Source: Devosia sp. SD17-2 (GTDB lineage: Bacteria > Pseudomonadota > Alphaproteobacteria > Rhizobiales > Devosiaceae). From it: 64,000 nt of DNA. Under the pieces are notes generated by a model. That model had not been told where the DNA came from and made no database searches. It worked only from the letters and a program-made list of their open reading frames with translations. Positions 1 to 64,000 of this stretch are shown here, piece after piece (position 1 is the first letter of the stretch; each line of letters opens with the position of its first letter). The stretch spans positions 4,167,114 through 4,231,113 of the forward strand of contig NZ_CP104002.1 in assembly GCF_029201565.1 (NCBI RefSeq). The letters are read 5' to 3'. A program made the position numbers and the translations under genes.

Positions 1-124
1 AGACGATGCGGATGGGCTGATGCTCGCGCTTGATGGCCGTGGCGATGATCTCGTCATAGGCGTTCTTCATGCCATAGAGTTTGAGCGCGCTCATGGTGGT
101 CAGGATCTCGGAGCGTTCCATCAT
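1..124 (-). CDS. istB: IstB, IS21-family helper ATPase (5' part only, runs off the window)
   Basis: The first 41 codons of IstB are visible; the rest lies left of the window. The N-terminus begins MMERSEILTTMSALKLYGMK, the usual helical start of IstB, the AAA+ helper that loads the IstA transposase of IS21 elements. The ATG overlaps the stop of the upstream istA remnant as ATGA, the classic IS21 arrangement for coupled translation. The Walker motifs are not in view, so whether istB is intact cannot be judged. With istA truncated, the copy is unlikely to move by itself. Confidence 0.85.
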   Translation of the reverse strand, partial: MMERSEILTTMSALKLYGMKNAYDEIIATAIKREHQPIRIV

Positions 125-618
125 ATTGCCCTCCTCAGGCTGTCGTAGCGAGAACAGTCGGCCGTCGGCTCGATGCGGAGCCGAAGGGCCTGCGGGGTGT
201 TCAGGACCGTGACCGGGCTGCGTGGTTCACGATGCCGGGCCAGGATGTTGAGCACGATATCGGCTGAGCAAACACCTTCGCGCAGCGCCTCGGCACAGGC
301 AGCCTCGACCGCTGGCAAGCCATCGCTAAGCACCGCGGTGAGGATGGTGACCATCTGCCGACCACCATCGGTTGCCGAGCTTAGCCGACGTCGGATCTTC
401 TCGATGCTGGCCGGCAGCACCCAGTCCTTAAAGGGCGCGCCATTGCGCCAGGCGCCAGGCTTGCGCGCCAGGACCGGAACATAGTGCCGGGGGTCATAAA
501 CGGTCTGGTCGCGACCGAAGCTGCGGGCATGCTCGCCGACCACCCTGCCGTCCTGGCGCAGCTCGACCCGATCGGCATAAGCCCGGATCTCGACCGGGCG
601 CCCCACGGCATTGGCCAT
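121..618 (-). pseudogene. istA: IstA transposase, C-terminal remnant of an IS21-family element
   Basis: The 165-codon remnant matches the C-terminal third of IstA: the region after the DDE core with a beta-rich segment (VEIRAYADRVELRQDGRVVG), then a HYVPVLARKPGAWRNG stretch and a helical tail. Full IstA proteins are about 400-500 residues, so the DNA-binding and most of the catalytic part is missing. A stop codon lies in frame seven codons upstream of the first ATG, so the reading frame does not continue to the right. The break therefore falls near 620-640. It is followed downstream by istB with an ATGA overlap. I treat it as a decayed insertion sequence. Confidence 0.8.
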
Positions 619-694
619 GACCCGCTGTGCGTTTCAACCGGCGATCATGACCTCGAAAGAGTCGGTGGGATCTTAAACAATGCCGAACTAGGGG

Positions 695-826
695 TCACAT
701 GACGGCTAAATAAGACGCCGCGATTGCTGCGAGGAGGGCTGCCAGACTGGGGATGAGCACTATCGCGCCCGAACCCAAGGCTAGGATCGCCGCCCAGCTG
801 AGCGATCTTTCGAATATTTTTGGCAT
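695..826 (-). CDS. 43-residue hydrophobic peptide, possible small membrane protein
   Basis: The peptide has a short basic, amphipathic start (MPKIFERSLSW) followed by about 30 residues of almost unbroken Ala, Leu, Ile, Gly and Val, ending SYLAVM. This is the composition of one long or two short membrane helices. A GAGATGAG stretch 5' of the ATG could serve as a weak ribosome site. An FNR/FixK-type box is centred about 98 bases upstream of the ATG, almost the same distance as the box of ccoN. No family is recognised. It stands alone between an IS remnant and the end of the cco operon. The regulatory box and the composition are the reasons for calling it; a chance reading frame is still possible. 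Confidence 0.4.
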   Translation of the reverse strand: MPKIFERSLSWAAILALGSGAIVLIPSLAALLAAIAASYLAVM

Positions 827-1213
827 GTCTCATCTCTGGTTGTTCACAAATCAGGCGGATAGCGTTGTAAAGGTCCCGGCAGATTAACCTAGTAGGCGCA
901 AATAATCACCGAGTGTATTGCCGTGGATCAAAGCTCTTTGATCTCCATGGTTTCGGTCAAGGCAGCTCAGGTTTGAGCTTTCATGTGCAGGGCACTCACC
1001 TTTTATAGAGGACCTTGGACTCTGTTAAACTGGCAATTGTTGAGATGGGAACCTAGAAGATTCGCGAACTGCTTAACCTCACATATCGACCCCGCCCAGT
1101 TGCGCCACCTAGGATCCACTGCGCCTTATGCACAAATGCATGATGCGGCGCTACCTTTGCGCTAAAGAGTGTCGCACCTACCAGAATGCGGCTTAGAATG
1201 GTCCGCTCCAGAG
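827..1213. other. Non-coding stretch between the cco operon end and the 43-residue peptide
   Basis: About 390 bases with no convincing coding frame on either strand and lower GC than the core genes (30 of 60 bases in 841-900). It contains the FNR/FixK-type box at 918-931 and an overlapping inverted repeat at 926-943 (GATCAAAG, two bases, CTTTGATC). It must hold the 3' untranslated end of the cco transcript and probably the promoter of the small peptide gene. Confidence 0.6.
918..931 (-). promoter_or_regulatory. FNR/FixK-type box upstream of the 43-residue peptide
   Basis: Read on the minus strand the site is TTGATCCACGGCAA. It fits the rhizobial FixK consensus TTG(A/C)-N6-(T/G)CAA when read on the plus strand and has a perfect FNR half-site TTGAT on the minus strand. 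The centre is about 98 bases from the ATG at 826. An inverted repeat at 926-943 overlaps it. Confidence 0.5.
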
Positions 1214-1357
1214 CTAAGTGTCATCTTCATCGAGGATGCGCTCGGCGGCGCCTTGCAGGTCATCATACTGCCCAGAGCGTAACGACCACAGAAAGGCGCC
1301 AAGGCCCAGCAGTCCAAGGCCAAACGCAATCGGTATCAGCACGATCAACACGTTCAT
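1214..1357 (-). CDS. ccoS: CcoS, cbb3 oxidase maturation protein
   Basis: CcoS is a small inner-membrane protein needed for insertion of cofactors into CcoN during cbb3 oxidase assembly. The 47-residue product has one N-terminal membrane helix (MNVLIVLIPIAFGLGLLGLG) followed by the family motif FLWSLRSGQYDDLQGAAERI and an acidic tail DEDDT. The motif W-x-x-R-x-G-Q-[FY]-[DE]-D-L is diagnostic of CcoS (FixS). The ATG overlaps the ccoI stop as ATGA, so translation is probably coupled. It is the last gene of the cco operon. Confidence 0.93.
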   Translation of the reverse strand: MNVLIVLIPIAFGLGLLGLGAFLWSLRSGQYDDLQGAAERILDEDDT

Positions 1358-3573
1358 GGCATCACGCCGGCGGATGTGGAAACGGCCCGCAATGTCTCTG
1401 GCGGCGGGGGGACGCGAAGGCGCAGAGCATTGCCGACTACGATCACGGATGACAAGGACATGGCGGCCGCCGCAACTAGAGGGGTTGCATAGCCCAGGAT
1501 GGCCACTGGTACTGCGATTGCGTTGTAAATCACCGCAAAGCCCAAGTTCTGTCGGATCAAACGCTCGGCATCCCGGGCAACGGCTCGCGTATGGGAAACT
1601 GCAGAAAGGCTGTCCTTGAGGAAGACGAAATCGGCAGCGTTGCGTCCGACATCGGCAGCGCCCGACGGCGCCATGGACACGTCGGCGCCGGCGAGGGCAG
1701 GCGCATCGTTAAGCCCATCGCCCACCATCAGCACGCTGTGTCCCTTGGCGCGCAACGACGCGATTAACTCAAGCTTGCCGGCGGGCAGCACGTCGCCGAA
1801 CGCATCATCCACTCCAATTTCAGCAGCTACGCGGGCGACTACTGCCGCTTCGTCTCCCGACACCAGCATCACCTTGAGTCCGTCAGCCTGCAGTGACGCG
1901 ACGGTGGTCTTGACGTCTGCCCGCAATTGATCCTCGAAGCGGAAGGCGGCAAGCATTTCGCCGTTTTGTGACAGAACAGTGCCTCGCGCAGCTCCAGGCT
2001 CATTAAGGGCCCAGTCGGCGCGGCCGAGGCGATAAAGATCCTGCCCTATCCAACCCTCGACTCCCAGGCCAGCCCTCTCGGCGACGCTGTCAAGCACCAC
2101 CGCGTCGGGTTGATCGGCAGCTTCCACCAGGGCCACCGACAGCGGATGGCGCGAACTGGCCGCCAGGGCTGCGGCAATGGCCATGGCCGGGCGCGCGATA
2201 TCGAGGGCATTGAGCAGGATCGGCCTGCCCACGGTCACGGTACCCGTCTTGTCCAGCACTACGGTGTCAATGGTGGCAATGCGCTCGAGGCCAGTGCCGT
2301 CCTTGGTAAGGATGGAGCGTTCAAACAGCCGGCGCGCTGCCACCACCTGCACGATCGGAACGGCAAGCCCCAGGGCGCAGGGGCAGGTGATGATCAGCAC
2401 GGTGATCGCCACGCTGATCGAATGGTGCCAGTCGCCCGACAGCAGCACCCAGCCGCCAAAGGTCAGCAGCGCCGTGAGATGGACAACCGGCGAATATAGC
2501 TGGGCCGCGCGATCGGCGATGCGCCGATAGCGGGCGCGGCCACCCTCGGCAGCTTCCATCAGGCGGACCATCTCGGCGAGGAACGAGTTCGCCGCAACCG
2601 CCGTGGCGCGCATCTGCAACGGGCCGGTGAGGTTGAGCGTCCCGGCGCGCAAGGCCGTCCCTACTGAGGCGAGCTGCGGCATTGCCTCCCCAGATACCAT
2701 CGCTACGTCCACGTCGGAGCTGCCATGTTCGACCACGCCATCCACCGGCACCCGGTCACCGGCTACCAGAACGATGCGGTCGCCCACCTCGATCTCGCCC
2801 ACCGGCACATATTCGCGCGTGTCGTCTGACCGCAGGATATTCGCGCCGCGGGCGGCGAGCCGCGCCAGACCCCGAACCGCCGTGCGCGCCCGTTCGCGCA
2901 TCATGTGATCGAGTGTGCGCCCGATCAGCAGGAAAAACAGCAGAGTGACCGAGGCGTCGAAATAGGCGTGGTGCCGCTCCGTAAGTGTCTCGAAGACGCT
3001 CAGTGCGAAGGCAAGGATAACCCCCAGTGAAATGGGAACATCCATGTTGGTGCGGCCATGGCGCAGCGCCTGCCAGGCCGAACGAAAGAACACCTGGCCT
3101 GAATAGGCCAGCGTCGGCAGCGCAATGAGTGCCGAAATCCAGTGAAACAGCTGTCGAGCCTCGTTGCTGGCCCCAGACCAGACGGAAACTGACAGCAACA
3201 TGATGTTGCTTGCCGCAAAGCCCGCCACCGCCATGGCGCGGATCAGCTTGCCGAGTTCGGCATCCTTGGCTTCGGGCAGATCGTCGCAATAATTGGCGGG
3301 ATAGCCAAGGCGATCGAGCGTACGTCGCAGCGGCGGGGGCGCATCGCGGCCCTGCCACTCCACCGCGACACGCCGGGTGGACAGGTTGACCCTTGCATTC
3401 TGGACGCCGGGCAAGGCGTTTAGGGACTTTTCCACACGCCGGATGCAGACGCCGCAATGGACGTCGGGCACAGACAGTTCGGTGCGGAACGTGCCGCTCT
3501 TGAGCGGGCGGCTCGCCAGCAGCAGTTCATCACTGCCGGTATGTGCTTCCGCGCTCGCGGCCATCACCGTCAT
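1354..3573 (-). CDS. ccoI: CcoI (FixI), copper-exporting P1B-type ATPase for cbb3 oxidase
   Basis: This is the copper-translocating ATPase that supplies copper for CcoN assembly. Residues from about 30 to 95 form a heavy-metal domain with the copper motif CGVC (VPDVHCGVCIRRVEKSL). Further on are membrane helices, the transport motif CPC (ITCPCALGLAVPIVQ), the phosphorylation site DKTGT and the hinge motif GDGLNDAPALAGADVS. At 739 residues it has normal length. I chose the ATG at 3573 because AGGTGAGG lies just upstream and the frame further 5' lies inside the preceding gene; a second ATG three codons later is possible. It follows the DUF2189 gene by 8 bases and overlaps ccoS. Confidence 0.95.
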   Translation of the reverse strand: MTVMAASAEAHTGSDELLLASRPLKSGTFRTELSVPDVHCGVCIRRVEKSLNALPGVQNARVNLSTRRVAVEWQGRDAPPPLRRTLDRLGYPANYCDDLPEAKDAELGKLIRAMAVAGFAASNIMLLSVSVWSGASNEARQLFHWISALIALPTLAYSGQVFFRSAWQALRHGRTNMDVPISLGVILAFALSVFETLTERHHAYFDASVTLLFFLLIGRTLDHMMRERARTAVRGLARLAARGANILRSDDTREYVPVGEIEVGDRIVLVAGDRVPVDGVVEHGSSDVDVAMVSGEAMPQLASVGTALRAGTLNLTGPLQMRATAVAANSFLAEMVRLMEAAEGGRARYRRIADRAAQLYSPVVHLTALLTFGGWVLLSGDWHHSISVAITVLIITCPCALGLAVPIVQVVAARRLFERSILTKDGTGLERIATIDTVVLDKTGTVTVGRPILLNALDIARPAMAIAAALAASSRHPLSVALVEAADQPDAVVLDSVAERAGLGVEGWIGQDLYRLGRADWALNEPGAARGTVLSQNGEMLAAFRFEDQLRADVKTTVASLQADGLKVMLVSGDEAAVVARVAAEIGVDDAFGDVLPAGKLELIASLRAKGHSVLMVGDGLNDAPALAGADVSMAPSGAADVGRNAADFVFLKDSLSAVSHTRAVARDAERLIRQNLGFAVIYNAIAVPVAILGYATPLVAAAAMSLSSVIVVGNALRLRVPPPPETLRAVSTSAGVMP

Positions 3574-3581
3574 CGCTGGCC

Positions 3582-4385
3582 TCACCTGATGGCTTTGTAT
3601 GCGTGCCAGGTGGCATGCCCGAGCAGGGGGAATACGATGATCATGCCGATCAATGCCGTGGCAACGGAGAGGGCGACCAGCACCATGACTACGGCCCCCC
3701 AGGCGATCATCACCCAGACATTGTTCCACACCAGGGCAAAGCTCACGCCCATGGCGGTGAGGGCGTCGCTGCGCTCGTTGAGCAGCATGGGTATGGAAAA
3801 GACACTGACGGCAAAGGCTAGCGCGGCAAACAGTCCACCCACGATGGTGCCGGTAAACAGCAGGCCCCATCCCAGCGGGGTGGTGACCAGCAGGATCAAC
3901 ATCTGGTCAAAGCCGGGAAAGGCCTTGTAGCCAAAGAACAGGGCGTAGAGCAACACCGCAGCCCGCATCCAGACCATCATCAGCAGCATCAACAGCAGGC
4001 CGGCAAAGATAACTTGAGAGCCCGACCTAGCCTTGGTGACAAGCATGCGATCAAGGTTGGCGCGTCCGCCCTCCTCAAGAATCCGGCTCTTTTCATAGAG
4101 GCCTATGGCTATCACGGGCGCCACGATCATAAAGCCCGACAGGGCCGGGAAAAGCACATAGTCCCAGCCGAAGGTGAACATGACATAGATCAAGAGCGCC
4201 GACAGTGCCGCCACCAGTACCCCATAGGCAAGGCTTTGCAGGGGGTCGCGCCACAGGTCTTGCCACCCCGCACCGAGCCAGGTGAACACGATCGAGAGCG
4301 GGAGGTGCCGCTGCTTGTTCGGATCAAGGGTCTCCTTGACGGTCGAGGTTTCCGAGAGGAGGCCGTAGTGGTTGGCGTCGGACAT
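3582..4385 (-). CDS. DUF2189 family integral membrane protein in the cco operon
   Basis: The 267-residue product matches the DUF2189 family by its overall pattern: a cytoplasmic N-terminus with the segment IVFTWLGAGWQDLWRDPLQS, then six or so membrane helices (for example LIYVMFTFGWDYVLFPALSG and MLLMMVWMRAAVLLYALFFG), a segment SVFSIPMLLNERSDALTAM and a short basic end. The function is unknown. DUF2189 genes are often found near oxidase or nitrite-reductase genes in alphaproteobacteria, which fits here. The ATG at 4385 is preceded by GGAG; a GTG four codons earlier is an alternative. It lies between the small membrane protein and ccoI, in the position where ccoG/ccoH normally sit. Confidence 0.85.
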   Translation of the reverse strand: MSDANHYGLLSETSTVKETLDPNKQRHLPLSIVFTWLGAGWQDLWRDPLQSLAYGVLVAALSALLIYVMFTFGWDYVLFPALSGFMIVAPVIAIGLYEKSRILEEGGRANLDRMLVTKARSGSQVIFAGLLLMLLMMVWMRAAVLLYALFFGYKAFPGFDQMLILLVTTPLGWGLLFTGTIVGGLFAALAFAVSVFSIPMLLNERSDALTAMGVSFALVWNNVWVMIAWGAVVMVLVALSVATALIGMIIVFPLLGHATWHAYKAIR

Positions 4386-4403
4386 CTTTTTCTCCACAAA
4401 CCG

Positions 4404-4607
4404 TCAGCAGGAAGACTTGGCGGCGCTGAACTGCCCGGGCGTCGCCACACCGGGCTTGCCATGTGCCACGCACTCGGGCTGCGACTGCAGCGCCACGTAG
4501 AGCAGGTGTGCATTGGCAGCGAGGAAGATGCCCATGACCGTCAGCACGATCGCGGCGCCGATGGCAAGGCGCCGCCAGGGCGGCGCCGACCCAGCCCGCG
4601 CCGTCAT
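4404..4607 (-). CDS. Small single-helix membrane protein of the cco operon, FixH-like N-terminal pattern
   Basis: The 67-residue product has a basic start, one membrane helix (RRLAIGAAIVLTVMGIFLAA) and then NAHLLYVALQSQPECV, ending in a periplasmic tail with a second Cys (SAAKSSC). The NxxLxYxALxSxP pattern resembles the start of FixH/CcoH by eye, but the rest of FixH (about 100 residues) is absent. Similar short proteins with the two Cys seem to recur in alphaproteobacterial oxidase operons; this is from memory, not a search. Its ATG overlaps the ccoP stop as ATGA, so it is a genuine operon member. A role in assembly or copper delivery is only a guess. Confidence 0.75.
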   Translation of the reverse strand: MTARAGSAPPWRRLAIGAAIVLTVMGIFLAANAHLLYVALQSQPECVAHGKPGVATPGQFSAAKSSC

Positions 4608-5488
4608 GGCGAGGCCATCCCCAATACATAGACATAGAGAGCCAGGGTCTTAATCTCAGTTGCTGTCAGACGCTCGTCCCAGGTCGGCATGTGGCCGGTC
4701 CGACCGCCGTGTACGGACTCGATGATGTCTTCTATAGTACCACCATAAAGCCAGGCCGCATCGGTCAGGTTCGGCGCTCCGATATCGGCTATGCCGGCGC
4801 CGCTTTCACCGTGACATCCAGAGCAATTATCGATGAACAATTGCTGGCCCGCTGCAATGGTGTCGACATTATCAACCGTCGAATATTCGGGCTGGCTCAT
4901 TGAATAAACATATTGGGCCACTTGACGTACTTCGGGCCGGCTCAGCGTGGCGTCGCGGCCAAAGGCGGGCATTTGCGAGGTGCGGGATTCATCATGGCGG
5001 GTATTTATGCCCACGCGCAAGGTTTCTGCGATCGCTTCCGGGCTACCATCGCCCCATAGCCAGTCGCCATCGGTGAGATCAGGATAGCTGCTGCGCCCGG
5101 TGCCGTTGAGCCCATGGCAGGCAGCGCAGTTGTCGCCAAACAACTGCCGCCCGCTCTGCGCTACGTTGGTCATCAGTGCCTCGTCGGCCTGGATCTGATC
5201 GAAGGGGAGCGCGGCAATCTGCGAGGTCCAGGGTTGGCGGGCCCTCTGATTACCCACGATGACCTGTTCCACCGTTTCTCTCTGGTCGATCCCCAGAATG
5301 CCCTTGGTATACGTCCAGCCAAGCGGAAAGGCGGGCATCAGGACCCACCATACCAAGGCGAACAAATGCGTGACGACGATGAACCATAGGATGCCGCGCG
5401 GAACAGGTGTATCCAGCTCCTTGATGCCGTTCCACTCGTGCCCAGTGGTCTGCTCCCCACTGACCGGGTCAATCTCGGTCTTGCTCAC
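4604..5488 (-). CDS. ccoP: CcoP, dihaem cytochrome c subunit of cbb3 oxidase
   Basis: CcoP passes electrons to CcoO in cytochrome cbb3 oxidase. The 294-residue product has a cytoplasmic N-terminus, a membrane helix (GILWFIVVTHLFALVWWVLM) and two periplasmic cytochrome c domains with haem motifs CAACH and CSGCH, each followed by a Met ligand region (SQMPAFG and GHMPTWDE). I chose the GTG at 5488: it is preceded by GAGGAGGATC, and it overlaps the ccoQ stop as GTGA. The frame runs further upstream but that DNA encodes ccoQ. Confidence 0.95.
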   Translation of the reverse strand: MSKTEIDPVSGEQTTGHEWNGIKELDTPVPRGILWFIVVTHLFALVWWVLMPAFPLGWTYTKGILGIDQRETVEQVIVGNQRARQPWTSQIAALPFDQIQADEALMTNVAQSGRQLFGDNCAACHGLNGTGRSSYPDLTDGDWLWGDGSPEAIAETLRVGINTRHDESRTSQMPAFGRDATLSRPEVRQVAQYVYSMSQPEYSTVDNVDTIAAGQQLFIDNCSGCHGESGAGIADIGAPNLTDAAWLYGGTIEDIIESVHGGRTGHMPTWDERLTATEIKTLALYVYVLGMASP

Positions 5489-5649
5489 GGACGATCCTCC
5501 TCGCGCAACACGGATGTTTTGGCGGCGTCGAACTTCTTCCGGTTCCTGGGCCAGAAAGTATAAACTAGCACGGCGGCGGTCATGGCCAGCAGGTAGAACA
5601 GACCCCAGCTCTTGGCGAAGGCGGTGAGTGTCGCATAATCGAAGGACAT
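5485..5649 (-). CDS. ccoQ: CcoQ, small subunit of cbb3 oxidase
   Basis: The 54-residue product has the CcoQ layout: a short N-terminus, one membrane helix (SWGLFYLLAMTAAVLVYTFW) and the family motif FWPRNRKKFDAAK, then an acidic-basic tail. CcoQ stabilises the interaction of CcoP with the CcoNO core. It starts 5 bases after ccoO and overlaps the GTG start of ccoP, so the order N-O-Q-P is canonical. Confidence 0.95.
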   Translation of the reverse strand: MSFDYATLTAFAKSWGLFYLLAMTAAVLVYTFWPRNRKKFDAAKTSVLREEDRP

Positions 5650-5654
5650 GATCG

Positions 5655-6437
5655 CTACTCCTCTGCCTGGTCCACTGCAGCTCCGGCTGCAACGGGGTCG
5701 GACGGCAGTTCAGGCGCGGCCGTGTCGAGATAAGCGGCATCGGTGAGTTGGCCCAATACCTGCAAGTAGGCGATCAGGGCGTCCAGTTCCGTAACGCTGG
5801 TGGTTACGCCATCAAAAGCGCTGATCTGGGTCGCCTCGCCATAGCGCTCGACCATGGCATAGGCATTGTCGGAGTCGGGCGTCGCCTGTCCGAGGGTGTC
5901 TCGGGCGGCTTCGGCGATCATTTCGTCGGTATAGGGCACGCCCAGCGCCTGCTGTGCCGCCAGATGGGCGGAGAGGCTCGATGCATCCACCTGCGTGCGT
6001 GCCAGCCACGGATAGGCGGGCATGTTGGATTCGGGCACGACGTCACGCGGATTGTTCATATGCATCGCGTGCCAGACATCGGAATACTTGCCGCCAACGC
6101 GGGCCAGATCTGGACCGGTGCGTTTTGATCCCCACTGCATGGGTCGGTCATACTGCGACTCGACAGCAAGGGAATAAGGGCCGTAGCGGTCTACTTCATC
6201 CGCGAGCGTCCGAATCATCTGGGAATGGCAGGCGTAGCAGCCTTCCCGGATGTAGATGTTACGACCGGCCAACTCGAGCGGGGTATAGACCCGCATGTCT
6301 GGTACTGTTTCGACGGTCTCGTCGATCGTGAACAGCGGGGCGATCTCTACGATGCCGCCAACGCTGGCAGCGGCGATGATGAGCAGGACGAAGCCAATTG
6401 CGTTGCGTTCGACTTTGCGGTGAAAGAACTCGGCCAT
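5655..6437 (-). CDS. ccoO: CcoO, monohaem cytochrome c subunit of cbb3 oxidase
   Basis: CcoO is the membrane-anchored monohaem cytochrome c that feeds electrons to CcoN. The 260-residue product has one N-terminal membrane helix (GFVLLIIAAASVGGIVEIAP), the haem-binding motif EGCYACHSQMIRT near residue 65, the segment RTGPDLARVGGKYSD, and the Met ligand region ESNMPAYPWL. The C-terminus ends in an Ala/Pro-rich tail. It begins 2 bases after the ccoN stop, indicating one transcript. Confidence 0.96.
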   Translation of the reverse strand: MAEFFHRKVERNAIGFVLLIIAAASVGGIVEIAPLFTIDETVETVPDMRVYTPLELAGRNIYIREGCYACHSQMIRTLADEVDRYGPYSLAVESQYDRPMQWGSKRTGPDLARVGGKYSDVWHAMHMNNPRDVVPESNMPAYPWLARTQVDASSLSAHLAAQQALGVPYTDEMIAEAARDTLGQATPDSDNAYAMVERYGEATQISAFDGVTTSVTELDALIAYLQVLGQLTDAAYLDTAAPELPSDPVAAGAAVDQAEE

Positions 6438-6439
6438 GA

Positions 6440-8089
6440 CTACTCCGCAGGGCTTGGGACTGCGCCGGCAGGGGCAAGTTCACCCTCGTCCAGCTTTTCT
6501 TGAACCGGAACGCCTCGCCGCACCGTCATCCAGATGTTGTAAGAGCCCACAATGGCGCCGATCAGGAACAGCAGCCCGCCGATGGTCCGCGCGATATAGT
6601 AGGGATACATGGCGACCAGAGTATCCACGAAGGAGTAGGCCAGCGTGTCACTCTCGGTATAGGTGCGCCACATCAGCCCCTGGATGATCCCCGAGTTCCA
6701 CATGGCGAACACGTAGATCAACGTGCCGGTCAGAGCGAGCCAAAAGTGGACCTCGATAAGGCCGTTAGAATACATGCGCTCGCGCTTCCAAAGCGCAGGC
6801 ACCAGCGTGTAGATCGACCCGAATGTAATCAGCGCCACCCAGCCCAGCGCACCAGCGTGAACGTGCCCCACCGTCCAGTCGGTATAGTGCGAGAGGGAGT
6901 TTACCGCGCGCACGGCCATGAACGATCCCTCGAAGGTCGAGAGCCCGTAAAAGATCGCCGCGACGACCATGAAGCGAAGGGTGGCATCGTCGCGTACCTT
7001 GTGCCAGGCGCCGCGTAGGGTCATCAGCGCATTGCCGGCCGATGCCCAGGACGGCACCAGCAGCATGACGGAAAAGGTCATGCCAAGAGTCTGCACCCAG
7101 TGCGGCAAAGCCGTATAGTGTAGGTGGTGCGAACCAGCCCACATGTAGAAGAAGGTGATGCCCCAGAAACTGAGGATGGACAGCCGGTAGGAGAAGATTG
7201 GTCTATTGGCACGCTTGGGCAGGTAATAATACATCATGGCGAGAAAGCCCGCCGTGAGAAAGAAGGCTACCGCGTTGTGGCCATACCACCACTGCACCAT
7301 TGCATCCTGCACCCCCGGCCAGATCGTGTAGCTCTTGGCACTGGCGAGGCTTACCGGCAGGGCAAGGTTGTTGACGATGTGCAAGATCGCCACGACGACG
7401 ATAAACGCCAAGTAGTACCAGTTGGCGACGTAAATATGGGGTTCTTTGCGCCGAGCAAGAGTGCGGAGAAACAGCACGAAGTACGTCACCCAGACGATTA
7501 CAAGCCAGATGTCAGCATACCATTCAGGCTCGGCATATTCCTTGGATTGGGTAATGCCCATGCCATAGCCAGTGACGGCCATGATGCAGAACAGATTGTA
7601 ACCAAAGATGACGAACCAAGGGCTTACATGCCCGGCGAGGCGCGCCCGGCTGGTACGCTGGACAACATGGAATGAAGTGGCGATGAGGGCATTGCCACCG
7701 AAGCCGAAGATGACGCCAGTCGTATGAGCGGGGCGTAACCGGCCAAAAGTAGACCAGGCCGTGTCGAAATTAAGAGCCGGCCAAGCCAACTGCGCTGCGA
7801 CCCATACCCCGACGAACATCCCGAAAATGGCCCAGGCCATGGTCAGGGCAATGCCCACCTTGATCGGATCGTCGTAATAGCTTGTCGCTCGGTTTTCGCT
7901 CGGTTCGGGCAGGCTTAGCCGCGGCAAAATATAAGCAGCCGCCGACAAGCATAGCAGAATGACCATAAGACCATGGACCCCAATAGGGTCCCACCGCCCC
8001 GGCACTGCAAGCAACAGCGCCCCTAGCCCTATCAGCGTAAGCAGCAAGAGGCACAGCCGCCGCTCGTCATGTGTCAATCCTGCAACCAT
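6440..8089 (-). CDS. ccoN: CcoN, catalytic subunit of cbb3-type cytochrome c oxidase
   Basis: CcoN holds haem b and the b3-CuB oxygen-reducing site. The 549-residue product has the expected row of membrane helices. It has His-rich motifs at the right places: RPAHTTGVIFGFGGNALIA, then WYGHNAVAFFLTAGFLAMMY (CuB ligand region), the HH pair in MWAGSHHLHYTALPHW, and HYTDWTVGHVHAGALGWVA (haem ligands). The N-terminus has two extra hydrophobic segments before the canonical PIKVGIALTMAW start, as in other alphaproteobacterial CcoN. It is the first gene of the operon and has an FNR/FixK-type box about 97 bases upstream. Confidence 0.97.
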   Translation of the reverse strand: MVAGLTHDERRLCLLLLTLIGLGALLLAVPGRWDPIGVHGLMVILLCLSAAAYILPRLSLPEPSENRATSYYDDPIKVGIALTMAWAIFGMFVGVWVAAQLAWPALNFDTAWSTFGRLRPAHTTGVIFGFGGNALIATSFHVVQRTSRARLAGHVSPWFVIFGYNLFCIMAVTGYGMGITQSKEYAEPEWYADIWLVIVWVTYFVLFLRTLARRKEPHIYVANWYYLAFIVVVAILHIVNNLALPVSLASAKSYTIWPGVQDAMVQWWYGHNAVAFFLTAGFLAMMYYYLPKRANRPIFSYRLSILSFWGITFFYMWAGSHHLHYTALPHWVQTLGMTFSVMLLVPSWASAGNALMTLRGAWHKVRDDATLRFMVVAAIFYGLSTFEGSFMAVRAVNSLSHYTDWTVGHVHAGALGWVALITFGSIYTLVPALWKRERMYSNGLIEVHFWLALTGTLIYVFAMWNSGIIQGLMWRTYTESDTLAYSFVDTLVAMYPYYIARTIGGLLFLIGAIVGSYNIWMTVRRGVPVQEKLDEGELAPAGAVPSPAE

Positions 8090-8178
8090 TAAGCAGATCC
8101 TCTAATCCTTGCCCGTTCGCCGCCTTGAGCGGTTCGGATCCCTACCTCTGTCTCTACTACCAATTGTCGCATTCAAGT

Positions 8179-8192
8179 TTGTTCTGCGTCAA
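8179..8192 (-). promoter_or_regulatory. FNR/FixK-type box upstream of ccoN
   Basis: On the minus strand the site is TTGACGCAGAACAA, which fits TTGA-N6-nCAA and the FNR consensus TTGAT-N4-ATCAA at seven of ten fixed positions. Its centre is about 97 bases before the ccoN ATG. If it acts as a class II site near -41, the transcript would have a leader of about 55 bases. This fits oxygen-responsive control of cbb3 oxidase. Confidence 0.6.
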
Positions 8193-8465
8193 AGAGAGCG
8201 CGACGGCTAAACGTAGCCATTGTCACACCAACCAACGAGACAGTTCAAGTAGGCGGATGATGAACCTGTGACTTGGCTTGGTCGTTCAATGCCGCTGACA
8301 CGAACACAATTAAAAAAGAAGTTGAAGAGGCCACAACAGCGAGCTTGAAATAGCTCAACTACTTTTTCCAGTGAACGCGGCACTTGAAATCCAAAAATGC
8401 CTGCTACACATTGGCTTTCGAGCCCAAACTGCTGAAAGCCCCGTGCTTCCGGAAGTCCCGGAGAG

Positions 8466-8482
8466 TCCCTCTCTCTCCGCCA
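8466..8482 (+). other. Orphan tRNA-Ser 3' end including CCA, probable attachment-site scar
   Basis: The 17 bases TCCCTCTCTCTCCGCCA match the T-loop-to-CCA end of common tRNA-Ser genes as I know them. A pyrimidine- and T-rich stretch follows, as after a tRNA gene. The upstream bases do not fold as a tRNA. Such 3'-end fragments are left at one end of islands that integrate into tRNA genes. In this orientation the island would lie to the left, covering 1-8465, with the intact tRNA-Ser outside the window. Recognition is by memory of tRNA-Ser, not by alignment. Confidence 0.5.
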
Positions 8483-8618
8483 TTCTTCCAATTTTCCTTT
8501 TTCGGACCGCTCCTGCTTTCGCGCCGGGGGTTTGACGCTGGGCGTAACCCTTCACATTCGGCCCGGTGAAACCTTTGCCCCCCGTTCGGATTGAATGGGG
8601 AGAGCAAGGAGTTTTGCC

Positions 8619-8858
8619 ATGACTTTTCCCGCAGATCCCGCGCAGCGGCAGCCCAAGGGCGATCATAATCGCCGCCTGGCACTTGGACTTGAGCCGGAGG
8701 CTCTGGCCGCCGAAGCCGGCGTGACCGTTGAGCAATTGCGTGATTATGAGCGCACCGGCCCGGACCAGGATTTCGACCTCGACGTGGCCCAGCGCGTCGG
8801 TGCTGCGCTCGAACGTATCGAAGCCAATCCACCCCCGACCCAATCCGTCATCACCTGA
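8619..8858 (+). CDS. Small HTH-like protein of unknown target
   Basis: The 79-residue product contains a segment LGLEPEALAAEAGVTVEQLR with DYERTGPDQDFDL after it. This is the helix-turn-helix pattern of Xre-type proteins, with 'AAEAGVTVEQLRDYE' as the likely recognition part. It has a basic start and Pro-rich end. The ATG at 8619 is preceded by AAGGAG at good spacing; an ATG eight codons earlier has no such site. It stands immediately right of the tRNA-Ser fragment and upstream of the DUF421 gene in the same direction. It could also be a small non-DNA-binding helical protein. Confidence 0.6.
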   Translation: MTFPADPAQRQPKGDHNRRLALGLEPEALAAEAGVTVEQLRDYERTGPDQDFDLDVAQRVGAALERIEANPPPTQSVIT

Positions 8859-8918
8859 GCCGCGGCGGGGAATTTCCGCCGACGGTAGCTGTGGGTGGTT
8901 GGTTGCAGGTTTGGAGAA

Positions 8919-9617
8919 ATGGAACAGGCTGTAAGCGAGCTCGACTGGCAGCGAATGCTGATCGGGGACGATTCGGCGATCGTCTTTGTCGAGATCCTCA
9001 TCCGCACCGTCATTATCTATGGCTATACGCTGGCGCTGTTGCGCTGGCTGGGCGGGCGCGCCATCGGGCAATTGTCGACGGTGGAGTTCCTGCTCGTCAT
9101 TGCCCTCGGATCGGCCGTCGGCGACGCCATGTTCTATCCGGACGTGCCTCTCCTCCACGCCATGGCGGTGGTCACGCTCGTCGTCCTTGCCAATAAGGGT
9201 CTGGACATGGCCATGGCGCGCAATCGCGCCTTCGAGCGCGCCCTCGACGGGGCGCCCAAGGAAGCGGTCCGCCAGGGTGTGATCCTGGCCAGCTTTCTCA
9301 AGGACAAGGCGCTGACCACCAATGAACTGGCCCAGCAGCTGCGCCAGAGGGGCATCGAGCATCTCGGACAGGTCGAACATGCCTATGTCGAAACCGATGG
9401 CGTGCTCACCGTCTTCAAGAGCGCGCCGCAAGCCCGCCCCGGCTTGCCCATCGTGCCGCCATGGGAGATTGAACACCCCCGGCCCGTGGCAGCGGATGCT
9501 TCTCCAGATGGACCGGTCGCTTGCCTCCATTGCGGATACCTCGCCCAGCCGGCCCATCGGGGCACCTGCCCCAATTGCGGGGGCGAGCAATGGACCCTCG
9601 CGCGCACCGACCGCTAA
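8919..9617 (+). CDS. DUF421 (YetF/YcaP-like) membrane protein with C-terminal zinc ribbon
   Basis: The N-terminal half has three membrane segments and the DUF421 signature (RTVIIYGYTLALLRWLGGRA, then GQLSTVEFLLVIALGSAVGD). The cytoplasmic domain follows, with the KGVILxxxLKDKxLTTNELxxQLRxRGI-like segment at residues 120-155. After a Pro-rich linker the protein ends in CLHCGY and CPNCGG, two CxxC pairs 15-20 residues apart, i.e. a rubredoxin-like zinc ribbon. DUF421 proteins are of unknown function. The ATG at 8919 has GGAG very close; a GTG at 8895 is an alternative without a clear site. Confidence 0.85.
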   Translation: MEQAVSELDWQRMLIGDDSAIVFVEILIRTVIIYGYTLALLRWLGGRAIGQLSTVEFLLVIALGSAVGDAMFYPDVPLLHAMAVVTLVVLANKGLDMAMARNRAFERALDGAPKEAVRQGVILASFLKDKALTTNELAQQLRQRGIEHLGQVEHAYVETDGVLTVFKSAPQARPGLPIVPPWEIEHPRPVAADASPDGPVACLHCGYLAQPAHRGTCPNCGGEQWTLARTDR

Positions 9618-9805
9618 GCTCGGACCGAGGCAAGCACCTCCGCTGCGCCATGGCCCGCGTTATTTTTGCGCGCGCGTCCGCTGCGGCAGGGCGAAATTCC
9701 TCTTCTCGATCGGGATTTAGGTCACTGTGCTTTGCCCGGCTGCCCCGTTTTGGCCATTATTTGGCCAAAGCGGCACATCGGCCGCGACGAGAGTAGGGCA
9801 AAGCA

Positions 9806-10735
9806 ATGACAAGCATAACCAAGCGCCTGGCCGCCTTCGCCGGTGTCGTGGCAATGGCAGCCGTTCCGAGCGTGGCGCTGGCCGTGGATGGCCCGCTGGT
9901 CACCGCCGACTGGCTGTAGGAAAATCTCAACAATCCAAATGTGCGCATCTTCGAGGTCAGCGTCGACACCGGCGTCTACGCCCGTGGCGACATTCCGGGC
10001 GCCATCAATCTCAACTGGCACACCGATCTCGTTGACACCGTGCGCCGTGACATCGTCTCGAGCGATGGGCTCGAAGCGCTGCTGCAGCAGGCCGGCGTTA
10101 CCGAAGACACCACCATTGTCCTTTATGGCGACAACAATAACTGGTTCGCCGCCTGGGGCGCCTGGGTGTTCGATATCCACGGGCTCGGCGACGTAAAGCT
10201 GCTCGATGGCGGTCGCAAGTATTGGGAAGGCCAGGGCCTGCCCTTCGACACAGCGACGCCGGAATATGCAACCTCCACCATCGACCTGCCGTCCGAGCCG
10301 GCACCGCTGCGCGCCCGCCTCGTCGACGTGCTGGAAGTGGTTGAAGGGGGCGCCGATGTATCGCTCGTCGATATTCGCGGGCCCAAGGAATATTCGGGCG
10401 AGATCTTTGCCCCCGAAGGCGTGCAGGAACTCTCCGTCCGCGCCGGCCATATCCCGGGCGCCGTGAACTTCCCCTGGGGCGGTGCCGTGCAGGAAGACGG
10501 TCGCTTCAAGTCGGCCGAGGACCTCAAGGCCGCCTTTTCCGCCATCGGCATCGACGGCTCCAAGCCGATCATCACCTATTGCCGCATTGGCGAACGCTCC
10601 AGCCACACCTGGTTCGTGCTGTCGCGCATCCTCGGCTATGAGGTGCGCAATTACGACGGCTCCTGGACCGAATATGGCAATGCCGTCGGCGTGCCGATCA
10701 CCAATCCGTCGGGCACGGTCTGGGGCAAGATCTGA
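9806..10735 (+). pseudogene. Exported rhodanese-type sulfurtransferase interrupted by an in-frame TAG
   Basis: The reading frame encodes an exported thiosulfate sulfurtransferase of about 309 residues: signal peptide (ITKRLAAFAGVVAMAAVPSV), two rhodanese domains and the active-site loop YCRIGERSSHTWF with its catalytic Cys. Codon 38 is TAG (9917-9919), directly after TADWL and before ENLNNPN, where related proteins carry a sense codon, most simply CAG (Gln). Coding continues cleanly in the same frame. Restart at the GTG at 9941 would give 264 residues without the signal peptide. So the gene is probably inactivated unless the stop is a sequencing error or is read through. A sulfur transporter gene follows, suggesting thiosulfate metabolism. 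Confidence 0.85.
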
Positions 10736-10808
10736 GCCACTTCCGTTTAGAGCAAACTGATAGTTCCGGACGGGCGCCACCAGCGCCCGTCTTTCTCATG
10801 GGGCAGAC

Positions 10809-12011
10809 ATGACCACGCCAGCCATCCGCTTCGGCCTTCCGCTTCTCATCGCCATCGGCCTTGCCTGGGGCTTTTTCGTGCTCAATGGCCAGGGCCCGGA
10901 AGGGCGTCCGCTGGCCTTTTCGCTCGCGATCGGCGCCGCCTTCGGCGTCGTCCTGCAGCGCAGCCGCTTCTGCTTTTACTGCAATTTTCGCGATCTCATT
11001 GAAAAGCGCCAGGCGGCGGGCGTGATCGCCATCCTCGTGGCTCTTGGCGTCGGCGCCATTGGCTACACCGCCATCTTCGGCGCCTGGCTGCCGACCCCGG
11101 CCCCTGGCCGCCTGCCCCCAACCGCCCATATCGGACCGGTCAGCCTGACGTTGGTCATCGCTGCCTTCGCCTTTGGAATCGGCATGGCCATTTCCGGCTC
11201 ATGCCTTTCCGCTCATTTTTATCGGCTAGCCGAAGGTTCGGTGATTTCGCCCTTCGCCATCATTGGGGCCGGCCTTGGCTTTGGGCTGGGGTTCCTCACC
11301 TGGAACCCGCTGTTCCTCGCCATAACCTCGAACGCCTTCATCCTCTGGTTGCCCAATATTTTTGATTATGCCGGTGCGCTGGCGATCACGATTGCGGCGC
11401 TCGCCGCCCTCGCCGTCGCCGCTCTGTGGTGGGCGCGCCCGGCCATGTCGGAGCCCGCCGCTTCACTGACCCTTGGCGAAGCCATCGATCGGGTGTTCTT
11501 CCACCGCTGGCCAGCCGTGCTCGGCGGTACCCTCGTGGGCATCATTTCCACGCTCGCCTATTTTCGCGTCGCGCCGCTGGGCGTCACCGCCGAGCTCGGC
11601 TCGATCGTGCGCACCGCCGGCACTGCCTGGGACGTCTTGCCGGGGACGCTGTTTGGCCTCGACGGACTGCGCGGCTGCGCCACCATCATCAAGGAAGCGC
11701 TGCTTTCCCATAACGGCCTCTTCGTTATCGGGCTGATCGGGGCGTCCTTCATCACCTCGCTCATTGCCGGCCAGTTCAAGCCGCGCCGTCTTACCGGGCT
11801 CGACGTGGTGCGCGGCCTCTCAGGCGGCCTTCTGCTCGGCTGGGGTTCGATGACCGCGCTCGGCTGCACCGTCGGCGTGCTGCTTTCGGGCATTCATGCC
11901 GGCTCGCTTTCGGGCTGGGTGTTTCTCCTCGCCTCGTGCATGGGCATTCTGGCCGCGCTCTTCCTCGCAAAGCTGGTGAGCGGCCGCGCCGTCGCCCCAC
12001 AGACCGCGTAA
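10809..12011 (+). CDS. YeeE/YedE family sulfur-compound transporter
   Basis: The 400-residue integral membrane protein has the two-repeat architecture of YeeE/YedE (TsuA-type thiosulfate transporters). Cys-containing conserved loops are visible: LQRSRFCFYCNFRDL near residue 55, AISGSCLSAHFYRLAEGS near 135, LRGCATIIKEALLS near 290 and GWGSMTALGCTVGVLLSGI near 350. Thiosulfate passes such proteins by contact with conserved cysteines. It lies 73 bases after the rhodanese frame, which suggests a shared transcript and a joint role in taking up and using thiosulfate. Confidence 0.9.
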   Translation: MTTPAIRFGLPLLIAIGLAWGFFVLNGQGPEGRPLAFSLAIGAAFGVVLQRSRFCFYCNFRDLIEKRQAAGVIAILVALGVGAIGYTAIFGAWLPTPAPGRLPPTAHIGPVSLTLVIAAFAFGIGMAISGSCLSAHFYRLAEGSVISPFAIIGAGLGFGLGFLTWNPLFLAITSNAFILWLPNIFDYAGALAITIAALAALAVAALWWARPAMSEPAASLTLGEAIDRVFFHRWPAVLGGTLVGIISTLAYFRVAPLGVTAELGSIVRTAGTAWDVLPGTLFGLDGLRGCATIIKEALLSHNGLFVIGLIGASFITSLIAGQFKPRRLTGLDVVRGLSGGLLLGWGSMTALGCTVGVLLSGIHAGSLSGWVFLLASCMGILAALFLAKLVSGRAVAPQTA

Positions 12012-12032
12012 ATCTGATGAACTACACCTTGG

Positions 12033-12054
12033 AAAGCCCGTAAAACCGGGCTTT
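12033..12054 (+). terminator. Probable terminator after the sulfur transporter
   Basis: An 8-bp stem AAAGCCCG/CGGGCTTT with a six-base loop lies 22 bases after the stop codon. Only a short T run follows, so termination may be partial. Confidence 0.55.
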
Positions 12055-12265
12055 CGGCCGTAAAAACAGGCGAGCCTTGACTTGGCCTCATTTGAGGTAG
12101 AGTATAGCGATATACGTTTTCTGCCCCTGTTGGCGACCTGATCTGACCGAGTTTGTCGGTTACTTAGCTTTCCTCCCGATTTGCGAACGTTTTAGACTCC
12201 AGTCGCATGTGCGGCGGAGAAACTGCTCGTTTGCATTCAATCGAGCGAAACGCTGAGAAGCTAAA

Positions 12266-12472
12266 ATGATCAACGGCACCGTCAAGTTCTACAATTCCAC
12301 CAAGGGCTTTGGCTTTATCTCCCCCGACGACGGCGGCAAGGATGCATTCGTGCATGTGTCTGCGCTTGAGCGCGGCGGGATTTCTGATCTGGCCGATGGC
12401 CAGAAGGTTACCTACGACCTTGAAAAGGGTCGCGATGGTCGCGAATCCGCGATCAATCTGCAGGCAGCCTAG
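12266..12472 (+). CDS. cspA: Cold-shock protein, CspA family
   Basis: The 68-residue protein is a single cold-shock domain that binds single-stranded RNA and DNA and acts as an RNA chaperone. RNP1 is GFGFISPDD and RNP2 is DAFVHVSAL; the start MINGTVKFYNSTKGFGF is canonical. A long leader (about 250 bases from the previous gene, with TTGACT at 12077 as a possible -35) fits the regulated leaders of csp genes. A GC hairpin follows the stop. The downstream genes to rpsU form a cluster often seen in this order. Confidence 0.95.
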   Translation: MINGTVKFYNSTKGFGFISPDDGGKDAFVHVSALERGGISDLADGQKVTYDLEKGRDGRESAINLQAA

Positions 12473-12483
12473 TTCGTCTCTTC

Positions 12484-12504
12484 GCGGGGACCCTCGGTCC
12501 CCGC
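12484..12504 (+). other. Stable hairpin between cspA and the next gene
   Basis: A 9-bp perfect stem GCGGGGACC/GGTCCCCGC with a three-base loop lies 12 bases after the cspA stop. No T run follows, so it more likely protects or separates the cspA message than ends transcription fully. Confidence 0.5.
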
Positions 12505-12523
12505 CCCCAATCGGGAGCATTTT

Positions 12524-12778
12524 GTGTTGCATCGCTATAAAGTCGGCCAGATCCTGGAACTTCGCTCTGCCCCACGGCACAGCAACCGGCCAGCCGGGAC
12601 TTGCGAAGTGATCAATTGCCTCCCACATGAGACTGGCCCGGTGCTCTATCGGGTCAAGTCCTGGAATGAGCGCATCGAGCGGGTGGTCGAGGAAGTCGAC
12701 CTGTCCCCCAGCGATAGCCGCAAGACAATTTCCAGCGAAACGGAACGCGTTTTCGACATCGCCGTTTCCAAGAAATAG
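12524..12778 (+). CDS. Small conserved alphaproteobacterial protein downstream of cspA
   Basis: The 84-residue product has a beta-rich pattern: YKVGQILELRSAPR, then CEVINCLPHETGPVLYRVKS and a segment NERIERVVEEVDLSP. The YRIKS...E..ERVV.E.DL pattern is one I recognise from small uncharacterised proteins in this class; no function is known. The start is GTG, with GGGAG eight to ten bases upstream. It follows cspA by 51 bases in the same direction and may be co-expressed with it. Confidence 0.75.
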   Translation: MLHRYKVGQILELRSAPRHSNRPAGTCEVINCLPHETGPVLYRVKSWNERIERVVEEVDLSPSDSRKTISSETERVFDIAVSKK

Positions 12779-12993
12779 CCTGTCACGGCTGCCTTGCGCA
12801 GCCGGACCAGTTTTTTCGCCCCACTCATGCGCTCCAAGCGCAGGCGGGCGGATCAAACGGCCCCCCTCGTCACGAGCCTGTCAAGAAAGACGCTTACGAG
12901 GAGTGGAAGCCGCAAGGGTGCCCAGGCACCATCAACCACCAGCGCCAAAGGCGCTGAATCAAGACCGGCTCAAGCCGGCAGAAAGACTGAATA

Positions 12994-13218
12994 ATGAACA
13001 CTCAAATGCTTCATTCGCCGGGAGAACTCTTCCTCGGCAGCGACGCCGCCACCGCAATTGCGCAGGGCTCGCGTCATTTTCGCAGCGCCGATAAAGCCGT
13101 GCGCTTTGCGATGGAACATGCCGCGCCGGTAAGCCTGCGCGGCGCCATGCTCAAAATCGGCGGCCGTACACTCGGCCCGTCCGAAATCCGCTCGCTGCAT
13201 CGGCAGCTGAGCCGTTAG
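12994..13218 (+). CDS. Small conserved protein of unknown function (74 residues)
   Basis: The product has a segment SRHFRSADKAVRFAMEHAAP followed by a short LRGAMLKIGGRTLGPSEIRSLH end. This 'FxSAxxAVRFAMEE...LRGxxLxxxxxxxxxxEIRxL' pattern is found in small uncharacterised alphaproteobacterial proteins. The ATG overlaps by one base (TAATG) a short basic reading frame upstream that I do not call. It lies between cspA and rpsU, convergent with rpsU. Confidence 0.65.
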   Translation: MNTQMLHSPGELFLGSDAATAIAQGSRHFRSADKAVRFAMEHAAPVSLRGAMLKIGGRTLGPSEIRSLHRQLSR

Positions 13219-13431
13219 TCCACAAGACTAAGATGAAAATTGCGGGGTCCCTTGTCGTCCAGAACGGGCGGTGAGGGGCCCCGCGCCCGTTTGAGCCGCT
13301 GAAGCGGCCGTCCCGGCCCCACATGGCGAGGTCTTTGCTGGGCAAAAGGCTCGGCGCATGGGGGCGGTACAAAGCGTTCAGGCCGCGCCCTGTTGCCAGG
13401 GATCGGCCAGTACAATCGCTTGGCGGTAGAC

Positions 13432-13698
13432 TTATTGTGCCGGGCGCGGCGAAGAGCCGGGGCGCGGAGCGCGGGCCGGAGCCTTGGGTGCAGCGATCAG
13501 GCCTTCACGGATTGCCTGCTTGCGTGCAGCCTTACGAGCGCGACGAACGGCTTCAGCCTTTTCGCGCACGCGAGCCTCGGAGGGCTTCTCGAAATACTTA
13601 CGGAGCTTCATCTCCCGGAACACGCCTTCGCGCTGGAGACGCTTCTTGAGCACGCGGAGGGCCTGCTCGACATTGTTGTCGCGAACTTGAACCTGCAA
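13432..13698 (-). CDS. rpsU: 30S ribosomal protein S21
   Basis: S21 binds the 3' region of 16S rRNA in the 30S subunit and helps initiation. The 88-residue product starts [20 protein letters not shown] and continues with the conserved [20 protein letters not shown] segment. It is longer than the usual 70 residues because of an Ala/Pro/Arg-rich tail ([17 protein letters not shown]), as in many alphaproteobacteria. A second S21 gene is common in this order, so this may be one of two copies. Confidence 0.95.
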
Positions 13699-13905
13699 GA
13701 ACTTTCCTAACGTTTTTTGGCCGCCTCACCTTGCGGCAGACGGAGCCGATCCTCTGATCGTGGCACTTCGTTATCAGCAGAGCCGTCTCTCGCCAACCCG
13801 CCTTTGCAAAAATGGTTGCGTTCCGGGCCTCTGAAGGCCAAGATTCTTTCTATCTGGGGCAGAGACGGCTAGATAAACGGCCAGATCGCTACCGGAAAAC
13901 TGCCA

Positions 13906-14370
13906 ATGGTTGCCATTTTTATCGATGCTGACGCCTGTCCGGTCAAGGACGAGGCCCTGCGCGTGGCCGAGCGACACGGGCTCGTCATCACCTATGTGGC
14001 CAATTTTGGCCTCCGTCCGTCGCGCGATTCTATGGTTCGCACGGTAATGGTGCCCCAGGGGGCCGACGCTGCCGACGACTGGATCGTTGAAAACGCGGCG
14101 GCCGGCGATCTCGTCGTCACTGCCGATATTCCACTTGCCAGCCGCGTGCTCGAAAAGGGCGCTGCGGCCATCGGCCCGACCGGCAAGCTCTTTACCCGCG
14201 AGAGCATCGGCATGGCACTCGCCATGCGCGAGCTGAACCAGTACCTGCGCGAGACCGGGGAAAGCCGCGGCTTCACCGCCGCCTTTTCGGCGAAGGACCG
14301 CTCCAACTTCCTCCAGCATTTTGATGCCCTGGTGCAGCGGGCCAAGCGCGACGCGCAAAATAGCCTTTGA
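13906..14370 (+). CDS. YaiI/YqxD family (DUF188) protein
   Basis: The 154-residue product matches UPF0178 (DUF188). It begins with FIDADACPVKDEALRVAERH, holds the central TVMVPQGADAADDWIVENA and DLVVTADIPLASRVLEKGA, and ends with the FTRESIGMALAMREL and DRSNFLQHFD segments. The acidic residues are arranged as in PIN-like nucleases, but the function is unproven. The start ATG at 13906 fits the family N-terminus. The SDR gene follows in the same direction after 127 bases. Confidence 0.92.
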   Translation: MVAIFIDADACPVKDEALRVAERHGLVITYVANFGLRPSRDSMVRTVMVPQGADAADDWIVENAAAGDLVVTADIPLASRVLEKGAAAIGPTGKLFTRESIGMALAMRELNQYLRETGESRGFTAAFSAKDRSNFLQHFDALVQRAKRDAQNSL

Positions 14371-14497
14371 GCCAATTGACGCACGCCGTCCCAGGCGGCA
14401 ACCCTCCTGCGTAACCGCGGGTTCGCCTGCTCCAGGCTTTTGCCCGCGGAAAAACACCAAGGGACCGGCCCATTTTGAGCCGGTGGGGGAGAAGATT

Positions 14498-15244
14498 ATG
14501 AACCAGATCGATCTTGCCGGCCGCGTCGCAGTGATTACCGGCGGGGCGCAGGGCATCGGCTTTGCCATTGCGCGCCGGCTTCTGGACTCAGGGGCAAAGG
14601 TGAGCCTCTGGGATATGAATGCCGCGCTGCTCGATGAGGCGGCGGCCGAGCTGGGCGAGGGCGCGGATACAATCGTCGTCAATGTCACCGATTATGACGC
14701 GATCACGGCAGCAGTGGCGCAGGTCGAGGCCAGGCATGGCAGCCTCGACATCCTCGTCAATTCGGCCGGGATCGCCGGCAAGAACGCCCCGCTCGACGAA
14801 TACGAGCTGGAAGAATGGCACCGGGTCATCGACATCGACCTCAATGGCACCTTCTACGTCAATCGCGCCGTGCTGCCGGGAATGAAGGCGCGCAATTACG
14901 GGCGCATCGTCAATATCGCCTCGATCGCCGCCAAGGAGGGCAATCCCAATGCCGCGGCCTATGCGGCGGCCAAGGCCGGCGTCATCGGCATGACCAAGGC
15001 GGTCGGCAAGGAATGCGCCAAATATGACATCGCCATCAATGCGATCACCCCGGCCACCGCCAAGACGCGCATCCTCGACGAGCTTAAGCCCGAATTCATC
15101 GACTATATGCTCAGCCGCATTCCCCGCGGCCGGTTTCTCGAGGTCGAGGAAGCCGCCAATATGGTGGCCTGGCTGGTCTCGGCCGAAAACAGTTTTACAA
15201 CGGCCTCTGTCTTTGACCTCTCCGGTGGCCGCGCCACCTATTGA
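14498..15244 (+). CDS. Short-chain dehydrogenase/reductase
   Basis: The 248-residue protein is a classical SDR that uses NAD(P)H. The cofactor motif is TGGAQGIGFAIARRL, the NSAG motif is at ILVNSAGIAGKN, the catalytic Ser lies in IVNIASIAAKEG, and the YxxxK pair is in YAAAKAGVIGMT. An acidic residue (LWDMNAALL) after beta-2 points to NAD. The closest families are 3-oxoacyl-ACP-reductase-like and sugar (2-keto-3-deoxy-fuconate type) dehydrogenases; the substrate cannot be told. ATG 14498 is preceded by GGGGGAGAAG. A strong terminator follows. Confidence 0.88.
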   Translation: MNQIDLAGRVAVITGGAQGIGFAIARRLLDSGAKVSLWDMNAALLDEAAAELGEGADTIVVNVTDYDAITAAVAQVEARHGSLDILVNSAGIAGKNAPLDEYELEEWHRVIDIDLNGTFYVNRAVLPGMKARNYGRIVNIASIAAKEGNPNAAAYAAAKAGVIGMTKAVGKECAKYDIAINAITPATAKTRILDELKPEFIDYMLSRIPRGRFLEVEEAANMVAWLVSAENSFTTASVFDLSGGRATY

Positions 15245-15265
15245 GGCCGGCCTGTTCGAAAAAGC

Positions 15266-15294
15266 AAAACCCCGGTGTCACCACCGGGGTTTTT
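15266..15294 (+). terminator. Rho-independent terminator after the SDR gene
   Basis: A 12-bp perfect stem (AAAACCCCGGTG with CACCGGGGTTTT) with a four-base loop ends in a T run, 22 bases after the stop codon. Confidence 0.9.
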
Positions 15295-15388
15295 CGTTTT
15301 TATGGGTCAACCCGCCATTCGCGCGTAGCGCTCATGGCCTTGCCCCCTCAAATCGCTCCACTGGAGCGATTTGCCCTTCGGGACGACA

Positions 15389-16489
15389 TCAAGCCTTGAG
15401 CTTGGCGAGAATGGCGGCGCCCATTTCTTCGGTGCCAACGGTCTTGCGATTATCCTGCGCAATGTCGGCGCAGCGCAGGCCATCGGCCAGCACGGCGGCA
15501 ATCGCGCCTTCGACCTTGTCGGCCATTTCGATCATGCCGAAGGAATAGCGCAGCGCCATGGCGTAGGACGCGATCATGGCGATCGGATTGGCAATGCCCT
15601 TGCCGGCAATGTCCGGAGCCGAACCGTGGACGGGCTCATACATGGCCTTGCGCTTGCCGGTGACTGCATCGGGAGCACCCAGCGCAGCGGACGGCAGCAT
15701 GCCCAGCGAGCCGGTCAGCATGGCGGCAACGTCGGAGAGAATGTCACCAAACAGATTGTCGGTTACGATGACGTCGAACTGCTTTGGGTTGCGCACGAGC
15801 TGCATGGCGCAATTGTCGGCCAGGATGTGGTTGAAGGCCACGTCCGAATAGTCCTTGGCGACGCCACGCACGACTTCGTCCCACAAGACGCCGGACTTCA
15901 TGACGTTCTTCTTGTCGGCCGAGTGGATCTTGTTGCCGCGAGTGCGAGCGAGATCGAAGGCGACGCGGGCGATGCGGTCGATTTCATAGGTCTCGTAGAC
16001 CTGTGTATCGACGCCGCGCTTCTGGCCATTGCCCAGATCGGTGATTTCCTTGGGCTCGCCGAAATAGACGCCGCCGGTCAGCTCGCGCACGATGAGGATA
16101 TCGAGACCTTCGACCAGCTCGCGCTTCAACGCGGAAGCATCGGCCAGTGCCGGATAGCAGATTGCCGGGCGCAGGTTTGCAAAAAGGCCGAGATCCTTGC
16201 GCAGACGCAGGAGGGCTGCCTCCGGGCGCTTGTCATAGGGAACATTGTCCCACTTCGGACCGCCGACAGCGCCGAAGATCACGGCGTCTGCCTTCATGGC
16301 CTTGGCCATGTCGTCTTCGGAAATGGCTTCGCCATGCGCGTCATAAGCGCAACCACCGGCCAGGCCACTCTCGGTTGCGAAATCGGTCAGCCCTTCGGCA
16401 TTGGACCAGTCGATGATCTTTTCGACCTCGACCATGATTTCGGTGCCGATGCCGTCGCCGGGCAGAAGGAAAAGGGAATTTGTGGCCAT
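15389..16489 (-). CDS. leuB: 3-isopropylmalate dehydrogenase
   Basis: LeuB oxidises 3-isopropylmalate with NAD in leucine synthesis. The 366-residue product begins [20 protein letters not shown], has [13 protein letters not shown], the substrate-binding [22 protein letters not shown], the metal site [16 protein letters not shown] and the NAD-binding [17 protein letters not shown]. Length is normal. leuD lies about 4.3 kb away on the same strand, with the tricorn-like protease gene on the other strand in between. Confidence 0.96.
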
Positions 16490-16672
16490 GTCGGTTCTCG
16501 CCGTACTGGTGGTTACGCCTGTTGACCGCAGATAGCGTCATTTTTTGCGCCGACGCAAGGCGGACCCATGCATTGGCGACAATCAAAGTCAGTTTTTGTC
16601 GCAGCGGTTTAGAGAATTTTTACGCGCAGGAGAGCGTCATCCCCTCAGCTAACTATTTAGGGGGACTAAAAA

Positions 16673-19600
16673 ATGATCGCTCGGCAAATTGCCGCCTCGG
16701 TGACGGCGCTCATGCTGGCCATGACGCCCGCCCTGGCGCAGGACGAGACAGGTCCTTCTTCGATGGGCGAAAGATCGATCTGGGTGCGCTACCCTGCCAT
16801 CGCGCCGGACGGAGAAACGCTAAGCTTCACCTATCGCGGCCGCATCTTCGTCGTCGACGCCGCCGGCGGTCTTGCGGTCCCGCTCACCGCCAATGGCACC
16901 TATAGCCATGGCGCCGTCTGGTCCGCGGACTCGGAGAAGCTCGCCTTCGCCTCCGATCTCAATGGCGACGACGACGTCTATGTCACCGATTTCTCCGGCA
17001 CGCTGGAGCGCCTGACCTGGTCCGCGGCCAGCGAAGTGCCGACCAGCTTCTCGCCCGATGGCAAGAAGATCCTCTATACGGCGGACCGGCTTGGCGACGC
17101 CGAACAGAGCGTGCAGACGGCTCTCTCGTTCCGCACGCAGCTCTACTCCGTGGACACTGCCAGCGGGCGTGAAGCGCTGGTCCTGCCCAATCTGGCGCTC
17201 CAAGCCGTGTGGAACCGCGACAAGAGCCAACTCGCCTATACCTATAACCCCACGCTTGATCCCGACGAACGCCAGCACCGCGTCGCCGCCAATGCGCGCA
17301 CCATCTGGTCCTTTGATCCGGTGACGGGAAGACACGAGCCCCTGTTCCCGGTCGATGGCGCTGACCGGCACAATCCGGTCTGGAGCGCGGATGGTCAGTC
17401 GCTCTATTATTTGTCCGAAGCCTCGGGCTGGCTCAATGTCTGGCAGATGGACCTGGCCTCGGGCACCGAAACCCAGCTGACCAGCTTTGAAGGCGATCCG
17501 GTCCTCGATCTCTCCGTGGCTGACAATGGCACCATTGCCTTCGCAAATCGCGGACGCATCTATGTCATGGCACCCGGTGCGGCTGAAGCAACGCCGATCG
17601 AGGTGCTGACGCTCGAGCAGCGCGCCAGCCGACACGACAATTTCCACGCCGACAACAAGAGAGGTTTCACCTCGTCGGCCAGTGGGGAGCATTTCGCCGT
17701 CCTGGCGAACGCCGACGTCTTCCTCCAGGACGCGGCTGGCAATTTCCGCCAGATCACAGCGACGCCAGGAGAAGAGACGGGCGTCACCTTTTCGCCAGAT
17801 GGCATGATGCTGGCCTATGCCGCGCAGCGCGACCAAAAATGGGGACTCTACGGGGTCGATCTGACACCGGCCGAGGGCCAGTCCGGGCTTGCTGCGAACT
17901 ATGCCGAAATCGCCCTCTATGTGCCTGAAGATGGCAATGCCTATCAGCCCGCCTTCTCGCCCGATGGCACAAAGATCGCCTTCGTGTCAGACCGAAGGGA
18001 GATCAAAGTGCTCGACCTTGCGAGCGGGGATATCATCACCCTCTTCGGCGAGAGCGATTATAACTCTGTTTATTATGACGGCGACATGAGCTTTGCTTGG
18101 TCGCCCGGCTCCAAGGACCTTTTGGTGCACTGGCGCTCCATGGGCGGATCGGAAAACAAGCGCGTGGCGCTCGTGCCGGCCGATGGCAGCGCACCGCCGC
18201 GCCAGATCGGCAATATCAATTCTCTCGAGGGGCTGATGTGGAGCCCGGATGGCACGCAGATTATCGGACATACGGGGCACTATGCGCCGCGCAATGCCCA
18301 ACTGCAGTCCGGCGGCGCAGATCTCTACCGGGCTTTCATCTCTGAAAAGGCCCGCCAGGATTTCCTCGACACGGTCGAGGGCATCGACAGCGGCTTTGAT
18401 GTCGATGAAGAGGGCAACGCGGTGGTGCGCCGCTATGAACTCGACGGCTTCCGCAGCCTCAAGCTGGAAGGTCGACTCACCCCCGCGGGCTTCAACGCAG
18501 CTGCTTTGGCGCCATTCGATACACAGTCCATTCTGACCGTTTCCTATGCAGGTCAAGCAACATTCCTCGTCAACCTGATCAGTCTTGTCGATGGGTCCAG
18601 CACGACGATCGGCTCCTTTGACGCCCCGGGCGCCCAGTGGATTGCGATCGTCCCCGAAATCGGCGTCATCGATGTCATGACCGAGGACTCAATCCTGCGC
18701 GTGCCGATTTCCGCGCCGGACCAGGCCAGCGCCATTCCATCGCATCTGTTCTATTCGCGCGACCCCGATGCGGCCCGTGCCGCCGCCTTCGAACAGGCCT
18801 GGGCCGATGTAAAATATCGATATTACGATGCCCGCTATGAAGGCCGCGACTGGGACGCGATCGGCGCCAAATATCGGGCTTATCTCGGGTCTATCGCCAG
18901 TGACCGGGAACTGCGGGAGCTGATCGGCGCCATGTATGGCGAGCTCTCCGCTTCCCATCTTTTCGTTCGCTATAATGGTCAAGAAAACCAGCGCGCCGAT
19001 CTGGGCAATAACAATGACAGCATCGGCGTCTATCTCGACCACGGCTATGACGGCCCTGGCCGGCGCGTTGCCGCCATCCTGCCAAACGGCCCGCTGGACC
19101 GCCAGGGAATCGATATTGCACCGGGCGATATCATCTCCTCGATCAACGGCAGGGCTGTTCCTGATGCCGGCGGTCTTGACCGCCTGCTCGACCTCAATGT
19201 CGGCCGTCCGGCTCTGGTCGGCGTTACCGACGCGGAAACTGCCGAGGAGCGCTTCTATTCCGTCAAGCCGATCGGCCAGAGTGAAGAGACCATCCTTGCC
19301 AGGGCGCGCCTGATCGATGCACGCCGCGAAATGGTGGCGCGCCTTTCAAACCAGTGCGTTGCCTATCAGCACGTCCCTGCCATGGACAATCCGTCCTATC
19401 TTGAGCTCCTCGCCAATCTCAACTCCCGCCGCGGCATTGCCCGTGCGGCCCTGATCGACGTCCGGACCAATACCGGTGGCAATCTCACGCGTGAGCTCAT
19501 TACCCTGCTCAGCGGGGTGAGCTATTCAACCCTGGGTGCCGATGGCGGGCCGCAGGATGTGGAGCCCAACAATCGCTGGGTCTGGCCAAGCGCAGTGGTG

Positions 19601-19930
19601 GTCGACAGTTTTGGCTATTCGGATGGCTCGGTGTTCCCGCAGGCCTACCAGGATAGCAAGATTGGCCCTCTGGTGGGCGATGTCGTCCTCAACACCGGCA
19701 CGGCCCTGAGCACCACGCGGAGCAGTCTGGTCCCGGGCCTCTCGCACGCCCTGCCGGTGCTGCCCAATCGCCGGATGGACGGGACTTATTACGAGAACAA
19801 TATCATCCAGCCCGATATCCATGTTCCGTTCAACCCGAACAATGTCGGCCTCAACACCGATCCTCAGCTCGAGGCCGCCGTGGCCGCGCTGATGGAACAG
19901 ATCGGCGCCGACAGCGATTGCCGGCCCTAG
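16673..19930 (+). CDS. Exported tricorn-like S41 protease with PDZ domain
   Basis: The 1085-residue product starts with a signal peptide (SVTALMLAMTPALA|QDE), so it acts in the periplasm. Residues 30-340 and 340-680 read as beta-propeller blades (PDGKKILYTADR, PDGTKIAFVSDR and similar TolB-like repeats), as in tricorn protease. A PDZ domain follows (GPLDRQGIDIAPGDIISSIN), then the S41 core with SASHLFVRY, DVRTNTGGNLTRELI and the nucleophile region SFGYSDGSVFPQAYQ. Tricorn homologues degrade peptides. A small ATG-proximal GGGGGAC ribosome site is present. A bidirectional terminator ends it. Confidence 0.92.
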   Translation: MIARQIAASVTALMLAMTPALAQDETGPSSMGERSIWVRYPAIAPDGETLSFTYRGRIFVVDAAGGLAVPLTANGTYSHGAVWSADSEKLAFASDLNGDDDVYVTDFSGTLERLTWSAASEVPTSFSPDGKKILYTADRLGDAEQSVQTALSFRTQLYSVDTASGREALVLPNLALQAVWNRDKSQLAYTYNPTLDPDERQHRVAANARTIWSFDPVTGRHEPLFPVDGADRHNPVWSADGQSLYYLSEASGWLNVWQMDLASGTETQLTSFEGDPVLDLSVADNGTIAFANRGRIYVMAPGAAEATPIEVLTLEQRASRHDNFHADNKRGFTSSASGEHFAVLANADVFLQDAAGNFRQITATPGEETGVTFSPDGMMLAYAAQRDQKWGLYGVDLTPAEGQSGLAANYAEIALYVPEDGNAYQPAFSPDGTKIAFVSDRREIKVLDLASGDIITLFGESDYNSVYYDGDMSFAWSPGSKDLLVHWRSMGGSENKRVALVPADGSAPPRQIGNINSLEGLMWSPDGTQIIGHTGHYAPRNAQLQSGGADLYRAFISEKARQDFLDTVEGIDSGFDVDEEGNAVVRRYELDGFRSLKLEGRLTPAGFNAAALAPFDTQSILTVSYAGQATFLVNLISLVDGSSTTIGSFDAPGAQWIAIVPEIGVIDVMTEDSILRVPISAPDQASAIPSHLFYSRDPDAARAAAFEQAWADVKYRYYDARYEGRDWDAIGAKYRAYLGSIASDRELRELIGAMYGELSASHLFVRYNGQENQRADLGNNNDSIGVYLDHGYDGPGRRVAAILPNGPLDRQGIDIAPGDIISSINGRAVPDAGGLDRLLDLNVGRPALVGVTDAETAEERFYSVKPIGQSEETILARARLIDARREMVARLSNQCVAYQHVPAMDNPSYLELLANLNSRRGIARAALIDVRTNTGGNLTRELITLLSGVSYSTLGADGGPQDVEPNNRWVWPSAVVVDSFGYSDGSVFPQAYQDSKIGPLVGDVVLNTGTALSTTRSSLVPGLSHALPVLPNRRMDGTYYENNIIQPDIHVPFNPNNVGLNTDPQLEAAVAALMEQIGADSDCRP

Positions 19931-19940
19931 CGCTCAAAAC

Positions 19941-19966
19941 AAAGGGCGCCCCGCGGGGCGCCCTTT
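19941..19966. terminator. Bidirectional terminator between the protease and ridA-like genes
   Basis: A perfect 12-bp inverted repeat AAAGGGCGCCCC/GGGGCGCCCTTT with a two-base centre lies between two convergent genes. A and T runs flank it, so it may serve both strands. Confidence 0.75.
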
Positions 19967-19991
19967 CTCATTCCAGCTCTGGGCAGAGAAA

Positions 19992-20381
19992 TCAGGAGTT
20001 TGCAGCACCAATGCGGGCAGTCACTTCGATCTCGATCTTCATGCCTTCCTCGATCATCTGCACGATCAGCATGGAGGCGGCGGGGCGGATATCCTTGAAC
20101 ACCGGGCCGACGGCCGCGACGACTTCGTCGACCAGAGCGCGATCGCCCACATAATACACCACCCGCACGGTATCCTGGATGGACGAGCCGGCTTCCCTCA
20201 GCGCCTTGTCGATGGTGGCGAGAGCGTTCTTGGCCTGCTCGCCGACGCTCTCGGGCATGGTCATGCTGGCATAGTCGTAGCCCGTCGTGCCCGACACATA
20301 GACCGTGTCCTCGTGGCGCACGGCGCGCGAGTAACCGAAGGTAGCTTCAAAAGGCGAACCGGTGGAGATGCGCTGCACCAT
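19992..20381 (-). CDS. RidA family (YjgF/UK114) protein
   Basis: The 129-residue product shows the Rid fold: GYSRAVRHEDTVYVSGTTGY, EQAKNALATIDKALREAGSS, DTVRVVYYVGDRALVDEV and the terminal PAASMLIVQMIEEGMKIEIE. Rid proteins hydrolyse reactive enamines, but the Arg needed for deaminase activity in RidA is not at its usual place (PAASMLIV where RidA has RPARSTVQV-like), so it may be a Rid subfamily of other use. It starts 3 bases after the GNAT gene and is the last of the leuD-GNAT-rid run. Confidence 0.88.
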   Translation of the reverse strand: MVQRISTGSPFEATFGYSRAVRHEDTVYVSGTTGYDYASMTMPESVGEQAKNALATIDKALREAGSSIQDTVRVVYYVGDRALVDEVVAAVGPVFKDIRPAASMLIVQMIEEGMKIEIEVTARIGAANS

Positions 20382-20384
20382 GGA

Positions 20385-20810
20385 TCAATCCAGTCGTTTC
20401 ATGAAAAAATAGCGGGTGTGGCCAGGCGGGCTGTTTTCGAGCCGTCCAAATTCGGTGTAGCCGAGCTTTTCATAAAAGCCGGGCGCCTGGAACGAGGTGG
20501 TGTGGAGACGCAGGCCGACACAGGCCTTTTCCCGCGCCAGCTCTTCCGCACTGGCCATCAGCGATGCGCCAATGCCGGTGCCGCGCAGACTCTCGGGAAT
20601 ATGGAGCATATCGATATGCATCCAGCCGCAGGTGATGCGGGCGGCCAGGCCGCCTTCGGTCTGGCCCGCATCATTCTTGACGGCCAGAACGAGCGACGAA
20701 GAGGCGGTGAACCGCCCCTCCGTCTGGATTTCATTGTACTGGGCAAGACCGTTGAGGATGACGTCGTGGGACTGCTGGCTGGAGCCTTCTTCCAGAACGA
20801 TCCTTGCCAT
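20385..20810 (-). CDS. GNAT family N-acetyltransferase
   Basis: The 141-residue protein has the acetyl-CoA-binding motif A region IDMLHIPESLRGTGIGASLM and the C-terminal motif GLRLHTTSFQAPGFYEKLGY typical of GNAT enzymes. The substrate cannot be predicted. The ATG is immediately after the leuD stop codon, suggesting one transcript, although no link to leucine synthesis is known. Confidence 0.88.
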   Translation of the reverse strand: MARIVLEEGSSQQSHDVILNGLAQYNEIQTEGRFTASSSLVLAVKNDAGQTEGGLAARITCGWMHIDMLHIPESLRGTGIGASLMASAEELAREKACVGLRLHTTSFQAPGFYEKLGYTEFGRLENSPPGHTRYFFMKRLD

Positions 20811-21416
20811 TTAGAGCCAGGGACGCTCGGACGCCATCTTGCCCTCGAAGGAGGAGATGGCCGGATCGGACTTCAGCGTGCCGGCGATATCGTCGAGGCC
20901 TTCAAGCAGGATCTGCTTGCGGGACGGGTCGATGTCGAAGCTGAGCGTGCCGCCGTCCGGACCCTTGATGGTCTGGGCTTCGAGGTCGATGGTCAGCGTG
21001 GCGTTGGAGCCGCGCTCGGCATCGTCGAGCAGAAGCTTCAGCTGCTCAGGCGAGACCACGAGCGGCAGAATGCCGTTCTTGAAGCAGTTGTTGTAGAAAA
21101 TGTCGGCAAAGCTGGTGGAGATCACGCAGCGCACGCCAAAATCGAGCAGGGCCCAGGGAGCATGCTCGCGGCTCGAACCGCAGCCAAAATTGTCGCCAGC
21201 GATGACGATCTTGGCATTGCGATAAGCCGGCTTGTTGAGCACGAACTCTGGGTTTTCCGAGCCGTCCTCATTGTAGCGCATTTCCGAGAACAGGGCGGTG
21301 CCCAGGCCGGTGCGCTTGATGGTCTTGAGGTACTGCTTGGGGATGATCATGTCGGTGTCGATGTTGATGATCGGCAACGGCGCCGCGACACCCGTCAAAG
21401 TGGTGAATTTTTCCAT
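20811..21416 (-). CDS. leuD: 3-isopropylmalate dehydratase small subunit
   Basis: LeuD is the swivel-domain subunit of isopropylmalate isomerase and works with LeuC, which is not in the window. The 201-residue product begins [20 protein letters not shown], has [20 protein letters not shown], the substrate-binding loop [17 protein letters not shown] and the segment [21 protein letters not shown] chose the ATG at 21416 on family length; the frame extends upstream without similarity. Confidence 0.96.
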
Positions 21417-21637
21417 GGATAGGGACCTCGCTTTGCCATGGGTCTTTGCGCAAAGCGGGGCCCGGGTCAAGTCGGCAGCGCCCGAAAGCGTTCGGCGGCC
21501 CGCGCGAAGCTCCACGCCAGCCGCCCGAGGCCGAGATTTGTCATTCTAAACTTGTCGCGAGCCCCTCCCTGCGACACGCCGCGGGCTTGAGGCCGGCTCC
21601 GCTCTGGGCTAAGCCACTCGCAGGAGACGCACCCAGC

Positions 21638-22027
21638 ATGGCCAATCGGGCTGACATCACCATGAAGGAGATCGGCACGCTGTTTGCGCTGCTGGCGCTT
21701 TATGTGCTCGTCCTGCTGACCCCGCTCCACCAGGCCGCCGGCCTCCAGCGCGATCTCTCCGGCTTCGGCTTTGAAACCGTCGCCAGCTGGTCGGTCTGCG
21801 AAAGCCTCGCCGCCGACGCGAACGGCGATCCGCTCGCCGCCCAAAATGTGAAATGCCCGGCCGCCAGCCTTGGCAAGACCGCGCTTGCCGGCCCCGTGCC
21901 GCCCGTCTTGCTCATCGAAGCGCCGGGCCTTTCCGATATCCTGACCTATGCCGAGGCAGGCGACAGCCACGCCCTGCGCCGTCCCGACCATTTCGGGCAA
22001 TCACGGGCCCCTCCAGTCCCGGTCTGA
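21638..22027 (+). CDS. Small membrane-anchored protein, DUF2946-like
   Basis: The 129-residue product has one N-terminal helix (IGTLFALLALYVLVLLTPLH) followed by an exported region with two Cys (SVCESLAAD and NVKCPAASL) and an end QSRAPPVPV. Small proteins with such an N-terminus, Cys residues and a terminal R-[AG]-P-P motif occur next to PCuAC and SCO genes (DUF2946 and relatives), so a link to copper handling is plausible. The assignment is by pattern and context only. A CAGGAG site precedes the ATG. PCuAC follows in the same direction after 55 bases. Confidence 0.6.
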   Translation: MANRADITMKEIGTLFALLALYVLVLLTPLHQAAGLQRDLSGFGFETVASWSVCESLAADANGDPLAAQNVKCPAASLGKTALAGPVPPVLLIEAPGLSDILTYAEAGDSHALRRPDHFGQSRAPPVPV

Positions 22028-22082
22028 GTTTTTGTCCCTGGCTGAACGCCAGACCCGACCGACCCAGTTCTGGAGATCAAAC

Positions 22083-22616
22083 ATGATCCGTCTTTTCGCG
22101 CGCGCCCTCGCGGTGTCGACCCTTGCCCTGTCCCCGCTCGCCGTCTCAGCCCATGAAGCCGGCGCAAAGCCCGCCCATGGCGCCCAGGCCAATGCGCCTG
22201 CCGGTCCCGCCGTGACGCTCGGCACCCTCGAAATCTCCGGCGCCTTCACCCGCGCCACCTTGCCCAACGCCCCGGTCGGCGGCGGCTTCCTCACCATTGC
22301 CAACACTGGCACTGAAGCCGATCGCCTCGTTTCTGCAGAGGCGGCCATTGCCAAGGATACCCAGATCCACGAAATGGCGATGGAAGGCGATGTCATGAAG
22401 ATGCGCCAGCTCGCCGATGGCATCGAGATCCCCGCCGGTGAAACCGTCACCCTCGCGCCCGGCGGCCTCCACATCATGTTCATGGGCCTCAATACCGCGC
22501 TGGTTGAAGGCGAAACCGTGCCGGTGACCCTGACCTTTGAAAAGGCCGGCAGTGTCACTGTAGACCTCGCGATCGGCGCCGCCGCTGCCGCTGCGCCCAA
22601 GGCGATGGGTCACTAA
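22083..22616 (+). CDS. PCuAC family periplasmic copper chaperone
   Basis: The 177-residue product has a signal peptide (ARALAVSTLALSPLAVSAHE) and a PCuAC domain. The copper ligands of the H(M)x10Mx21HxM signature are visible: IHEMAMEGDVMKMRQL, then PGGLHIMFMGL. The segment TLPNAPVGGGFLTIANTG is also characteristic. PCuAC delivers Cu(I) to oxidase CuA or CuB sites with SCO proteins. It is 3 bases upstream of the SCO1 gene, so both are probably made from one message. This copper set may serve the aa3 oxidase, the cbb3 oxidase in this window, or both. Confidence 0.93.
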   Translation: MIRLFARALAVSTLALSPLAVSAHEAGAKPAHGAQANAPAGPAVTLGTLEISGAFTRATLPNAPVGGGFLTIANTGTEADRLVSAEAAIAKDTQIHEMAMEGDVMKMRQLADGIEIPAGETVTLAPGGLHIMFMGLNTALVEGETVPVTLTFEKAGSVTVDLAIGAAAAAAPKAMGH

Positions 22617-22619
22617 ACC

Positions 22620-23213
22620 ATGGCCAGCTCGCTCTCCCGCATCCGCCTTGTGCTCTGGATCGTGGTCGCCGCCTTTGCGGCCACCGCCACGGGGCTTTAT
22701 TTCTTCGGCGCCACCCGCCCGACCGAAGCCGCCGGCATCGGCCATGGCGACTATGTTCTGACCACCGCCGACGGCAAGGATTTCACCCGCGAAGATTTCA
22801 ACGGCAATCCTTCGGCGCTGTTCTTCGGCTTCACCCATTGCCCCGATGTCTGCCCCACCACCCTGGCGGAAATGACCGCCTGGAAGGCCGCCCTCGGCGA
22901 TGAGGGCAAGGACCTCAAGGCCTATCTCATCACTGTTGATCCCGAGCGGGACACGCCCGAGGTGATCGGCGAATATGTGGCCTGGACCAATTTCGTCACC
23001 GGCCTCTCGGGCTCGCCCGAGGAGATTGCCAAGGCCACCAAGGCCTGGGCCGCCTTTTCCGAAAAGGTCCCGCTCGAAAACGGCGACTACACCATGGACC
23101 ACACGGCCTCGGTATTTTTGCTCAATCGTGACGGGGAATTCGAAGGCACGATCGCCTATCGCGAAGACACCCAGACCGCCATCGGCAAGCTGCAAAAGCT
23201 GATCAAGGGCTGA
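22620..23213 (+). CDS. SCO1/SenC family copper protein
   Basis: The 197-residue product has an N-terminal membrane anchor (IRLVLWIVVAAFAATATGLY) and a thioredoxin-like domain. It contains the copper motif CPDVCP (FFGFTHCPDVCPTTLAEM) and a conserved distal His (DYTMDHTASVFLLNRDG). SCO proteins insert copper or reduce Cys at the CuA site of cytochrome oxidase and some serve cbb3 oxidase. It follows PCuAC by 3 bases. Confidence 0.94.
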   Translation: MASSLSRIRLVLWIVVAAFAATATGLYFFGATRPTEAAGIGHGDYVLTTADGKDFTREDFNGNPSALFFGFTHCPDVCPTTLAEMTAWKAALGDEGKDLKAYLITVDPERDTPEVIGEYVAWTNFVTGLSGSPEEIAKATKAWAAFSEKVPLENGDYTMDHTASVFLLNRDGEFEGTIAYREDTQTAIGKLQKLIKG

Positions 23214-23298
23214 GGGTTTTTTGCCCTAGGCGCCCCCCTCCCCGAGAAGGGCAGACCCTGATCGACTGGGAGCACACAAGCGCTTCCCCTCCATCGTC

Positions 23299-23322
23299 AT
23301 TGCCCGGCTTTGTCCGGGCAAT
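23299..23322. repeat. Palindromic repeat unit, ATTGCCCGG type
   Basis: A 9-bp stem ATTGCCCGG/CCGGGCAAT with a six-base loop, in a 236-base gap between the SCO1 and RES genes. Similar units occur at 26356-26419 and 31233-31297. A second GC element with arms CCCTCCCC and GGGGAGGG lies at about 23409-23428. No gene is seen in this gap. Confidence 0.7.
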
Positions 23323-23449
23323 CCACCTCGCCCCAAACTGGATCACACGGACAAGCCAGGTGATGACGGCGAACTGAGAGTGCAACTCTTCCAAGCATAG
23401 GCAGACACCCTCCCCTTGAGGGGAGGGTTGGGGGCCTTTGCACCGTGCC

Positions 23450-24175
23450 TCACCCCAGCCGCGGATCCCCGGCAAAATCGGTCCGCGAAAACTCGAGACT
23501 CATCCGCGGGAACTCGCACACCGCCTGCACCACACCCGGCCCGACCCGCAATTTCCACGTCTGCCGTCCGGTCGGCGCGGGGGCGGAAAAGGCGGTGCAG
23601 GTCAACACCGCAAGGTTCGCTCCCGCGCCGGGATCCCGCACCGAGGCATAGCGAATGACGTCAATGCCCTCGGCCCGGGCGCTGTCCGCCAGCGCCTGAC
23701 AATCGGCATAGTCGACGGGATCGCGCCAATCGCCTTCATCCGCCATCGCCGCATGGGTAAGATCCACGGACCGCTCCACTGAAAGCGCCACCGAAAACGC
23801 CGTGTAATCGGTGGCATTGGCTGGCAGCGGCGTGTCCGGCGACTCCGCAAAGAACAGCAGCCGATAGAAGGCCATCTCGGCCAGCGCCGTCTCCACCGCT
23901 TCGGCGCAATAGAACACGCCCAGCGTTTTCCCGGCACGGCGAAAGCGCGAGCCATAAGGATAGGCGGCACCATAGCGGAACGGCGTGGCGAGGAGATAAT
24001 CGAGCCCCCTGCATTCGGGCGGCAGGCGCGGCTTGCTCTCCTCCAACGCAGCCTCGAGCATTTCCTGCTCGGCAAGACTATCAACCAGCTTCAAGGTCGA
24101 GACCAGGTGCTGGGCCTCGACCAGTCGCCAGGCCGTGCCGCGATAGGGCGAGATGGCGCGGGGGGAGATCACCAA
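23450..24175 (-). CDS. RES-domain toxin
   Basis: RES toxins are ADP-ribosyltransferase-like enzymes that degrade NAD+ and stop growth. The 241-residue product shows the three name-giving positions: an Arg in the first strand (PYRGTAWRLVEAQH), a Glu region YCAEAVETALAEMAFYRLLF, and a Ser in IRYASVRDPGAGANLAVL. The length fits the family. It lies directly after the gene for an Xre-type antitoxin with a 9-base gap. The order antitoxin-toxin on one transcript is the usual one. Confidence 0.88.
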   Translation of the reverse strand: MVISPRAISPYRGTAWRLVEAQHLVSTLKLVDSLAEQEMLEAALEESKPRLPPECRGLDYLLATPFRYGAAYPYGSRFRRAGKTLGVFYCAEAVETALAEMAFYRLLFFAESPDTPLPANATDYTAFSVALSVERSVDLTHAAMADEGDWRDPVDYADCQALADSARAEGIDVIRYASVRDPGAGANLAVLTCTAFSAPAPTGRQTWKLRVGPGVVQAVCEFPRMSLEFSRTDFAGDPRLG

Positions 24176-24184
24176 TAAGTAATC

Positions 24185-24562
24185 CTAGAGCGGGGCGCGA
24201 CGCGCATCGAGATAGGCGAGCACGTCCATGAGCCCGGCGATCGTACCGATCCGGTCAATCGGCCGAGCCCCCAGCGCCGTGTTCTCGCTGCTCATCCAGC
24301 CGCGGATCACCGCCGCATCGCCCCCGGCAATTGCGTCGAGCGAGCGAAACACCCGGATCAGCAGTACGGAAAGCTCAAACGGCTTGCCATTGGCCTCGAG
24401 CACGTAATTGCCCTTGCGCATGCGCGAAATGGTTGGCTCGCTGGCGCCAATGGCCTGGGCCAGACGTCGCGCGCTCAGCCCAAGCGCCTCGGCCGCGCGC
24501 AGCACCGCCTTGGTCACCACACCGGCCCGATCGACTTCAGCTTGGGCAGCAAGAAGAGACAT
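24185..24562 (-). CDS. Xre/MbcA/ParS-type antitoxin of the RES toxin
   Basis: The 125-residue product has an N-terminal HTH (AEALGLSARRLAQAIGASEP with TISRMRKG) and a C-terminal Xre/MbcA/ParS toxin-binding region (GGDAAVIRGWMSSENTALGA and PIDRIGTIAGLMDVLAYLDA). This is the standard partner of RES toxins; it neutralises the toxin and represses the operon. GGAGGAAG precedes the ATG. It is upstream of the toxin gene. Confidence 0.9.
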   Translation of the reverse strand: MSLLAAQAEVDRAGVVTKAVLRAAEALGLSARRLAQAIGASEPTISRMRKGNYVLEANGKPFELSVLLIRVFRSLDAIAGGDAAVIRGWMSSENTALGARPIDRIGTIAGLMDVLAYLDARRAPL

Positions 24563-24641
24563 CTCTTCCTCCAGAAATTTTTATTCCCATAAATTTCATA
24601 TGAAAGATAGTCGTCATCCCGCCATAAGACAAGGCTTGGGT

Positions 24642-25559
24642 TCAGGCCCGGTGGCGGATCTGGCTGAGATAGCCATCGACGCTGTCGGGCACTTCCTGTT
24701 CCAGCCAATCGCGAAATGACTGCAGTTTTCGCGACAGGCGCCGACCCTTGGCGGTGGCGAGGAAATAGCCGCGCTTGCCGGTGACCGGTTGGGCAAAGGG
24801 GCGCGCCAGACGCCCGTCGCTGACCGCGTCGGCACTCATCATATCGGCCGCGAGCAGCAGACCCTGCCCCGAAATGGCAGCATCAAAAGCCAGCGAGGCA
24901 TCCGAATAGACCGGGCCGGAGAGTTTAGTCTGCGGATCGAGCCTCGCCGCCTTCAGCCACAGCGCCCAATCGAGCATGGTGGTCTGGTCGGCGATGACAG
25001 GAACGGCGCCCAGATCGAGCGGCATGGGATAGCGCGCGAGGAATTCAGGAGAGCAGACCGGCTGATAGTCCGTTCCGCCGATTGGAAAAGTGTCGACACC
25101 CGGCCAGTCGCCATCGCCAAAGCGGATGGCGCAGTCGATATCATTGCGATTGAGGTCGCGGATCGCCCCGCTGACATCAAGCCGCAATTCCAGCCCCGGC
25201 CGGGCGGCATTGAACTTTGCCACCCGCCAGATCAGCCAACGCGAGGCAAAGACACTGCCCACGGTCACATTGAGCACGCCATCCTGCGCGCCGGTGAGGC
25301 CCGCCAGCGCTTCTTCAAGCGCGAGAAACCCGGCTGACAATTGCGGCAGCATGTCGGTCAGCACCGGCAGTGGGCGCAAGCCCTGGGCGGTGCGGGCGAA
25401 AAGCTCCACCCCCAGCCTCTCCTCGGCCCGCCGCAAATGCTGGCTGACCGCACCGGTGGTGACGCCCAGCTCCTCGGCGGCCGGGGCCAGTGCTCCATGG
25501 CGCGCCACAAGTTCGATTGCCCGCAGTGCGTTAAGCGGAATAGAGAAGCGATTGCCCAT
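24642..25559 (-). CDS. LysR-family transcriptional regulator, GcvA-like
   Basis: The 305-residue product begins with a winged HTH (PLNALRAIELVARHGALAPA then AAEELGVTTGAVSQHLRRAE) and continues with a LysR substrate domain (FAS RWLIWRVAKFNAARPGLE and AIRFGDGDWPGVDT). The N-terminal pattern and the RFGDG motif are of the GcvA/AmpR type. A small gene starts about 105 bases away on the other strand and is a candidate target. The effector is unknown. Confidence 0.9.
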   Translation of the reverse strand: MGNRFSIPLNALRAIELVARHGALAPAAEELGVTTGAVSQHLRRAEERLGVELFARTAQGLRPLPVLTDMLPQLSAGFLALEEALAGLTGAQDGVLNVTVGSVFASRWLIWRVAKFNAARPGLELRLDVSGAIRDLNRNDIDCAIRFGDGDWPGVDTFPIGGTDYQPVCSPEFLARYPMPLDLGAVPVIADQTTMLDWALWLKAARLDPQTKLSGPVYSDASLAFDAAISGQGLLLAADMMSADAVSDGRLARPFAQPVTGKRGYFLATAKGRRLSRKLQSFRDWLEQEVPDSVDGYLSQIRHRA

Positions 25560-25665
25560 ATAGTTTTTCTAAACCCAAGCCCAGAGCTTGTCCATTGCGG
25601 CGGCTAGAGGTTCGGGCGCATTATGCCGTCATAGCTTCACAAACCCTCACATCTGGAGAGAATTA

Positions 25666-25833
25666 ATGTTCACGCTACGCCACATCTGGCGTCGCGCGCT
25701 GGCCTGGCTTAATGCGCCGGGCAATGGCGCAACGCCGCTTTCCCCGCGCACTGCAGACACTGACGCGATGACTCTTCACGACTGGTCGGATTTGCCAGCC
25801 CACCACCCGGGCCGCACACAGGCGCCGTGCTGA
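25666..25833 (+). CDS. Small protein divergent from the LysR gene (55 residues)
   Basis: The product begins with an amphipathic helix (MFTLRHIWRRALAWLNAPGN) and ends with MTLHDWSDLPAHHPG. The combination of an N-terminal arginine-rich helix and a DWxDLPxHHP end recalls small proteins next to LysR genes in this order, but I know no function. GGAGAG precedes the ATG at a good distance. The divergent layout suggests control by the LysR protein. Confidence 0.5.
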   Translation: MFTLRHIWRRALAWLNAPGNGATPLSPRTADTDAMTLHDWSDLPAHHPGRTQAPC

Positions 25834-25888
25834 GGCCATATTCGCAGGCTTGATTGGGGGAAATTTCCAGATCAGTTCAGGATTTGCG

Positions 25889-26281
25889 ATGCCCCGTCTT
25901 GCCCTCGCCGCGTTTGTTGTGGCCGCCAGCCTCGCGCCTGCCTTTGCGCAGGATGCAGCGCCAGCCGCAGCCCCCCAGATCACCATCGATCCTGCTGCCG
26001 CCGTCAATCAGCTGCCCAGATCGGCGCAGATCCTGACCGGGCTCTACGCCACGCTGGCAACGCTCGAAATTTGCGCCATCGACATCCCCGAGCCGGCCCG
26101 CACGGGCATGAGCGCCCATCGCCGGCAGATGGAGGCCTCGCTTTCCATGGACGAAGCCACCGGCACCAAAGCCTATGAAGTGGTGCGCGCCGATGTCGAA
26201 AAGACCGGTGTGGATTGCAGCGAAGCCAGCGCAGACCGTCAGCAGGCCGATGCCGTCATCGCCATTTATAACGGCGGCTAA
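25889..26281 (+). CDS. Exported protein of unknown function (130 residues)
   Basis: The product has a clear signal peptide (PRLALAAFVVAASLAPAFA|QD), an Ala/Pro-rich linker, and a helical domain with two Cys (LATLEICAIDIPEPARTGM and EKTGVDCSEASADRQQADAV), probably a periplasmic disulfide protein. No family is recognised. ATG 25889 is chosen because it starts the signal peptide. Palindromic repeats follow. Confidence 0.75.
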   Translation: MPRLALAAFVVAASLAPAFAQDAAPAAAPQITIDPAAAVNQLPRSAQILTGLYATLATLEICAIDIPEPARTGMSAHRRQMEASLSMDEATGTKAYEVVRADVEKTGVDCSEASADRQQADAVIAIYNGG

Positions 26282-26355
26282 GGGGTGGGCGAGCTATTGC
26301 GTAGCGTTTCGCGCCTCAGGACCCTGTACAAAACAACCGCCCCCTCCCCATCGTC

Positions 26356-26419
26356 ACCACCGGGCCTGTCCCGGTGGTCCATGCCTCAAAGACTGAATTG
26401 CCGGGACAAGCCCGGCAAT
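26356..26419. repeat. Paired palindromic repeat (ACCACCGGG and ATTGCCGGG stems)
   Basis: Two hairpins lie about 18 bases apart: ACCACCGGG/CCCGGTGGT at 26356-26378 and ATTGCCGGG/CCCGGCAAT at 26397-26419, each with a five-base loop. They are flanked by CGTC and GACG, so the whole pair is itself nearly symmetric. The same layout is present at 31233-31297. It fills part of the 195-base gap between two convergent genes. Confidence 0.75.
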
Positions 26420-26476
26420 GACGGCGGAGATAGGGTCCGCTTGCGAAACAAGAACACCCACTCCAAAGAGCAAAAA

Positions 26477-27403
26477 TCACTCACAAATCTGCGCCGTGCA
26501 GGTTTTTCCGTGGCAGCCAAGATCGAGGTGAAAATGATCCTCGTGGCTCGCATTCGCTTCCGGCCCCAGCACGGTGGTAAAACGCCCGCAGGCGTCGCCA
26601 TGTGCCTGCCGCAGCATACGCCCCTCTGGCGCTGACGCTGGCAGCCAATCAGCCTCGACATTTATCGTCCGACCATCAAGCAGCTCGAACCCCACCACAT
26701 CGAGCGCATTGGCAAAGCCATGTTCGGACGTGTCTGCCTCCGCATTGCCATTGCGGCCCCGGCACATCATTGAAGTGCCGGTCACGAGCGTTGCGATCGG
26801 GCTGTCGAGCGCCGCATTGGCATAGGCATCGACGTCACCCACCCAATCGGCCAGCGCCCCCGCCATCTGGCAATTGGTCGTTACCGGCGAGGAAAAGCCG
26901 ATCTGGCGTCCATTGACGTTCACCGCGCTCACCGAGAGCGGTGAGCGTTCCCCGCAAATCCCCTCGGCGATGGGCTCCAGCATCTCTCCTACCACGGCCC
27001 CGCTCAACAGCGCCGGGCAGGCAGTCTGATAGATTCGGTCATCGGGCGGTGCAGCAGGGGTTTTTGCCGGCGTCTCCGGCAGCGGCTCGGCACCACTTTC
27101 CGGCGCGGTCTCATCTGCCTCTGCGGGCGCCTCAACCTCGGGCTCGGCCTCCGGTTCATCATCGAGCGCTTCTGGTCGTGGCCGGGGAATCGGCGGCAGC
27201 GGCGCTGCGTCCTCAATCTTCTCTTCTGCCACAGGCGCTGGCGCTGGAGCCGGTTCAGGCGCAGTCGGCGCCGGACGCGGCGCCTGCGTCCGCCTGGGGA
27301 CCAGCTCTTCCACCAGCTCTTCGAGCGGCTTTAAAAAATCCTGCGCCGCGGCTGGAATGCCGAGGCAGGCGAGTACGGCGAGTGTGGCAATTGCGGTGCG
27401 CAT
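26477..27403 (-). CDS. Extensin-like family exported protein
   Basis: The 308-residue product has a signal peptide ([20 protein letters not shown]), a long Pro/Glu/Ala-rich linker (residues 40-125) and a C-terminal extensin-like domain. The domain carries [20 protein letters not shown], the metal-site-like [14 protein letters not shown] and the end [12 protein letters not shown]. The H-G-x-A-x-D and D-H-F-H pattern resembles LAS metallopeptidases that cut peptidoglycan, so a wall enzyme is likely. A GTG seven codons upstream of ATG 27403 is also possible. It is divergent from lepA. Confidence 0.85.
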
Positions 27404-27495
27404 ATACGAACAACGCGCAATCACAGCATCGCGATCCCATTTACCGCGCGGAAACCATCTTTGCGGCTTGTTCGGCTTCTGCTATCAGCGCGCTT

Positions 27496-29301
27496 ATGAC
27501 AACGCCGCTTTCCCATATTCGCAATTTCTCCATCGTCGCCCACATCGACCATGGCAAGTCCACACTGGCCGATCGCCTCATCCAGGCGACGGGCGGGCTA
27601 GACCTGCGCGAGATGAAGGAGCAGGTGCTCGACAATATGGAGATCGAGCGCGAGCGCGGCATCACCATCAAGGCCCAGACGGTCCGTCTGACCTACAAGG
27701 CCAATGACGGCGAGACCTATATCCTCAACCTCATCGACACGCCCGGACACGTCGACTTCGCCTATGAAGTCTCCCGCTCGATGTCGGCCGTTGAAGGCTC
27801 GCTGCTGGTCGTCGACGCCTCCCAGGGCGTGGAAGCGCAGACGCTCGCCAACGTCTACCACGCGCTCGAGGCCAATCACGAAATCGTGCCGGTCCTCAAC
27901 AAGGTCGATCTGCCCGCAGCGGACATCCCGCGCGTCAAAACCCAGATCGAAGATGTGATCGGCATCGACGCGTCCGACGCGATCGAAATTTCAGCCAAGA
28001 CCGGCCTCAATATCGAGGGCGTGCTCGAAGCCATCGTCACCCGCCTGCCCGCCCCCAAGGGCGACATCAACGCCCCGCTCAAGGCGCTGCTCGTTGACTC
28101 TTGGTACGACACCTATCTCGGCGTCGTCGTTCTCGTGCGCATCGTCGATGGCGTGATGAAAAAGGGCCAGCGCATTCGCATGATGGCCTCCGGCGCCGTC
28201 TATGAACTCGACCGCGTCGGCGTCAACACGCCCAAATTGGTCGAAGTCAAGGAACTGACCCCGGGCGAGCTTGGCGTCTTTACCGCTTCGATCAAGGAAG
28301 TGGCCGATACCAATGTCGGTGACACCATCACCGACGACAAGAAGCCCACGGCCGAGCCGCTGCCCGACTTCCGCCCGGCCCAGCCGGTGGTGTTCTGCGG
28401 CCTCTTCCCGGTCGACGCTTCGGATTTTGACGAGCTGCGCTCTGCCATGGGCAAGCTGCGCCTCAACGACGCGTCCTTCTCGTTCGAAATGGAAACCTCG
28501 GCAGCGCTCGGCTTCGGTTTCCGCTGCGGCTTCCTTGGCCTGCTGCACCTCGAAATCATCCAGGAGCGTCTCGCCCGCGAGTTCGATCTCGATCTCATCG
28601 CCACCGCTCCGTCCGTGGTCTATGAGCTCGAGCTGACCGACGGCACGTCTATGCTCCTCCACAATCCGGCCGACATGCCGGACGTGATGAAGATCACCGA
28701 GATCCGCGAGCCGTGGATCAAGGCGACCATTCTCACCCCGGACGAATATCTCGGCTCGATCCTGAAGCTCTGCCAGGACCGTCGCGGCATCCAGACCAAT
28801 CTCAGCTACGTCGGCTCGCGCGCCATGGTCGAATACGACCTGCCGCTCAACGAAGTGGTGTTCGACTTCTATGATCGCCTCAAGTCGATCTCGAAGGGCT
28901 ATGCCAGCTTTGACTACCACCTCGACACGCACCGCGAGGGTGACCTCGTCAAGCTCTCGATCCTCGTCAATTCCGAGCCGGTCGATGCGCTGTCCATGCT
29001 GGTCCACCGGTCGGTCGCCGAATCGCGCGGCCGTCAGATGTGCGAAAAGCTCAAGGAGCTGATCCCGCAGCACCTCTTCGTCATCCCGATCCAGGCGGCC
29101 ATTGGCGGCAAGGTCATTGCCCGCGAAACCGTCCGCGCCATGCGCAAGGACGTGACCGCAAAATGCTACGGCGGCGACGCCACCCGCAAGCGCAAGCTCC
29201 TGGACAAGCAGAAAAAGGGCAAGGCCAAGATGCGCCAATACGGCAACGTCAACATCCCGCAGGAAGCCTTTATCAAGGCCCTCAAGATGGGTGACGAATA
29301 G
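27496..29301 (+). CDS. lepA: Elongation factor 4 (LepA)
   Basis: LepA is a ribosome-associated GTPase. The 601-residue product begins with [20 protein letters not shown] (G1 motif), has DTPGHVDF (G3) and NKVDLPAAD (G4), then EF-G-like domains III and V and the LepA-specific C-terminal domain ending [20 protein letters not shown] chose the ATG at 27496 on the universal LepA start. The frame is open much further upstream but that DNA belongs to the divergent extensin-like gene. Confidence 0.97.
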
Positions 29302-29419
29302 GCCGGTTCGCCTTTGGCGAAGCCGGCGCGCCAGTGGCGCGACGGCAGGCTAGTCGCCGGGTCGCTGCCAACGGCAGCGGGCACCCGGACCAGACGGGCA
29401 ATCACACTCGACTGACGAC

Positions 29420-29445
29420 AAAAAAATGGGGGCTTTCGCCCCCAT
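29420..29445 (-). terminator. Rho-independent terminator of the SMP-30-like gene
   Basis: On the minus strand a stem ATGGGGGC/GCCCCCAT with a four-base loop ends in a run of seven T, 3 bases after the stop codon. It may also slow lepA transcripts from the other side. Confidence 0.88.
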
Positions 29446-29448
29446 ATC

Positions 29449-30300
29449 TTATTCCAGCGTCAGCTTGACCAGCTCGCCTTCCATCATCATCGGCACGAAG
29501 ATCGCCTCTCCGTCGCTGCCGATATCGGCGGCGCCCATGGCGAGCGTCGCCACTGTCTCCGGCGCGCTGCCCGGCGTCACGCTATAAATCGTGCCGCCGA
29601 AAAAGTCCGACACCACATAGGCGTCGCCGATCCTGACGATGCCATCGAGAAAGCCGATCTTGTCCGCGCCTTCGACCGCCGACACCGCCTTGGTGGCGAT
29701 ATCGATGCGCACCAGCCCCCCCGGCACCATGTCTTCCGGCTTTGCGGCCAGGGTCCCGAAGCTGGCAACAAGCAGGCTGTCGCCATCGGCTAGAATGCCA
29801 TTGGGGCTGCCCAGCGCCGCGTCCTCGACGAACAGCGCCGCCTCATTGCCCGCCACTGCATAGACGCGGTTTGCAAAAGTGTCGGTCACATAGATCGTGC
29901 CTTGGCTGTCCGCGGTCACGTCATTGAGGAAAGTCGCGCCTTCGATCGCCAGCGTCTCCACTTCGCCCGAGGCGAGGTCGACAATGCGCAGATTGGTGAG
30001 GTCGGCCACATAGAGCTTGCCGCCGGCAATGGCCGAGCCCTTGGGCGCATCGAGCCCGGTGACCCAGGCGGCATCGATGATCTCGCCATCGAGCGAGACG
30101 AGGCTGAGCGTGCCATTGCCATCGGCCTCGGTGGCCTCGCCCACGATATTGGAGACGATCAGCCGGGAATTGTCGGCGTCAAACACCACCGATTCGGGCA
30201 CGTCAAACCCGGACGTGCGCCAGGCCTCTGCGGCCGAAACCGCGCCGGTGCTGGCCATCAAAACCGCCGTCAGCCCAAGGGCGAGCGCTGTTCTCGTCAT
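29449..30300 (-). CDS. Exported SMP-30/gluconolactonase-like beta-propeller protein
   Basis: The 283-residue product has a signal peptide (ALALGLTAVLMASTGAVSAA) and a six-bladed propeller with repeats such as DVPESVVFDADNSRLIVSN, LNDVTADSQGTIYVTDTF and SPNGILADGDSLLVASF. The acidic and Asn residues at these positions correspond to the Ca-binding site of SMP-30/gluconolactonase proteins. The substrate is unknown. It is convergent with lepA and divergent from the yigZ gene. Confidence 0.8.
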   Translation of the reverse strand: MTRTALALGLTAVLMASTGAVSAAEAWRTSGFDVPESVVFDADNSRLIVSNIVGEATEADGNGTLSLVSLDGEIIDAAWVTGLDAPKGSAIAGGKLYVADLTNLRIVDLASGEVETLAIEGATFLNDVTADSQGTIYVTDTFANRVYAVAGNEAALFVEDAALGSPNGILADGDSLLVASFGTLAAKPEDMVPGGLVRIDIATKAVSAVEGADKIGFLDGIVRIGDAYVVSDFFGGTIYSVTPGSAPETVATLAMGAADIGSDGEAIFVPMMMEGELVKLTLE

Positions 30301-30461
30301 GAAATCCTCCTCATCTGCAATAGCTTATCTGAAATCCTGACGGCCCCCTCCACCAAGGCGCCGCTCGGAACAGTCTATCGGCATCTGGCGATGGCGTCAC
30401 CCCGGCGTCTCTGCCGGCGTCGCCCCTATTTTCCGCCGCCACCCCTGCTATAAGCGCCACC

Positions 30462-31058
30462 ATGAGCGGAAAATTCACCCTTCTCGCCCCGGCCGAGGCG
30501 CGCCAGGAGATCAAGAAAAGCAAGTTCATCGCCTTTGCCGCGCCGATCGACAGCGAGGCGGATGCAAAGTCTTTTCTCGCGCAAAAATCCGATCCCGCCG
30601 CCAATCACAATTGCTGGGCCTGGCGCATCGGCCAATCCTATCGCTTCAGCGACGATGGCGAGCCGAGCGGCACCGCCGGCAAGCCCATCCTTGCCGCCCT
30701 TGATGGCCAGGCGCTCGACCGCACCATCATCATGATCACCCGCTGGTTCGGCGGCATTTTGCTGGGCAGCGGCGGCCTCATCCGCGCCTATGGCGGCACC
30801 GCGGCCCTGTGTGTTCGCGCGGCCGAAAAATCCCCGCTGATCGACAAAACCACCGGCCAGCTCGACTGCCTCTTCTCCGATCTTTCACGCCTTCAGGCGC
30901 GCCTCGGCATCATCCGGGGTCTCGAGGTCCTGTCCCAGGATTTCACCGACACCGGCGCAACCCTCACCCTGCGCTTTCCCACTTCAGACACAAGAATGCT
31001 GGCTCAGTTGGTCAATGATTTTACCAGCGGCAAGAGCGCCTTGCGGGTGGAAGACTAG
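30462..31058 (+). CDS. yigZ: YigZ/IMPACT family protein
   Basis: The 198-residue product matches the UPF0029 (YigZ/IMPACT) family: KSKFIAFAAPIDSEADAKSF, then NHNCWAWRIGQSYRFSDDGE, PSGTAGKPILAALDG and the signature TRWFGGILLGSGGLIRAYGG. A C-terminal domain of about 60 residues follows. The bacterial role is uncertain, though the human relative regulates translation. It is divergent from the SMP-30-like gene. Confidence 0.93.
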   Translation: MSGKFTLLAPAEARQEIKKSKFIAFAAPIDSEADAKSFLAQKSDPAANHNCWAWRIGQSYRFSDDGEPSGTAGKPILAALDGQALDRTIIMITRWFGGILLGSGGLIRAYGGTAALCVRAAEKSPLIDKTTGQLDCLFSDLSRLQARLGIIRGLEVLSQDFTDTGATLTLRFPTSDTRMLAQLVNDFTSGKSALRVED

Positions 31059-31413
31059 CCGGTCCCCAAGAGCACCCCCACCCAACCTCCCCCTACCAGA
31101 GGGGGAGGAGTTATTCCGTGGCTCATCACCCTCTGAGCCCACGCGCTGCATCCCCACCCACCGGCCTGTCCCTCCCCCCTACCAGGGGGAGGCTAGGAGG
31201 GGGTCTTTCCGGCACTGCACATCCAGGCCGTCATCACCCGGCAAGTCCCGGTGATCCACGCGCTGCCAAACTGGATTGCCCGAACAAGTCGGGCAATGAC
31301 GAAGGATGGATACGACTGTGCGCGAAACTCGCCTCAAGCGAATTCTAACGAATGGTAAACCTTAACGGCTAATTAACCGAATGCCGTGACTATAGCGCGA
31401 CTTGGAGTGAACC
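31059..31413. repeat. Gene-free 355-base region made mostly of palindromic repeats
   Basis: It holds two CTCCCCC/GGGGGAG elements (about 31087-31110 and 31172-31192) and a paired palindrome. The first stem is ATCACC-CGG/CCCGGTGAT at 31233-31255, and the second is ATTGCCCGA/TCGGGCAAT at 31275-31297. The pair layout matches 26356-26419. The remaining 115 bases are AT-richer and probably carry the promoter of the next gene. Confidence 0.7.
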
Positions 31414-31671
31414 ATGCGCGCAAAACTTGTTGTCATTGCTGGCTTCATTGCCTTCTCGGCGCCTATCTGCGCTGCAGAAGATTTGCCCAACCGCTTCGAA
31501 GTTGGCTCAATGGTCCAGAGAGATGCTTCTGGCGCCTACAAGTTGGAATGGCAGAAGCGCCTGCTCACTATACAGCACGCTTTTGCCGCTGAATTGATCG
31601 ACAGAGCCGGAATTGATTACACGGCGACCGGTTCCATCACTCAGACAGATCGAGCACCTCTACAGCACTAA
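31414..31671 (+). CDS. Small exported protein of unknown function (85 residues)
   Basis: The product has a signal peptide (KLVVIAGFIAFSAPICAAED) and a short mature part with WQKRLLTIQHAFAAELIDRA. No family is recognised. Its 3' end overlaps by 35 bases the 3' end of the convergent gene, so the two messages share antisense sequence. Confidence 0.55.
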   Translation: MRAKLVVIAGFIAFSAPICAAEDLPNRFEVGSMVQRDASGAYKLEWQKRLLTIQHAFAAELIDRAGIDYTATGSITQTDRAPLQH

Positions 31672-32827
31672 ATGAGACCCAACGCTTCACCCCACTGGTG
31701 ACGTTCGAGGATGATCGGCGCTCGCCGACGCTTCCTTTTAGCCAGCATTGTTTGGGTCCACTGGCGAATGAGAAGGCCACACATTGGTCATTGTCGACGC
31801 AGGCCATCCGGCACTCCCCGGGCGTGTCGGCGTTTGGCCATGGCGAGGTTGTGAGGTCCCCGCCGACAAGGTCAGTGCGAGGCGACACATCCGTCGTCGG
31901 GTCGATAACACCGATGCGGAAAGTCGGGGCGGTGGACATGTTCGGGGGCAGGAAAACACCCGAGAGAGCATCGGCATAGCCCTCTAAGCGATCAGTACCG
32001 CTTTTCAAGAAGCAGTTTGGGCCGCGCGTCAGCGACGGATTGGCATTGAAGGTGAATGCAAGGCACTGCTGATTGACAAGGCAACTTGCAGCGCAAGCGA
32101 CGACGTCGGCCTCACGCGCTGAAACAATGTCCTGCCCATAAAAGTCGAGCCCGGTGTAAAGGGCCAGCCGCAGTGCGTCGCTGTCCGCAGTCGCAGCGGG
32201 GGGCGGTGATGTCGGTTCCTCAGACTTTGGCGCAATCAAGCCCGCAAGTTCTGCATAGTCGCTTTTCCCCCGAAGCCCCTTCCCCACTCGATTGATTTCG
32301 AGGGCTTCGAGTTCGCCCTGCGTGAAGACGTACATGTCTTCGCTCGGGGTTCTGAACATGCGTGTAAACACTTCGGTTGGCGTATCGAAGCGCGTCAGAA
32401 CCTCCAGAATGTCTGAGACAGTGGATTGAACGCCAGACGGGTCAGGCGTCTCCGACCACATTTGGTGAACACCAAGCTCACCTTCCGCCAATCGTTCATT
32501 CCCAGCGAAAAATATGAATGAACATGCAGAGTAGCAGCGCGCACCAGTTGGAACGACGGTGCTCAAGCCACGCGCATGGATGTCATCGGCGATCAGCAAC
32601 GCGCTAGCAACCAGACCGCCATCACTCGAGAGGACGACTACCTTGGCGTTCGGCCTAAGAGCGAGTGCCCGTCGAAATTCCAGTGGTGTGCTGACCCCGA
32701 TGTCGCCATCCAGAAGGATGGCCGACTGGCTATTGTCCGACACAACAAACGCACCGATGCGCTCATCCGCCACTGCTGGCGACATCACATTTGCGATGAT
32801 GACAATGAGCAGAATTAATAAGCGCAT
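31637..32827 (-). CDS. Exported ClpP-class hydrolase-like protein with two PAN/Apple domains
   Basis: The 396-residue product has a signal peptide (LLILLIVIIANVMSPAVADE). Residues 25-190 match the periplasmic ClpP-class family: VVLSSDGGLVASALLIADDI, RCYSACSFIFFAGNERLAEG and a GVHQMW His region, with Ser and His placed as in SppA/ClpP-like folds. Residues 215-380 hold two PAN/Apple-type modules, each with Cys pairs around CLAFTFNANPS and CVAFSFASGPKQCW. PAN domains bind proteins or sugars. The fusion suggests a secreted or periplasmic binding enzyme; its activity is not known. Confidence 0.75.
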   Translation of the reverse strand: MRLLILLIVIIANVMSPAVADERIGAFVVSDNSQSAILLDGDIGVSTPLEFRRALALRPNAKVVVLSSDGGLVASALLIADDIHARGLSTVVPTGARCYSACSFIFFAGNERLAEGELGVHQMWSETPDPSGVQSTVSDILEVLTRFDTPTEVFTRMFRTPSEDMYVFTQGELEALEINRVGKGLRGKSDYAELAGLIAPKSEEPTSPPPAATADSDALRLALYTGLDFYGQDIVSAREADVVACAASCLVNQQCLAFTFNANPSLTRGPNCFLKSGTDRLEGYADALSGVFLPPNMSTAPTFRIGVIDPTTDVSPRTDLVGGDLTTSPWPNADTPGECRMACVDNDQCVAFSFASGPKQCWLKGSVGERRSSSNVTSGVKRWVSFSAVEVLDLSE

Positions 32828-32914
32828 GACGCCCCCCAGACGTCCCGGATAGAAGCAGTTGACGCAGGATATCGCAATCGCTTGGCGTGGATATCTGCAA
32901 CAACACTCACCACT

Positions 32915-33826
32915 TTAGCGCTTGAAGCAATTCTCACGATGCCACCGCAAAAATGCCGGGTGCAGGCGGTCGCGCTGCATCGTGGGTCCAATGAGCTTGC
33001 CCGTCTTGTTGATGAGGCTTTCCACCCCGTCTCGGTCGTTCACCTGACGGGACACGAGAACGTCGAGGTCATCACTGAGCGATATGAGGCCCCGGTCGAA
33101 CATCCAATGCACGGTACCGGATAGCGCCAGCCCATTGTTGATGATGTCGGGTCCATTGTGTTCGACGGGGCGAATATGGGCTGCAGCCATTTCTGCGCGT
33201 CCCCCGCCATTGATCAGTTTCAGCCCGGTTACCGCGCAACGCTCATCATAGGCCCGCAGCACGACGCGGCGGAACATCCGGTCTCGCAAGGTCCGCGTTG
33301 TTAGCGCAGGAATCCGTTCCCGCTCCTGCTCATAAACGAAAGGAACTGGCGCCTCGTCCATTTGTAGCGGCAAATCTGGCAGCCGCAGGACGTCCCCAAC
33401 CCGCGGCAGCAGCGGTTGTTCTTCCGCAAGGCCACGCTCGAGGATCCGGTCAAAATCAGTCGGAGAGATCGGGCGAACCGCAGCCTGTGCGCGACCCGAA
33501 ATGCGCCCAGCTTCGTTGAGCAGCCCTCGCTCAATGGGGCTCCCGCCATGGTCGAACGGCACAGGGTTTGGAAATTCGAGATAGCTACCCGGCTCGATCA
33601 ACGCCACATACATATTCTCGGCGGTCGGGTCAGGTACGATCCGCTCCACCCGCGCAATTGCATAATACCCCTTTGAGCCGCGCACTTTGACTGGCTCATA
33701 ATAGAGCACCCAATCACCGACCATGGCCGAGGCGCGCTCAAGATACATTCGCGGAAATTGATACCGCTCGGCGGGACTATCGTCATACACCGAGTCCGCG
33801 CGATGGATAAAAACGCCGAAAGTCAT
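32915..33826 (-). CDS. HNH endonuclease with N-terminal PUA/EVE-like domain, possible type IV restriction enzyme
   Basis: The 303-residue product has an HNH core in the C-terminal third: CAVTGLKLINGG, then MAAAHIRPVEHNGPDIINNG and LALSGTVHWMFDRGLISL. Residues 1-110 resemble the PUA-like/EVE folds that read modified bases (YQFPRMYLERASAMVGDWVL and YYAIARVERIVPDPTAENMY), a match by eye only. Such fusions are known as modification-dependent restriction enzymes. No methyltransferase is nearby, which fits a solitary enzyme of this sort. ATG 33826 is preceded by GGAGGG. Confidence 0.7.
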   Translation of the reverse strand: MTFGVFIHRADSVYDDSPAERYQFPRMYLERASAMVGDWVLYYEPVKVRGSKGYYAIARVERIVPDPTAENMYVALIEPGSYLEFPNPVPFDHGGSPIERGLLNEAGRISGRAQAAVRPISPTDFDRILERGLAEEQPLLPRVGDVLRLPDLPLQMDEAPVPFVYEQERERIPALTTRTLRDRMFRRVVLRAYDERCAVTGLKLINGGGRAEMAAAHIRPVEHNGPDIINNGLALSGTVHWMFDRGLISLSDDLDVLVSRQVNDRDGVESLINKTGKLIGPTMQRDRLHPAFLRWHRENCFKR

Positions 33827-33994
33827 GCTGCCCTCCGCTACGCAGAATAACGGAGGCGGTATGCTTGCGAAAGATCTTTGAGAAGTCGCTGCCGGAGACG
33901 TTCCGGACATGTAGCGCGGCAATCTCCAACTTCTCCCCGCCCCTCATCACGCCCTTACCCTCTCCTGTCCCTCTCCGCAGGAGACACCCAAAAA

Positions 33995-34561
33995 ATGCCA
34001 CGCCCCCTTCCCCACATCTCCCACGCCCTCGCCGCGCGCCACGAGGCGCTTTGGCTCCGCGTCACCTCCCTCCACAAGGACATCACCACCATTGCCGCCA
34101 AAAAGCCCGACGCGCCGGTCGGGGACACCGAGCGGGTTCTAGCCGAGGGGCTGATCAGTGATGGGCGGCCCTTTCTTTCGGCGCGGCATGGAAAACTGCC
34201 GGTGGCGGCGCAAAATTTTTCGGGGCTGGCGGTGCAGTTGGGGCAGGTGCTGGCCCAGCTCGATGATTATGAAAACCGCCACGCCGCCTGGAACGCCCGC
34301 CAGAATTGCCGCTGCTAGCGGGTCGAGGGGGAGCCGCTGCCCATTGCCCGGCTGCGGCCCGACGTGGCCGTTGCCCCGCTGAACACCGCCAATGGCGAGG
34401 ATCTGCGCGCAAAACTGCTCCGCCGCACGCAGAACCGGGAGCGGCAGATTTTCGAGGATGGGTTCCACAAAGGACTTTCTGCCCGAAGGGGGCCGCCGCC
34501 AGAGCCCGAGACGGCAGCGGTTTTGCCCCCGGCAGCGGAAACTTATCCCCGCGGCCGCTGA
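33995..34561 (+). pseudogene. Unknown gene interrupted by an in-frame TAG
   Basis: A 107-codon frame (starting PRPLPHISHALAARHEALWL) ends at TAG 34316-34318 after NARQNCRC. The same frame then stays open for 80 more codons (RVEGEPLPIARLRPDVAVAP, then NGEDLRAKLLRRTQNRERQI and on to YPRGR) with the same GC-rich codon pattern before TGA. This looks like one protein of about 188 residues with a helical, charged composition, cut by a nonsense mutation. No family is recognised. CAGGAGACACC precedes the ATG as ribosome site. A sequencing error cannot be excluded. Confidence 0.55.
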
Positions 34562-34926
34562 GCCGGCTATTCTTGGGTCAGCGCTTCGCACGGGCAGGTC
34601 TGCATGCGAACTGAGCAAAGCGCGCCGGCCGCAACCCGTTCGCATGGGGCGCGCGTTCAGGCACCGGCCGACCCCGCTGCGAGCGATGGCGGGGCGCGAT
34701 ACCGGCGCTGTCCGAAAAACCGGTCTCCCGAGGTGGCACTTGCCCCTCATCTAAAAGTCCCAGGAGCAAATGCCACCTCGGGTCTGCCTTCTCTCCCCTC
34801 TCCCCGCGCGGCTCCGGCCCTGCGGGCGCTTCGCCATGTCTTTATTGGCCGGGACAGATCTGAAAAATTCATTTGCCGCTGCCGGTTCGGGCCCCTACTT
34901 CTGGCCCGCAACAGGAGCCGCGACCG
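34562..34926. other. Gene-free stretch between the interrupted gene and glutathione peroxidase
   Basis: I see no credible gene in these 365 bases, although long GC-rich frames cross it by chance. The last 70 bases are AT-richer and are a likely promoter region for the peroxidase gene (GGAGCC precedes its ATG). Confidence 0.5.
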
Positions 34927-35406
34927 ATGCAAACTCTCGCCGATTTCACACTCCCCCGCCTCGATGGCACGCCGCAAAATCTCGGCGATTTCCTCGGCAA
35001 GGTGGTGCTGGTGGTCAATGTCGCCAGCAAATGCGGACTCACCCCGCAATATGAGGGGCTCGAGGCGCTGCAGCAGCGGTTTGGCGACCAAGGCTTTGTC
35101 GTGCTGGGCTTTCCCTGCAACCAGTTTGCCGGTCAGGAGCCAGGCACGAGCGCAGAAATCGCCCAGTTCTGTTCCACCGCCTATGGCGTCAGCTTTCCGG
35201 TGTTCGAACGGATCGACGTCAATGGCGATGGCGCCCATCCGCTTTACGCCTGGCTCAAAAAGAGCGCGCCGGGGCTTTTGGGCAGCGAGGCGATCAAGTG
35301 GAATTTCACAAAATTCCTGCTCGGTCGCGACGGCAGCGTGGTCGAACGATACGCCCCCACCACCGAACCCGCCGATATCGCCTCCGACATCGAGAAATTG
35401 CTTTAA
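34927..35406 (+). CDS. Glutathione peroxidase family protein
   Basis: The 159-residue protein reduces hydroperoxides with thiol cofactors. It has VLVVNVASKCGLTPQYEGLE with the peroxidatic Cys in place of selenocysteine, GFPCNQFAGQEPGTSAEIAQ and the WNFTKFLLGRDG motif. The length and the GPx Cys-Gln-Trp positions are normal. Bacterial members often use thioredoxin. ATG 34927 fits the family start. Confidence 0.95.
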   Translation: MQTLADFTLPRLDGTPQNLGDFLGKVVLVVNVASKCGLTPQYEGLEALQQRFGDQGFVVLGFPCNQFAGQEPGTSAEIAQFCSTAYGVSFPVFERIDVNGDGAHPLYAWLKKSAPGLLGSEAIKWNFTKFLLGRDGSVVERYAPTTEPADIASDIEKLL

Positions 35407-35479
35407 GCCTCGGTGCTTTCCAGCGCCGCTCCGATCTACTAATTTAGTGTGGCTTGGCGTGGCGGATGAGGACCTGACG

Positions 35480-35938
35480 ATGGCCGATATACTCGATTAC
35501 TGCAGGGGGCTGGAGCAGCGCCGCTTCAAGTCCGGCCAGATGCTGATCGCCGAGGGCGATCGGCTGGGCAAGATTTTTGTCCTCGTCGCGGGCGAAGTCG
35601 AGATCATCCGCGAGCGTACCCAGGTCACCCATGTCGACGAGCCCGGCTCGATCTTCGGGGAAATGGCGGTCCTGCTCGACATGCCCCATTCGGCCAGCGT
35701 GCGGGCGCTGTCGGAAGTGGTCGCCTACGAAATCCTCGATGCGTTGACCTTTCTCGACAGCCGACCGGAGTTTTCCCTCGCCATCGCCACCATGCTGGCG
35801 CGGCGGCTCTATTATACGACGTCCTACCTCGTCGATCTGCAGCAACAGGCGGCCGGCAAGCGGCAGGATCTCGACATGGTCGACCAGATCCTCGCCGCGC
35901 TCGTCGATCCTGAAGAAGCACGCCGAAAGCGTCAGTGA
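35480..35938 (+). CDS. Cyclic-nucleotide-binding-domain protein
   Basis: The 152-residue product is mainly one cNMP-binding domain: FKSGQMLIAEGDRLGKIFVL, the PBC-type FGEMAVLLDMPHSASVRALS and the following EVVAYEILDALTFLDSRPEF. No DNA-binding region is visible after it, only a helical tail, so it is not a complete CRP-type regulator. It may act as a small sensor or be tethered to another protein. ATG 35480 is preceded by GAGGAC. Confidence 0.82.
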   Translation: MADILDYCRGLEQRRFKSGQMLIAEGDRLGKIFVLVAGEVEIIRERTQVTHVDEPGSIFGEMAVLLDMPHSASVRALSEVVAYEILDALTFLDSRPEFSLAIATMLARRLYYTTSYLVDLQQQAAGKRQDLDMVDQILAALVDPEEARRKRQ

Positions 35939-36024
35939 CCGACAGCCGGCCAACGGCGTAGTGGCTTCCCAATTGCGGCCATTGCGCTAGTCTCACATCA
36001 TATCAACTCACGGAGGCCAGCGTC

Positions 36025-36390
36025 ATGGCACACAAGTTCAACATCACCGATGCGGCGAACGACCAGTTCAAGTTCGATTTCTCGTATAATTCCGAGAAGA
36101 TCTTCTGGTCCGAAAACTACAAGCAGAAGGCGTCTGCCAAGAACGCCATCGAATCGCTGAAGAAGAACGCGCCTGACGCCATCACCGTTGATCTTTCCAA
36201 GGAAGAGACCGGTTCGGGCTACCGCTTCGAGATCGTCGCCTCCAAGGATGGCCAGCATTTCGTGCGCTTTGTTGCCTCCAATGGCGAGACCATGGCCCGC
36301 ACCGAGACCTATACCTCGAAGGCCTCCGCCAAGAACGCCATTGAATCGCTGAAGAAGAACGGCCCCGACGCCGACGTCATCGACGCCTGA
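36025..36390 (+). CDS. YegP family protein (two DUF1508 repeats)
   Basis: The 121-residue product has two copies of the DUF1508 repeat: FKFDFSYNSEKIFWSENYKQ with KASAKNAIESLKKNAPDA, and YRFEIVASKDGQHFVRFVAS with KASAKNAIESLKKNGPDADV. The near-identical KASAKNAIESLKKN segments (about residues 36-49 and 99-112) indicate recent internal duplication or strong conservation. YegP-type proteins are small and of unclear function. GGAGG precedes the ATG. Confidence 0.92.
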   Translation: MAHKFNITDAANDQFKFDFSYNSEKIFWSENYKQKASAKNAIESLKKNAPDAITVDLSKEETGSGYRFEIVASKDGQHFVRFVASNGETMARTETYTSKASAKNAIESLKKNGPDADVIDA

Positions 36391-36467
36391 TTTTACTCAA
36401 ATCCATTCCCAACCCGGCCGGGTGGCCTCGTCTCCCGGCACGGCTTTTAAAATGTCCGGGGGACATC

Positions 36468-37262
36468 ATGTTCAAGACTGCAAGCCTCGTCGGCGCCTCG
36501 GCCGCCCTGCTCCTTGCCGCCCTGCCGGTGGCGGCGCAGGACCTGCCCGATCTGGGCGGTCGCGTCATACACGCGGTGACCGAGAACGCCTATTATCCGC
36601 TCAACTTCGCCCATCCGGAGACGGGCGAGGGCATCGGGCTCGAATATGATGTCATCAACGAGATCGCCAAGCGCCTCAACGCCACGGTGGAATGGGACCT
36701 CACGGCCTGGGACGTAATGATCGAAGCCGTCCGCACCGGCCAGTTCGATGTTGGCGCCGATGGCATCACCATCACGGCCGAGCGTGAGGAGCAGATCGAC
36801 TTCACCGCGCCCTTCATCACCGTCGAGCAGTATTTCCTCGTCCGCGCCGATGACGACCGGATCACCGGTACGGAAAGCTTTGCCGACAACGCAGATCTGC
36901 TGTTTGGTGCGCAGGCCGGAACGTCCTCGTTCTACACCGCCATCTATGATGTGCTTGACGGCGACGAAGCCAATCCGCGCGTAAAAGTCTTCGACAATTT
37001 TGGCGCGGCGGTTCAGGCGGTCAAGGCCGGCGACGTGGATGCGGTCATCGCCGACGAGGCGGCGTCGGCCGGCTATATCGGCGCCGATCCCGGTGCGTTC
37101 AAGCAGGCGGGCGAGCCGATCAAGTCCGATCCCTTCGGCTTTATCCTGACGCCCGGTTCGGACCTCGTCGAGCCGTTCAATGCCGCGCTCGCCCAGCTCG
37201 AGGCCGAGGGCTGGCTGGAAGAGCGGACAAAGTACTGGTTCTTCGAATATTCTGCCGATTAA
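36468..37262 (+). CDS. ABC transporter substrate-binding protein, polar amino acid type
   Basis: The 264-residue exported protein has a signal peptide (ASAALLLAALPVAAQDLP) and a family 3 solute-binding fold: IGLEYDVINEIAKRLNATVE, then FDVGADGITITAEREEQIDF and the GRPxGTSSFYTAIYD-type ligand loop, with DVDAVIADEAASAGYIGADP near the end. Such proteins bind polar amino acids. The permease follows, separated by a strong terminator. Confidence 0.93.
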   Translation: MFKTASLVGASAALLLAALPVAAQDLPDLGGRVIHAVTENAYYPLNFAHPETGEGIGLEYDVINEIAKRLNATVEWDLTAWDVMIEAVRTGQFDVGADGITITAEREEQIDFTAPFITVEQYFLVRADDDRITGTESFADNADLLFGAQAGTSSFYTAIYDVLDGDEANPRVKVFDNFGAAVQAVKAGDVDAVIADEAASAGYIGADPGAFKQAGEPIKSDPFGFILTPGSDLVEPFNAALAQLEAEGWLEERTKYWFFEYSAD

Positions 37263-37300
37263 TCCCCCTGCCACGGGGATCGGTCTAGAGTGCGCTTATG

Positions 37301-37327
37301 CCCACTCCCCCTTGGGGAGTGGGTTTT
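37301..37327 (+). terminator. Terminator or attenuator between binding protein and permease genes
   Basis: A perfect 10-bp stem CCCACTCCCC/GGGGAGTGGG with a three-base loop and TTTT tail lies 38 bases after the binding-protein stop. It probably lets the binding protein be made in excess over the permease. Its arm sequence resembles the CTCCCC/GGGGAG repeats elsewhere in the window. Confidence 0.85.
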
Positions 37328-37364
37328 GCTATCAAGCCTGCCTGGATCGAGTACCTGGTCATCA

Positions 37365-38183
37365 ATGTCTTATAAGCCGCGCAGCCCTTCGCTCCTGTCC
37401 CGCATGCCCTGGTGGCTCCTCGCCATCGGCCTGCTGTTCGTGCTCGGCTTCTGGGCCATTACGGCCGACGGCACCTATGAGAACATCTTCCGATCCGTGT
37501 CCTCGGGTGTGGTCACAACGCTCTGGGTCACCATCCTCGCCTTCGCCGCTGCGACCATCCTTGGGCTGGTCGTTGCGCTGGCCCGCACTTCGGGCAACCG
37601 GGTTCTGCGCGAGGTCGCGACCTTCTACGTGGAGGTTATCCGCGGCATCCCGATCCTCGTTTTCTTGTTCTACATCGCCTTTGTTGGCGCTCCGGCTCTG
37701 GTGTCGGGCTTCAACTGGGTTGCCGCTCCGCTGATCGAGCTCGGCTGGCTGGCCCCCGCGACGGTCCGGGGCTTCGATTTCGTCTGGCGCGCCATACTTG
37801 CGCTCACCATCTGCTATTCAGCCTTCATCGCCGAAATATTCCGCGCCGGCATCGAAGCGGTGGACCGCGGCCAGATCGAAGCGGCCCGGGCACTGGGCCT
37901 CAGCCGCTGGCATTGTTTCCGCCTGATCATTTTCCCACAGGCGCTGCGCACCATCCTGCCGCCGCTGGGCAATGATTTCGTCTCCATGGTCAAGGATTCC
38001 GCACTGGTCTCAGCCCTGGGGGTGCAGGACATCACCCAATTGGGCAAGCTGCATGCCTCGTCGAGTTTCCTGTTCTTTGAAACCTACAATGTCGTGGCGT
38101 TCCTCTACCTCACCATGACCATCTCGCTATCGCTGCTGGTGCGCTGGCTCGAGAGGTTCATGAACCGCCGATACAACCGCTAA
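37365..38183 (+). CDS. Amino acid ABC transporter permease
   Basis: The 272-residue product is a HisM/GlnP-type permease with the family EAA loop ([20 protein letters not shown] then [20 protein letters not shown]). Other conserved parts are [13 protein letters not shown] and [20 protein letters not shown]. No ATP-binding protein gene is in the neighbourhood, so an ATPase encoded elsewhere must serve it. It ends 55 bases before creA. Confidence 0.93.
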
Positions 38184-38238
38184 CTCTTGCGTCTGGCCAT
38201 TCCGGCCCCCATGTCTTGCACTGTGCTGGAGGATCCTC

Positions 38239-38763
38239 ATGAAGCTTTTTGCCAAGATTGCCGTCGCTGCAACTGCCGCCCTCGCTCTCGTCGCCTGCGG
38301 CGATAACCGGCAAGTGGGTAGCGTCGGGGTCGACTGGACCGGCAATGACATTTCCATCGAAGCCGTCGCCGATCCCGATGTCGAGGGCGTGGTCTGCCAT
38401 CTGGCTTTCTTCAACCGCTCCTTTATCGACCGCATCAGCCAGGGCAACTGGTTCGAGGACCCCTCCTATTCGGCGCTCGATTGCTCGGCCGTGGGTCCCA
38501 TCACTGTCGGGGACATCGCCACCCGTGGCGGTGGCGAGGAGATCTTCAAGGAGGGTCGCTCGCTGATCTGGAAGTCGCTGCGCGTCACCCGCATCTACGA
38601 CGCCGCCAATAATTCTCTCATCTATCTCGGCCATGCCCGCCAGCTCCAGCAGGGTTCGGGCAAGATGAGCCTCTCCGTCGTGCCTCTCACCGGGCCGAAC
38701 GTGACCTGGACCAATGGCGCGCCGACCCCGGCAGCGACCCAGGGTTCGGTCATGGTGCAATAG
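38239..38763 (+). CDS. creA: CreA family exported protein
   Basis: The 174-residue product has a signal peptide with a lipobox-like Cys (ATAALALVACGDN) and a CreA domain: VGSVGVDWTGNDISIEAVAD, VEGVVCHLAFFNRSFIDRIS and NWFEDPSYSALDCSAVGPI. CreA proteins are conserved but without known function. GGAGGATCC precedes the ATG. Confidence 0.92.
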   Translation: MKLFAKIAVAATAALALVACGDNRQVGSVGVDWTGNDISIEAVADPDVEGVVCHLAFFNRSFIDRISQGNWFEDPSYSALDCSAVGPITVGDIATRGGGEEIFKEGRSLIWKSLRVTRIYDAANNSLIYLGHARQLQQGSGKMSLSVVPLTGPNVTWTNGAPTPAATQGSVMVQ

Positions 38764-38933
38764 GCCATCCCGGCGCCATGCTGCATCGGCCAGCGCGCGG
38801 GCAAAATCATGCCCGCGCAGCCGATAAGTTGGCAAAAGCATTTCGTACTCTGCCGCTTCAAACCGCTGGCGTGAGTACGATATTCTCCTCCTGAACACGA
38901 GTTGAGCCGCCCGTTGCGGCCAAGGAATAGAGT

Positions 38934-39569
38934 ATGTCGATCCTGATTGGCGATACGGCCCCAGATTTCACCCTCGAATCCACCGAGGGCACGATCCATT
39001 TCCATGATTACATCGACGGCTCCTGGGCCGTGCTGTTCAGCCACCCCAAGAATTTCACCCCGGTCTGCACCACCGAACTGGGCTATACCGCAAAGCTCAA
39101 GCCCGAGTTTGAAAAGCGCGGCGTCAAGGTTCTCGGCCTCTCGGTCGACAAGCTCGAAGATCACGGCGGCTGGGCCAAGGATATCGAGGAAACCCAGGGC
39201 GCGGCGCTGAACTTCCCGCTGCTCGCCGACACCGAAGGCAAGGTGGCCCGTCTCTACGACATGATCCACCCCAATGCCGACAATACGCTGACCGTACGGT
39301 CGGTGTTCGTCGTCGGGCCGGACAAGAAGGTCAAACTCAAGATCGAATATCCGGCCTCCACCGGCCGCAATTTCGATGAGGTGCTGCGCGTCATCGACAG
39401 CCTGCAGCTGACCGCCAAGCACCAGGTGGCGACACCGGTGAACTGGAAGGACGGCGAGGACGTGATCATCGTGCCAGCCGTTTCCAACGAGGCGGCCAAG
39501 GCCAAGTATCCCGACGGCTGGACGGAACTGAAGCCCTATCTTCGCATTGTCCCTCAACCCCGCGGGTAA
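38934..39569 (+). CDS. 1-Cys peroxiredoxin (Prx6 type)
   Basis: The 211-residue product reduces peroxides with a single peroxidatic Cys in the motif FSHPKNFTPVCTTELGYTAK. The conserved Thr, Arg and the extended C-terminal domain of Prx6-type enzymes are present (LRVIDSLQLTAKHQVATPVN, then WKDGEDVIIVPAVSNEAAKA). No resolving Cys is visible. A strong terminator follows. Confidence 0.94.
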   Translation: MSILIGDTAPDFTLESTEGTIHFHDYIDGSWAVLFSHPKNFTPVCTTELGYTAKLKPEFEKRGVKVLGLSVDKLEDHGGWAKDIEETQGAALNFPLLADTEGKVARLYDMIHPNADNTLTVRSVFVVGPDKKVKLKIEYPASTGRNFDEVLRVIDSLQLTAKHQVATPVNWKDGEDVIIVPAVSNEAAKAKYPDGWTELKPYLRIVPQPRG

Positions 39570-39601
39570 TCCCCGCACATCCTCCTCTCCCTGACCGACT
39601 C

Positions 39602-39633
39602 ATGAGCGATGGTACTCCCATCGCTCATTTTTT
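39602..39633 (+). terminator. Rho-independent terminator after the peroxiredoxin gene
   Basis: A perfect 11-bp stem ATGAGCGATGG/CCATCGCTCAT with a five-base loop and a T6 tail. It lies between convergent genes and reaches the stop codon of the MFS gene. Confidence 0.9.
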
Positions 39634-40774
39634 ATGCCGATCTGCCGCTGAGGCGGCCGGCCATGATGAAGGTCAGGACCAGCAGTGGAATCAAAAGCGC
39701 AAAGGCCATGCGCACCCCAAAGGTCTCGGCAACGGCGCCGATCAGGACAGGGGCGCCCAGATTGACCAGCTGAAACACCATGGTCACGGAGGAGACGTTC
39801 TGAGAGGCCGGCCTATCGGAGAGACGGGCAGCGGCGGACAGCATCAGCGGATAAAGAACGCAGATGCCGACGCCAACGAGGGCAAAGGCAAAGATGCCGA
39901 TCCAGGCATTGGGCGCGAACACAACGAGTACCAGCCCTGCAATCGCCGTGGCCGAGAGGATGCGGGCGACCTGCACCTGCCCGAACCGGTCGATAACCCG
40001 GTCGGCACAGAGCCGGCAGACCGCCATGGCCGCCACCAGCGCTGGCAAGGCGAGGGACTGAACCCAGGCGGCGACAGCGAAATTATCGCGCAGATAGATG
40101 ATCGCCCAGGCGCGGGACGCCCCCTCGGTCAGCCCCGCTCCGAGCCCGAAAGCCACGAGCCCGAGTGTTGCCAGCGTCGGCAGGGCCAGGCGCCGCACCG
40201 GGCCCCCAGTGTGCGGGCGCGGCACGCTCACCGGCATGGGCAGCACCACGAGCAGCAGCGCGCCGATCACCAGCGGCGCCAGAAGGCCCAGATGCCAGGC
40301 CGGCGAGATATCGAGGCCACGCATCACCGCCCCGAGCAGCGCCGTCACCAGGAAACCGACACTCCACACGCCGTGGCAGGTGTTCATGATCCGGCGACCA
40401 CCGGCGAACTCAAGCCGATCCGCTTCGACATTGATGGCAACATTGGTCAGCGAGAAGCCGACGCCATTGATCATGAGAAGGATGAAAAGCGCGACCGGGT
40501 TGAGAAATATCCCTGCCAGCGCCGAGGAGACAATCACGACGGGCATGAACCACAGCATCACGCGACGCGGGCCGAACCGCTCGATGATGGCGCTCGACAC
40601 GAGGAACATGGGCAAGGCGCCCAGCGGCTGCCCCATCAGCACGATGCCCAGCTGTGCCGGGCTCAGCCCATTGAGCAGTTGCAGATCGGCAATGCGCGTC
40701 TGGACCGCCCCGATGGCGACCGCGTGCAGGAAGAAAAGCGCGATGACGCGCCAATGAGCTGGTGCTGTGGCCAA
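39632..40774 (-). CDS. MFS transporter, first paralogue
   Basis: The 380-residue product has 12 hydrophobic segments and the MFS pattern FGPRRVMLW between helices 2 and 3. A stretch INVEADRLEFAGGRRIMNTCH (two lines of it: 'NVEADRLE' then 'GRRIMNTCHGVWSVGFLVTA') recurs in its two neighbours, so all three belong to one subfamily. The substrate is unknown. It begins 2 bases after the mmcB stop and ends the run of four genes on this strand. Confidence 0.88.
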   Translation of the reverse strand: MATAPAHWRVIALFFLHAVAIGAVQTRIADLQLLNGLSPAQLGIVLMGQPLGALPMFLVSSAIIERFGPRRVMLWFMPVVIVSSALAGIFLNPVALFILLMINGVGFSLTNVAINVEADRLEFAGGRRIMNTCHGVWSVGFLVTALLGAVMRGLDISPAWHLGLLAPLVIGALLLVVLPMPVSVPRPHTGGPVRRLALPTLATLGLVAFGLGAGLTEGASRAWAIIYLRDNFAVAAWVQSLALPALVAAMAVCRLCADRVIDRFGQVQVARILSATAIAGLVLVVFAPNAWIGIFAFALVGVGICVLYPLMLSAAARLSDRPASQNVSSVTMVFQLVNLGAPVLIGAVAETFGVRMAFALLIPLLVLTFIMAGRLSGRSA

Positions 40775-40776
40775 GA

Positions 40777-41241
40777 TTATCGGGGTCCAGGATCCATGAG
40801 GATATGGATACGGTCAGCGCCCAGCCGGGCGAGCTTGAGCATCAGCGCCTTGCGCCGCGCCGGCGCCAGCGGCGTATCGGGGCTATCCCGCAGAATGGCG
40901 CCATCGTGTCCGTCTGCCACGATCAGCCCCTCGGTCTCGGGGAAAATCTCGCCATCGAGCTCAGGTGGCTTGGCAAAGAAGAACTTGTCGGAAAATTCCC
41001 GGTATTCCAGCCACTTTCGGTCAACCTGGAAATCGATGAGGCTCGACTTGATCTCGATGATCCAGATCTCGCCTTTTGGCCCCACCGCCAGCACATCAGC
41101 GCGCCGGCCATTGCTGAGCGGCACTTCGGCATAGCAGGCCATGTCGTGGCGCTCGCGCAGCATGCGCATGACCCCGCGCTGGACGCGCAGGGCCGTGGCA
41201 GACTGCCGGAGATCGACAATGGGGGGCAGGTCTTCAGCCAT
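40777..41241 (-). CDS. mmcB: MmcB family DNA repair protein
   Basis: The 154-residue product matches MmcB, a PD-(D/E)XK-fold protein tied to DNA damage tolerance in Caulobacter. The nuclease-like core reads RRADVLAVGPKGEIWIIEIK, giving the D...E-x-K arrangement, and ends DGAILRDSPDTPLAPARRKA. The ATG at 41241 fits the family length; the frame further 5' overlaps the upstream MFS gene. Its presence among transporter genes is odd, but the tight spacing says they are transcribed together. Confidence 0.88.
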   Translation of the reverse strand: MAEDLPPIVDLRQSATALRVQRGVMRMLRERHDMACYAEVPLSNGRRADVLAVGPKGEIWIIEIKSSLIDFQVDRKWLEYREFSDKFFFAKPPELDGEIFPETEGLIVADGHDGAILRDSPDTPLAPARRKALMLKLARLGADRIHILMDPGPR

Positions 41242-42421
41242 TGGGACCAAGTGGTTCGGGCGCCATGCCATGCGGGGTCTCGGTCTTCTTCGTGCCGAGG
41301 GCAAAGCTTGAGGCCCAGAGGCCGGCCAGAAGCAGCGGCAGGCAGATGAGATAGGACATACGAATGCCCAGGAACTCGGCGACGAAGCCCAACAGCGGCG
41401 GCGCGAGGAAGAAGACCACGAAGCTCACCTGGCCGATGGCCGCCACGTTGACGGCGGCCGGGCGGTCGGTGCGCTGTGCCGCTTCGGATACAGCCAGCGG
41501 ATAAACTGCCGAGCAACCTGCACCCATGAGAGCAAAACCAGCCAGCGCCAACTCGGGAGACGGGGCAAAGCCGACCATGAGGGCGCCGAGGCTGGCAAAG
41601 CTCAGCATGACCATGGCCACATTGCGCGGTCCGTAGCGGGCAACGATCGGATCGGCCAGGAGGCGCATCACTGCCATGAAGAAGGCAAAGAGCGTGAGCC
41701 CCATGCCGCCCACAAAGGGCTCTACGGCAAAGACATTGCGCATGTAGATGGCCGACCAGTCGATGCCGGCACCCTCAACGAGGAAGGCGGCAAAGCCGAT
41801 GAGGCAGAGCGGCAGGAGACTGCGCGTGGGGAAGGCGAAGCGGTGCTCGCCCTCGCCTTCGGCACGGACGGGCTTGGGCGCTTCGGTTGCGCTGATGAGG
41901 AGATAGCCGGCCACCAGCACGACAAAACCGGCCACGACGAGCATATGCGTACCCGCCGAAATGCCGGACTGGCGGATCACGGCGCCGAACAGCGCGGTAA
42001 CGAAGAAGCCGACGCTCCAGAACCCGTGGGCGCGGTTCATGAAACGCTTGCCGGTCTGCATTTCCAGCCGGTCAATCTCGACATTGAGATTGATCTCGAG
42101 CGCACCGGACAGAAGCCCCGCGCAGAACAGCACGACGAACATGGCCGACGCGGCCGGCAGGAAGGGAATGGTCGCGAACAGAAGCGAGGGCCCGAGAACG
42201 GTGATCAGCGCCGTCTTGCGGAAGCCGAGCTTTTCGATGACCGGAGGGCCGAAGGTGAGCGAGATCAGCGAGCCGATGGCCATGCCGATCATGGTCAGCC
42301 CCAACTGGCCTTCGGAAATACCGAAATGGTCCTGGATATCGGGCAGGCGCGCCATGAGGGCGCCGGTGGTAAGAGCAAACAGGAAGAACGAGGCGTAGAT
42401 GCGATGCTGCGGAGCGATCAT
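41234..42421 (-). CDS. MFS transporter, second paralogue
   Basis: The 395-residue product shares with the next gene the signature ALMARLPDIQDHFGISEGQL and the ALEINLNVEIDRLEMQTGKR segment followed by FMNRAHGFWSVGFFVTALFG. The start ATG overlaps the stop of the upstream gene as ATGA, and its stop overlaps the mmcB start by 8 bases. The C-terminus is extended by a polar tail. Sugar or drug export is possible; no substrate can be given. Confidence 0.88.
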   Translation of the reverse strand: MIAPQHRIYASFFLFALTTGALMARLPDIQDHFGISEGQLGLTMIGMAIGSLISLTFGPPVIEKLGFRKTALITVLGPSLLFATIPFLPAASAMFVVLFCAGLLSGALEINLNVEIDRLEMQTGKRFMNRAHGFWSVGFFVTALFGAVIRQSGISAGTHMLVVAGFVVLVAGYLLISATEAPKPVRAEGEGEHRFAFPTRSLLPLCLIGFAAFLVEGAGIDWSAIYMRNVFAVEPFVGGMGLTLFAFFMAVMRLLADPIVARYGPRNVAMVMLSFASLGALMVGFAPSPELALAGFALMGAGCSAVYPLAVSEAAQRTDRPAAVNVAAIGQVSFVVFFLAPPLLGFVAEFLGIRMSYLICLPLLLAGLWASSFALGTKKTETPHGMAPEPLGPNG

Positions 42422-43590
42422 GGAGTAACCTCCCGCAGAGCGGGCTTGGGAGAAAGTGTATGGGCGGTGGCAAGGCCAAGCAGCACCAGCGGGAAGCCGA
42501 CGCCGAACACCCATTGGATGCCGAAGTGCTCGCCGATATAGCCGAGCAGCGGCGGTCCGAGAAGGAAGGCGGTAAAGGAGAACTGCGCCAGCGCCGCGAC
42601 GTTGATGGCGGCGGGGCGGTCAGTCTGCTGCGCGGCGGCCGACATGGCCAGCGGGAAGAGCGCGCTCGAGCCCACGCCGATTAGGGCGAAGCCGAGATAG
42701 GCCACCCAGGCAGCGGGAGCGAAGAAGGCGCAGAGCACGCCAGCGCCCAGCACGATCAGCAGCGAGCGCGCCACGGTGACCGGGCCGAGCCGCTCAACGA
42801 AGCTGTCAGCGAAAAAGCGGGCTACGCCCTGCGAACCGGCGACTGTCGCCACAGCGAGACCCGCCCAGAAGGGCTCGGCGCCAAAGATGTTGCGCATGTA
42901 GATGGCAGACCAGTCGATCCCGGCGCCTTCCATCAGCATGGCTGAAAGACAGACGGCCACCAGCGCCATGATCGACATGGTCGGCTTGGCCAGGCGCGGC
43001 GCTTCTTCAGAATTGGTCCCGGCGCGATGGGCTGCCGGTTCGAACCGGCCCAGCACCAGAAACGTGGCGAGGATGATCACCGGGATCATGATCATGAGGT
43101 GCAGATGCACTTCGAGGCCGGTCTGGGCAATGAAAGAGCCGACCAGCCCGGCAGCAAAGAACCCAAGGCTCCAGAAAGCATGAGCCCGGCTCATGATCCG
43201 GCGGCCGACAGCGTGCTCAACCCGGTCCGCTTCGACATTGACGATGATTTCGATGGCGCCAATGGTCAGGCCGACCGGCACCAGCAGCAGGAAGAAGGCT
43301 ACTGGCGTATTGGCCCAACTGGCCAGGGCATAGCCGACCGAAAGCAGGGGGATGGCGGCGAGGAGCACGCGCCGATAGCCGATCGCTTCGACCATCCGCC
43401 CAGCAAAGGTCAGCGAGATCAAGGTGCCCAGTGCCGAGCCGATAAGGGCCAGTCCAAGCGCTCCCTCGCCGACGCCCATGGCGCTCTGGATATCGGGCAG
43501 GCGCGGAAAGATGCTGCCCATGCAAAAGGAGTAAACGAAAAACGCCCCAAAGATTCGCATCTGGGGCGGCATATCAATGCCGAAGCGCAT
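42418..43590 (-). CDS. MFS transporter, third paralogue
   Basis: The 390-residue product opens the run of four genes. It has SIFPRLPDIQSAMGVGEGAL and the AIEIIVNVEADRVEHAVGRR segment with RIMSRAHAFWSLGFFAAGLV, close to the second paralogue. An MFS loop GYRRVLL lies between helices 2 and 3. The IS256 copy was inserted about 110 bases upstream, so the promoter of this run may be changed or supplied by the element. Confidence 0.88.
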   Translation of the reverse strand: MRFGIDMPPQMRIFGAFFVYSFCMGSIFPRLPDIQSAMGVGEGALGLALIGSALGTLISLTFAGRMVEAIGYRRVLLAAIPLLSVGYALASWANTPVAFFLLLVPVGLTIGAIEIIVNVEADRVEHAVGRRIMSRAHAFWSLGFFAAGLVGSFIAQTGLEVHLHLMIMIPVIILATFLVLGRFEPAAHRAGTNSEEAPRLAKPTMSIMALVAVCLSAMLMEGAGIDWSAIYMRNIFGAEPFWAGLAVATVAGSQGVARFFADSFVERLGPVTVARSLLIVLGAGVLCAFFAPAAWVAYLGFALIGVGSSALFPLAMSAAAQQTDRPAAINVAALAQFSFTAFLLGPPLLGYIGEHFGIQWVFGVGFPLVLLGLATAHTLSPKPALREVTP

Positions 43591-43699
43591 GGTGGGAAAT
43601 GCTCAAACTGGTCAGACCGCGTGACGCTAGTGCATTTCGGCGCGCCAATAAATAGTACTCATCATGTCGTAGACCGGTTTATGCCAACGATTGCAACGT
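43591..43699. other. Left flank of the IS256 copy with the original stop codon and one target duplicate
   Basis: The eight bases TGCAACGT at 43692-43699 duplicate 45122-45129 and flank the element. Joining the flanks without the element restores the reading frame of the gene at right: ACG TTG CAA TCG TTG GCA TAA, so the original protein ended TLQSLA with its stop at 43679-43681. The remaining 88 bases lead to the MFS start codon. Confidence 0.75.
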
Positions 43700-45121
43700 G
43701 GTCGTGTCCCGGGACGTGGTGTAACTGAGGTGGTCAAGCCGCTCGCGAGCGCGCCATTAGGAGCGCCGTAGCGAGCGAGCGGCTGGGTGGTCATCGACGG
43801 ATTTCCGGTAAGGTCTGGTTGCTTACGCCAACCCTGTACCTGAAGGACCACCGATGACCGACTCGATGAACCTGCGCTCGCTGGTAGAGAAGGCCCCCGA
43901 CGCCGATATTCTGCGCGAGATGATTGGCTTTGCTGCCGAACGGCTGATGGAAATGGAAGTGGGTGCCGCCACTGGCGCCGGCTATGGCGAAAAGAGCGCC
44001 GAGCGGCGGGTCCAGCGCAATGGCTACCGCGAGCGGGACTGGGAGACCCGGGCCGGCACGGTCGAGCTGCGCATCCCCAAGCTTCGCAAGGGCAGCTACT
44101 TCCCTGGCTTTCTGGAACCTCGGCGGCTGGCCGAGAAGGCGCTGACGGCGGTGATCCAGGAGGCGTATATCCAAGGCATCTCGACCCGGTCGGTGGACGA
44201 CCTGGTCAAAGCCATGGGCATGAGCGGCATCTCAAAGAGCCAGGTCAGCCGCCTGTGCGAGGAGATCGATGGTCGGGTGAAGGCTTTCCTTGAGCGGCCG
44301 ATCGAGGGCGACTGGCCCTACCTGTGGATCGACGCCACCTACCTCAAAGTGCGCCGGGGCGGCCGCATCGTCTCGGTGGCCGCCATCATGGCCGTGGGCG
44401 TCAATGCCGATGGCCGGCGCGAGGTGTTGGGCATGGAGATCGGCACCTCGGAAGCCGAGGCGATCTGGACCGAGTTTCTGCGCAAGCTGACCCGCCGCGG
44501 CCTGCGAGGCGTGAAGCTGGTGATCTCCAATGCCCATGAGGGCATCAAGGCCGCCGTCACCAAGGTGCTTTGCGCCACATGGCAGCGCTGCCGCGTTCAC
44601 TTCATGCGTAACGTCCTCGCCCATGCCGGCAAGAGCGGTCGCCGCGTGGCCAGTGCCTTTATCGCCACGGCCTTCGCCCAGGAGACGCCGGAGGCGGCCA
44701 GCACCCAGTGGCGCGCCGTTGCCGACCAAATCCGCCCTCGCGTGCCCAAGCTTGCCACCATCATGGATGAGGCCGAGCACGACGTCCTCGCCTACATGAG
44801 CTTCCCCAAGGAGCATCGGGCCAAGTTGCACAGCAACAACCCGATTGAACGGGTGAATGGCGAGGTGAAGCGCCGGACCGAGGTCGTGGGCATCTTCCCC
44901 AACGAGGACGCAATCATCCGCCTCGTCGGCGCTATCCTGCTCGAACAGAACGATGAATGGGCGGTTCAGCGGGCGAGATATATGACGCTGGAATCCGTCG
45001 CCCCGTTGAGCGATGATCCCCTCGTCAGCTTGCCGGCAGTTCCCGCACGCTGACCAGCCCGGCCAAGCCGGATATGCGTGGAGGCCAAGCCTCAGTTACA
45101 CCACGCAGTGGGGCACGATCC
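43700..45121 (+). mobile_element. Complete IS256-family insertion sequence (1422 bp)
   Basis: The element has imperfect terminal inverted repeats of 31/32 bp starting GG. The inner 16 bases CGTGGTGTAACTGAGG at 43715-43730 are perfectly inverted at 45090-45105. It is flanked by the 8-bp direct repeat TGCAACGT at 43692-43699 and 45122-45129. It encodes one transposase (43854-45053). Size, repeats and 8-bp duplication all fit IS256. The intact repeats and duplication point to a recent insertion. Confidence 0.9.
43854..45053 (+). CDS. IS256 family (mutator-type) transposase
   Basis: The 399-residue product has the family start ([20 protein letters not shown]), the N-terminal helical region, the DDE core with [20 protein letters not shown] (first Asp), [17 protein letters not shown] with second acidic region, and the terminal [20 protein letters not shown] (Glu) and [20 protein letters not shown]. 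The [12 protein letters not shown] segment is also typical. It looks intact, so the element may be active. Confidence 0.95.
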
Positions 45122-45690
45122 TGCAACGTTGCCACAGCGGCGTCCGCCGGGCCCATCTCTTCACGCATCACAGAGATGCCGGACCTGGCATCGCGGATCA
45201 GCTCAAAACGGCGGAATGGCCCGCCCTGACGCACATCGGCGCCGTCGCGCCTGGACACAGTGTTGCGGCGCCGATCAGGCCCGAAATAGCCGCTCGCCTC
45301 GTAATAGACCTTCATCTCCCCGACCTGATGCTCGAGCCTCTCGCGCAATTGCGCGCGAGACTGCGGCAGGGCAACCACGTCATCGAACCCCATGTTGGCG
45401 CAGGCCATGGTGGTCTCGATCGACGGATGCTCGGTCAGATAGATCAGCGGCGAAAAGCGAACGCTGGGCTGGTCGCAGAACCGCACCGCTGCAGCAGTCG
45501 CGCGCAACTGCCTGGGGTCGGCGACGGATGAGCAAAGGATGAAGCAGATCGGGTTGCGCGCGATCTGCTCGGACACCTGCGCGATGCCGCGGAAAGACGA
45601 CACGCCAGTAAAGCCAATACCACTGACCAGATCAAACAGGGCGGCGCAGCGATCATCGTCCGGCCCGGCAATATAGACATAGGCATCCAT
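45025..45690 (-). CDS. Receiver-like protein whose 3' end is replaced by the IS256 copy
   Basis: The gene begins [20 protein letters not shown] and has a response-regulator-like alpha/beta pattern ([50 protein letters not shown]), but no clear phospho-accepting Asp, and a tail with YFGPDRRRN. Codons from 45129 down enter the target duplicate and then IS DNA, so the present frame ends at 45025 with about 34 foreign residues. The original protein was 193 residues and lost only SLA. It may still work. The added tail overlaps the transposase 3' end. Confidence 0.7.
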
Positions 45691-45805
45691 TGCGAGCCCC
45701 CGACGCGTCTGGATTTCTCTCGCGGCGAATATTAGGCGCAAACGTCTAATTGTGCACTAACGAGGGGCCAATTTGCCTCCAAACCTGGCAGAAATGATCC
45801 GTGCA

Positions 45806-45833
45806 CAAAAAAGCCGCCCGAAAACGGGCGGCT
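45806..45833 (-). terminator. Rho-independent terminator of rlpA
   Basis: On the minus strand a 9-bp perfect stem AGCCGCCCG/CGGGCGGCT with a TTTT loop is followed by a T6 run, starting 27 bases after the stop codon of the gene. Confidence 0.88.
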
Positions 45834-45860
45834 GCAACGTCGGTTGAGACGTTGGAAGGA

Positions 45861-46214
45861 TTACATCTTTTCGATGCAGACCGAGGTCACGCCGCGATTG
45901 CGGAAACCCAGTTCCGAGGCAGCTGCCTTGGAGAGGTCGATGATGCGCTTGCCGTGGAAAGGACCACGGTCATTGATGACAACCTGAATGGACTTGCCAG
46001 AGTTCTGGTCGGTGACACGCAGCTTGGTGCCAAATGGAAGGGAACGATGCGCCGCCGTCATGGCGTTTTCGTTGAAGGTCTCACCCGATGCGGCCTTCTT
46101 GCCGTGGAAGCCGGGGCCATACCAGGATGCGCCACCGCATTGTGCATGGGCTGCAGTCGCGGTGACGGCGAGAACTGCCGCACACAAGGCGACGGAAACG
46201 GCTCTTCTGATCAA
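45861..46214 (-). CDS. rlpA: RlpA-like septal ring lytic transglycosylase family protein, short form
   Basis: The 117-residue product has a signal peptide (RAVSVALCAAVLAVTATAAH) and one RlpA double-psi beta-barrel: ASWYGPGFHGKKAASGETFN, AHRSLPFGTKLRVTD, VVINDRGPFHGKRIIDLSKA. The conserved Glu-His-Asp set (GETF, AAHRSLPFGT, NDRGP) is present. It lacks the SPOR domain of full RlpA, so targeting to septa must differ. RlpA acts on peptidoglycan strands without side chains. Confidence 0.88.
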   Translation of the reverse strand: MIRRAVSVALCAAVLAVTATAAHAQCGGASWYGPGFHGKKAASGETFNENAMTAAHRSLPFGTKLRVTDQNSGKSIQVVINDRGPFHGKRIIDLSKAAASELGFRNRGVTSVCIEKM

Positions 46215-46744
46215 TGCTCTATGCTCACTGAAGTTATCGATGAGCGCTGAGTAAGGGGGCCTAGCGTCGGGAATAAGGGCAGATTGTCCCTAAATGCCCC
46301 CGGCCGCCGGCACTGTTGCAGCTTTGCCGCACAGTTTTGGGTCTACTTGATTAACCATTGGGTCTGAATTGATCGATGCTGTAGAATGAGAATCTCTGTC
46401 CATTAATATTTTTCCGATTCACCGCCGGGATTCAGCGCGGCGGCGGAACCACGTTCCAGATTGTGTCGGATGGGCAACGGTTTCATCAAACATCTGTGAA
46501 ATCGCTGAAATCGCCTCATCCGCCCGGTGTGAATAACGTGGAAAGCGGCGCGGGGCGCCAATTGCGATGAGATTGTGACAGGACTCAGCGCCGGAATTTC
46601 GTCTCCCAACTGTACGCGCCAAGCTCGCAGCCTGCTCTAACGGCTGCCTGATCTGCTGCCCCGTGGTGTCGAAAGTGCAGTTTCTCGTTCGTCCTTGTTC
46701 CAAGCGCTGGGTCGCAGCACCCGCGCAGCAAGAGGAGAGACGAG
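46215..46744. other. Gene-free 530-base region between rlpA and the DUF1428 gene
   Basis: No convincing coding frame or structural RNA was found on either strand. The part next to rlpA (46280-46420) is AT-richer, with ATTAATATTT at 46402, and may hold the rlpA promoter and leader. The right end includes the ribosome site GGAGAG of the next gene. A regulatory RNA here cannot be excluded. Confidence 0.5.
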
Positions 46745-47098
46745 ATGACCTATGTCGATGGCTTTGTGGCGGCTGTACCGCGTGCCAACAAGGAGCTTTA
46801 TATTGCCCATGCCCGTGCGGCGGCAGAGCTGTTCCTGAAATGGGGTGCGCTGCGCGTGGTCGAGAACTGGGGCGATGACGTGCCCACGGGCGAGCACACC
46901 GATTTCCAACGCGCGGTCGGCGCCAAGGATGACGAGGTGATCGTCTTTTCCTGGATCGAATATCCGGACAAGGCGACGCGGGACATCATTCAGAAGCGCA
47001 TGATGGAGGGCCCGGAAATGGCGAACTTCCCGGCACTACCGTTTGACGGACAACGCATGATTTTTGGCGGATTCACTACGCTGATGGCGCTCGACTGA
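46745..47098 (+). CDS. DUF1428 family protein
   Basis: The 117-residue product has the DUF1428 layout: MTYVDGFVAAVPRANKELYI, FLKWGALRVVENWGDDVPTG and the conserved VIVFSWIEYPDKATRDIIQK, ending PFDGQRMIFGGF. These are dimeric alpha/beta-barrel-like proteins of unknown function, expected in the cytoplasm. GAGGAGAGACGAG precedes the ATG. Confidence 0.9.
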   Translation: MTYVDGFVAAVPRANKELYIAHARAAAELFLKWGALRVVENWGDDVPTGEHTDFQRAVGAKDDEVIVFSWIEYPDKATRDIIQKRMMEGPEMANFPALPFDGQRMIFGGFTTLMALD

Positions 47099-47131
47099 GC
47101 GCCTGCGCCCAAGGGTCGAGAGCCCCGCTGG

Positions 47132-47683
47132 TCAGCGGGGCGCGCGCTTGGCGAGAATGCGCTGAAGGGTGCGACGGTGCATGTTGAGACGGCGTGCCGT
47201 CTCGGAAACATTGCGGTCGCACAATTCATAGACGCGCTGGATATGTTCCCAGCGGACGCGATCGGCCGACATGGGGTTTTCCGGCGGCTCGGGCTTGTCT
47301 TCGCCCGTGGCCAGAAGCGCATTGATGACGTCGTCGGCGTCGGCGGGCTTGGACAGATAGTCCATGGCGCCGAGTTTGACGGCAGTGACCGCGGTGGCGA
47401 TGTTGCCATAGCCGGTCAGCACCACGGCGCGGGCATCCGGCCGCTTCTGATGCAGCGCGGACACCACATCGAGGCCATTGCCATCTTCAAGTCTGAGGTC
47501 GACGACAGCGAAAGCGGGTGGCTTTTCACCAACGGCGACAAGCCCGGCGGCAACGGTGGAGGCCGTTCGGACGTCAAAACCCCGGCGCACCATGGCGCGC
47601 TCAAGGCGGGTGAGGAAAGCCAAGTCGTCATCGACCAGCAAAAGGCTGGGATCTGTGGCCAGTAGGTCTTCGATCGTGCTCAT
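47132..47683 (-). CDS. actR: ActR/RegA/PrrA-type redox response regulator
   Basis: ActR is the response regulator of the redox pair that controls photosynthesis, nitrogen and oxidase genes in alphaproteobacteria. The 183-residue product has a receiver domain (SLLLVDDDLAFLTRLERAMV, phospho-Asp in FAVVDLRLEDGNGLDVVSAL, then YLSKPADADDV) and a short C-terminal Fis-like HTH (CDRNVSETARRLNMHRRTLQ RILAKRAPR). The Pro-rich linker (PEPPENPM) is typical. It follows actS with a 26-base gap, transcribed from it. Confidence 0.95.
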   Translation of the reverse strand: MSTIEDLLATDPSLLLVDDDLAFLTRLERAMVRRGFDVRTASTVAAGLVAVGEKPPAFAVVDLRLEDGNGLDVVSALHQKRPDARAVVLTGYGNIATAVTAVKLGAMDYLSKPADADDVINALLATGEDKPEPPENPMSADRVRWEHIQRVYELCDRNVSETARRLNMHRRTLQRILAKRAPR

Positions 47684-47709
47684 GCCTTCTCCATATTCTG
47701 TCGAGGCCT

Positions 47710-49047
47710 CTACGTCAAAACCCGAGTCGCGGATTGCTTGACAACGGTGTCACGGCTCCAAACGATCCGCACCTGTGCGTGACCATCTGCATTTTCATTG
47801 CTGAAGGTCAATTTCGCCCCTGTTCGCTCGAGCAGGGTCTTGGCGATGAAGATGCCGAGGCCCAGCCCGCCCGGCTGGTCCGCATCGGCGCCCTGCGGGT
47901 CGCGTGGGCGGCTGGTCAGATAGGGCTCGCCCAGCCGGGTGATGAGTTCAGGGGCAAAGCCGGGGCCGTCATCGGTGATCAGCACCACAATACGGCTCTC
48001 GTCCCAACTGGTTTCGATGCGCACGGTCTGGACAGCAAAATCGGTGGCATTCTCGATCAGATTACCGAGGCCATAGAGCAGGCCGACACTGCGCGGAAAG
48101 ATCGGGTCTGGACCGGCGACGCCCTGGCTGTCGAACAGAATGACTTTGCCGCGTCCTTCGTGATGGCGCGCCACTTCGTCGAGCACATCGCTCAGGGAAG
48201 CTTCGGCAAAGGGATCGGTGGGGTCGGTGCCGCCCAGATTGCGCAGCTTGGCAAGGATGGCGCGGCAGCGCGCCGCCTGGGCGATGATCAGTTCGACGTC
48301 CTCTGCCAGCTGGCTGCCCTCGTCCACATCGGCGCGCATTTCCTTGGCGGCAAGGGCGATGGTCGAGAGCGGCGTGCCCAGCTCATGGGCCGCCGCTGCC
48401 GCCATGCCGTCGAGCGCGGAGAGCTGTTCGCGGCGTGACAAGGCCAGTTCGGTCGCCGCCAGGGCGTCGGCTATCAATCGCGAGTCATTGGCGACCTTGC
48501 TGGTATAGGCGGAAATAAAGGCGATGCCACAGACGATGGCCACCCAGATGCCAATGACGAAAACGCGGTCAAAGGCCAGCTCGTGCCCCGGAACCCATGG
48601 CAGTGGCATATGCACCATGGCAACGATTGACGCGATAACTGCCGCAAACAGGGCAATGATGAGCGTTTCGAGCTGCGGCAGTGTCGTCGCCGATACCGAG
48701 ACCGGCGCCAGCAGCAGCAGCGAGAACGGGTTCTGCAGCCCGCCTGTCAGGGCAAGCAGGCCCCCGAGCTGGGTGAGGTCGCAGGCCAGCAACACCGCGG
48801 CAAAGCGCGGCGAGAGGTTGGCGCGCGAGCCATAGCGCCAGACAAGGAAGATATTGAGCAGCGCCGACAGGGCGATCAGCGTCATGCATTCGAGCAGGGG
48901 CAGCGGAAAGCCCAGGCCGAAATGAACGAAAAACACGCCAACGGTCTGCCCTGCTATCGCCAGCCAGCGCAGCAGCACAAGCGATTGCAGGCGCAACGGG
49001 CGCCAGTCGGGCGTCATCTCGAGGCGCGAAGCCGTTTCGGTACTCAT
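47710..49047 (-). CDS. actS: ActS/RegB/PrrB-type redox sensor kinase
   Basis: The 445-residue histidine kinase senses the quinone pool and redox state. It has six membrane helices, the quinone-binding heptapeptide GGLQNPF (in ALTGGLQNPFSLLLLAPVSV), the H-box AAAHELGTPLSTIALAAKEM, a conserved redox Cys in the linker AQAARCRAILAKL, and N and G boxes (LGNLIENATDFA, DDGPGF). The ATG at 49047 is used; the frame is open further up but a family-type N-terminus begins here. The cco operon and copper genes in the window are plausible targets of this pair. Confidence 0.95.
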   Translation of the reverse strand: MSTETASRLEMTPDWRPLRLQSLVLLRWLAIAGQTVGVFFVHFGLGFPLPLLECMTLIALSALLNIFLVWRYGSRANLSPRFAAVLLACDLTQLGGLLALTGGLQNPFSLLLLAPVSVSATTLPQLETLIIALFAAVIASIVAMVHMPLPWVPGHELAFDRVFVIGIWVAIVCGIAFISAYTSKVANDSRLIADALAATELALSRREQLSALDGMAAAAAHELGTPLSTIALAAKEMRADVDEGSQLAEDVELIIAQAARCRAILAKLRNLGGTDPTDPFAEASLSDVLDEVARHHEGRGKVILFDSQGVAGPDPIFPRSVGLLYGLGNLIENATDFAVQTVRIETSWDESRIVVLITDDGPGFAPELITRLGEPYLTSRPRDPQGADADQPGGLGLGIFIAKTLLERTGAKLTFSNENADGHAQVRIVWSRDTVVKQSATRVLT

Positions 49048-49191
49048 ATGAATAGGGCTCCAGTCAGGGCAGGCGCGGCGCCATAGGGACAAAAAACACG
49101 CATTTCAAGCAGTAAAACCCAATAGGCACATTCTTGATCCTGTCAAAGCGGGGACCAAATTAGTTGCATCGTGACTGGGAGACGAAACGAA

Positions 49192-49641
49192 ATGAACACA
49201 GCAATCATCAAACCGCAATGGTCGCCTCTGACCATCGCCCTCATGGTCCTCGGCTTTATCCTCTTCTGGCCCATTGGCCTGGCCATTCTTGGCTACATCC
49301 TGTGGGGTGAAAAGTTCGGCGGCTCCGCCGAAAAGGCCCAGGCCTACTGGAACAAAGGATGCGGCTACATGCGAAACAACACCAAGCACCACGGCTTCGG
49401 CGGGCAGAATTTCGCCTCAACCGGCAACGCCGCCTTCGATGACTACCGCGCCGACCAGCTCAAGCGTCTCGAGGAAGAGCGCGCCCGTCTCGATGCCGAG
49501 ATCGACGCCTTCCAGGACTACATGGCCAATCTGCGCAAGGCCAAGGATCGCGAAGAGTTCGATCGCTTCATGAGCGAGCGCCGCGGCAACCGCCAGGGTT
49601 TTGGCGACACCAACCAGGAAAACTGGGGCAACAACGGCTAA
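49192..49641 (+). CDS. DUF2852 family membrane protein
   Basis: The 149-residue product has a hydrophobic N-terminus (PLTIALMVLGFILFWPIGLA then ILGYILWGEKFGG), a family-typical FASTGNAAFDDYRADQLKRL and a helical charged region (EEERARLDAEIDAFQDYMAN) ending in an Asn/Gly tail. It matches DUF2852 of alphaproteobacteria. Function is unknown. ATG 49192 is the best family start. A strong terminator follows. Confidence 0.9.
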   Translation: MNTAIIKPQWSPLTIALMVLGFILFWPIGLAILGYILWGEKFGGSAEKAQAYWNKGCGYMRNNTKHHGFGGQNFASTGNAAFDDYRADQLKRLEEERARLDAEIDAFQDYMANLRKAKDREEFDRFMSERRGNRQGFGDTNQENWGNNG

Positions 49642-49689
49642 GGCCGGCCCCTTTCCTTAGTCCATATGGTCCTCCCCTGTGACCTCACT

Positions 49690-49717
49690 GACGCCCCATC
49701 CGGGGCGTCTTTTTTTT
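49690..49717 (+). terminator. Rho-independent terminator after the DUF2852 gene
   Basis: An 8-bp perfect stem GACGCCCC/GGGGCGTC with a four-base loop is followed by a run of eight T. Confidence 0.92.
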
Positions 49718-49809
49718 GTGATCTCTCACCTCGGCCCGCCCCCGATTATCGGCCAGACGGGCGGCGCGTTTCCGCCTAGACTGCGAAAACCGATTCTTTG
49801 CGGCCGTCC

Positions 49810-50559
49810 ATGTTCTCTTTCCTCCGTCAGAAATCAGCACCGCCGGCTCGCACCCAGCTCGATATCGACGGACGGGTCGTCGACGTGACCGTGCGGGTGA
49901 GCAAGCGGGCGCGCGCCTTTCGCCTGTCGATCCCGGCAAAGGGTCCCCTGCTGACGGTGCCGGAGAAATCCCGCTGGAGCGATGCCGAGGCGTTTCTGCA
50001 CCGTCATCGCCATTGGCTGGGTGCCCGCCTGCCGCGCACGCCTTCGGCGCAGAGCCTTGCGGTCGGCAGCCTTGTGCCGCTGCGTGGCGTGCCCCACCAG
50101 ATCATCGGCACCGGCGCAGTACGGGGCCGTGTCGCAATCGGGGAGACGGACGAGGGCCCGGCTCTCTTCGTACCGGGCGCGCCGGAGCACCAGCCGCGAC
50201 GGCTCTATGACTGGCTCAAGAGCGTGGCGCTGGAAGAGCTGACAGAGCGCAGCGATTTTCACGCGCAGCGCCTCTCGGTCAGCGTCAAGCAGATCCGGCT
50301 GCGCAGCCAGTCGAGCCGCTGGGGCTCCTGCTCGTCGGCCGGCGCCATCAACTACAATTGGCGACTGATTCTCGCCCCGCCCTTCGTGCTGGACTATGTC
50401 GCGGCGCATGAGGTGGCCCATCTCGTGGAAATGAACCATTCAGAAGCGTTCTGGGCGACGGTCGAGAGAACCCTGCCCGACATGGACCGGGGGCGAGCGT
50501 GGCTTAAATCACACGGTCGCCAGCTTATGGCGTGGCAACCGCCGCAGGCTGACCCCTGA
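49810..50559 (+). CDS. M48-type zinc metallopeptidase, YgjP/DUF45 family
   Basis: The 249-residue product matches DUF45 (YgjP-like). The metal site is AAHEVAHLVEMNHSEAFWAT, giving HExxH and the downstream Asn-His and acidic residues. Upstream, RLRSQSSRWGSCSSAGAINY is the other family signature, followed by NWRLILAPPFVLDYV. No signal peptide is seen, so it probably acts in the cytoplasm. ATG 49810 is chosen; family members start close to this. Confidence 0.92.
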   Translation: MFSFLRQKSAPPARTQLDIDGRVVDVTVRVSKRARAFRLSIPAKGPLLTVPEKSRWSDAEAFLHRHRHWLGARLPRTPSAQSLAVGSLVPLRGVPHQIIGTGAVRGRVAIGETDEGPALFVPGAPEHQPRRLYDWLKSVALEELTERSDFHAQRLSVSVKQIRLRSQSSRWGSCSSAGAINYNWRLILAPPFVLDYVAAHEVAHLVEMNHSEAFWATVERTLPDMDRGRAWLKSHGRQLMAWQPPQADP

Positions 50560-50609
50560 GCGACGTCTTGCCACTTTCACGCCCCAATCATAGTCGCTAG
50601 AGCAGAGTT

Positions 50610-50948
50610 ATGCAGCGTCTCGTGGCCCTCATTGCCGTCGTCTTTGCCTTCGCGACCGTCGCGGGGAGCACGACTGCCTATGCCCACCGCTATATCAGCA
50701 CCCCGATCGTGGTGCTCAACATGGTGGACGCCGAAAACGTCTCCATCCCGGTGACCGTAACTGTCCAGCGCGGCGAAGTTGATCTCGGCTCGGGCATAAT
50801 CATGCCCTTCGGCTCGCTCTACGCGATTACCGTGGACGCACAGATCGCCCTGATCCCGGCGGGACGAGACGCTCCCACTGCGGTCCACCTGGCCCATGGG
50901 CCCTACAGCACTGCCGACCGGCTGCTCCGCCCACCCCGCGCGGCCTGA
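50610..50948 (+). CDS. Small exported protein of unknown function (112 residues)
   Basis: The product has a signal peptide (QRLVALIAVVFAFATVAGST then TAYAHRY) and a beta-rich mature part: VVLNMVDAENVSIPVTVTVQ, VDLGSGIIMPFGSLYAITVD. No family is recognised. It lies 50 bases after the peptidase gene in the same direction. Confidence 0.6.
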   Translation: MQRLVALIAVVFAFATVAGSTTAYAHRYISTPIVVLNMVDAENVSIPVTVTVQRGEVDLGSGIIMPFGSLYAITVDAQIALIPAGRDAPTAVHLAHGPYSTADRLLRPPRAA

Positions 50949-51016
50949 CACCAGCCCCACACGTCTCAGTTTTCAGTCTCCCCAATCGCTAGGCCCACCC
51001 GGGCCAAGGACATATT

Positions 51017-51739
51017 ATGCATTCTGTTACCGACGCGACCCTGTCGCGCCGCGCCCTGTTGGCTGGCCTCGCCAGCCTGGGTGCGCTGACCCTTGCCGGC
51101 TGCTCTACCACGGGCATCACCCGTAGCGCCATCGCCCCCACGGAGCCGGTTCGCCGCGCCGTGCCGCCCGAGGTCCTCGCCATGTATTCGGCACGCCCGG
51201 AAGAAGAATATCCGGTTCCGGCTGCCGACGTATCCAATCTCGATCCGATCTACTGGCGCCAGGAAGTCGACAACCCCACCGGCGAGCCCGGCGGCACGGT
51301 GGTCGTCGATACCGCAAACCGCTTCCTTTACTGGACCATGCCGAATGGCCGCGCCATGCGGTATGGCGTCGGCATTGGCCGCGCGGGCTTTGAATGGGGT
51401 GGCCGCGCCCACATCGCCTATAAGCGCAAGTGGCCGATCTGGACCCCGCCGTCGGAAATGGTGGATCGCCAGCCCGAACTCGAAATGTATCGCCATGGCC
51501 AGCCGCCGGGCCTGCTCAACGCATTGGGCGCCCGCGCGCTCTATATCCACCAGGGCAATCGCGACACCATCTACCGCGTGCACGGCACCATGGATGTCGC
51601 CACCATCGGCAAGGCGGTCTCTTCGGGCTGCGTGCGCCTGATCTTCCAGGATGTCATGGACCTGCACGACCGCGTGCCCAATGGCTCGCCCATCGTCGTG
51701 ATCCAGAGCCAGGCGCCGACACAGCCCCTCGCCGTCTGA
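51017..51739 (+). CDS. L,D-transpeptidase (YkuD family) lipoprotein
   Basis: The 240-residue product has a Tat-like, lipobox N-terminus (SRRALLAGLASLGALTLAGC), with RR and then LAGC as acylation site. The YkuD domain has YIHQGNRDTIYRVHGTMDVA and the catalytic motif TIGKAVSSGCVRLIFQDVMD with the nucleophile Cys in SSGCVR. It makes 3-3 cross-links or attaches proteins to peptidoglycan. PBP1A is encoded nearby on the other strand. Confidence 0.93.
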   Translation: MHSVTDATLSRRALLAGLASLGALTLAGCSTTGITRSAIAPTEPVRRAVPPEVLAMYSARPEEEYPVPAADVSNLDPIYWRQEVDNPTGEPGGTVVVDTANRFLYWTMPNGRAMRYGVGIGRAGFEWGGRAHIAYKRKWPIWTPPSEMVDRQPELEMYRHGQPPGLLNALGARALYIHQGNRDTIYRVHGTMDVATIGKAVSSGCVRLIFQDVMDLHDRVPNGSPIVVIQSQAPTQPLAV

Positions 51740-51761
51740 TCGCCAACGGCTGGCACGCATC

Positions 51762-51793
51762 AAAAAGCCCCGGCAGGAATGCCGGGGCTTTTT
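51762..51793. terminator. Bidirectional terminator after the L,D-transpeptidase gene
   Basis: A perfect 14-bp stem AAAAAGCCCCGGCA/TGCCGGGGCTTTTT with a four-base loop, between two convergent genes, with A and T runs built in. Confidence 0.92.
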
Positions 51794-52185
51794 CACGTGT
51801 CCCGACGCGCAAGCGCGATCCATCCGAAGACGGGGAGTAGCACCAGAAACGCACTCACCACGCCGGGCATGAGGCTGCCCGTATAGACGCTGAGGGCCAG
51901 GTGCGAGGCGGCGTTGACCAGCATCACGACCGCCACAACCTTGAGCCCAGCGCCCATCCAGCGGCGCGGTGAAAGCTGTGCCATGAGCGCAAAAAGAAAC
52001 GCCGCGCCCATAAGGAGCACGGCGGTGAACATGAAAGCGTTCGAGCCGGCGGACCAGTTGAACCCGGCTGTTTGAGGATGGGCCTCCGCCCAGCCGGGAA
52101 GTCCCAGCGCGATCTCCTCGGCATTGTGGATCGACAAGGCCAGGGCGGCGGCCCATGCCCGGGCCGCCAGTGTATTATTCGCCAA
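51793..52185 (-). CDS. HXXEE domain membrane protein
   Basis: The 130-residue membrane protein has the family start ALALSIHNAEEIALGLPGWA, containing the H-x-x-E-E motif, and four hydrophobic helices (for example FMFTAVLLMGAAFLFALMAQ). The function is unknown. Its start overlaps the PBP1A stop codon by 11 bases, so it may be translated from the same message. Confidence 0.85.
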   Translation of the reverse strand: MANNTLAARAWAAALALSIHNAEEIALGLPGWAEAHPQTAGFNWSAGSNAFMFTAVLLMGAAFLFALMAQLSPRRWMGAGLKVVAVVMLVNAASHLALSVYTGSLMPGVVSAFLVLLPVFGWIALARRDT

Positions 52186-54829
52186 AGATGAGGTCCATCA
52201 ACGTGCGCTGTGCACGGGGCTGTTCGTAGACCTGCTCTGGCTGCTGCACGGGTGCCGGTGGCGCGAACTGGGCATTGTTGTCGACAAACACCTGCTGGTT
52301 CTGAACCGGCTGGCTCGGCGCAAGCGGCGCGCTTGGCACCCAGACCTGCTGGCCCGTCGTCGGATCCACCACCAGCATCATCGGCATGCCGGTTTCCGGA
52401 TCGATCGGCGCCTGGCCAAAACCGTTATTCTGGTCCTGCAGCGGAAAACCAGTGACCGGATCGATGGCCTGACCGCCACCATTGAACTGGTTGGCGTCGA
52501 CGAATTGCTCGACCGGCAGGCCGGTGGCGGCGTCAACCATCTGGCCCGACTGGATCGGCGGATTTGCCGACTGGATCGGGGCAATACCCTGCATCGGCTG
52601 GCCTGTCGCCGGGTCGATGGCAATGATCTGCCCGGTCGCGGGATCGACCATGGTCTGCACCGGCTGGCCGGTTCCGCCATCGACATATTGCACCTGCGGC
52701 TGGCCAGTGGCCGGATCGATGATCGGCTGGCCGGTGTTGAGGTCGATCAGCTGCTGCGGGATGACCTGACCGGCATAGGAGCCGCCCGGGATCTGCACCG
52801 GCGATTTACCGGCATGGGCCTTGGTCATGAACTCGGACCAGATGGCGACCGGGACGTTGCCGCCCGAGAGCTTAGTGCCCTTGTTGTCGTCATTGCCCAG
52901 CCACACGCCGGTGACCATGGCGGATGTATAGCCCACAAACACCGCGTCGCGGGATTCCTGGCTGGTGCCGGTCTTGCCGCCGAACTGCCAGCCGCCCAGA
53001 TTGGCGCCACGCCCCGTTCCCACCTCAACGGCGGTTTCAAGCATGTCGTTCATCTGCGCGAGGACATGCGGGTCGATAACCCGGCCCGGGCCGGCATTGG
53101 AGGCCTCATACAGCGCTGTGCCATCCTTGGAGGTGATCTTGGTGATCACATTGGGGATGACGCCATTGCCGCCATTGGCAAAGGGGGCATAGGCGCTGGT
53201 CAGCTCGAGGAGGTTCACTTCCTGGGTGCCGAGGCCGATCGAGGGCACTGGCGTCATGGCCGAGGAAATGCCCATGCGGGTCGCCACATCGATCACCGCT
53301 GCCGGGGTCACGTCGATGGCAAGGCGACCGGCAATAGTGTTGAGCGAATAGGCGAGGCCCTGCCGCAGCGTCACCGTGCCGGCATATTTGCCCGAGGCAT
53401 TGCGCGGGCTCCAGCCATTGTATTCAAACTGGGCGTCCTCGGCGAGGGTGTCGGGCGTATAGCCCTTTTCCAAGGCGGCGAGATAAACGAAGGGCTTGAA
53501 GGCCGAGCCGGGCTGGCGCTTGGCCGTCACCGCGCGGTTATACTGGCTGGCCTGATAATCGACGCCGCCGACCATGGCACGGATAGTGCCGTCGACATCC
53601 ATCGCCACCAGCGCGCCCTGGGTAAAGCCGCGCTTCGGACCTTCATTGGCCACCGCTTCGCGCACGGCGAATTCGGCGTCCTTCTGCATTTTCCAGTCGA
53701 TGGTGGTCTGCACCACCACGTCGTCCGAAATCTCGCCGATATAGGCCGTCATCAGGCTTTCGACCCAGTCGGCGACATAGGACTCGGAGCCTGCCACCAC
53801 GGTGCGGACGCTGGACTGATCCGAGCTGATCTGCGCCGCGTCGGCTTCTTCGCGGGTGATATAGCCTTCCTGCGCCATGAGATTGAGCACGAGGCGCTGG
53901 CGCTCGATGGCGCGCTGCGGATTGGCCTTGGGATTATAGGCGGAAGGCGCCGGCAGGATGCCGACCAGCATCGCCGCCTGTCCAAGCGACAGGTTTCGCG
54001 CCGAGACGCCGAAATAGGTCTGAGCCGCCGCTTCGATGCCGGTCGCGCCGGCGCCGAAATAGACTCGGTTCATATAGAGCTCGAGAATTTCCTCTTTCGA
54101 GAAATTCTGCTCGAGCCAGATGGCGAGGATGGCTTCCTGCACCTTACGGCCCAGGGTCTGGTCCGGCGTCAGGAAGAGGTTCTTCGCAACCTGCTGGGTC
54201 AAGGTCGACGCACCACGGGTCACGCCGCGGGCTTCGAGCATTTCCAGCGCCACCGAGGCAAGGCCGATCGGATCAACGCCAAAATGGCTCATGAAGCGCC
54301 GGTCTTCCGAGGCGATGAAGGCCGCGGGCACATAATGCGGCAGTTCGCGGAAGGTGACAGCTTCGCCGCCGGTCTGGCCGCGATTGGAGATCAGGCTGCC
54401 GTCAGCGGCAAGAATACGGATATTGGGCGGACGCTCAGGAATCGCCCAGGTGTTCGACGAGGGCAGCTGGGCCCCGTAATAGACAATGACGCCGATGACG
54501 GCGAGGCCGCCCCAGAGACAGGCGACAAAGCCCCACCACAGAAGACCCATGAGGAAACCGCCGGAGCGCGAACGGCGTTTTTTCGGGCGAGCGGCCTCGG
54601 CCTTGCCGCGGCGCGGCTCTTTCTTTTCCTTGCGCGGCGGCTTAGGCGGCTTGCCGCCACCAGCACCGCCACCAATGGGTCCGCCGGAGCGCTCGTCGTC
54701 GACGAAAACGCCAACAGACTGGCCCAGCGATGGCTCGACGCGCTGGCCCTTGGCTGCACGTGCCTGCGGCTTGCTGGTCCTCTTCGGGGGGCCACCAACG
54801 CGATCATCGGCCGAAATGCGGAAGTCCAT
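52175..54829 (-). CDS. mrcA: Penicillin-binding protein 1A, bifunctional, with repeat tail
   Basis: The 884-residue product makes and cross-links peptidoglycan. Basic N-terminus, one membrane helix (GLLWWGFVACLWGGLAVIGV), glycosyltransferase with EDRRFMSHFGVDPIGLASVA, RGASTLTQQVAKNLFL and RKVQEAILAIWLEQNFSKEE, then transpeptidase with SAFK (RQPGSAFKPFVYLAAL), YSLN and KTGTS. After about residue 700 there is a long tail of tandem [IV]DPxTGxP-type units, for example DPATGQPQVQYVDGGTGQPV and IDPATGQPMQG, then Gln/Pro-rich DNA. The length exceeds most PBP1A proteins (about 720-850) because of this tail. Confidence 0.96.
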   Translation of the reverse strand: MDFRISADDRVGGPPKRTSKPQARAAKGQRVEPSLGQSVGVFVDDERSGGPIGGGAGGGKPPKPPRKEKKEPRRGKAEAARPKKRRSRSGGFLMGLLWWGFVACLWGGLAVIGVIVYYGAQLPSSNTWAIPERPPNIRILAADGSLISNRGQTGGEAVTFRELPHYVPAAFIASEDRRFMSHFGVDPIGLASVALEMLEARGVTRGASTLTQQVAKNLFLTPDQTLGRKVQEAILAIWLEQNFSKEEILELYMNRVYFGAGATGIEAAAQTYFGVSARNLSLGQAAMLVGILPAPSAYNPKANPQRAIERQRLVLNLMAQEGYITREEADAAQISSDQSSVRTVVAGSESYVADWVESLMTAYIGEISDDVVVQTTIDWKMQKDAEFAVREAVANEGPKRGFTQGALVAMDVDGTIRAMVGGVDYQASQYNRAVTAKRQPGSAFKPFVYLAALEKGYTPDTLAEDAQFEYNGWSPRNASGKYAGTVTLRQGLAYSLNTIAGRLAIDVTPAAVIDVATRMGISSAMTPVPSIGLGTQEVNLLELTSAYAPFANGGNGVIPNVITKITSKDGTALYEASNAGPGRVIDPHVLAQMNDMLETAVEVGTGRGANLGGWQFGGKTGTSQESRDAVFVGYTSAMVTGVWLGNDDNKGTKLSGGNVPVAIWSEFMTKAHAGKSPVQIPGGSYAGQVIPQQLIDLNTGQPIIDPATGQPQVQYVDGGTGQPVQTMVDPATGQIIAIDPATGQPMQGIAPIQSANPPIQSGQMVDAATGLPVEQFVDANQFNGGGQAIDPVTGFPLQDQNNGFGQAPIDPETGMPMMLVVDPTTGQQVWVPSAPLAPSQPVQNQQVFVDNNAQFAPPAPVQQPEQVYEQPRAQRTLMDLIFGE

Positions 54830-55067
54830 CGAGCAATCTGTCCTTGAAGGTCTTAAGCCGCTTCTACTCTTTTCACCGCAGGAGGGAAAGAAAAGGTAAG
54901 CGAGAGGTTAAGGAGGCTGCGATCACGAACGCGCTCACCACCTCTTCGCGGCACTACCATATGATTGTCATGGAAAAATGTGGCCGGTTTATGTGAGTTT
55001 CCGGCCATTTTCGCCGCGAAGCTACGCGCGCCTTGCAGGAACCACATTGATCGGGCCATGAAAGCAC

Positions 55068-55580
55068 ATGCGCTTCGTCTTAGCCCTCCTCGCCGCCTTC
55101 GTCCTTTCGGTTTCCCCCGCAACTGCCGACGATCTCACTCGAGCCCTCAACCGGGCCATCGCGCTCTTCGACGCCGCCGCGCCGCAGATGGGCGAGGCCT
55201 TTGGCGTCGACCCCCGGCAGTATCGGGATGCACTGGTGATGGGCAAGTTTGAGCGCGGCGGCCAGACCATCTCGCTCTATTACGAAGAAAAGACCGATCC
55301 GGCCGGCCATTGCGGCCGCTTTGCCGCCTATACCATGCTGCCACCCCGCGACGGTGTCGTCCGCCTCGTCGTCTGCCCGCGCTTTTTCAGCCCGGGTGCT
55401 GACGCGTTGCGCACGCTGACCGTGCTGCACGAGCTGGTCCACGCCGTCACCGATGCCAATGAGTGCCGGGCGATGGCCTATGCCGCTCGCATCCAGCAGC
55501 GCGCCACCGGGGCCTTCACCCCGGTGGACGCCTATTGGCAGGCCAATAACTGTGCGGCGTCGGCTTTTTCCCTGCCATAG
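55068..55580 (+). CDS. Exported protein with HExxH zinc-site motif
   Basis: The 170-residue product has a signal peptide (VLALLAAFVLSVSPATADDL) and a mature domain in which TVLHELVHAVTDANECRAMA carries HExxH with an acidic residue 7 positions later. This is the pattern of a zincin metallopeptidase. Four Cys (HCGRF, LVVCPRF, ECRAM, NNCAAS) probably form disulfides. No exact family is recognised. ATG 55068 begins the signal peptide. Confidence 0.7.
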   Translation: MRFVLALLAAFVLSVSPATADDLTRALNRAIALFDAAAPQMGEAFGVDPRQYRDALVMGKFERGGQTISLYYEEKTDPAGHCGRFAAYTMLPPRDGVVRLVVCPRFFSPGADALRTLTVLHELVHAVTDANECRAMAYAARIQQRATGAFTPVDAYWQANNCAASAFSLP

Positions 55581-55633
55581 AGCCTTTCACCGCATCGATG
55601 ATGCGATCAAAGGCTCTAAGTTCTCTTCTTGTC

Positions 55634-55679
55634 GCGCTTCCGAACCGGAAAAGTGGCGTCCACTTTTCCTCGAAAGCGC
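55634..55679. repeat. Dispersed palindromic repeat, GGAAAAGTGG type
   Basis: The core is a perfect 10-bp stem GGAAAAGTGG/CCACTTTTCC with a three-base loop at 55647-55669, framed by GCGCTTCCG and CGAAAGCGC arms. Elements of this pattern recur in genomes of this order. It sits between two convergent genes and ends at the stop codon of the flavin-oxidoreductase gene, so it may also end transcription. Confidence 0.65.
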
Positions 55680-55680
55680 T

Positions 55681-56703
55681 CTAGCGCCAGCCGAGCGCCG
55701 GCGCGACGTGCTTGAGAATGCTCTCGATGACATGGGCGTTGTAGGCGACGCCCAATTGATTGGGCACGGTGAGCAGCAGCGTATCGGCTTCGGCGATGGC
55801 CTCATCCTGCCTCAGTTCTTCGATCAGTCGATCCGGCTCGCCGGTATAGCCACGACCGAAGACGGCGCGCTTTTCCGGCTCGATATAGCCGAACTGATCT
55901 TCCTCCGGTGAGCCATTGCCGAAATAGGCGCGGTCCTCATCCGAGGTGATGGCAAAGATCGACCGGCTGACCGAGACACGCGGGGCTCGCTCGTGGCCCG
56001 CTTCCGCCCACGCCTCACGATAGGCCCGGATCTGATCGGCCTGCTGGACATGGAACGGCTTGCCGCTCTCGTCGAATTTGAGGGTCGATGACTGGAGGTT
56101 CATCCCCAGCTTCGCCGCCCAAATGGCCGTGGCGTCGGAGGCAGCGCCCCACCAGATCCGGTCGCGAAGGCCCTCGGAATGCGGCTCGAGGCGCAAGAGG
56201 CCCGGCGGATTGGGGAACATCGGGCGCGGATTGGGCTGGGCAAAGCCCTTCCCCTTGAGCACTTCCCAGAACACTTCGGCGTGCTGGCGCGCCATATCCT
56301 GGTCGGTCTTGCCCTCTTCGGGCGCAAAACCAAAATAGCGGTAGCCATCGATCACCTGCTCGGGCGAACCGCGCGAAATACCCAGCTGCAGCCGACCGCC
56401 GGAGATCAGATCAGCCGCGCCGGCGTCTTCGGCCATGTAGAGCGGGTTTTCGTAGCGCATGTCGATGACGGCCGTGCCGATCTCGATTTTCTTGGTTTTT
56501 GCCCCGATGGCCGCGAGCAGCGGGAAGGGCGAGGCGAGCTGGCGGGCAAAGTGATGCACGCGGAAATAGGCGCCGTCCGCGCCCAGTTCCTCGGCGGCCA
56601 CCGCCAGATCGATGGATTGCAGCAAGACATCGCTGGCCGAGCGCGCCTGGGAATTGGGCGCGGCACTCCAATGGCCGAAGGACAAAAAGCCGATCTTTTT
56701 CAT
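55681..56703 (-). CDS. LLM class flavin-dependent oxidoreductase
   Basis: The 340-residue product is a luciferase-like (LLM) oxidoreductase that uses FMN. It has KIGFLSFGHWSAAPNSQARS, VAAEELGADGAYFRVHHFAR, the IEIGTAVIDMRYENPLYMAE and LQLGISRGSPEQVIDGYRYF segments, all typical of this TIM-barrel family. Substrate unknown. ATG 56703 is preceded by GGAACTGAC; an upstream ATG would add a tail without similarity. It is separated from the ThiF gene by 107 bases. Confidence 0.92.
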   Translation of the reverse strand: MKKIGFLSFGHWSAAPNSQARSASDVLLQSIDLAVAAEELGADGAYFRVHHFARQLASPFPLLAAIGAKTKKIEIGTAVIDMRYENPLYMAEDAGAADLISGGRLQLGISRGSPEQVIDGYRYFGFAPEEGKTDQDMARQHAEVFWEVLKGKGFAQPNPRPMFPNPPGLLRLEPHSEGLRDRIWWGAASDATAIWAAKLGMNLQSSTLKFDESGKPFHVQQADQIRAYREAWAEAGHERAPRVSVSRSIFAITSDEDRAYFGNGSPEEDQFGYIEPEKRAVFGRGYTGEPDRLIEELRQDEAIAEADTLLLTVPNQLGVAYNAHVIESILKHVAPALGWR

Positions 56704-56810
56704 GTCAGTTCCAGTGCGCATGGCGTGTCGTTGCTGTTGAGCTAAGCGCCGCCGCCCTCTCGCACAAGTGGCGCGACAGGAACGGATTGGTGCCCGCCAG
56801 CGAACAAAGC

Positions 56811-57542
56811 CTAGTAGGCGAGCTCGGTAAACTGCGCCTCGCGGCTGTCGTAGATCAGCACCTTGCCGATCAGCGGCGTGCCGATGCCGGTGATGAGCTT
56901 GATCGCCTCCATGGCCATCAACGTGCCGATAATGCCGGTCACCGGCCCCAGAATGCCATTGGCCTCGCAGGAAGGCAGATCCTTATCAGTGGCGGCATCG
57001 GCGAAAAGCGCCTCATGCCCTGGCCCGCCAAGATGGGGCGCGAACACTGTCACCTGCCCCGAAAACATCGACACCGCCCCGGAGACCAGAGGCTTTTGCA
57101 GTTTTTCAGCAGAAGCGGCCACGAGCCGTCGGGTGATCAGATTGTCCGTGCCGTCCAGAACAAGGTCATAGGCGGCCAGCACCGGCTCGATATTTTCGGC
57201 GTCGAGACGCAGGTCCAGCGCGTCGACCGCAACCTCCGGATTTAGGGCGTGTGCATAGGCGGCGGCGCTCGCCACCTTGCTGGTGCCAACACCGGAACTG
57301 GTGTGCACGATCTGGCGATGGAGATTGGTAAGGCTGACATCATCGTCGTCGACAATGCCGATGCGGCCGAAGCCGGCTCCGGCGAGATAGGCCAGCGCCG
57401 GGCTCCCCAATCCGCCAGCTCCTACGATGAGCACGCTCGCCGCCTTCAGCCGCTGCTGACCCGCGCCACCAAACCCCTTCAGGACCAGCTGCCGTGCATA
57501 GCGGCGGGTTTCCTCCGGCGTCAATTTTGCGTCACTGGCCAA
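56811..57542 (-). CDS. HesA/MoeB/ThiF family adenylyltransferase
   Basis: The 243-residue product adenylates the C-terminus of a ubiquitin-like sulfur carrier such as MoaD or ThiS. It has the nucleotide motif VLIVGAGGLGSPALAYLAGA, the core DDDDVSLTNLHRQIVHTSSG, the DLVLDGTDNLITRRLVAASA region and the C-terminal GILGPVTGIIGTLMAMEAIK. The catalytic Arg of NLHRQ is present. The start is uncertain; TTG 57542 overlaps the stop of the preceding gene, and another TTG at 57578 is 12 codons upstream. No ATG is available. Confidence 0.88.
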   Translation of the reverse strand: MASDAKLTPEETRRYARQLVLKGFGGAGQQRLKAASVLIVGAGGLGSPALAYLAGAGFGRIGIVDDDDVSLTNLHRQIVHTSSGVGTSKVASAAAYAHALNPEVAVDALDLRLDAENIEPVLAAYDLVLDGTDNLITRRLVAASAEKLQKPLVSGAVSMFSGQVTVFAPHLGGPGHEALFADAATDKDLPSCEANGILGPVTGIIGTLMAMEAIKLITGIGTPLIGKVLIYDSREAQFTELAY

Positions 57543-58278
57543 TGGGCACCGCGATAAAACGCCGGTCGGGCCCTTCAAAGCCGCCGGAATAGACCGACAC
57601 GATGGCCACGGCAGCGGAAATGTCCTGAGCCCAGCCGGGCTGCACCACGCTGTGCAGCCGGTATTCGAAAACGCAGCCGCGCGATTCGGGCAGGCGCTTG
57701 TCGCGATGGATCACCCGCTCGCCATCACCCTCTTCCAGAATCAGCGCGAGACCCAGCGGCGCTTCGGAAAACCAGTCGCGGCACGGCAGCGGCGATTTTG
57801 CCGTAAAACTCTCGAGCCGCAGGGTCTGGTCCGAGGCCGGCTCGCTCAGGCCATAGCCGGGGACGCCGAAACGAAGCTTGGTGAAATCGGCCTCGGCCGC
57901 GCCGTCGCCGTTGAGGGCCAGAATTTCGACCGGTTCGGTGATGCCGAATTTTTCGAGGACGTCCGCGGCACCTTCAGCGCTTTGCTTGCGCGCTGCGCCG
58001 AGGCCGACCTCCTCATCCTCGATCCGCACGGTCACCGGCGTGCCCGGCACCCATTTGTCGGCCGCAAGGTCGATGACGAAAATCTCGGAGAAGGCAAAAC
58101 CGGATCCGTCCTGGATGCCGAACTGCTCGAAGGCGAAATATTTTGCATCCGGCGAAAAGCCGATGAAGTCGATCAGCGCCCTGTCCCCGGCAAGCGCAGA
58201 GGACGCAGACAGCGCAAGCGCCGCGACGAGGCTAGCGCCCCGTCGAACCAAAGCCGGAACTTCCCCGCGTCGTATCAT
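57532..58278 (-). CDS. DUF2259 family exported protein
   Basis: The 248-residue product has a signal peptide ([20 protein letters not shown]) and the DUF2259 pattern: [40 protein letters not shown] and [18 protein letters not shown]. The end [20 protein letters not shown] with [19 protein letters not shown] is typical too. Function unknown. GGAGGAGCTCG precedes the ATG at 58278. Its start overlaps the end of dut by 47 bases. Confidence 0.85.
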
Positions 58279-58693
58279 CGAGCTCCTCCACCACCTCAAA
58301 GGCCGGCTGGGTCACCGGCGCCACCACCATCTGCGCGATGCGCTCGCCGCGGGTGATGACGAAGTCGTCCTCTCCCAGATTGATGAGAATGACTTTGACC
58401 TCGCCGCGATAGTCGGCGTCGATGGTACCGGGAGAATTGAGCACCGTCACGCCATGGCGTGCGGCAAGGCCCGAGCGGGGCCTCACCTGGGCTTCAAAAC
58501 CGGGCGGCAGCGCCATGGCAAAGCCACAGGGCACCATGGCCCGCTTGCCCGGCGCGATGGTCAGCCGCTCGCCTTCGGCCAGCGCGGCGCTGAGATCTGC
58601 GCCGGCCGCGAGTGCCGTGGCCGCCACCGGCAGGGCGAGGCCCTCACCATGCGGCAACCATTTGAGGCCAATGCTGACCTGGTTAGGGCTCAA
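58232..58693 (-). CDS. dut: dUTP diphosphatase
   Basis: Dut hydrolyses dUTP to dUMP and so keeps uracil out of DNA. The 153-residue trimer-type enzyme has all five motifs: [10 protein letters not shown] (1), [11 protein letters not shown] (2), [20 protein letters not shown] (3), [13 protein letters not shown] (4) and [11 protein letters not shown] (5). Length is normal. It overlaps the lipoprotein gene upstream by 4 bases (ATGA-like) and the DUF2259 gene downstream. Confidence 0.97.
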
Positions 58694-59292
58694 GGCGTGC
58701 GCACCAGGGCAAAGAGATCAGCCTCAAGACCGGTCTTGCCGTCAAAAATGTCCATGAAGTCGAGCACGACCGTGGCCGACTTGCCGTCGCTGGACTTGTC
58801 CATATTGGTCTCGAGAATTTCCTCGCCCGAGATCGACAGAGTGATGGTGCGGCCTTCGAACATGGCCGTCATCATGGCGCGGGTTTCCTCGTCCATTTCT
58901 TCGCCGGCGCCGACTTCCTGCTCGATGCCGTTCATGGGCAGGGTCACGCGAACGAGGTTCGGGCCTTCTGCGGTGAACACCATGCCGTTGTCGTCATCGC
59001 CTTCGGCCAGATCGGCAAAGGGGCCTTCCTTGATCTCGACGCAGATCGCTCCGCCGTCATCAGTCTCGGTGATCGTGCCTTCGGCGCAGAAGGCTTCTTC
59101 GCCGTCTTCGGCACCCTCATCGTCGCTCATCGACACCATTTCGTAGAATTCGGCACTGACGATCTGCGTGGTCGTGGCGCGCGCCGTGGCGTCGCTGCTC
59201 AGCGCGACTTCCATCTCGACGTCAATGCAGCCGGCCAGCGTCAGCGCCATCACCGAAACGGTCGCCAACTTGGCGATGAGTTGAACCTTCAT
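58690..59292 (-). CDS. Lipoprotein of unknown function
   Basis: The 200-residue product has a lipobox signal ([20 protein letters not shown]), so it is an acylated exported protein. The mature part is acidic and beta-rich ([20 protein letters not shown], then [20 protein letters not shown] and [20 protein letters not shown]). It resembles LppM-type lipoproteins only in outline. It overlaps dut by 4 bases and starts 76 bases after ubiB on the same strand. Confidence 0.7.
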
Positions 59293-59368
59293 TCTATGCT
59301 CCCTCGAAATTTTTTACTTATCTGTTCGGCGTTTAGTGGAAGGGGCTCCGGGTGGCAAGGCTGCCGCC

Positions 59369-60913
59369 TCAGGAGAGATCCAGCATCCGCCAGATGAGCA
59401 CCAGCACCAGAACGAAGACACTGCCCAGCACCGCCAATATGCCGGCGCGCATCCAGCCATCGGGCGGGCGGCGCATCAGGGCGCGATGTTCGGCCATGGT
59501 CAGCTCGGCCTGGGCGATCAGATTAGGCACGCGCCCGAGCGCCGTGCTCATGCGCGAGACATGCCCGGCAAGGTCCTCGATCCGGCCGATCGGGCCTTCC
59601 TCGCGGCGCAGCCAGTCGCCGACCACAGGCTCGGCCACGGTCCAGATATCGAGATCGGGATCGAGCGTGCGCGCCACGCCTTCGACCAGCACCATGGATT
59701 TTTGCAGCAGCACCAGTTCGGGTCGGGTCTGCATTTCGAAGAGTTCGGTGATGGCAAAGAGCTGCCCCAGCACCCGCGCCATGGAAATGTCGGAGGCCGT
59801 GCGCCCATGCAGAGGCTCGCCAATGGAGCGGATGGCGAGGGTGAAATCCTCAACCGACTGGTGCGGCGGCACATAGCCGATGTCGAAATGGCGTTGCGCT
59901 ACCAGGCGATAATCCCGGGTGATGAAGCCGAAGAGAATGTCGGCGAGGAATTTTCGCTCGTTCTTGTTGATCCGGCCCATGATGCCGAAGTCGACGGCAA
60001 TGACATCGCCGGTGCGCGGATCGGCAAAGAGATTGCCCGGATGCATGTCGGCGTGGAAGAAGCCGTCGCGAATGGCGTGGCGCAGGAAGGACTGCAGCAC
60101 CTTTGCCGCCAGCGCCTTGCGATCCACACCTGCCGCATCGAGCGCGGCATGGTCACGAATGGGAATGCCTTCCACCCAGGAGGTGGTGAGCACATTTTCG
60201 GCCACCTGGTCCCAGTGCACACTCGGAATGACGAAGCCGGTGTCATCCTTTATGTTCTCGGCCATTTCCGAGATCGAGGCGGCTTCGAGCCGAAGATCGA
60301 GCTCGAGCCGCATCGAATGGTCGAGCGTCTGGACCACATCGACCGGACGCAGGCGGCGCGAGGACTTCGACCAGACCTGAGCAATGCGCGCGCCAGTATA
60401 GAGGCTGTCGGTATCGGCCCGGAACCGGTCGCTGACCCCGGGGCGCAAAATCTTGACGGCGACGGTCTGCGGCAGCTGGCCCGGCGCGCGAAGGCTCGCC
60501 CTGTGCACCTGGGCAATGGAGGCAGCGGCAATCGGGGGGCTGATCTCGGTCAGCGCCTTGGCCTTCTCGCCAAGCGCCGCATCGAGGATCCCCGGCACCA
60601 GTGCCGAATCGAAGGGCGGCATGCGGTCCTGCAGCGCCGAGAGATCGGCCGCCGCCTGCACGCCGACAATGTCGGGCCGGGTGGCGAGCGTCTGGCCCAG
60701 CTTCACATAGGTCGGACCCAGCTTGTGGAGCGCTGCATTGAGCCGCTCGATGCGTCCGGTGCGTCGGACACTGGGGCGCTCAACGATGCGGCCCATGGCA
60801 ATGCCGGCCTTCATCATCGGCGGCAGCGATTCGACCGGCAGCACGGAGAGCGCGCCTTCGCGGGCCAGAACCCAGCCGGCGTTGACGAGGCGGAAAAAAG
60901 ACCCAAGACCCAT
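59369..60913 (-). CDS. ubiB: UbiB, ubiquinone-biosynthesis ADCK/ABC1 protein
   Basis: UbiB is an atypical kinase-like membrane protein needed for ubiquinone synthesis. The 514-residue product has the KxGQ motif (GPTYVKLGQTLATRPDIVGV), the AAASIAQVHRA alanine-rich loop, FFHADMHPGNLFADPRTG and AVDFGIMGRI. The C-terminus has two membrane helices (GILAVLGSVFVLVLVLIWRM). It begins 3 bases after ubiE, with which it is transcribed. Confidence 0.96.
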   Translation of the reverse strand: MGLGSFFRLVNAGWVLAREGALSVLPVESLPPMMKAGIAMGRIVERPSVRRTGRIERLNAALHKLGPTYVKLGQTLATRPDIVGVQAAADLSALQDRMPPFDSALVPGILDAALGEKAKALTEISPPIAAASIAQVHRASLRAPGQLPQTVAVKILRPGVSDRFRADTDSLYTGARIAQVWSKSSRRLRPVDVVQTLDHSMRLELDLRLEAASISEMAENIKDDTGFVIPSVHWDQVAENVLTTSWVEGIPIRDHAALDAAGVDRKALAAKVLQSFLRHAIRDGFFHADMHPGNLFADPRTGDVIAVDFGIMGRINKNERKFLADILFGFITRDYRLVAQRHFDIGYVPPHQSVEDFTLAIRSIGEPLHGRTASDISMARVLGQLFAITELFEMQTRPELVLLQKSMVLVEGVARTLDPDLDIWTVAEPVVGDWLRREEGPIGRIEDLAGHVSRMSTALGRVPNLIAQAELTMAEHRALMRRPPDGWMRAGILAVLGSVFVLVLVLIWRMLDLS

Positions 60914-60916
60914 GCG

Positions 60917-61681
60917 CTAGAGTTTCCAGCCGGAGAACAGGGTCGCAATATTGCCCGTCATGGAGGTGTGCTTGACCCGCTTGAAGCCCGCCGTCGCCAT
61001 CATCGAGGAAAAGCGCTGCGGATCGGGGAATTTGCGGATCGACTCGATGAAATATTGATAGGGCTGCGCATCGCCCGTCACCACCTTGCCCATGGGTGGA
61101 ATCACCCGATCCGAATAGAGCTTGTAGGCGGCGTCGAGCAGCGGCACGTCGACCTGGGAGAATTCGAGCACGAGGATACGCCCGCCGCGCTTGAGCACAC
61201 GATGGGCCTCGTTGAGTGCGGTCTGCACGCGCGGCACATTGCGAATGCCGAAGGCGATCGTATAGGCGTCAAAGCTGTTGCTCTCGAAGGGCAGCTCTTC
61301 GGCATTGGCTTCGACAAAGCTGACCTGACTGGGATAGCGCCAGGTCCGGGCCCGTTCGGCGCCAACGCGCAGCATATCCGAGTTGATGTCGGACACCACG
61401 ACCTCGGCATAGCCATGGGAGGCATTGACGATGCGCTCGCCGATATCGCCCGTGCCACCGGCCATATCGAGCACGCGGTAGGGACGGCTGCCCGAACGGG
61501 GCGCGGCGAGGTCCGACACCAGCGCGTCCTTCCAGAGCCGGTGCACGCCCATGCTCATCAGGTCGTTCATCAAGTCATAGCGGTCGGCGACGTCGTGAAA
61601 AACCTTGTTGACCAGACCCTGCTTGTCCTCAAGCGCGACGGTCTGTTCACCGAAGTGGGTGGTTTCTCGGGTCTCGGTCAT
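60917..61681 (-). CDS. ubiE: UbiE, ubiquinone/menaquinone methyltransferase
   Basis: UbiE is the C-methyltransferase of ubiquinone synthesis. The 254-residue product has the SAM-binding motif I in [20 protein letters not shown], the NxxLxMGxHRLWK segment ([20 protein letters not shown]), [30 protein letters not shown] and the terminal [16 protein letters not shown] 61681 is preceded by family-typical spacing. It is divergent from mutM. Confidence 0.96.
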
Positions 61682-61800
61682 GGCTTGGCTCGATGCACTT
61701 TGTCGTGGACACGATATGGTTCGTCTTGGGCGGCACCATATATAAGGCGACGCTGATTGCCCATGCCACAATGCCGCACAGGCACGAAGGAGATTTGCCC

Positions 61801-62688
61801 ATGCCCGAATTGCCCGAGGTGGAAACCGTCCGTCGCGGGCTCGAGCCGTGGCTGGTGGATGCGCGCATCGACGCGGTCCGCCTCAACCGCCCCAATCTGC
61901 GTTTTCCGTTTCCCGAGGGTCTCGCCGCCGCCCTTGAGGGCCAGACCATCGTCAGCGTGGGTCGCCGGGCCAAATATCTGCTGATCCAGCTATCTGGCGG
62001 CAAGATCGTGCTCAGCCATCTGGGCATGACCGGATCCTGGCGCTTTGCCGAGCATAGCATCGACAAGCCGCCACGCTATTACGAGCCCGGCACCGAGCCC
62101 AAGCACGATCACATGGTCTGGGAGATTTCTCACCCCAAACACGGGGCCAGCCATCTCATCTATGCCGATCCCCGACGCTTTGGCTTTATCGACCTCATGG
62201 ATGACCTCGAGGACAGCCCCTATTTGCAGGGGCTCGGCCCCGAGCCGCTCGGCAATGATTTTCATTCCGCGGGCATGGCCGAGGCTTTTGCCGGCAAGAA
62301 GGCCCCGATCAAGGCGGCCCTACTCGATCAAAGGGTGGTGGCGGGGCTGGGCAATATCTATGTGGCCGAGGCCCTGCACCGCGCCCATATCCTGCCCACG
62401 GTCCATGCGGGCACGCTGGTGACCAAGACCGGTCGCCCCAAGAAGGCGCTCGAGGACCTCTCCCACAGCGTGCGCCAGGTCCTCATAGAAGCCATCGAGG
62501 TTGGCGGCTCGACCTTGCGGGATTTTCGCAATGCGGAAGGCGGCTCAGGCTACTTCCAGCACAATTTCGCCGTCTATGACCGCGAGGGTGATCCCTGCCC
62601 GACGCCGCTCTGTGGGGGAATCGTCACGCGCATCGTCCAGTCGGGGCGCTCGACCTTTTTCTGTCCGGTCTGCCAGAAGGCTCCGTGA
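61801..62688 (+). CDS. mutM: Formamidopyrimidine-DNA glycosylase
   Basis: MutM (Fpg) excises oxidised purines such as 8-oxoguanine. The 295-residue product begins [16 protein letters not shown] with the catalytic Pro and Glu, has [18 protein letters not shown] and [20 protein letters not shown], and ends with a zinc finger. The zinc finger is CPTPLC ... CPVC, i.e. CX4C plus CX2C, unlike the CX2C plus CX2C of E. coli. The same spacing occurs in other alphaproteobacteria as I recall. Divergent from ubiE and 151 bases upstream of rpsT. Confidence 0.95.
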
Positions 62689-62839
62689 GGCGCCAAAGCC
62701 TGAATCCTGTTGACGCTCTCCAGGCTTTCCCCTATAGACCCCACCACTTGGGCGGCAGTGGGCCGCCGCTTTCATTTTACTCCGGCCGGCCGCGTCGCTT
62801 CGTGCGCATCCTGCCGGTTGGACGCTCCAAGAGGACCAA

Positions 62840-63106
62840 ATGGCCAATACGCCGTCAGCCAAGAAGGCGACCCGCAAGATCGCTGCCCGTACCGCAGTCA
62901 ACAAGTCGCGCCGCAGCCGCGTGCGCACCTTCATCCGCAAGGTTGAAGAAGCGATTACCGCTGGCGACCACGCCGTTGCCTTCGCTGCCCTCAAGGCAGC
63001 CGAGCCGGAAATCCACCGCGCAGCTACCAAGGGCATCGTTCATGCCAACCTGGCAGCCCGCAAGGTTTCCCGCCTCAACAGCCGCGTCAAGGCGCTCGCT
63101 GTCTAA
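62840..63106 (+). CDS. rpsT: 30S ribosomal protein S20
   Basis: The 88-residue basic protein has the S20 pattern: [40 protein letters not shown] and [20 protein letters not shown]. It binds 16S rRNA early in 30S assembly. A terminator follows. In many rhizobial genomes rpsT lies just upstream of dnaA, so dnaA is expected right of this window. Confidence 0.97.
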
Positions 63107-63151
63107 GCATTAGCCGCGGCGCCGGACCGGCCGACGCGGCAATCTGAAAAC

Positions 63152-63174
63152 GGGCTCCGAAAGGAGCCCTTTTT
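63152..63174 (+). terminator. Rho-independent terminator after rpsT
   Basis: A 7-bp stem GGGCTCC/GGAGCCC with a GAAA loop and a T5 tail lies 45 bases after the rpsT stop. Confidence 0.92.
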
Positions 63175-64000
63175 CTTTGCCCGTCCCCCGACCGAGCTGC
63201 CGTTGCCAGCTTGTCATATGACATTCTCCTGACACCTCTGCCGGATCTGTCCCACACTGGGCCAGGCATGAAAAAGCCAATCTTCGGAATGGCTTAGCGC
63301 TCCTTCACGCAAGTCTTTCCCCAGATCGTGCACAGAGCGGAGCCCAAAATGCCGCAGGCGCAAAAATAAATTCTTCACCATTGGCGGGGCACTAGAGGGG
63401 GCGATTCTGCATTGAGTCACAAGCTCTTGTGGAAAGCGTCTTTTCCCCCTTTCGCGAGGGGGAAAACCACACTTCGGAGTCAAGCCCCTATTTCATCGAT
63501 TCACGTGTTGCGGGTCCAAAATCGTCCCTCTAAAGTAACTCTACCAGCGCAGGAAACGAGGCCTGAACGGGCGCTCGGAACTGAGCCGGATTTTACTTAC
63601 GGGATGTAGCATAGGGGTCGTCCGGCGGATTATGTCGGGACGGCAAAGGGTCAATATGACAAAATTGGCAGGGCCGTATGCAGCCGGGTTTTTGCGGGCG
63701 ACCGCAGTAGAATAGACCTCCGACCGGGTTAGGTCGGACTTCAAGGGAATGGTCGATAGGGAGCGGCGGGCAACCGCCGGAGGGGTTTTTGCGTCCGGTT
63801 TTCTGGGCGCCGAGCAATTTCGTCTGCCTTCGGGGAGACGAATTTCAATATTGGCATTTGAGCCCAGCGCAATTTGCGGAACGCCGGGCCGAGAAACAGG
63901 GCAGATAACAGTGATGCGACAGGCAACAGCGGGAAGGGATGATTGGTCAACGGCCGCCACTCCCTCCCTTCCCCAATCCAGCTCAAGCGTTGTTCCTGTC
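63175..64000. other. Gene-free 826-base region after rpsT, possible dnaA leader or origin flank
   Basis: I see no credible gene on either strand. Structure seen: CACAAG/CTTGTG at 63419-63432 with GTGGAAAG after it (its complement CTTTCCACA is one base off the DnaA box), a hairpin TTTTCCCCC/GGGGGAAAA at 63441-63466 and another TCCGACC/GGTCGGA at 63719-63738. The position beside rpsT makes a dnaA leader or part of the origin plausible. Only single weak DnaA-like boxes were found. Confidence 0.4.

Follow-up and report, generated by a model that had tools for sequence, protein, structure and literature searches.

A cbb3 oxidase operon on a tRNA-Ser genomic island in Devosia sp. SD17-2

Do the 17 bases TCCCTCTCTCTCCGCCA at positions 8466-8482 (+ strand) of a 64,000-nucleotide stretch of the Devosia sp. 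SD17-2 genome (hereafter the window) mark the edge of a genomic island, and was the neighboring cbb3 oxidase operon acquired with it? The first-pass annotation had read these bases as a tRNA-Ser 3' end without a tRNA body, an att scar from integration into a tRNA-Ser gene, and had proposed looking further left for an intact tRNA-Ser with an integrase beside it. Allowing 3 mismatches, we found a single match in the window, which was exact (0.21 expected from shuffles), and ARAGORN found no tRNA over the window. The 4.23 Mb genome (G000) contains three exact copies of the 17-mer: the one at 8466-8482 and two that form the 3' ends of tRNA genes, tRNA-Ser(GGA) and tRNA-Ser(CGA). The intact tRNA-Ser(GGA) (G000:C1:4144049-4144138), which ends in the shared 17 bases, is found 31,457 bp leftward of the window copy. 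The intact gene, at the left end of the island, and the displaced 3' fragment, the right attachment junction attR, stand at opposite ends of the island in direct orientation.

An integrase does adjoin the left tRNA, though it is truncated. Its open reading frame (G000:C1:4144202-about 4145540) begins 63 bases after tRNA-Ser(GGA). Over 433 columns it shares 67% identity with a full-length protein (602 aa) from G061, a draft genome labeled as the same species; that protein matches PHROG integrases (3.2e-11). The homology ends at residue 429 of 602, where the reading frame joins an IS91-type element, pieces of which lie past the truncation. HSFRG and a C-terminal tyrosine stretch, to which we presume catalytic roles belong, are conserved in three full-length relatives and fall beyond this break. 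Other searches were negative: the truncated reading frame had no match in PHROG, the full-length relatives had no Phage_integrase match in Pfam, one full-length relative had no match in NCBIfam, and a comparison with solved structures gave one match at an E value of 0.097, which was of no use. Given this break at the IS91-type join, the island is probably stranded, that is, now immobile on its own.

The suggested comparison with a relative lacking the island was provided by G061. There, tRNA-Ser(GGA) ends with the same 17 bases and is followed directly by the right flank of the window on one contig (C56), with 96% identity over 5.5 kb. A CcoN/ccoN search of G061 returned no match, and 10.4 kb of other island cargo gave just two short weak matches. 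In this genome without a ccoN match, the 17 bases thus lie inside a tRNA rather than in the context seen at the island's right end, and neither of the findings that the annotation had named as refuting its reading was made. G061 is a draft: its empty-site contig opens 6 bases ahead of the tRNA, and a separate contig, overlapping the first by 55 bases within the tRNA, carries the left flank, which is 87% identical, below the 96% of the right flank. G082 does not provide another clean empty site because, although it also has no CcoN match, 3.5 kb of other genes intervene between its tRNA and the right flank and it has no 17-bp repeat. Both genomes were found via a search from the tRNA side and were not among the 61 genomes (our own and 60 relatives) matched by right-flank DNA. 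At the right-flank loci of more distant relatives, no tRNA was present within the fetched stretch in 19 of 19 cases, so this flank order is not genus-wide.

The island measures 31,457 bp (no strand assigned) and starts with the truncated integrase; window positions 1 to 8482 are its right-hand 8.5 kb, and the remainder is G000:C1:4144139-4167113. With an intact tRNA to the left, an integrase beside it, and an empty site in G061 without a ccoN match, the reading of the ccoNOQP-DUF2189-ccoI operon as part of a tRNA-Ser genomic island is supported, and we are highly confident that the island holding the operon integrated site-specifically. The annotation had also described lower-GC DNA on the left giving way to core-like composition on the right. 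This holds clearly for the spacer at 8090-8465 (50.0% GC), but the cco stretch is at 61.3% and the island as a whole at 60.5%, against flanks of 62.4% and 63.4%. As low GC is marked only in this short spacer, composition alone is weak evidence, and we dropped it as an argument for the island, which differs from its flanks by just ~2-3 points. The broken IS21 element described to the left of the operon is indeed incomplete: a truncated istA-type piece (121..618, - strand) encodes a 165-aa reading frame with a match to PF22483, Mu-transposase C-terminal, on residues 3-42 only, and adjoins a 243-aa reading frame that we take to be istB-like, whose 5' end is at 1..124 (- strand) and whose full extent (G000:C1:4166506-4167237) crosses the left edge of the window. 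A Pfam scan, which left aside the first universal-stress reading frame, istB, a HamA remnant, a 292-aa IS91 reading frame, and some reading frames of 102-287 aa, matched no relaxase or conjugation families in 17 reading frames left of the window or in 6 island reading frames within it.

The operon itself, on the - strand throughout, was identified as annotated, with CcoN, CcoO, and CcoP all above their NCBIfam cut-offs and the neighboring P-type ATPase above that of the copper-ATPase subfamily. From the right end, it comprises ccoN, subunit I (6440..8089; TIGR00780, 653.5 bits against a cut-off of 583.15); ccoO, subunit II (5655..6437; TIGR00781, 307.2 against 200.65); a 54-aa ccoQ-like reading frame (5485..5649), named from its position and appearance rather than a profile score; ccoP, subunit III (4604..5488; TIGR00782, 275.1 against 179.95); a gene for a DUF2189 protein (3582..4397; PF09955); and a ccoI-like copper P-type ATPase (1354..3573; TIGR01511, 521.9 against 397). 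The starts of ccoP and the ccoI-like gene were set by comparison with G012, where the homologues are 294 aa and 739 aa long. Hyphomicrobiales loci have a similar gene order. Compared with the known cbb3 operon, ccoNOQP with ccoI, we noticed no ccoG, ccoH, or ccoS in the operon here, and a DUF2189 gene lies between ccoP and ccoI, as in relatives; this gene was present in 56 of the 86 cco-bearing or comparison loci counted. Judging from sequence, the encoded cbb3-type oxidase is expected to work at low oxygen. Upstream of ccoN is a site with one mismatch that we presume, from its motif, to be an FNR/FixK-type box (8179..8192, - strand), reading TTGACGCAGAACAA where the corresponding position of G012 has TTGACGCAGATCAA; the G012 box is exact, and that of G073, like the island copy, has one mismatch. 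We make no claim of lost FNR/FixK control because a second exact box lies at 8345-8358 and, of 78 named ccoN loci, just 28 have an exact TTGA-N6-TCAA within 350 bases upstream (2 further loci were too short, and distance was counted from where the match begins, which does not always coincide with the start of the gene).

The ends of this island recur in the genus. The conserved right arm just inside attR (8376..8465, + strand), where similar sequence precedes the junction elsewhere in the genus, is present in 7 of the 75 genomes of the genus, our own included, with 8 places in all. Integrase relatives were found in 8 of the 75, and at 9 of 9 loci (representing 8 places) they adjoin a tRNA-Ser, with three anticodons represented. 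Several of these relatives are fragments or contain a stop; of the 7 genomes with the right arm, just 4 also have an integrase match, and no right arm was obtained from 4 of the 8 integrase-bearing genomes. Searching 397 genomes of the order at E ≤ 1e-60 yielded integrase matches in only 2, both in the window's own family. At its tRNA-Ser(CGA), G061 carries an integrase of this family that is full-length, and in G035 the right junction copies the end of that genome's own tRNA-Ser(GCT). We somewhat favor the view that a single integrase lineage, seen in these searches only in Devosiaceae, can act interchangeably on tRNA-Ser GGA, CGA, and GCT through the 3' end they have in common, such that two members of one species have related elements at different tRNA-Ser genes and the junction follows the tRNA used.

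These observations are best explained by the integration, into the 3' end of tRNA-Ser(GGA), of an island whose family is seen here in Devosiaceae. The integrase would have recombined a tRNA end borne by the element with the chromosomal one, a strand exchange that would leave the whole tRNA at the left and the 17-bp displaced copy at window 8466-8482; the integrase gene is now truncated at the IS91-type join, and the island is probably immobile alone. It is extremely improbable that the 17 bases match by chance and that the operon is old core DNA. Identity is limited to those 17 bases and many genomes of the genus have CcoN (38 of 75 at E ≤ 1e-100), but such a reading is at odds with the empty site in G061, the recurrence of the arms, and the G035 junction that matches its own tRNA. 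The direction of change is most readily seen as a gain in G000. We consider it unlikely that the island was ancestral to the species and precisely excised from G061, with no recent gain by G000; the full-length integrase at the tRNA-Ser(CGA) of G061 might excise such an island, but G082, the next closest genome by tRNA flank, also has neither CcoN nor the 17-bp repeat, in a comparison that rests on one other genome of the species.

Gain of the island by integration, the reading we prefer, leaves room for a different order of events, and the first-pass description of the oxidase as an acquired unit is supported with a refinement: the operon is inside a tRNA-Ser island, but the island is mosaic, so the operon may have joined before or after integration. 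Entry of the cco operon by another route after integration at tRNA-Ser(GGA) shares the island reading and differs in order; we regard it as possible, though the less probable course. In favor of the island reading itself, its CcoN falls in a five-genome clade that stands apart from the genus's main CcoN clade, and the cco block is 87.4% identical to G012 over 6,874 bp; G012 matches to non-island queries reach just 68-73%, with tRNA rows set aside. Late entry would fit the ending of DNA homology to the G012 block near the operon on both sides, the IS21 fragment adjoining it, the occurrence of cco relatives in other surroundings, and the location of relatives of other island cargo on contigs without cco in drafts G075 and G073. 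Against it, fewer than 400 bp separate ccoN from the island's conserved right end, and we noticed no ends of insertion sequences flanking the operon.

As a case of gene acquisition, this is well supported but ordinary, since tRNA islands are an already-known kind. Islander-type tRNA-gene islands (PMC4383910) have a regenerated tRNA at one end, a displaced fragment at the other, and an integrase inside, as here, whereas the integrase of this island is truncated. A further difference is the DUF6538 N-terminus of its integrase relatives. Low-oxygen cbb3-type oxidase genes are among those specific to Mesorhizobium ICESyms (PMC8627217); some symbiosis elements there are at tRNA-Ser, and the cbb3 genes are not tied outright to those. 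The present island differs from ICESym in being 31 kb long and in having no relaxase or conjugation family in the 17 reading frames scanned left of the window. A cbb3 oxidase operon can thus be tRNA-island cargo in a free-living relative of rhizobia, and such cargo may matter for how the bacterium grows when oxygen is scarce. This element family, in which both ends and three tRNA targets are available along with full-length integrases from relatives, would suit study of integrase tolerance for tRNA isoacceptors.

A pattern search of the window (G000:C1:4167114-4231113), the final 64 kb of a 4.23 Mb genome assembled as one contig, located the 17-mer TCCCTCTCTCTCCGCCA at 8466-8482, and a tRNA search across the full 64 kb returned no tRNA genes. 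Genome-wide, the exact 17-mer has three copies, all on the same strand: this one, the 3' end of tRNA-Ser(GGA) at 4144049-4144138, and the end of tRNA-Ser(CGA) near 327,660. The first-pass annotation had taken the 17 bases for a tRNA-Ser 3' end lacking its tRNA body, and this reading holds, as the same 17-mer ends two tRNA-Ser genes of the genome. Its proposal that an intact tRNA-Ser and an integrase should lie to the left was likewise borne out by tRNA-Ser(GGA), 31,457 bp from the scar (end to end), with an integrase ORF starting 63 bases past the tRNA end.

To find a relative without the island, as that annotation had suggested, we turned to G061, a draft assembly labelled as the same species. 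A protein search found no CcoN match in G061, and on its contig C56 an intact tRNA-Ser(GGA) is joined directly to sequence matching the right flank (window 8463-14000, 96%). C56 begins 6 bases ahead of the tRNA and the left flank is on a separate contig, C22, which ends within the tRNA; the join between left flank and tRNA therefore depends on a 55-base overlap between the two. When 10.4 kb of island cargo was compared with G061, only two matches were found, one of 161 query bases at 71% and one of 57 at 82%. The next closest genome as judged by the tRNA flank, G082, also had no CcoN match; its right flank is 3.5 kb from the tRNA with other genes between, and the 17-bp repeat is absent at that flank. 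For more distant relatives, none of 19 loci matching the right flank had a tRNA nearby within the fetched stretch.

We assigned the island's cargo using Pfam for families and PADLOC for Hachiman. From left to right, the truncated integrase beside tRNA-Ser(GGA) is followed by IS91 pieces. Two aldo/keto reductases and a LysR regulator come after these, and then, still left of the window, Hachiman HamA and HamB sequences (G000:C1:4150991-4152873; L010:3992-5874). One of these ORFs matches HamA in its C-terminal part and two match separate stretches of HamB; the system here is a set of broken remnants. Next come a Mutator-family transposase and a von Willebrand A protein, then a protein with no Pfam family. 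Farther right are a molybdopterin-binding protein, a histidine kinase and response regulator, MgtE, a baeRF protein and a universal stress protein, and an IS21-type remnant precedes the cco operon.

Over 433 columns, the integrase ORF shares 67% identity with the full-length 602-aa G061 protein, and its homology ends at residue 429. In an alignment, this break precedes the HSFRG motif and C-terminal tyrosine stretch common to three full-length relatives (G061, G079, and G035), which we take to be catalytic. Past the break, in another frame, Pfam identifies a recombinase whose match to the Phage_integrase profile lacks the first 43 positions, and then a Zn_Tnp_IS91 protein. The integrase may have been interrupted by insertion; we infer that a deletion into an adjoining IS91-type element is as good an explanation, since IS91 pieces follow the break and a small IS91-like remnant also lies behind the full-length G061 integrase. 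The G061 protein matched PHROG integrases (3.2e-11) and no NCBIfam model, and the truncated ORF had no PHROG match. All three full-length relatives matched DUF6538, one slightly below cut-off, and Phage_integrase was listed for none. As the integrase is cut off before the HSFRG and tyrosine stretch, the island is probably stranded, barring another integrase acting in trans.

To define the element family, we searched 75 genus genomes with a right-arm pattern (the stretch just inside the right junction) built from the window and G079, allowing up to 2 mismatches, and found it at 8 places in 7 genomes. The exact 17-mer was present at 5 of the 8 junctions, including that of SD17-2. The G035 junction reads TCCCATCCTCTCCGCCA, the same as the end of G035's tRNA-Ser(GCT), which has an integrase adjoining. 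One G092 junction copy is shortened, and the other matches the GCT end over 11 bases and then diverges. Integrase relatives (E <= 1e-20) occurred in 8 genomes, with tRNA-Ser present at all nine integrase loci (8 places): GGA in two genomes, CGA in four, and GCT in two. Matches were partial in G073, G075, G092, and G097, two of them with an internal stop. Right arm and integrase occur together in SD17-2, G035, G079, and G092; the arm occurs without integrase in G019, G022, and G070, and the integrase without arm in G061, G073, G075, and G097. A search of 397 genomes of the order, a sample from a larger group, gave two integrase matches at E <= 1e-60: SD17-2 and a genome from another genus of the same family, beside tRNA-Ser(GGA). 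Around tRNA-Ser(CGA), SD17-2 and G061 share 99.8% identity across 1,500 bases and diverge 3 bases past the tRNA end; G061 has its full-length integrase there (G061:C16, L229:9097-11093) and SD17-2 has none (near 327,660). At a junction near G079:C17:208,850 (L092), the right arm is followed by sequence resembling another island's left arm, which suggests two adjoining elements; no related integrase was found in this 7-kb stretch at the threshold used.

Within the cco operon, CcoN, CcoO, and CcoP scored above NCBIfam cut-offs, as did the ATPase for a copper-ATPase subfamily, and a 54-aa ccoQ-like ORF lies between ccoO and ccoP. A box upstream of ccoN (8179-8192), presumably FNR/FixK-type, has one mismatch, and its G012 counterpart is exact; a second, exact TTGA-N6-TCAA lies farther upstream (8345-8358). 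PF00115 has four matches in the genome, including the island copy, and a single CcoN match is found there at E <= 1e-100. At that threshold, CcoN is found in 38/75 genus genomes, with identities to SD17-2 of 96% in G012 and G073, 85% in G070, 84% in G019, and 74% in the next. In a CcoN tree built with a quick method (108 rows, 29 from the genus), SD17-2, G012, G073, G070, and G019 form a clade separate from the main clade, which holds 20 genus rows; 4 further genus rows occupy a third position, and the 29 genus rows require four or more changes on well-supported branches. The CcoN of Devosia equisanguinis lies within the main clade, so the genus is probably Devosia. The five-genome clade lies near Jiella, Aurantimonas, and Arsenicitalea; because Arsenicitalea itself belongs to Devosiaceae, this does not establish a donor outside the family. 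In G012 (L223, G012:C9) and G070 (L225, G070:C34), the operon lies among what we take to be copper and denitrification (nitrite-reductase) genes. In G070, ccoN and tRNA-Ser(GGA) are on one contig, about 17 kb apart.

The cco operon DNA is 87.4% identical to that of G012 over 6,874 bp, and the remaining listed matches between these genomes, tRNAs excluded, are at 68-73%. Because this homology stops near the operon at both ends and an IS21 piece adjoins it, the island likely has a mosaic history; the operon may have arrived with the element or afterwards.

In literature searches with most subscription journals outside their range, we found no publication linking Devosia, genomic islands, and cbb3, and none linking integrases and genomic islands to serine tRNA isoacceptors; for Devosia, genomic islands, and integrases together, the one paper found was a review on antibiotics in soil. 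PMC8627217 describes Mesorhizobium ICESym elements, some of which sit at tRNA-Ser, and names low-O2 cbb3-type oxidase genes among those specific to ICESyms. PMC4383910 (Islander) is the source of the tRNA-island description applied here. Islands in tRNA genes are already known, and the present island is a new, well-documented example.
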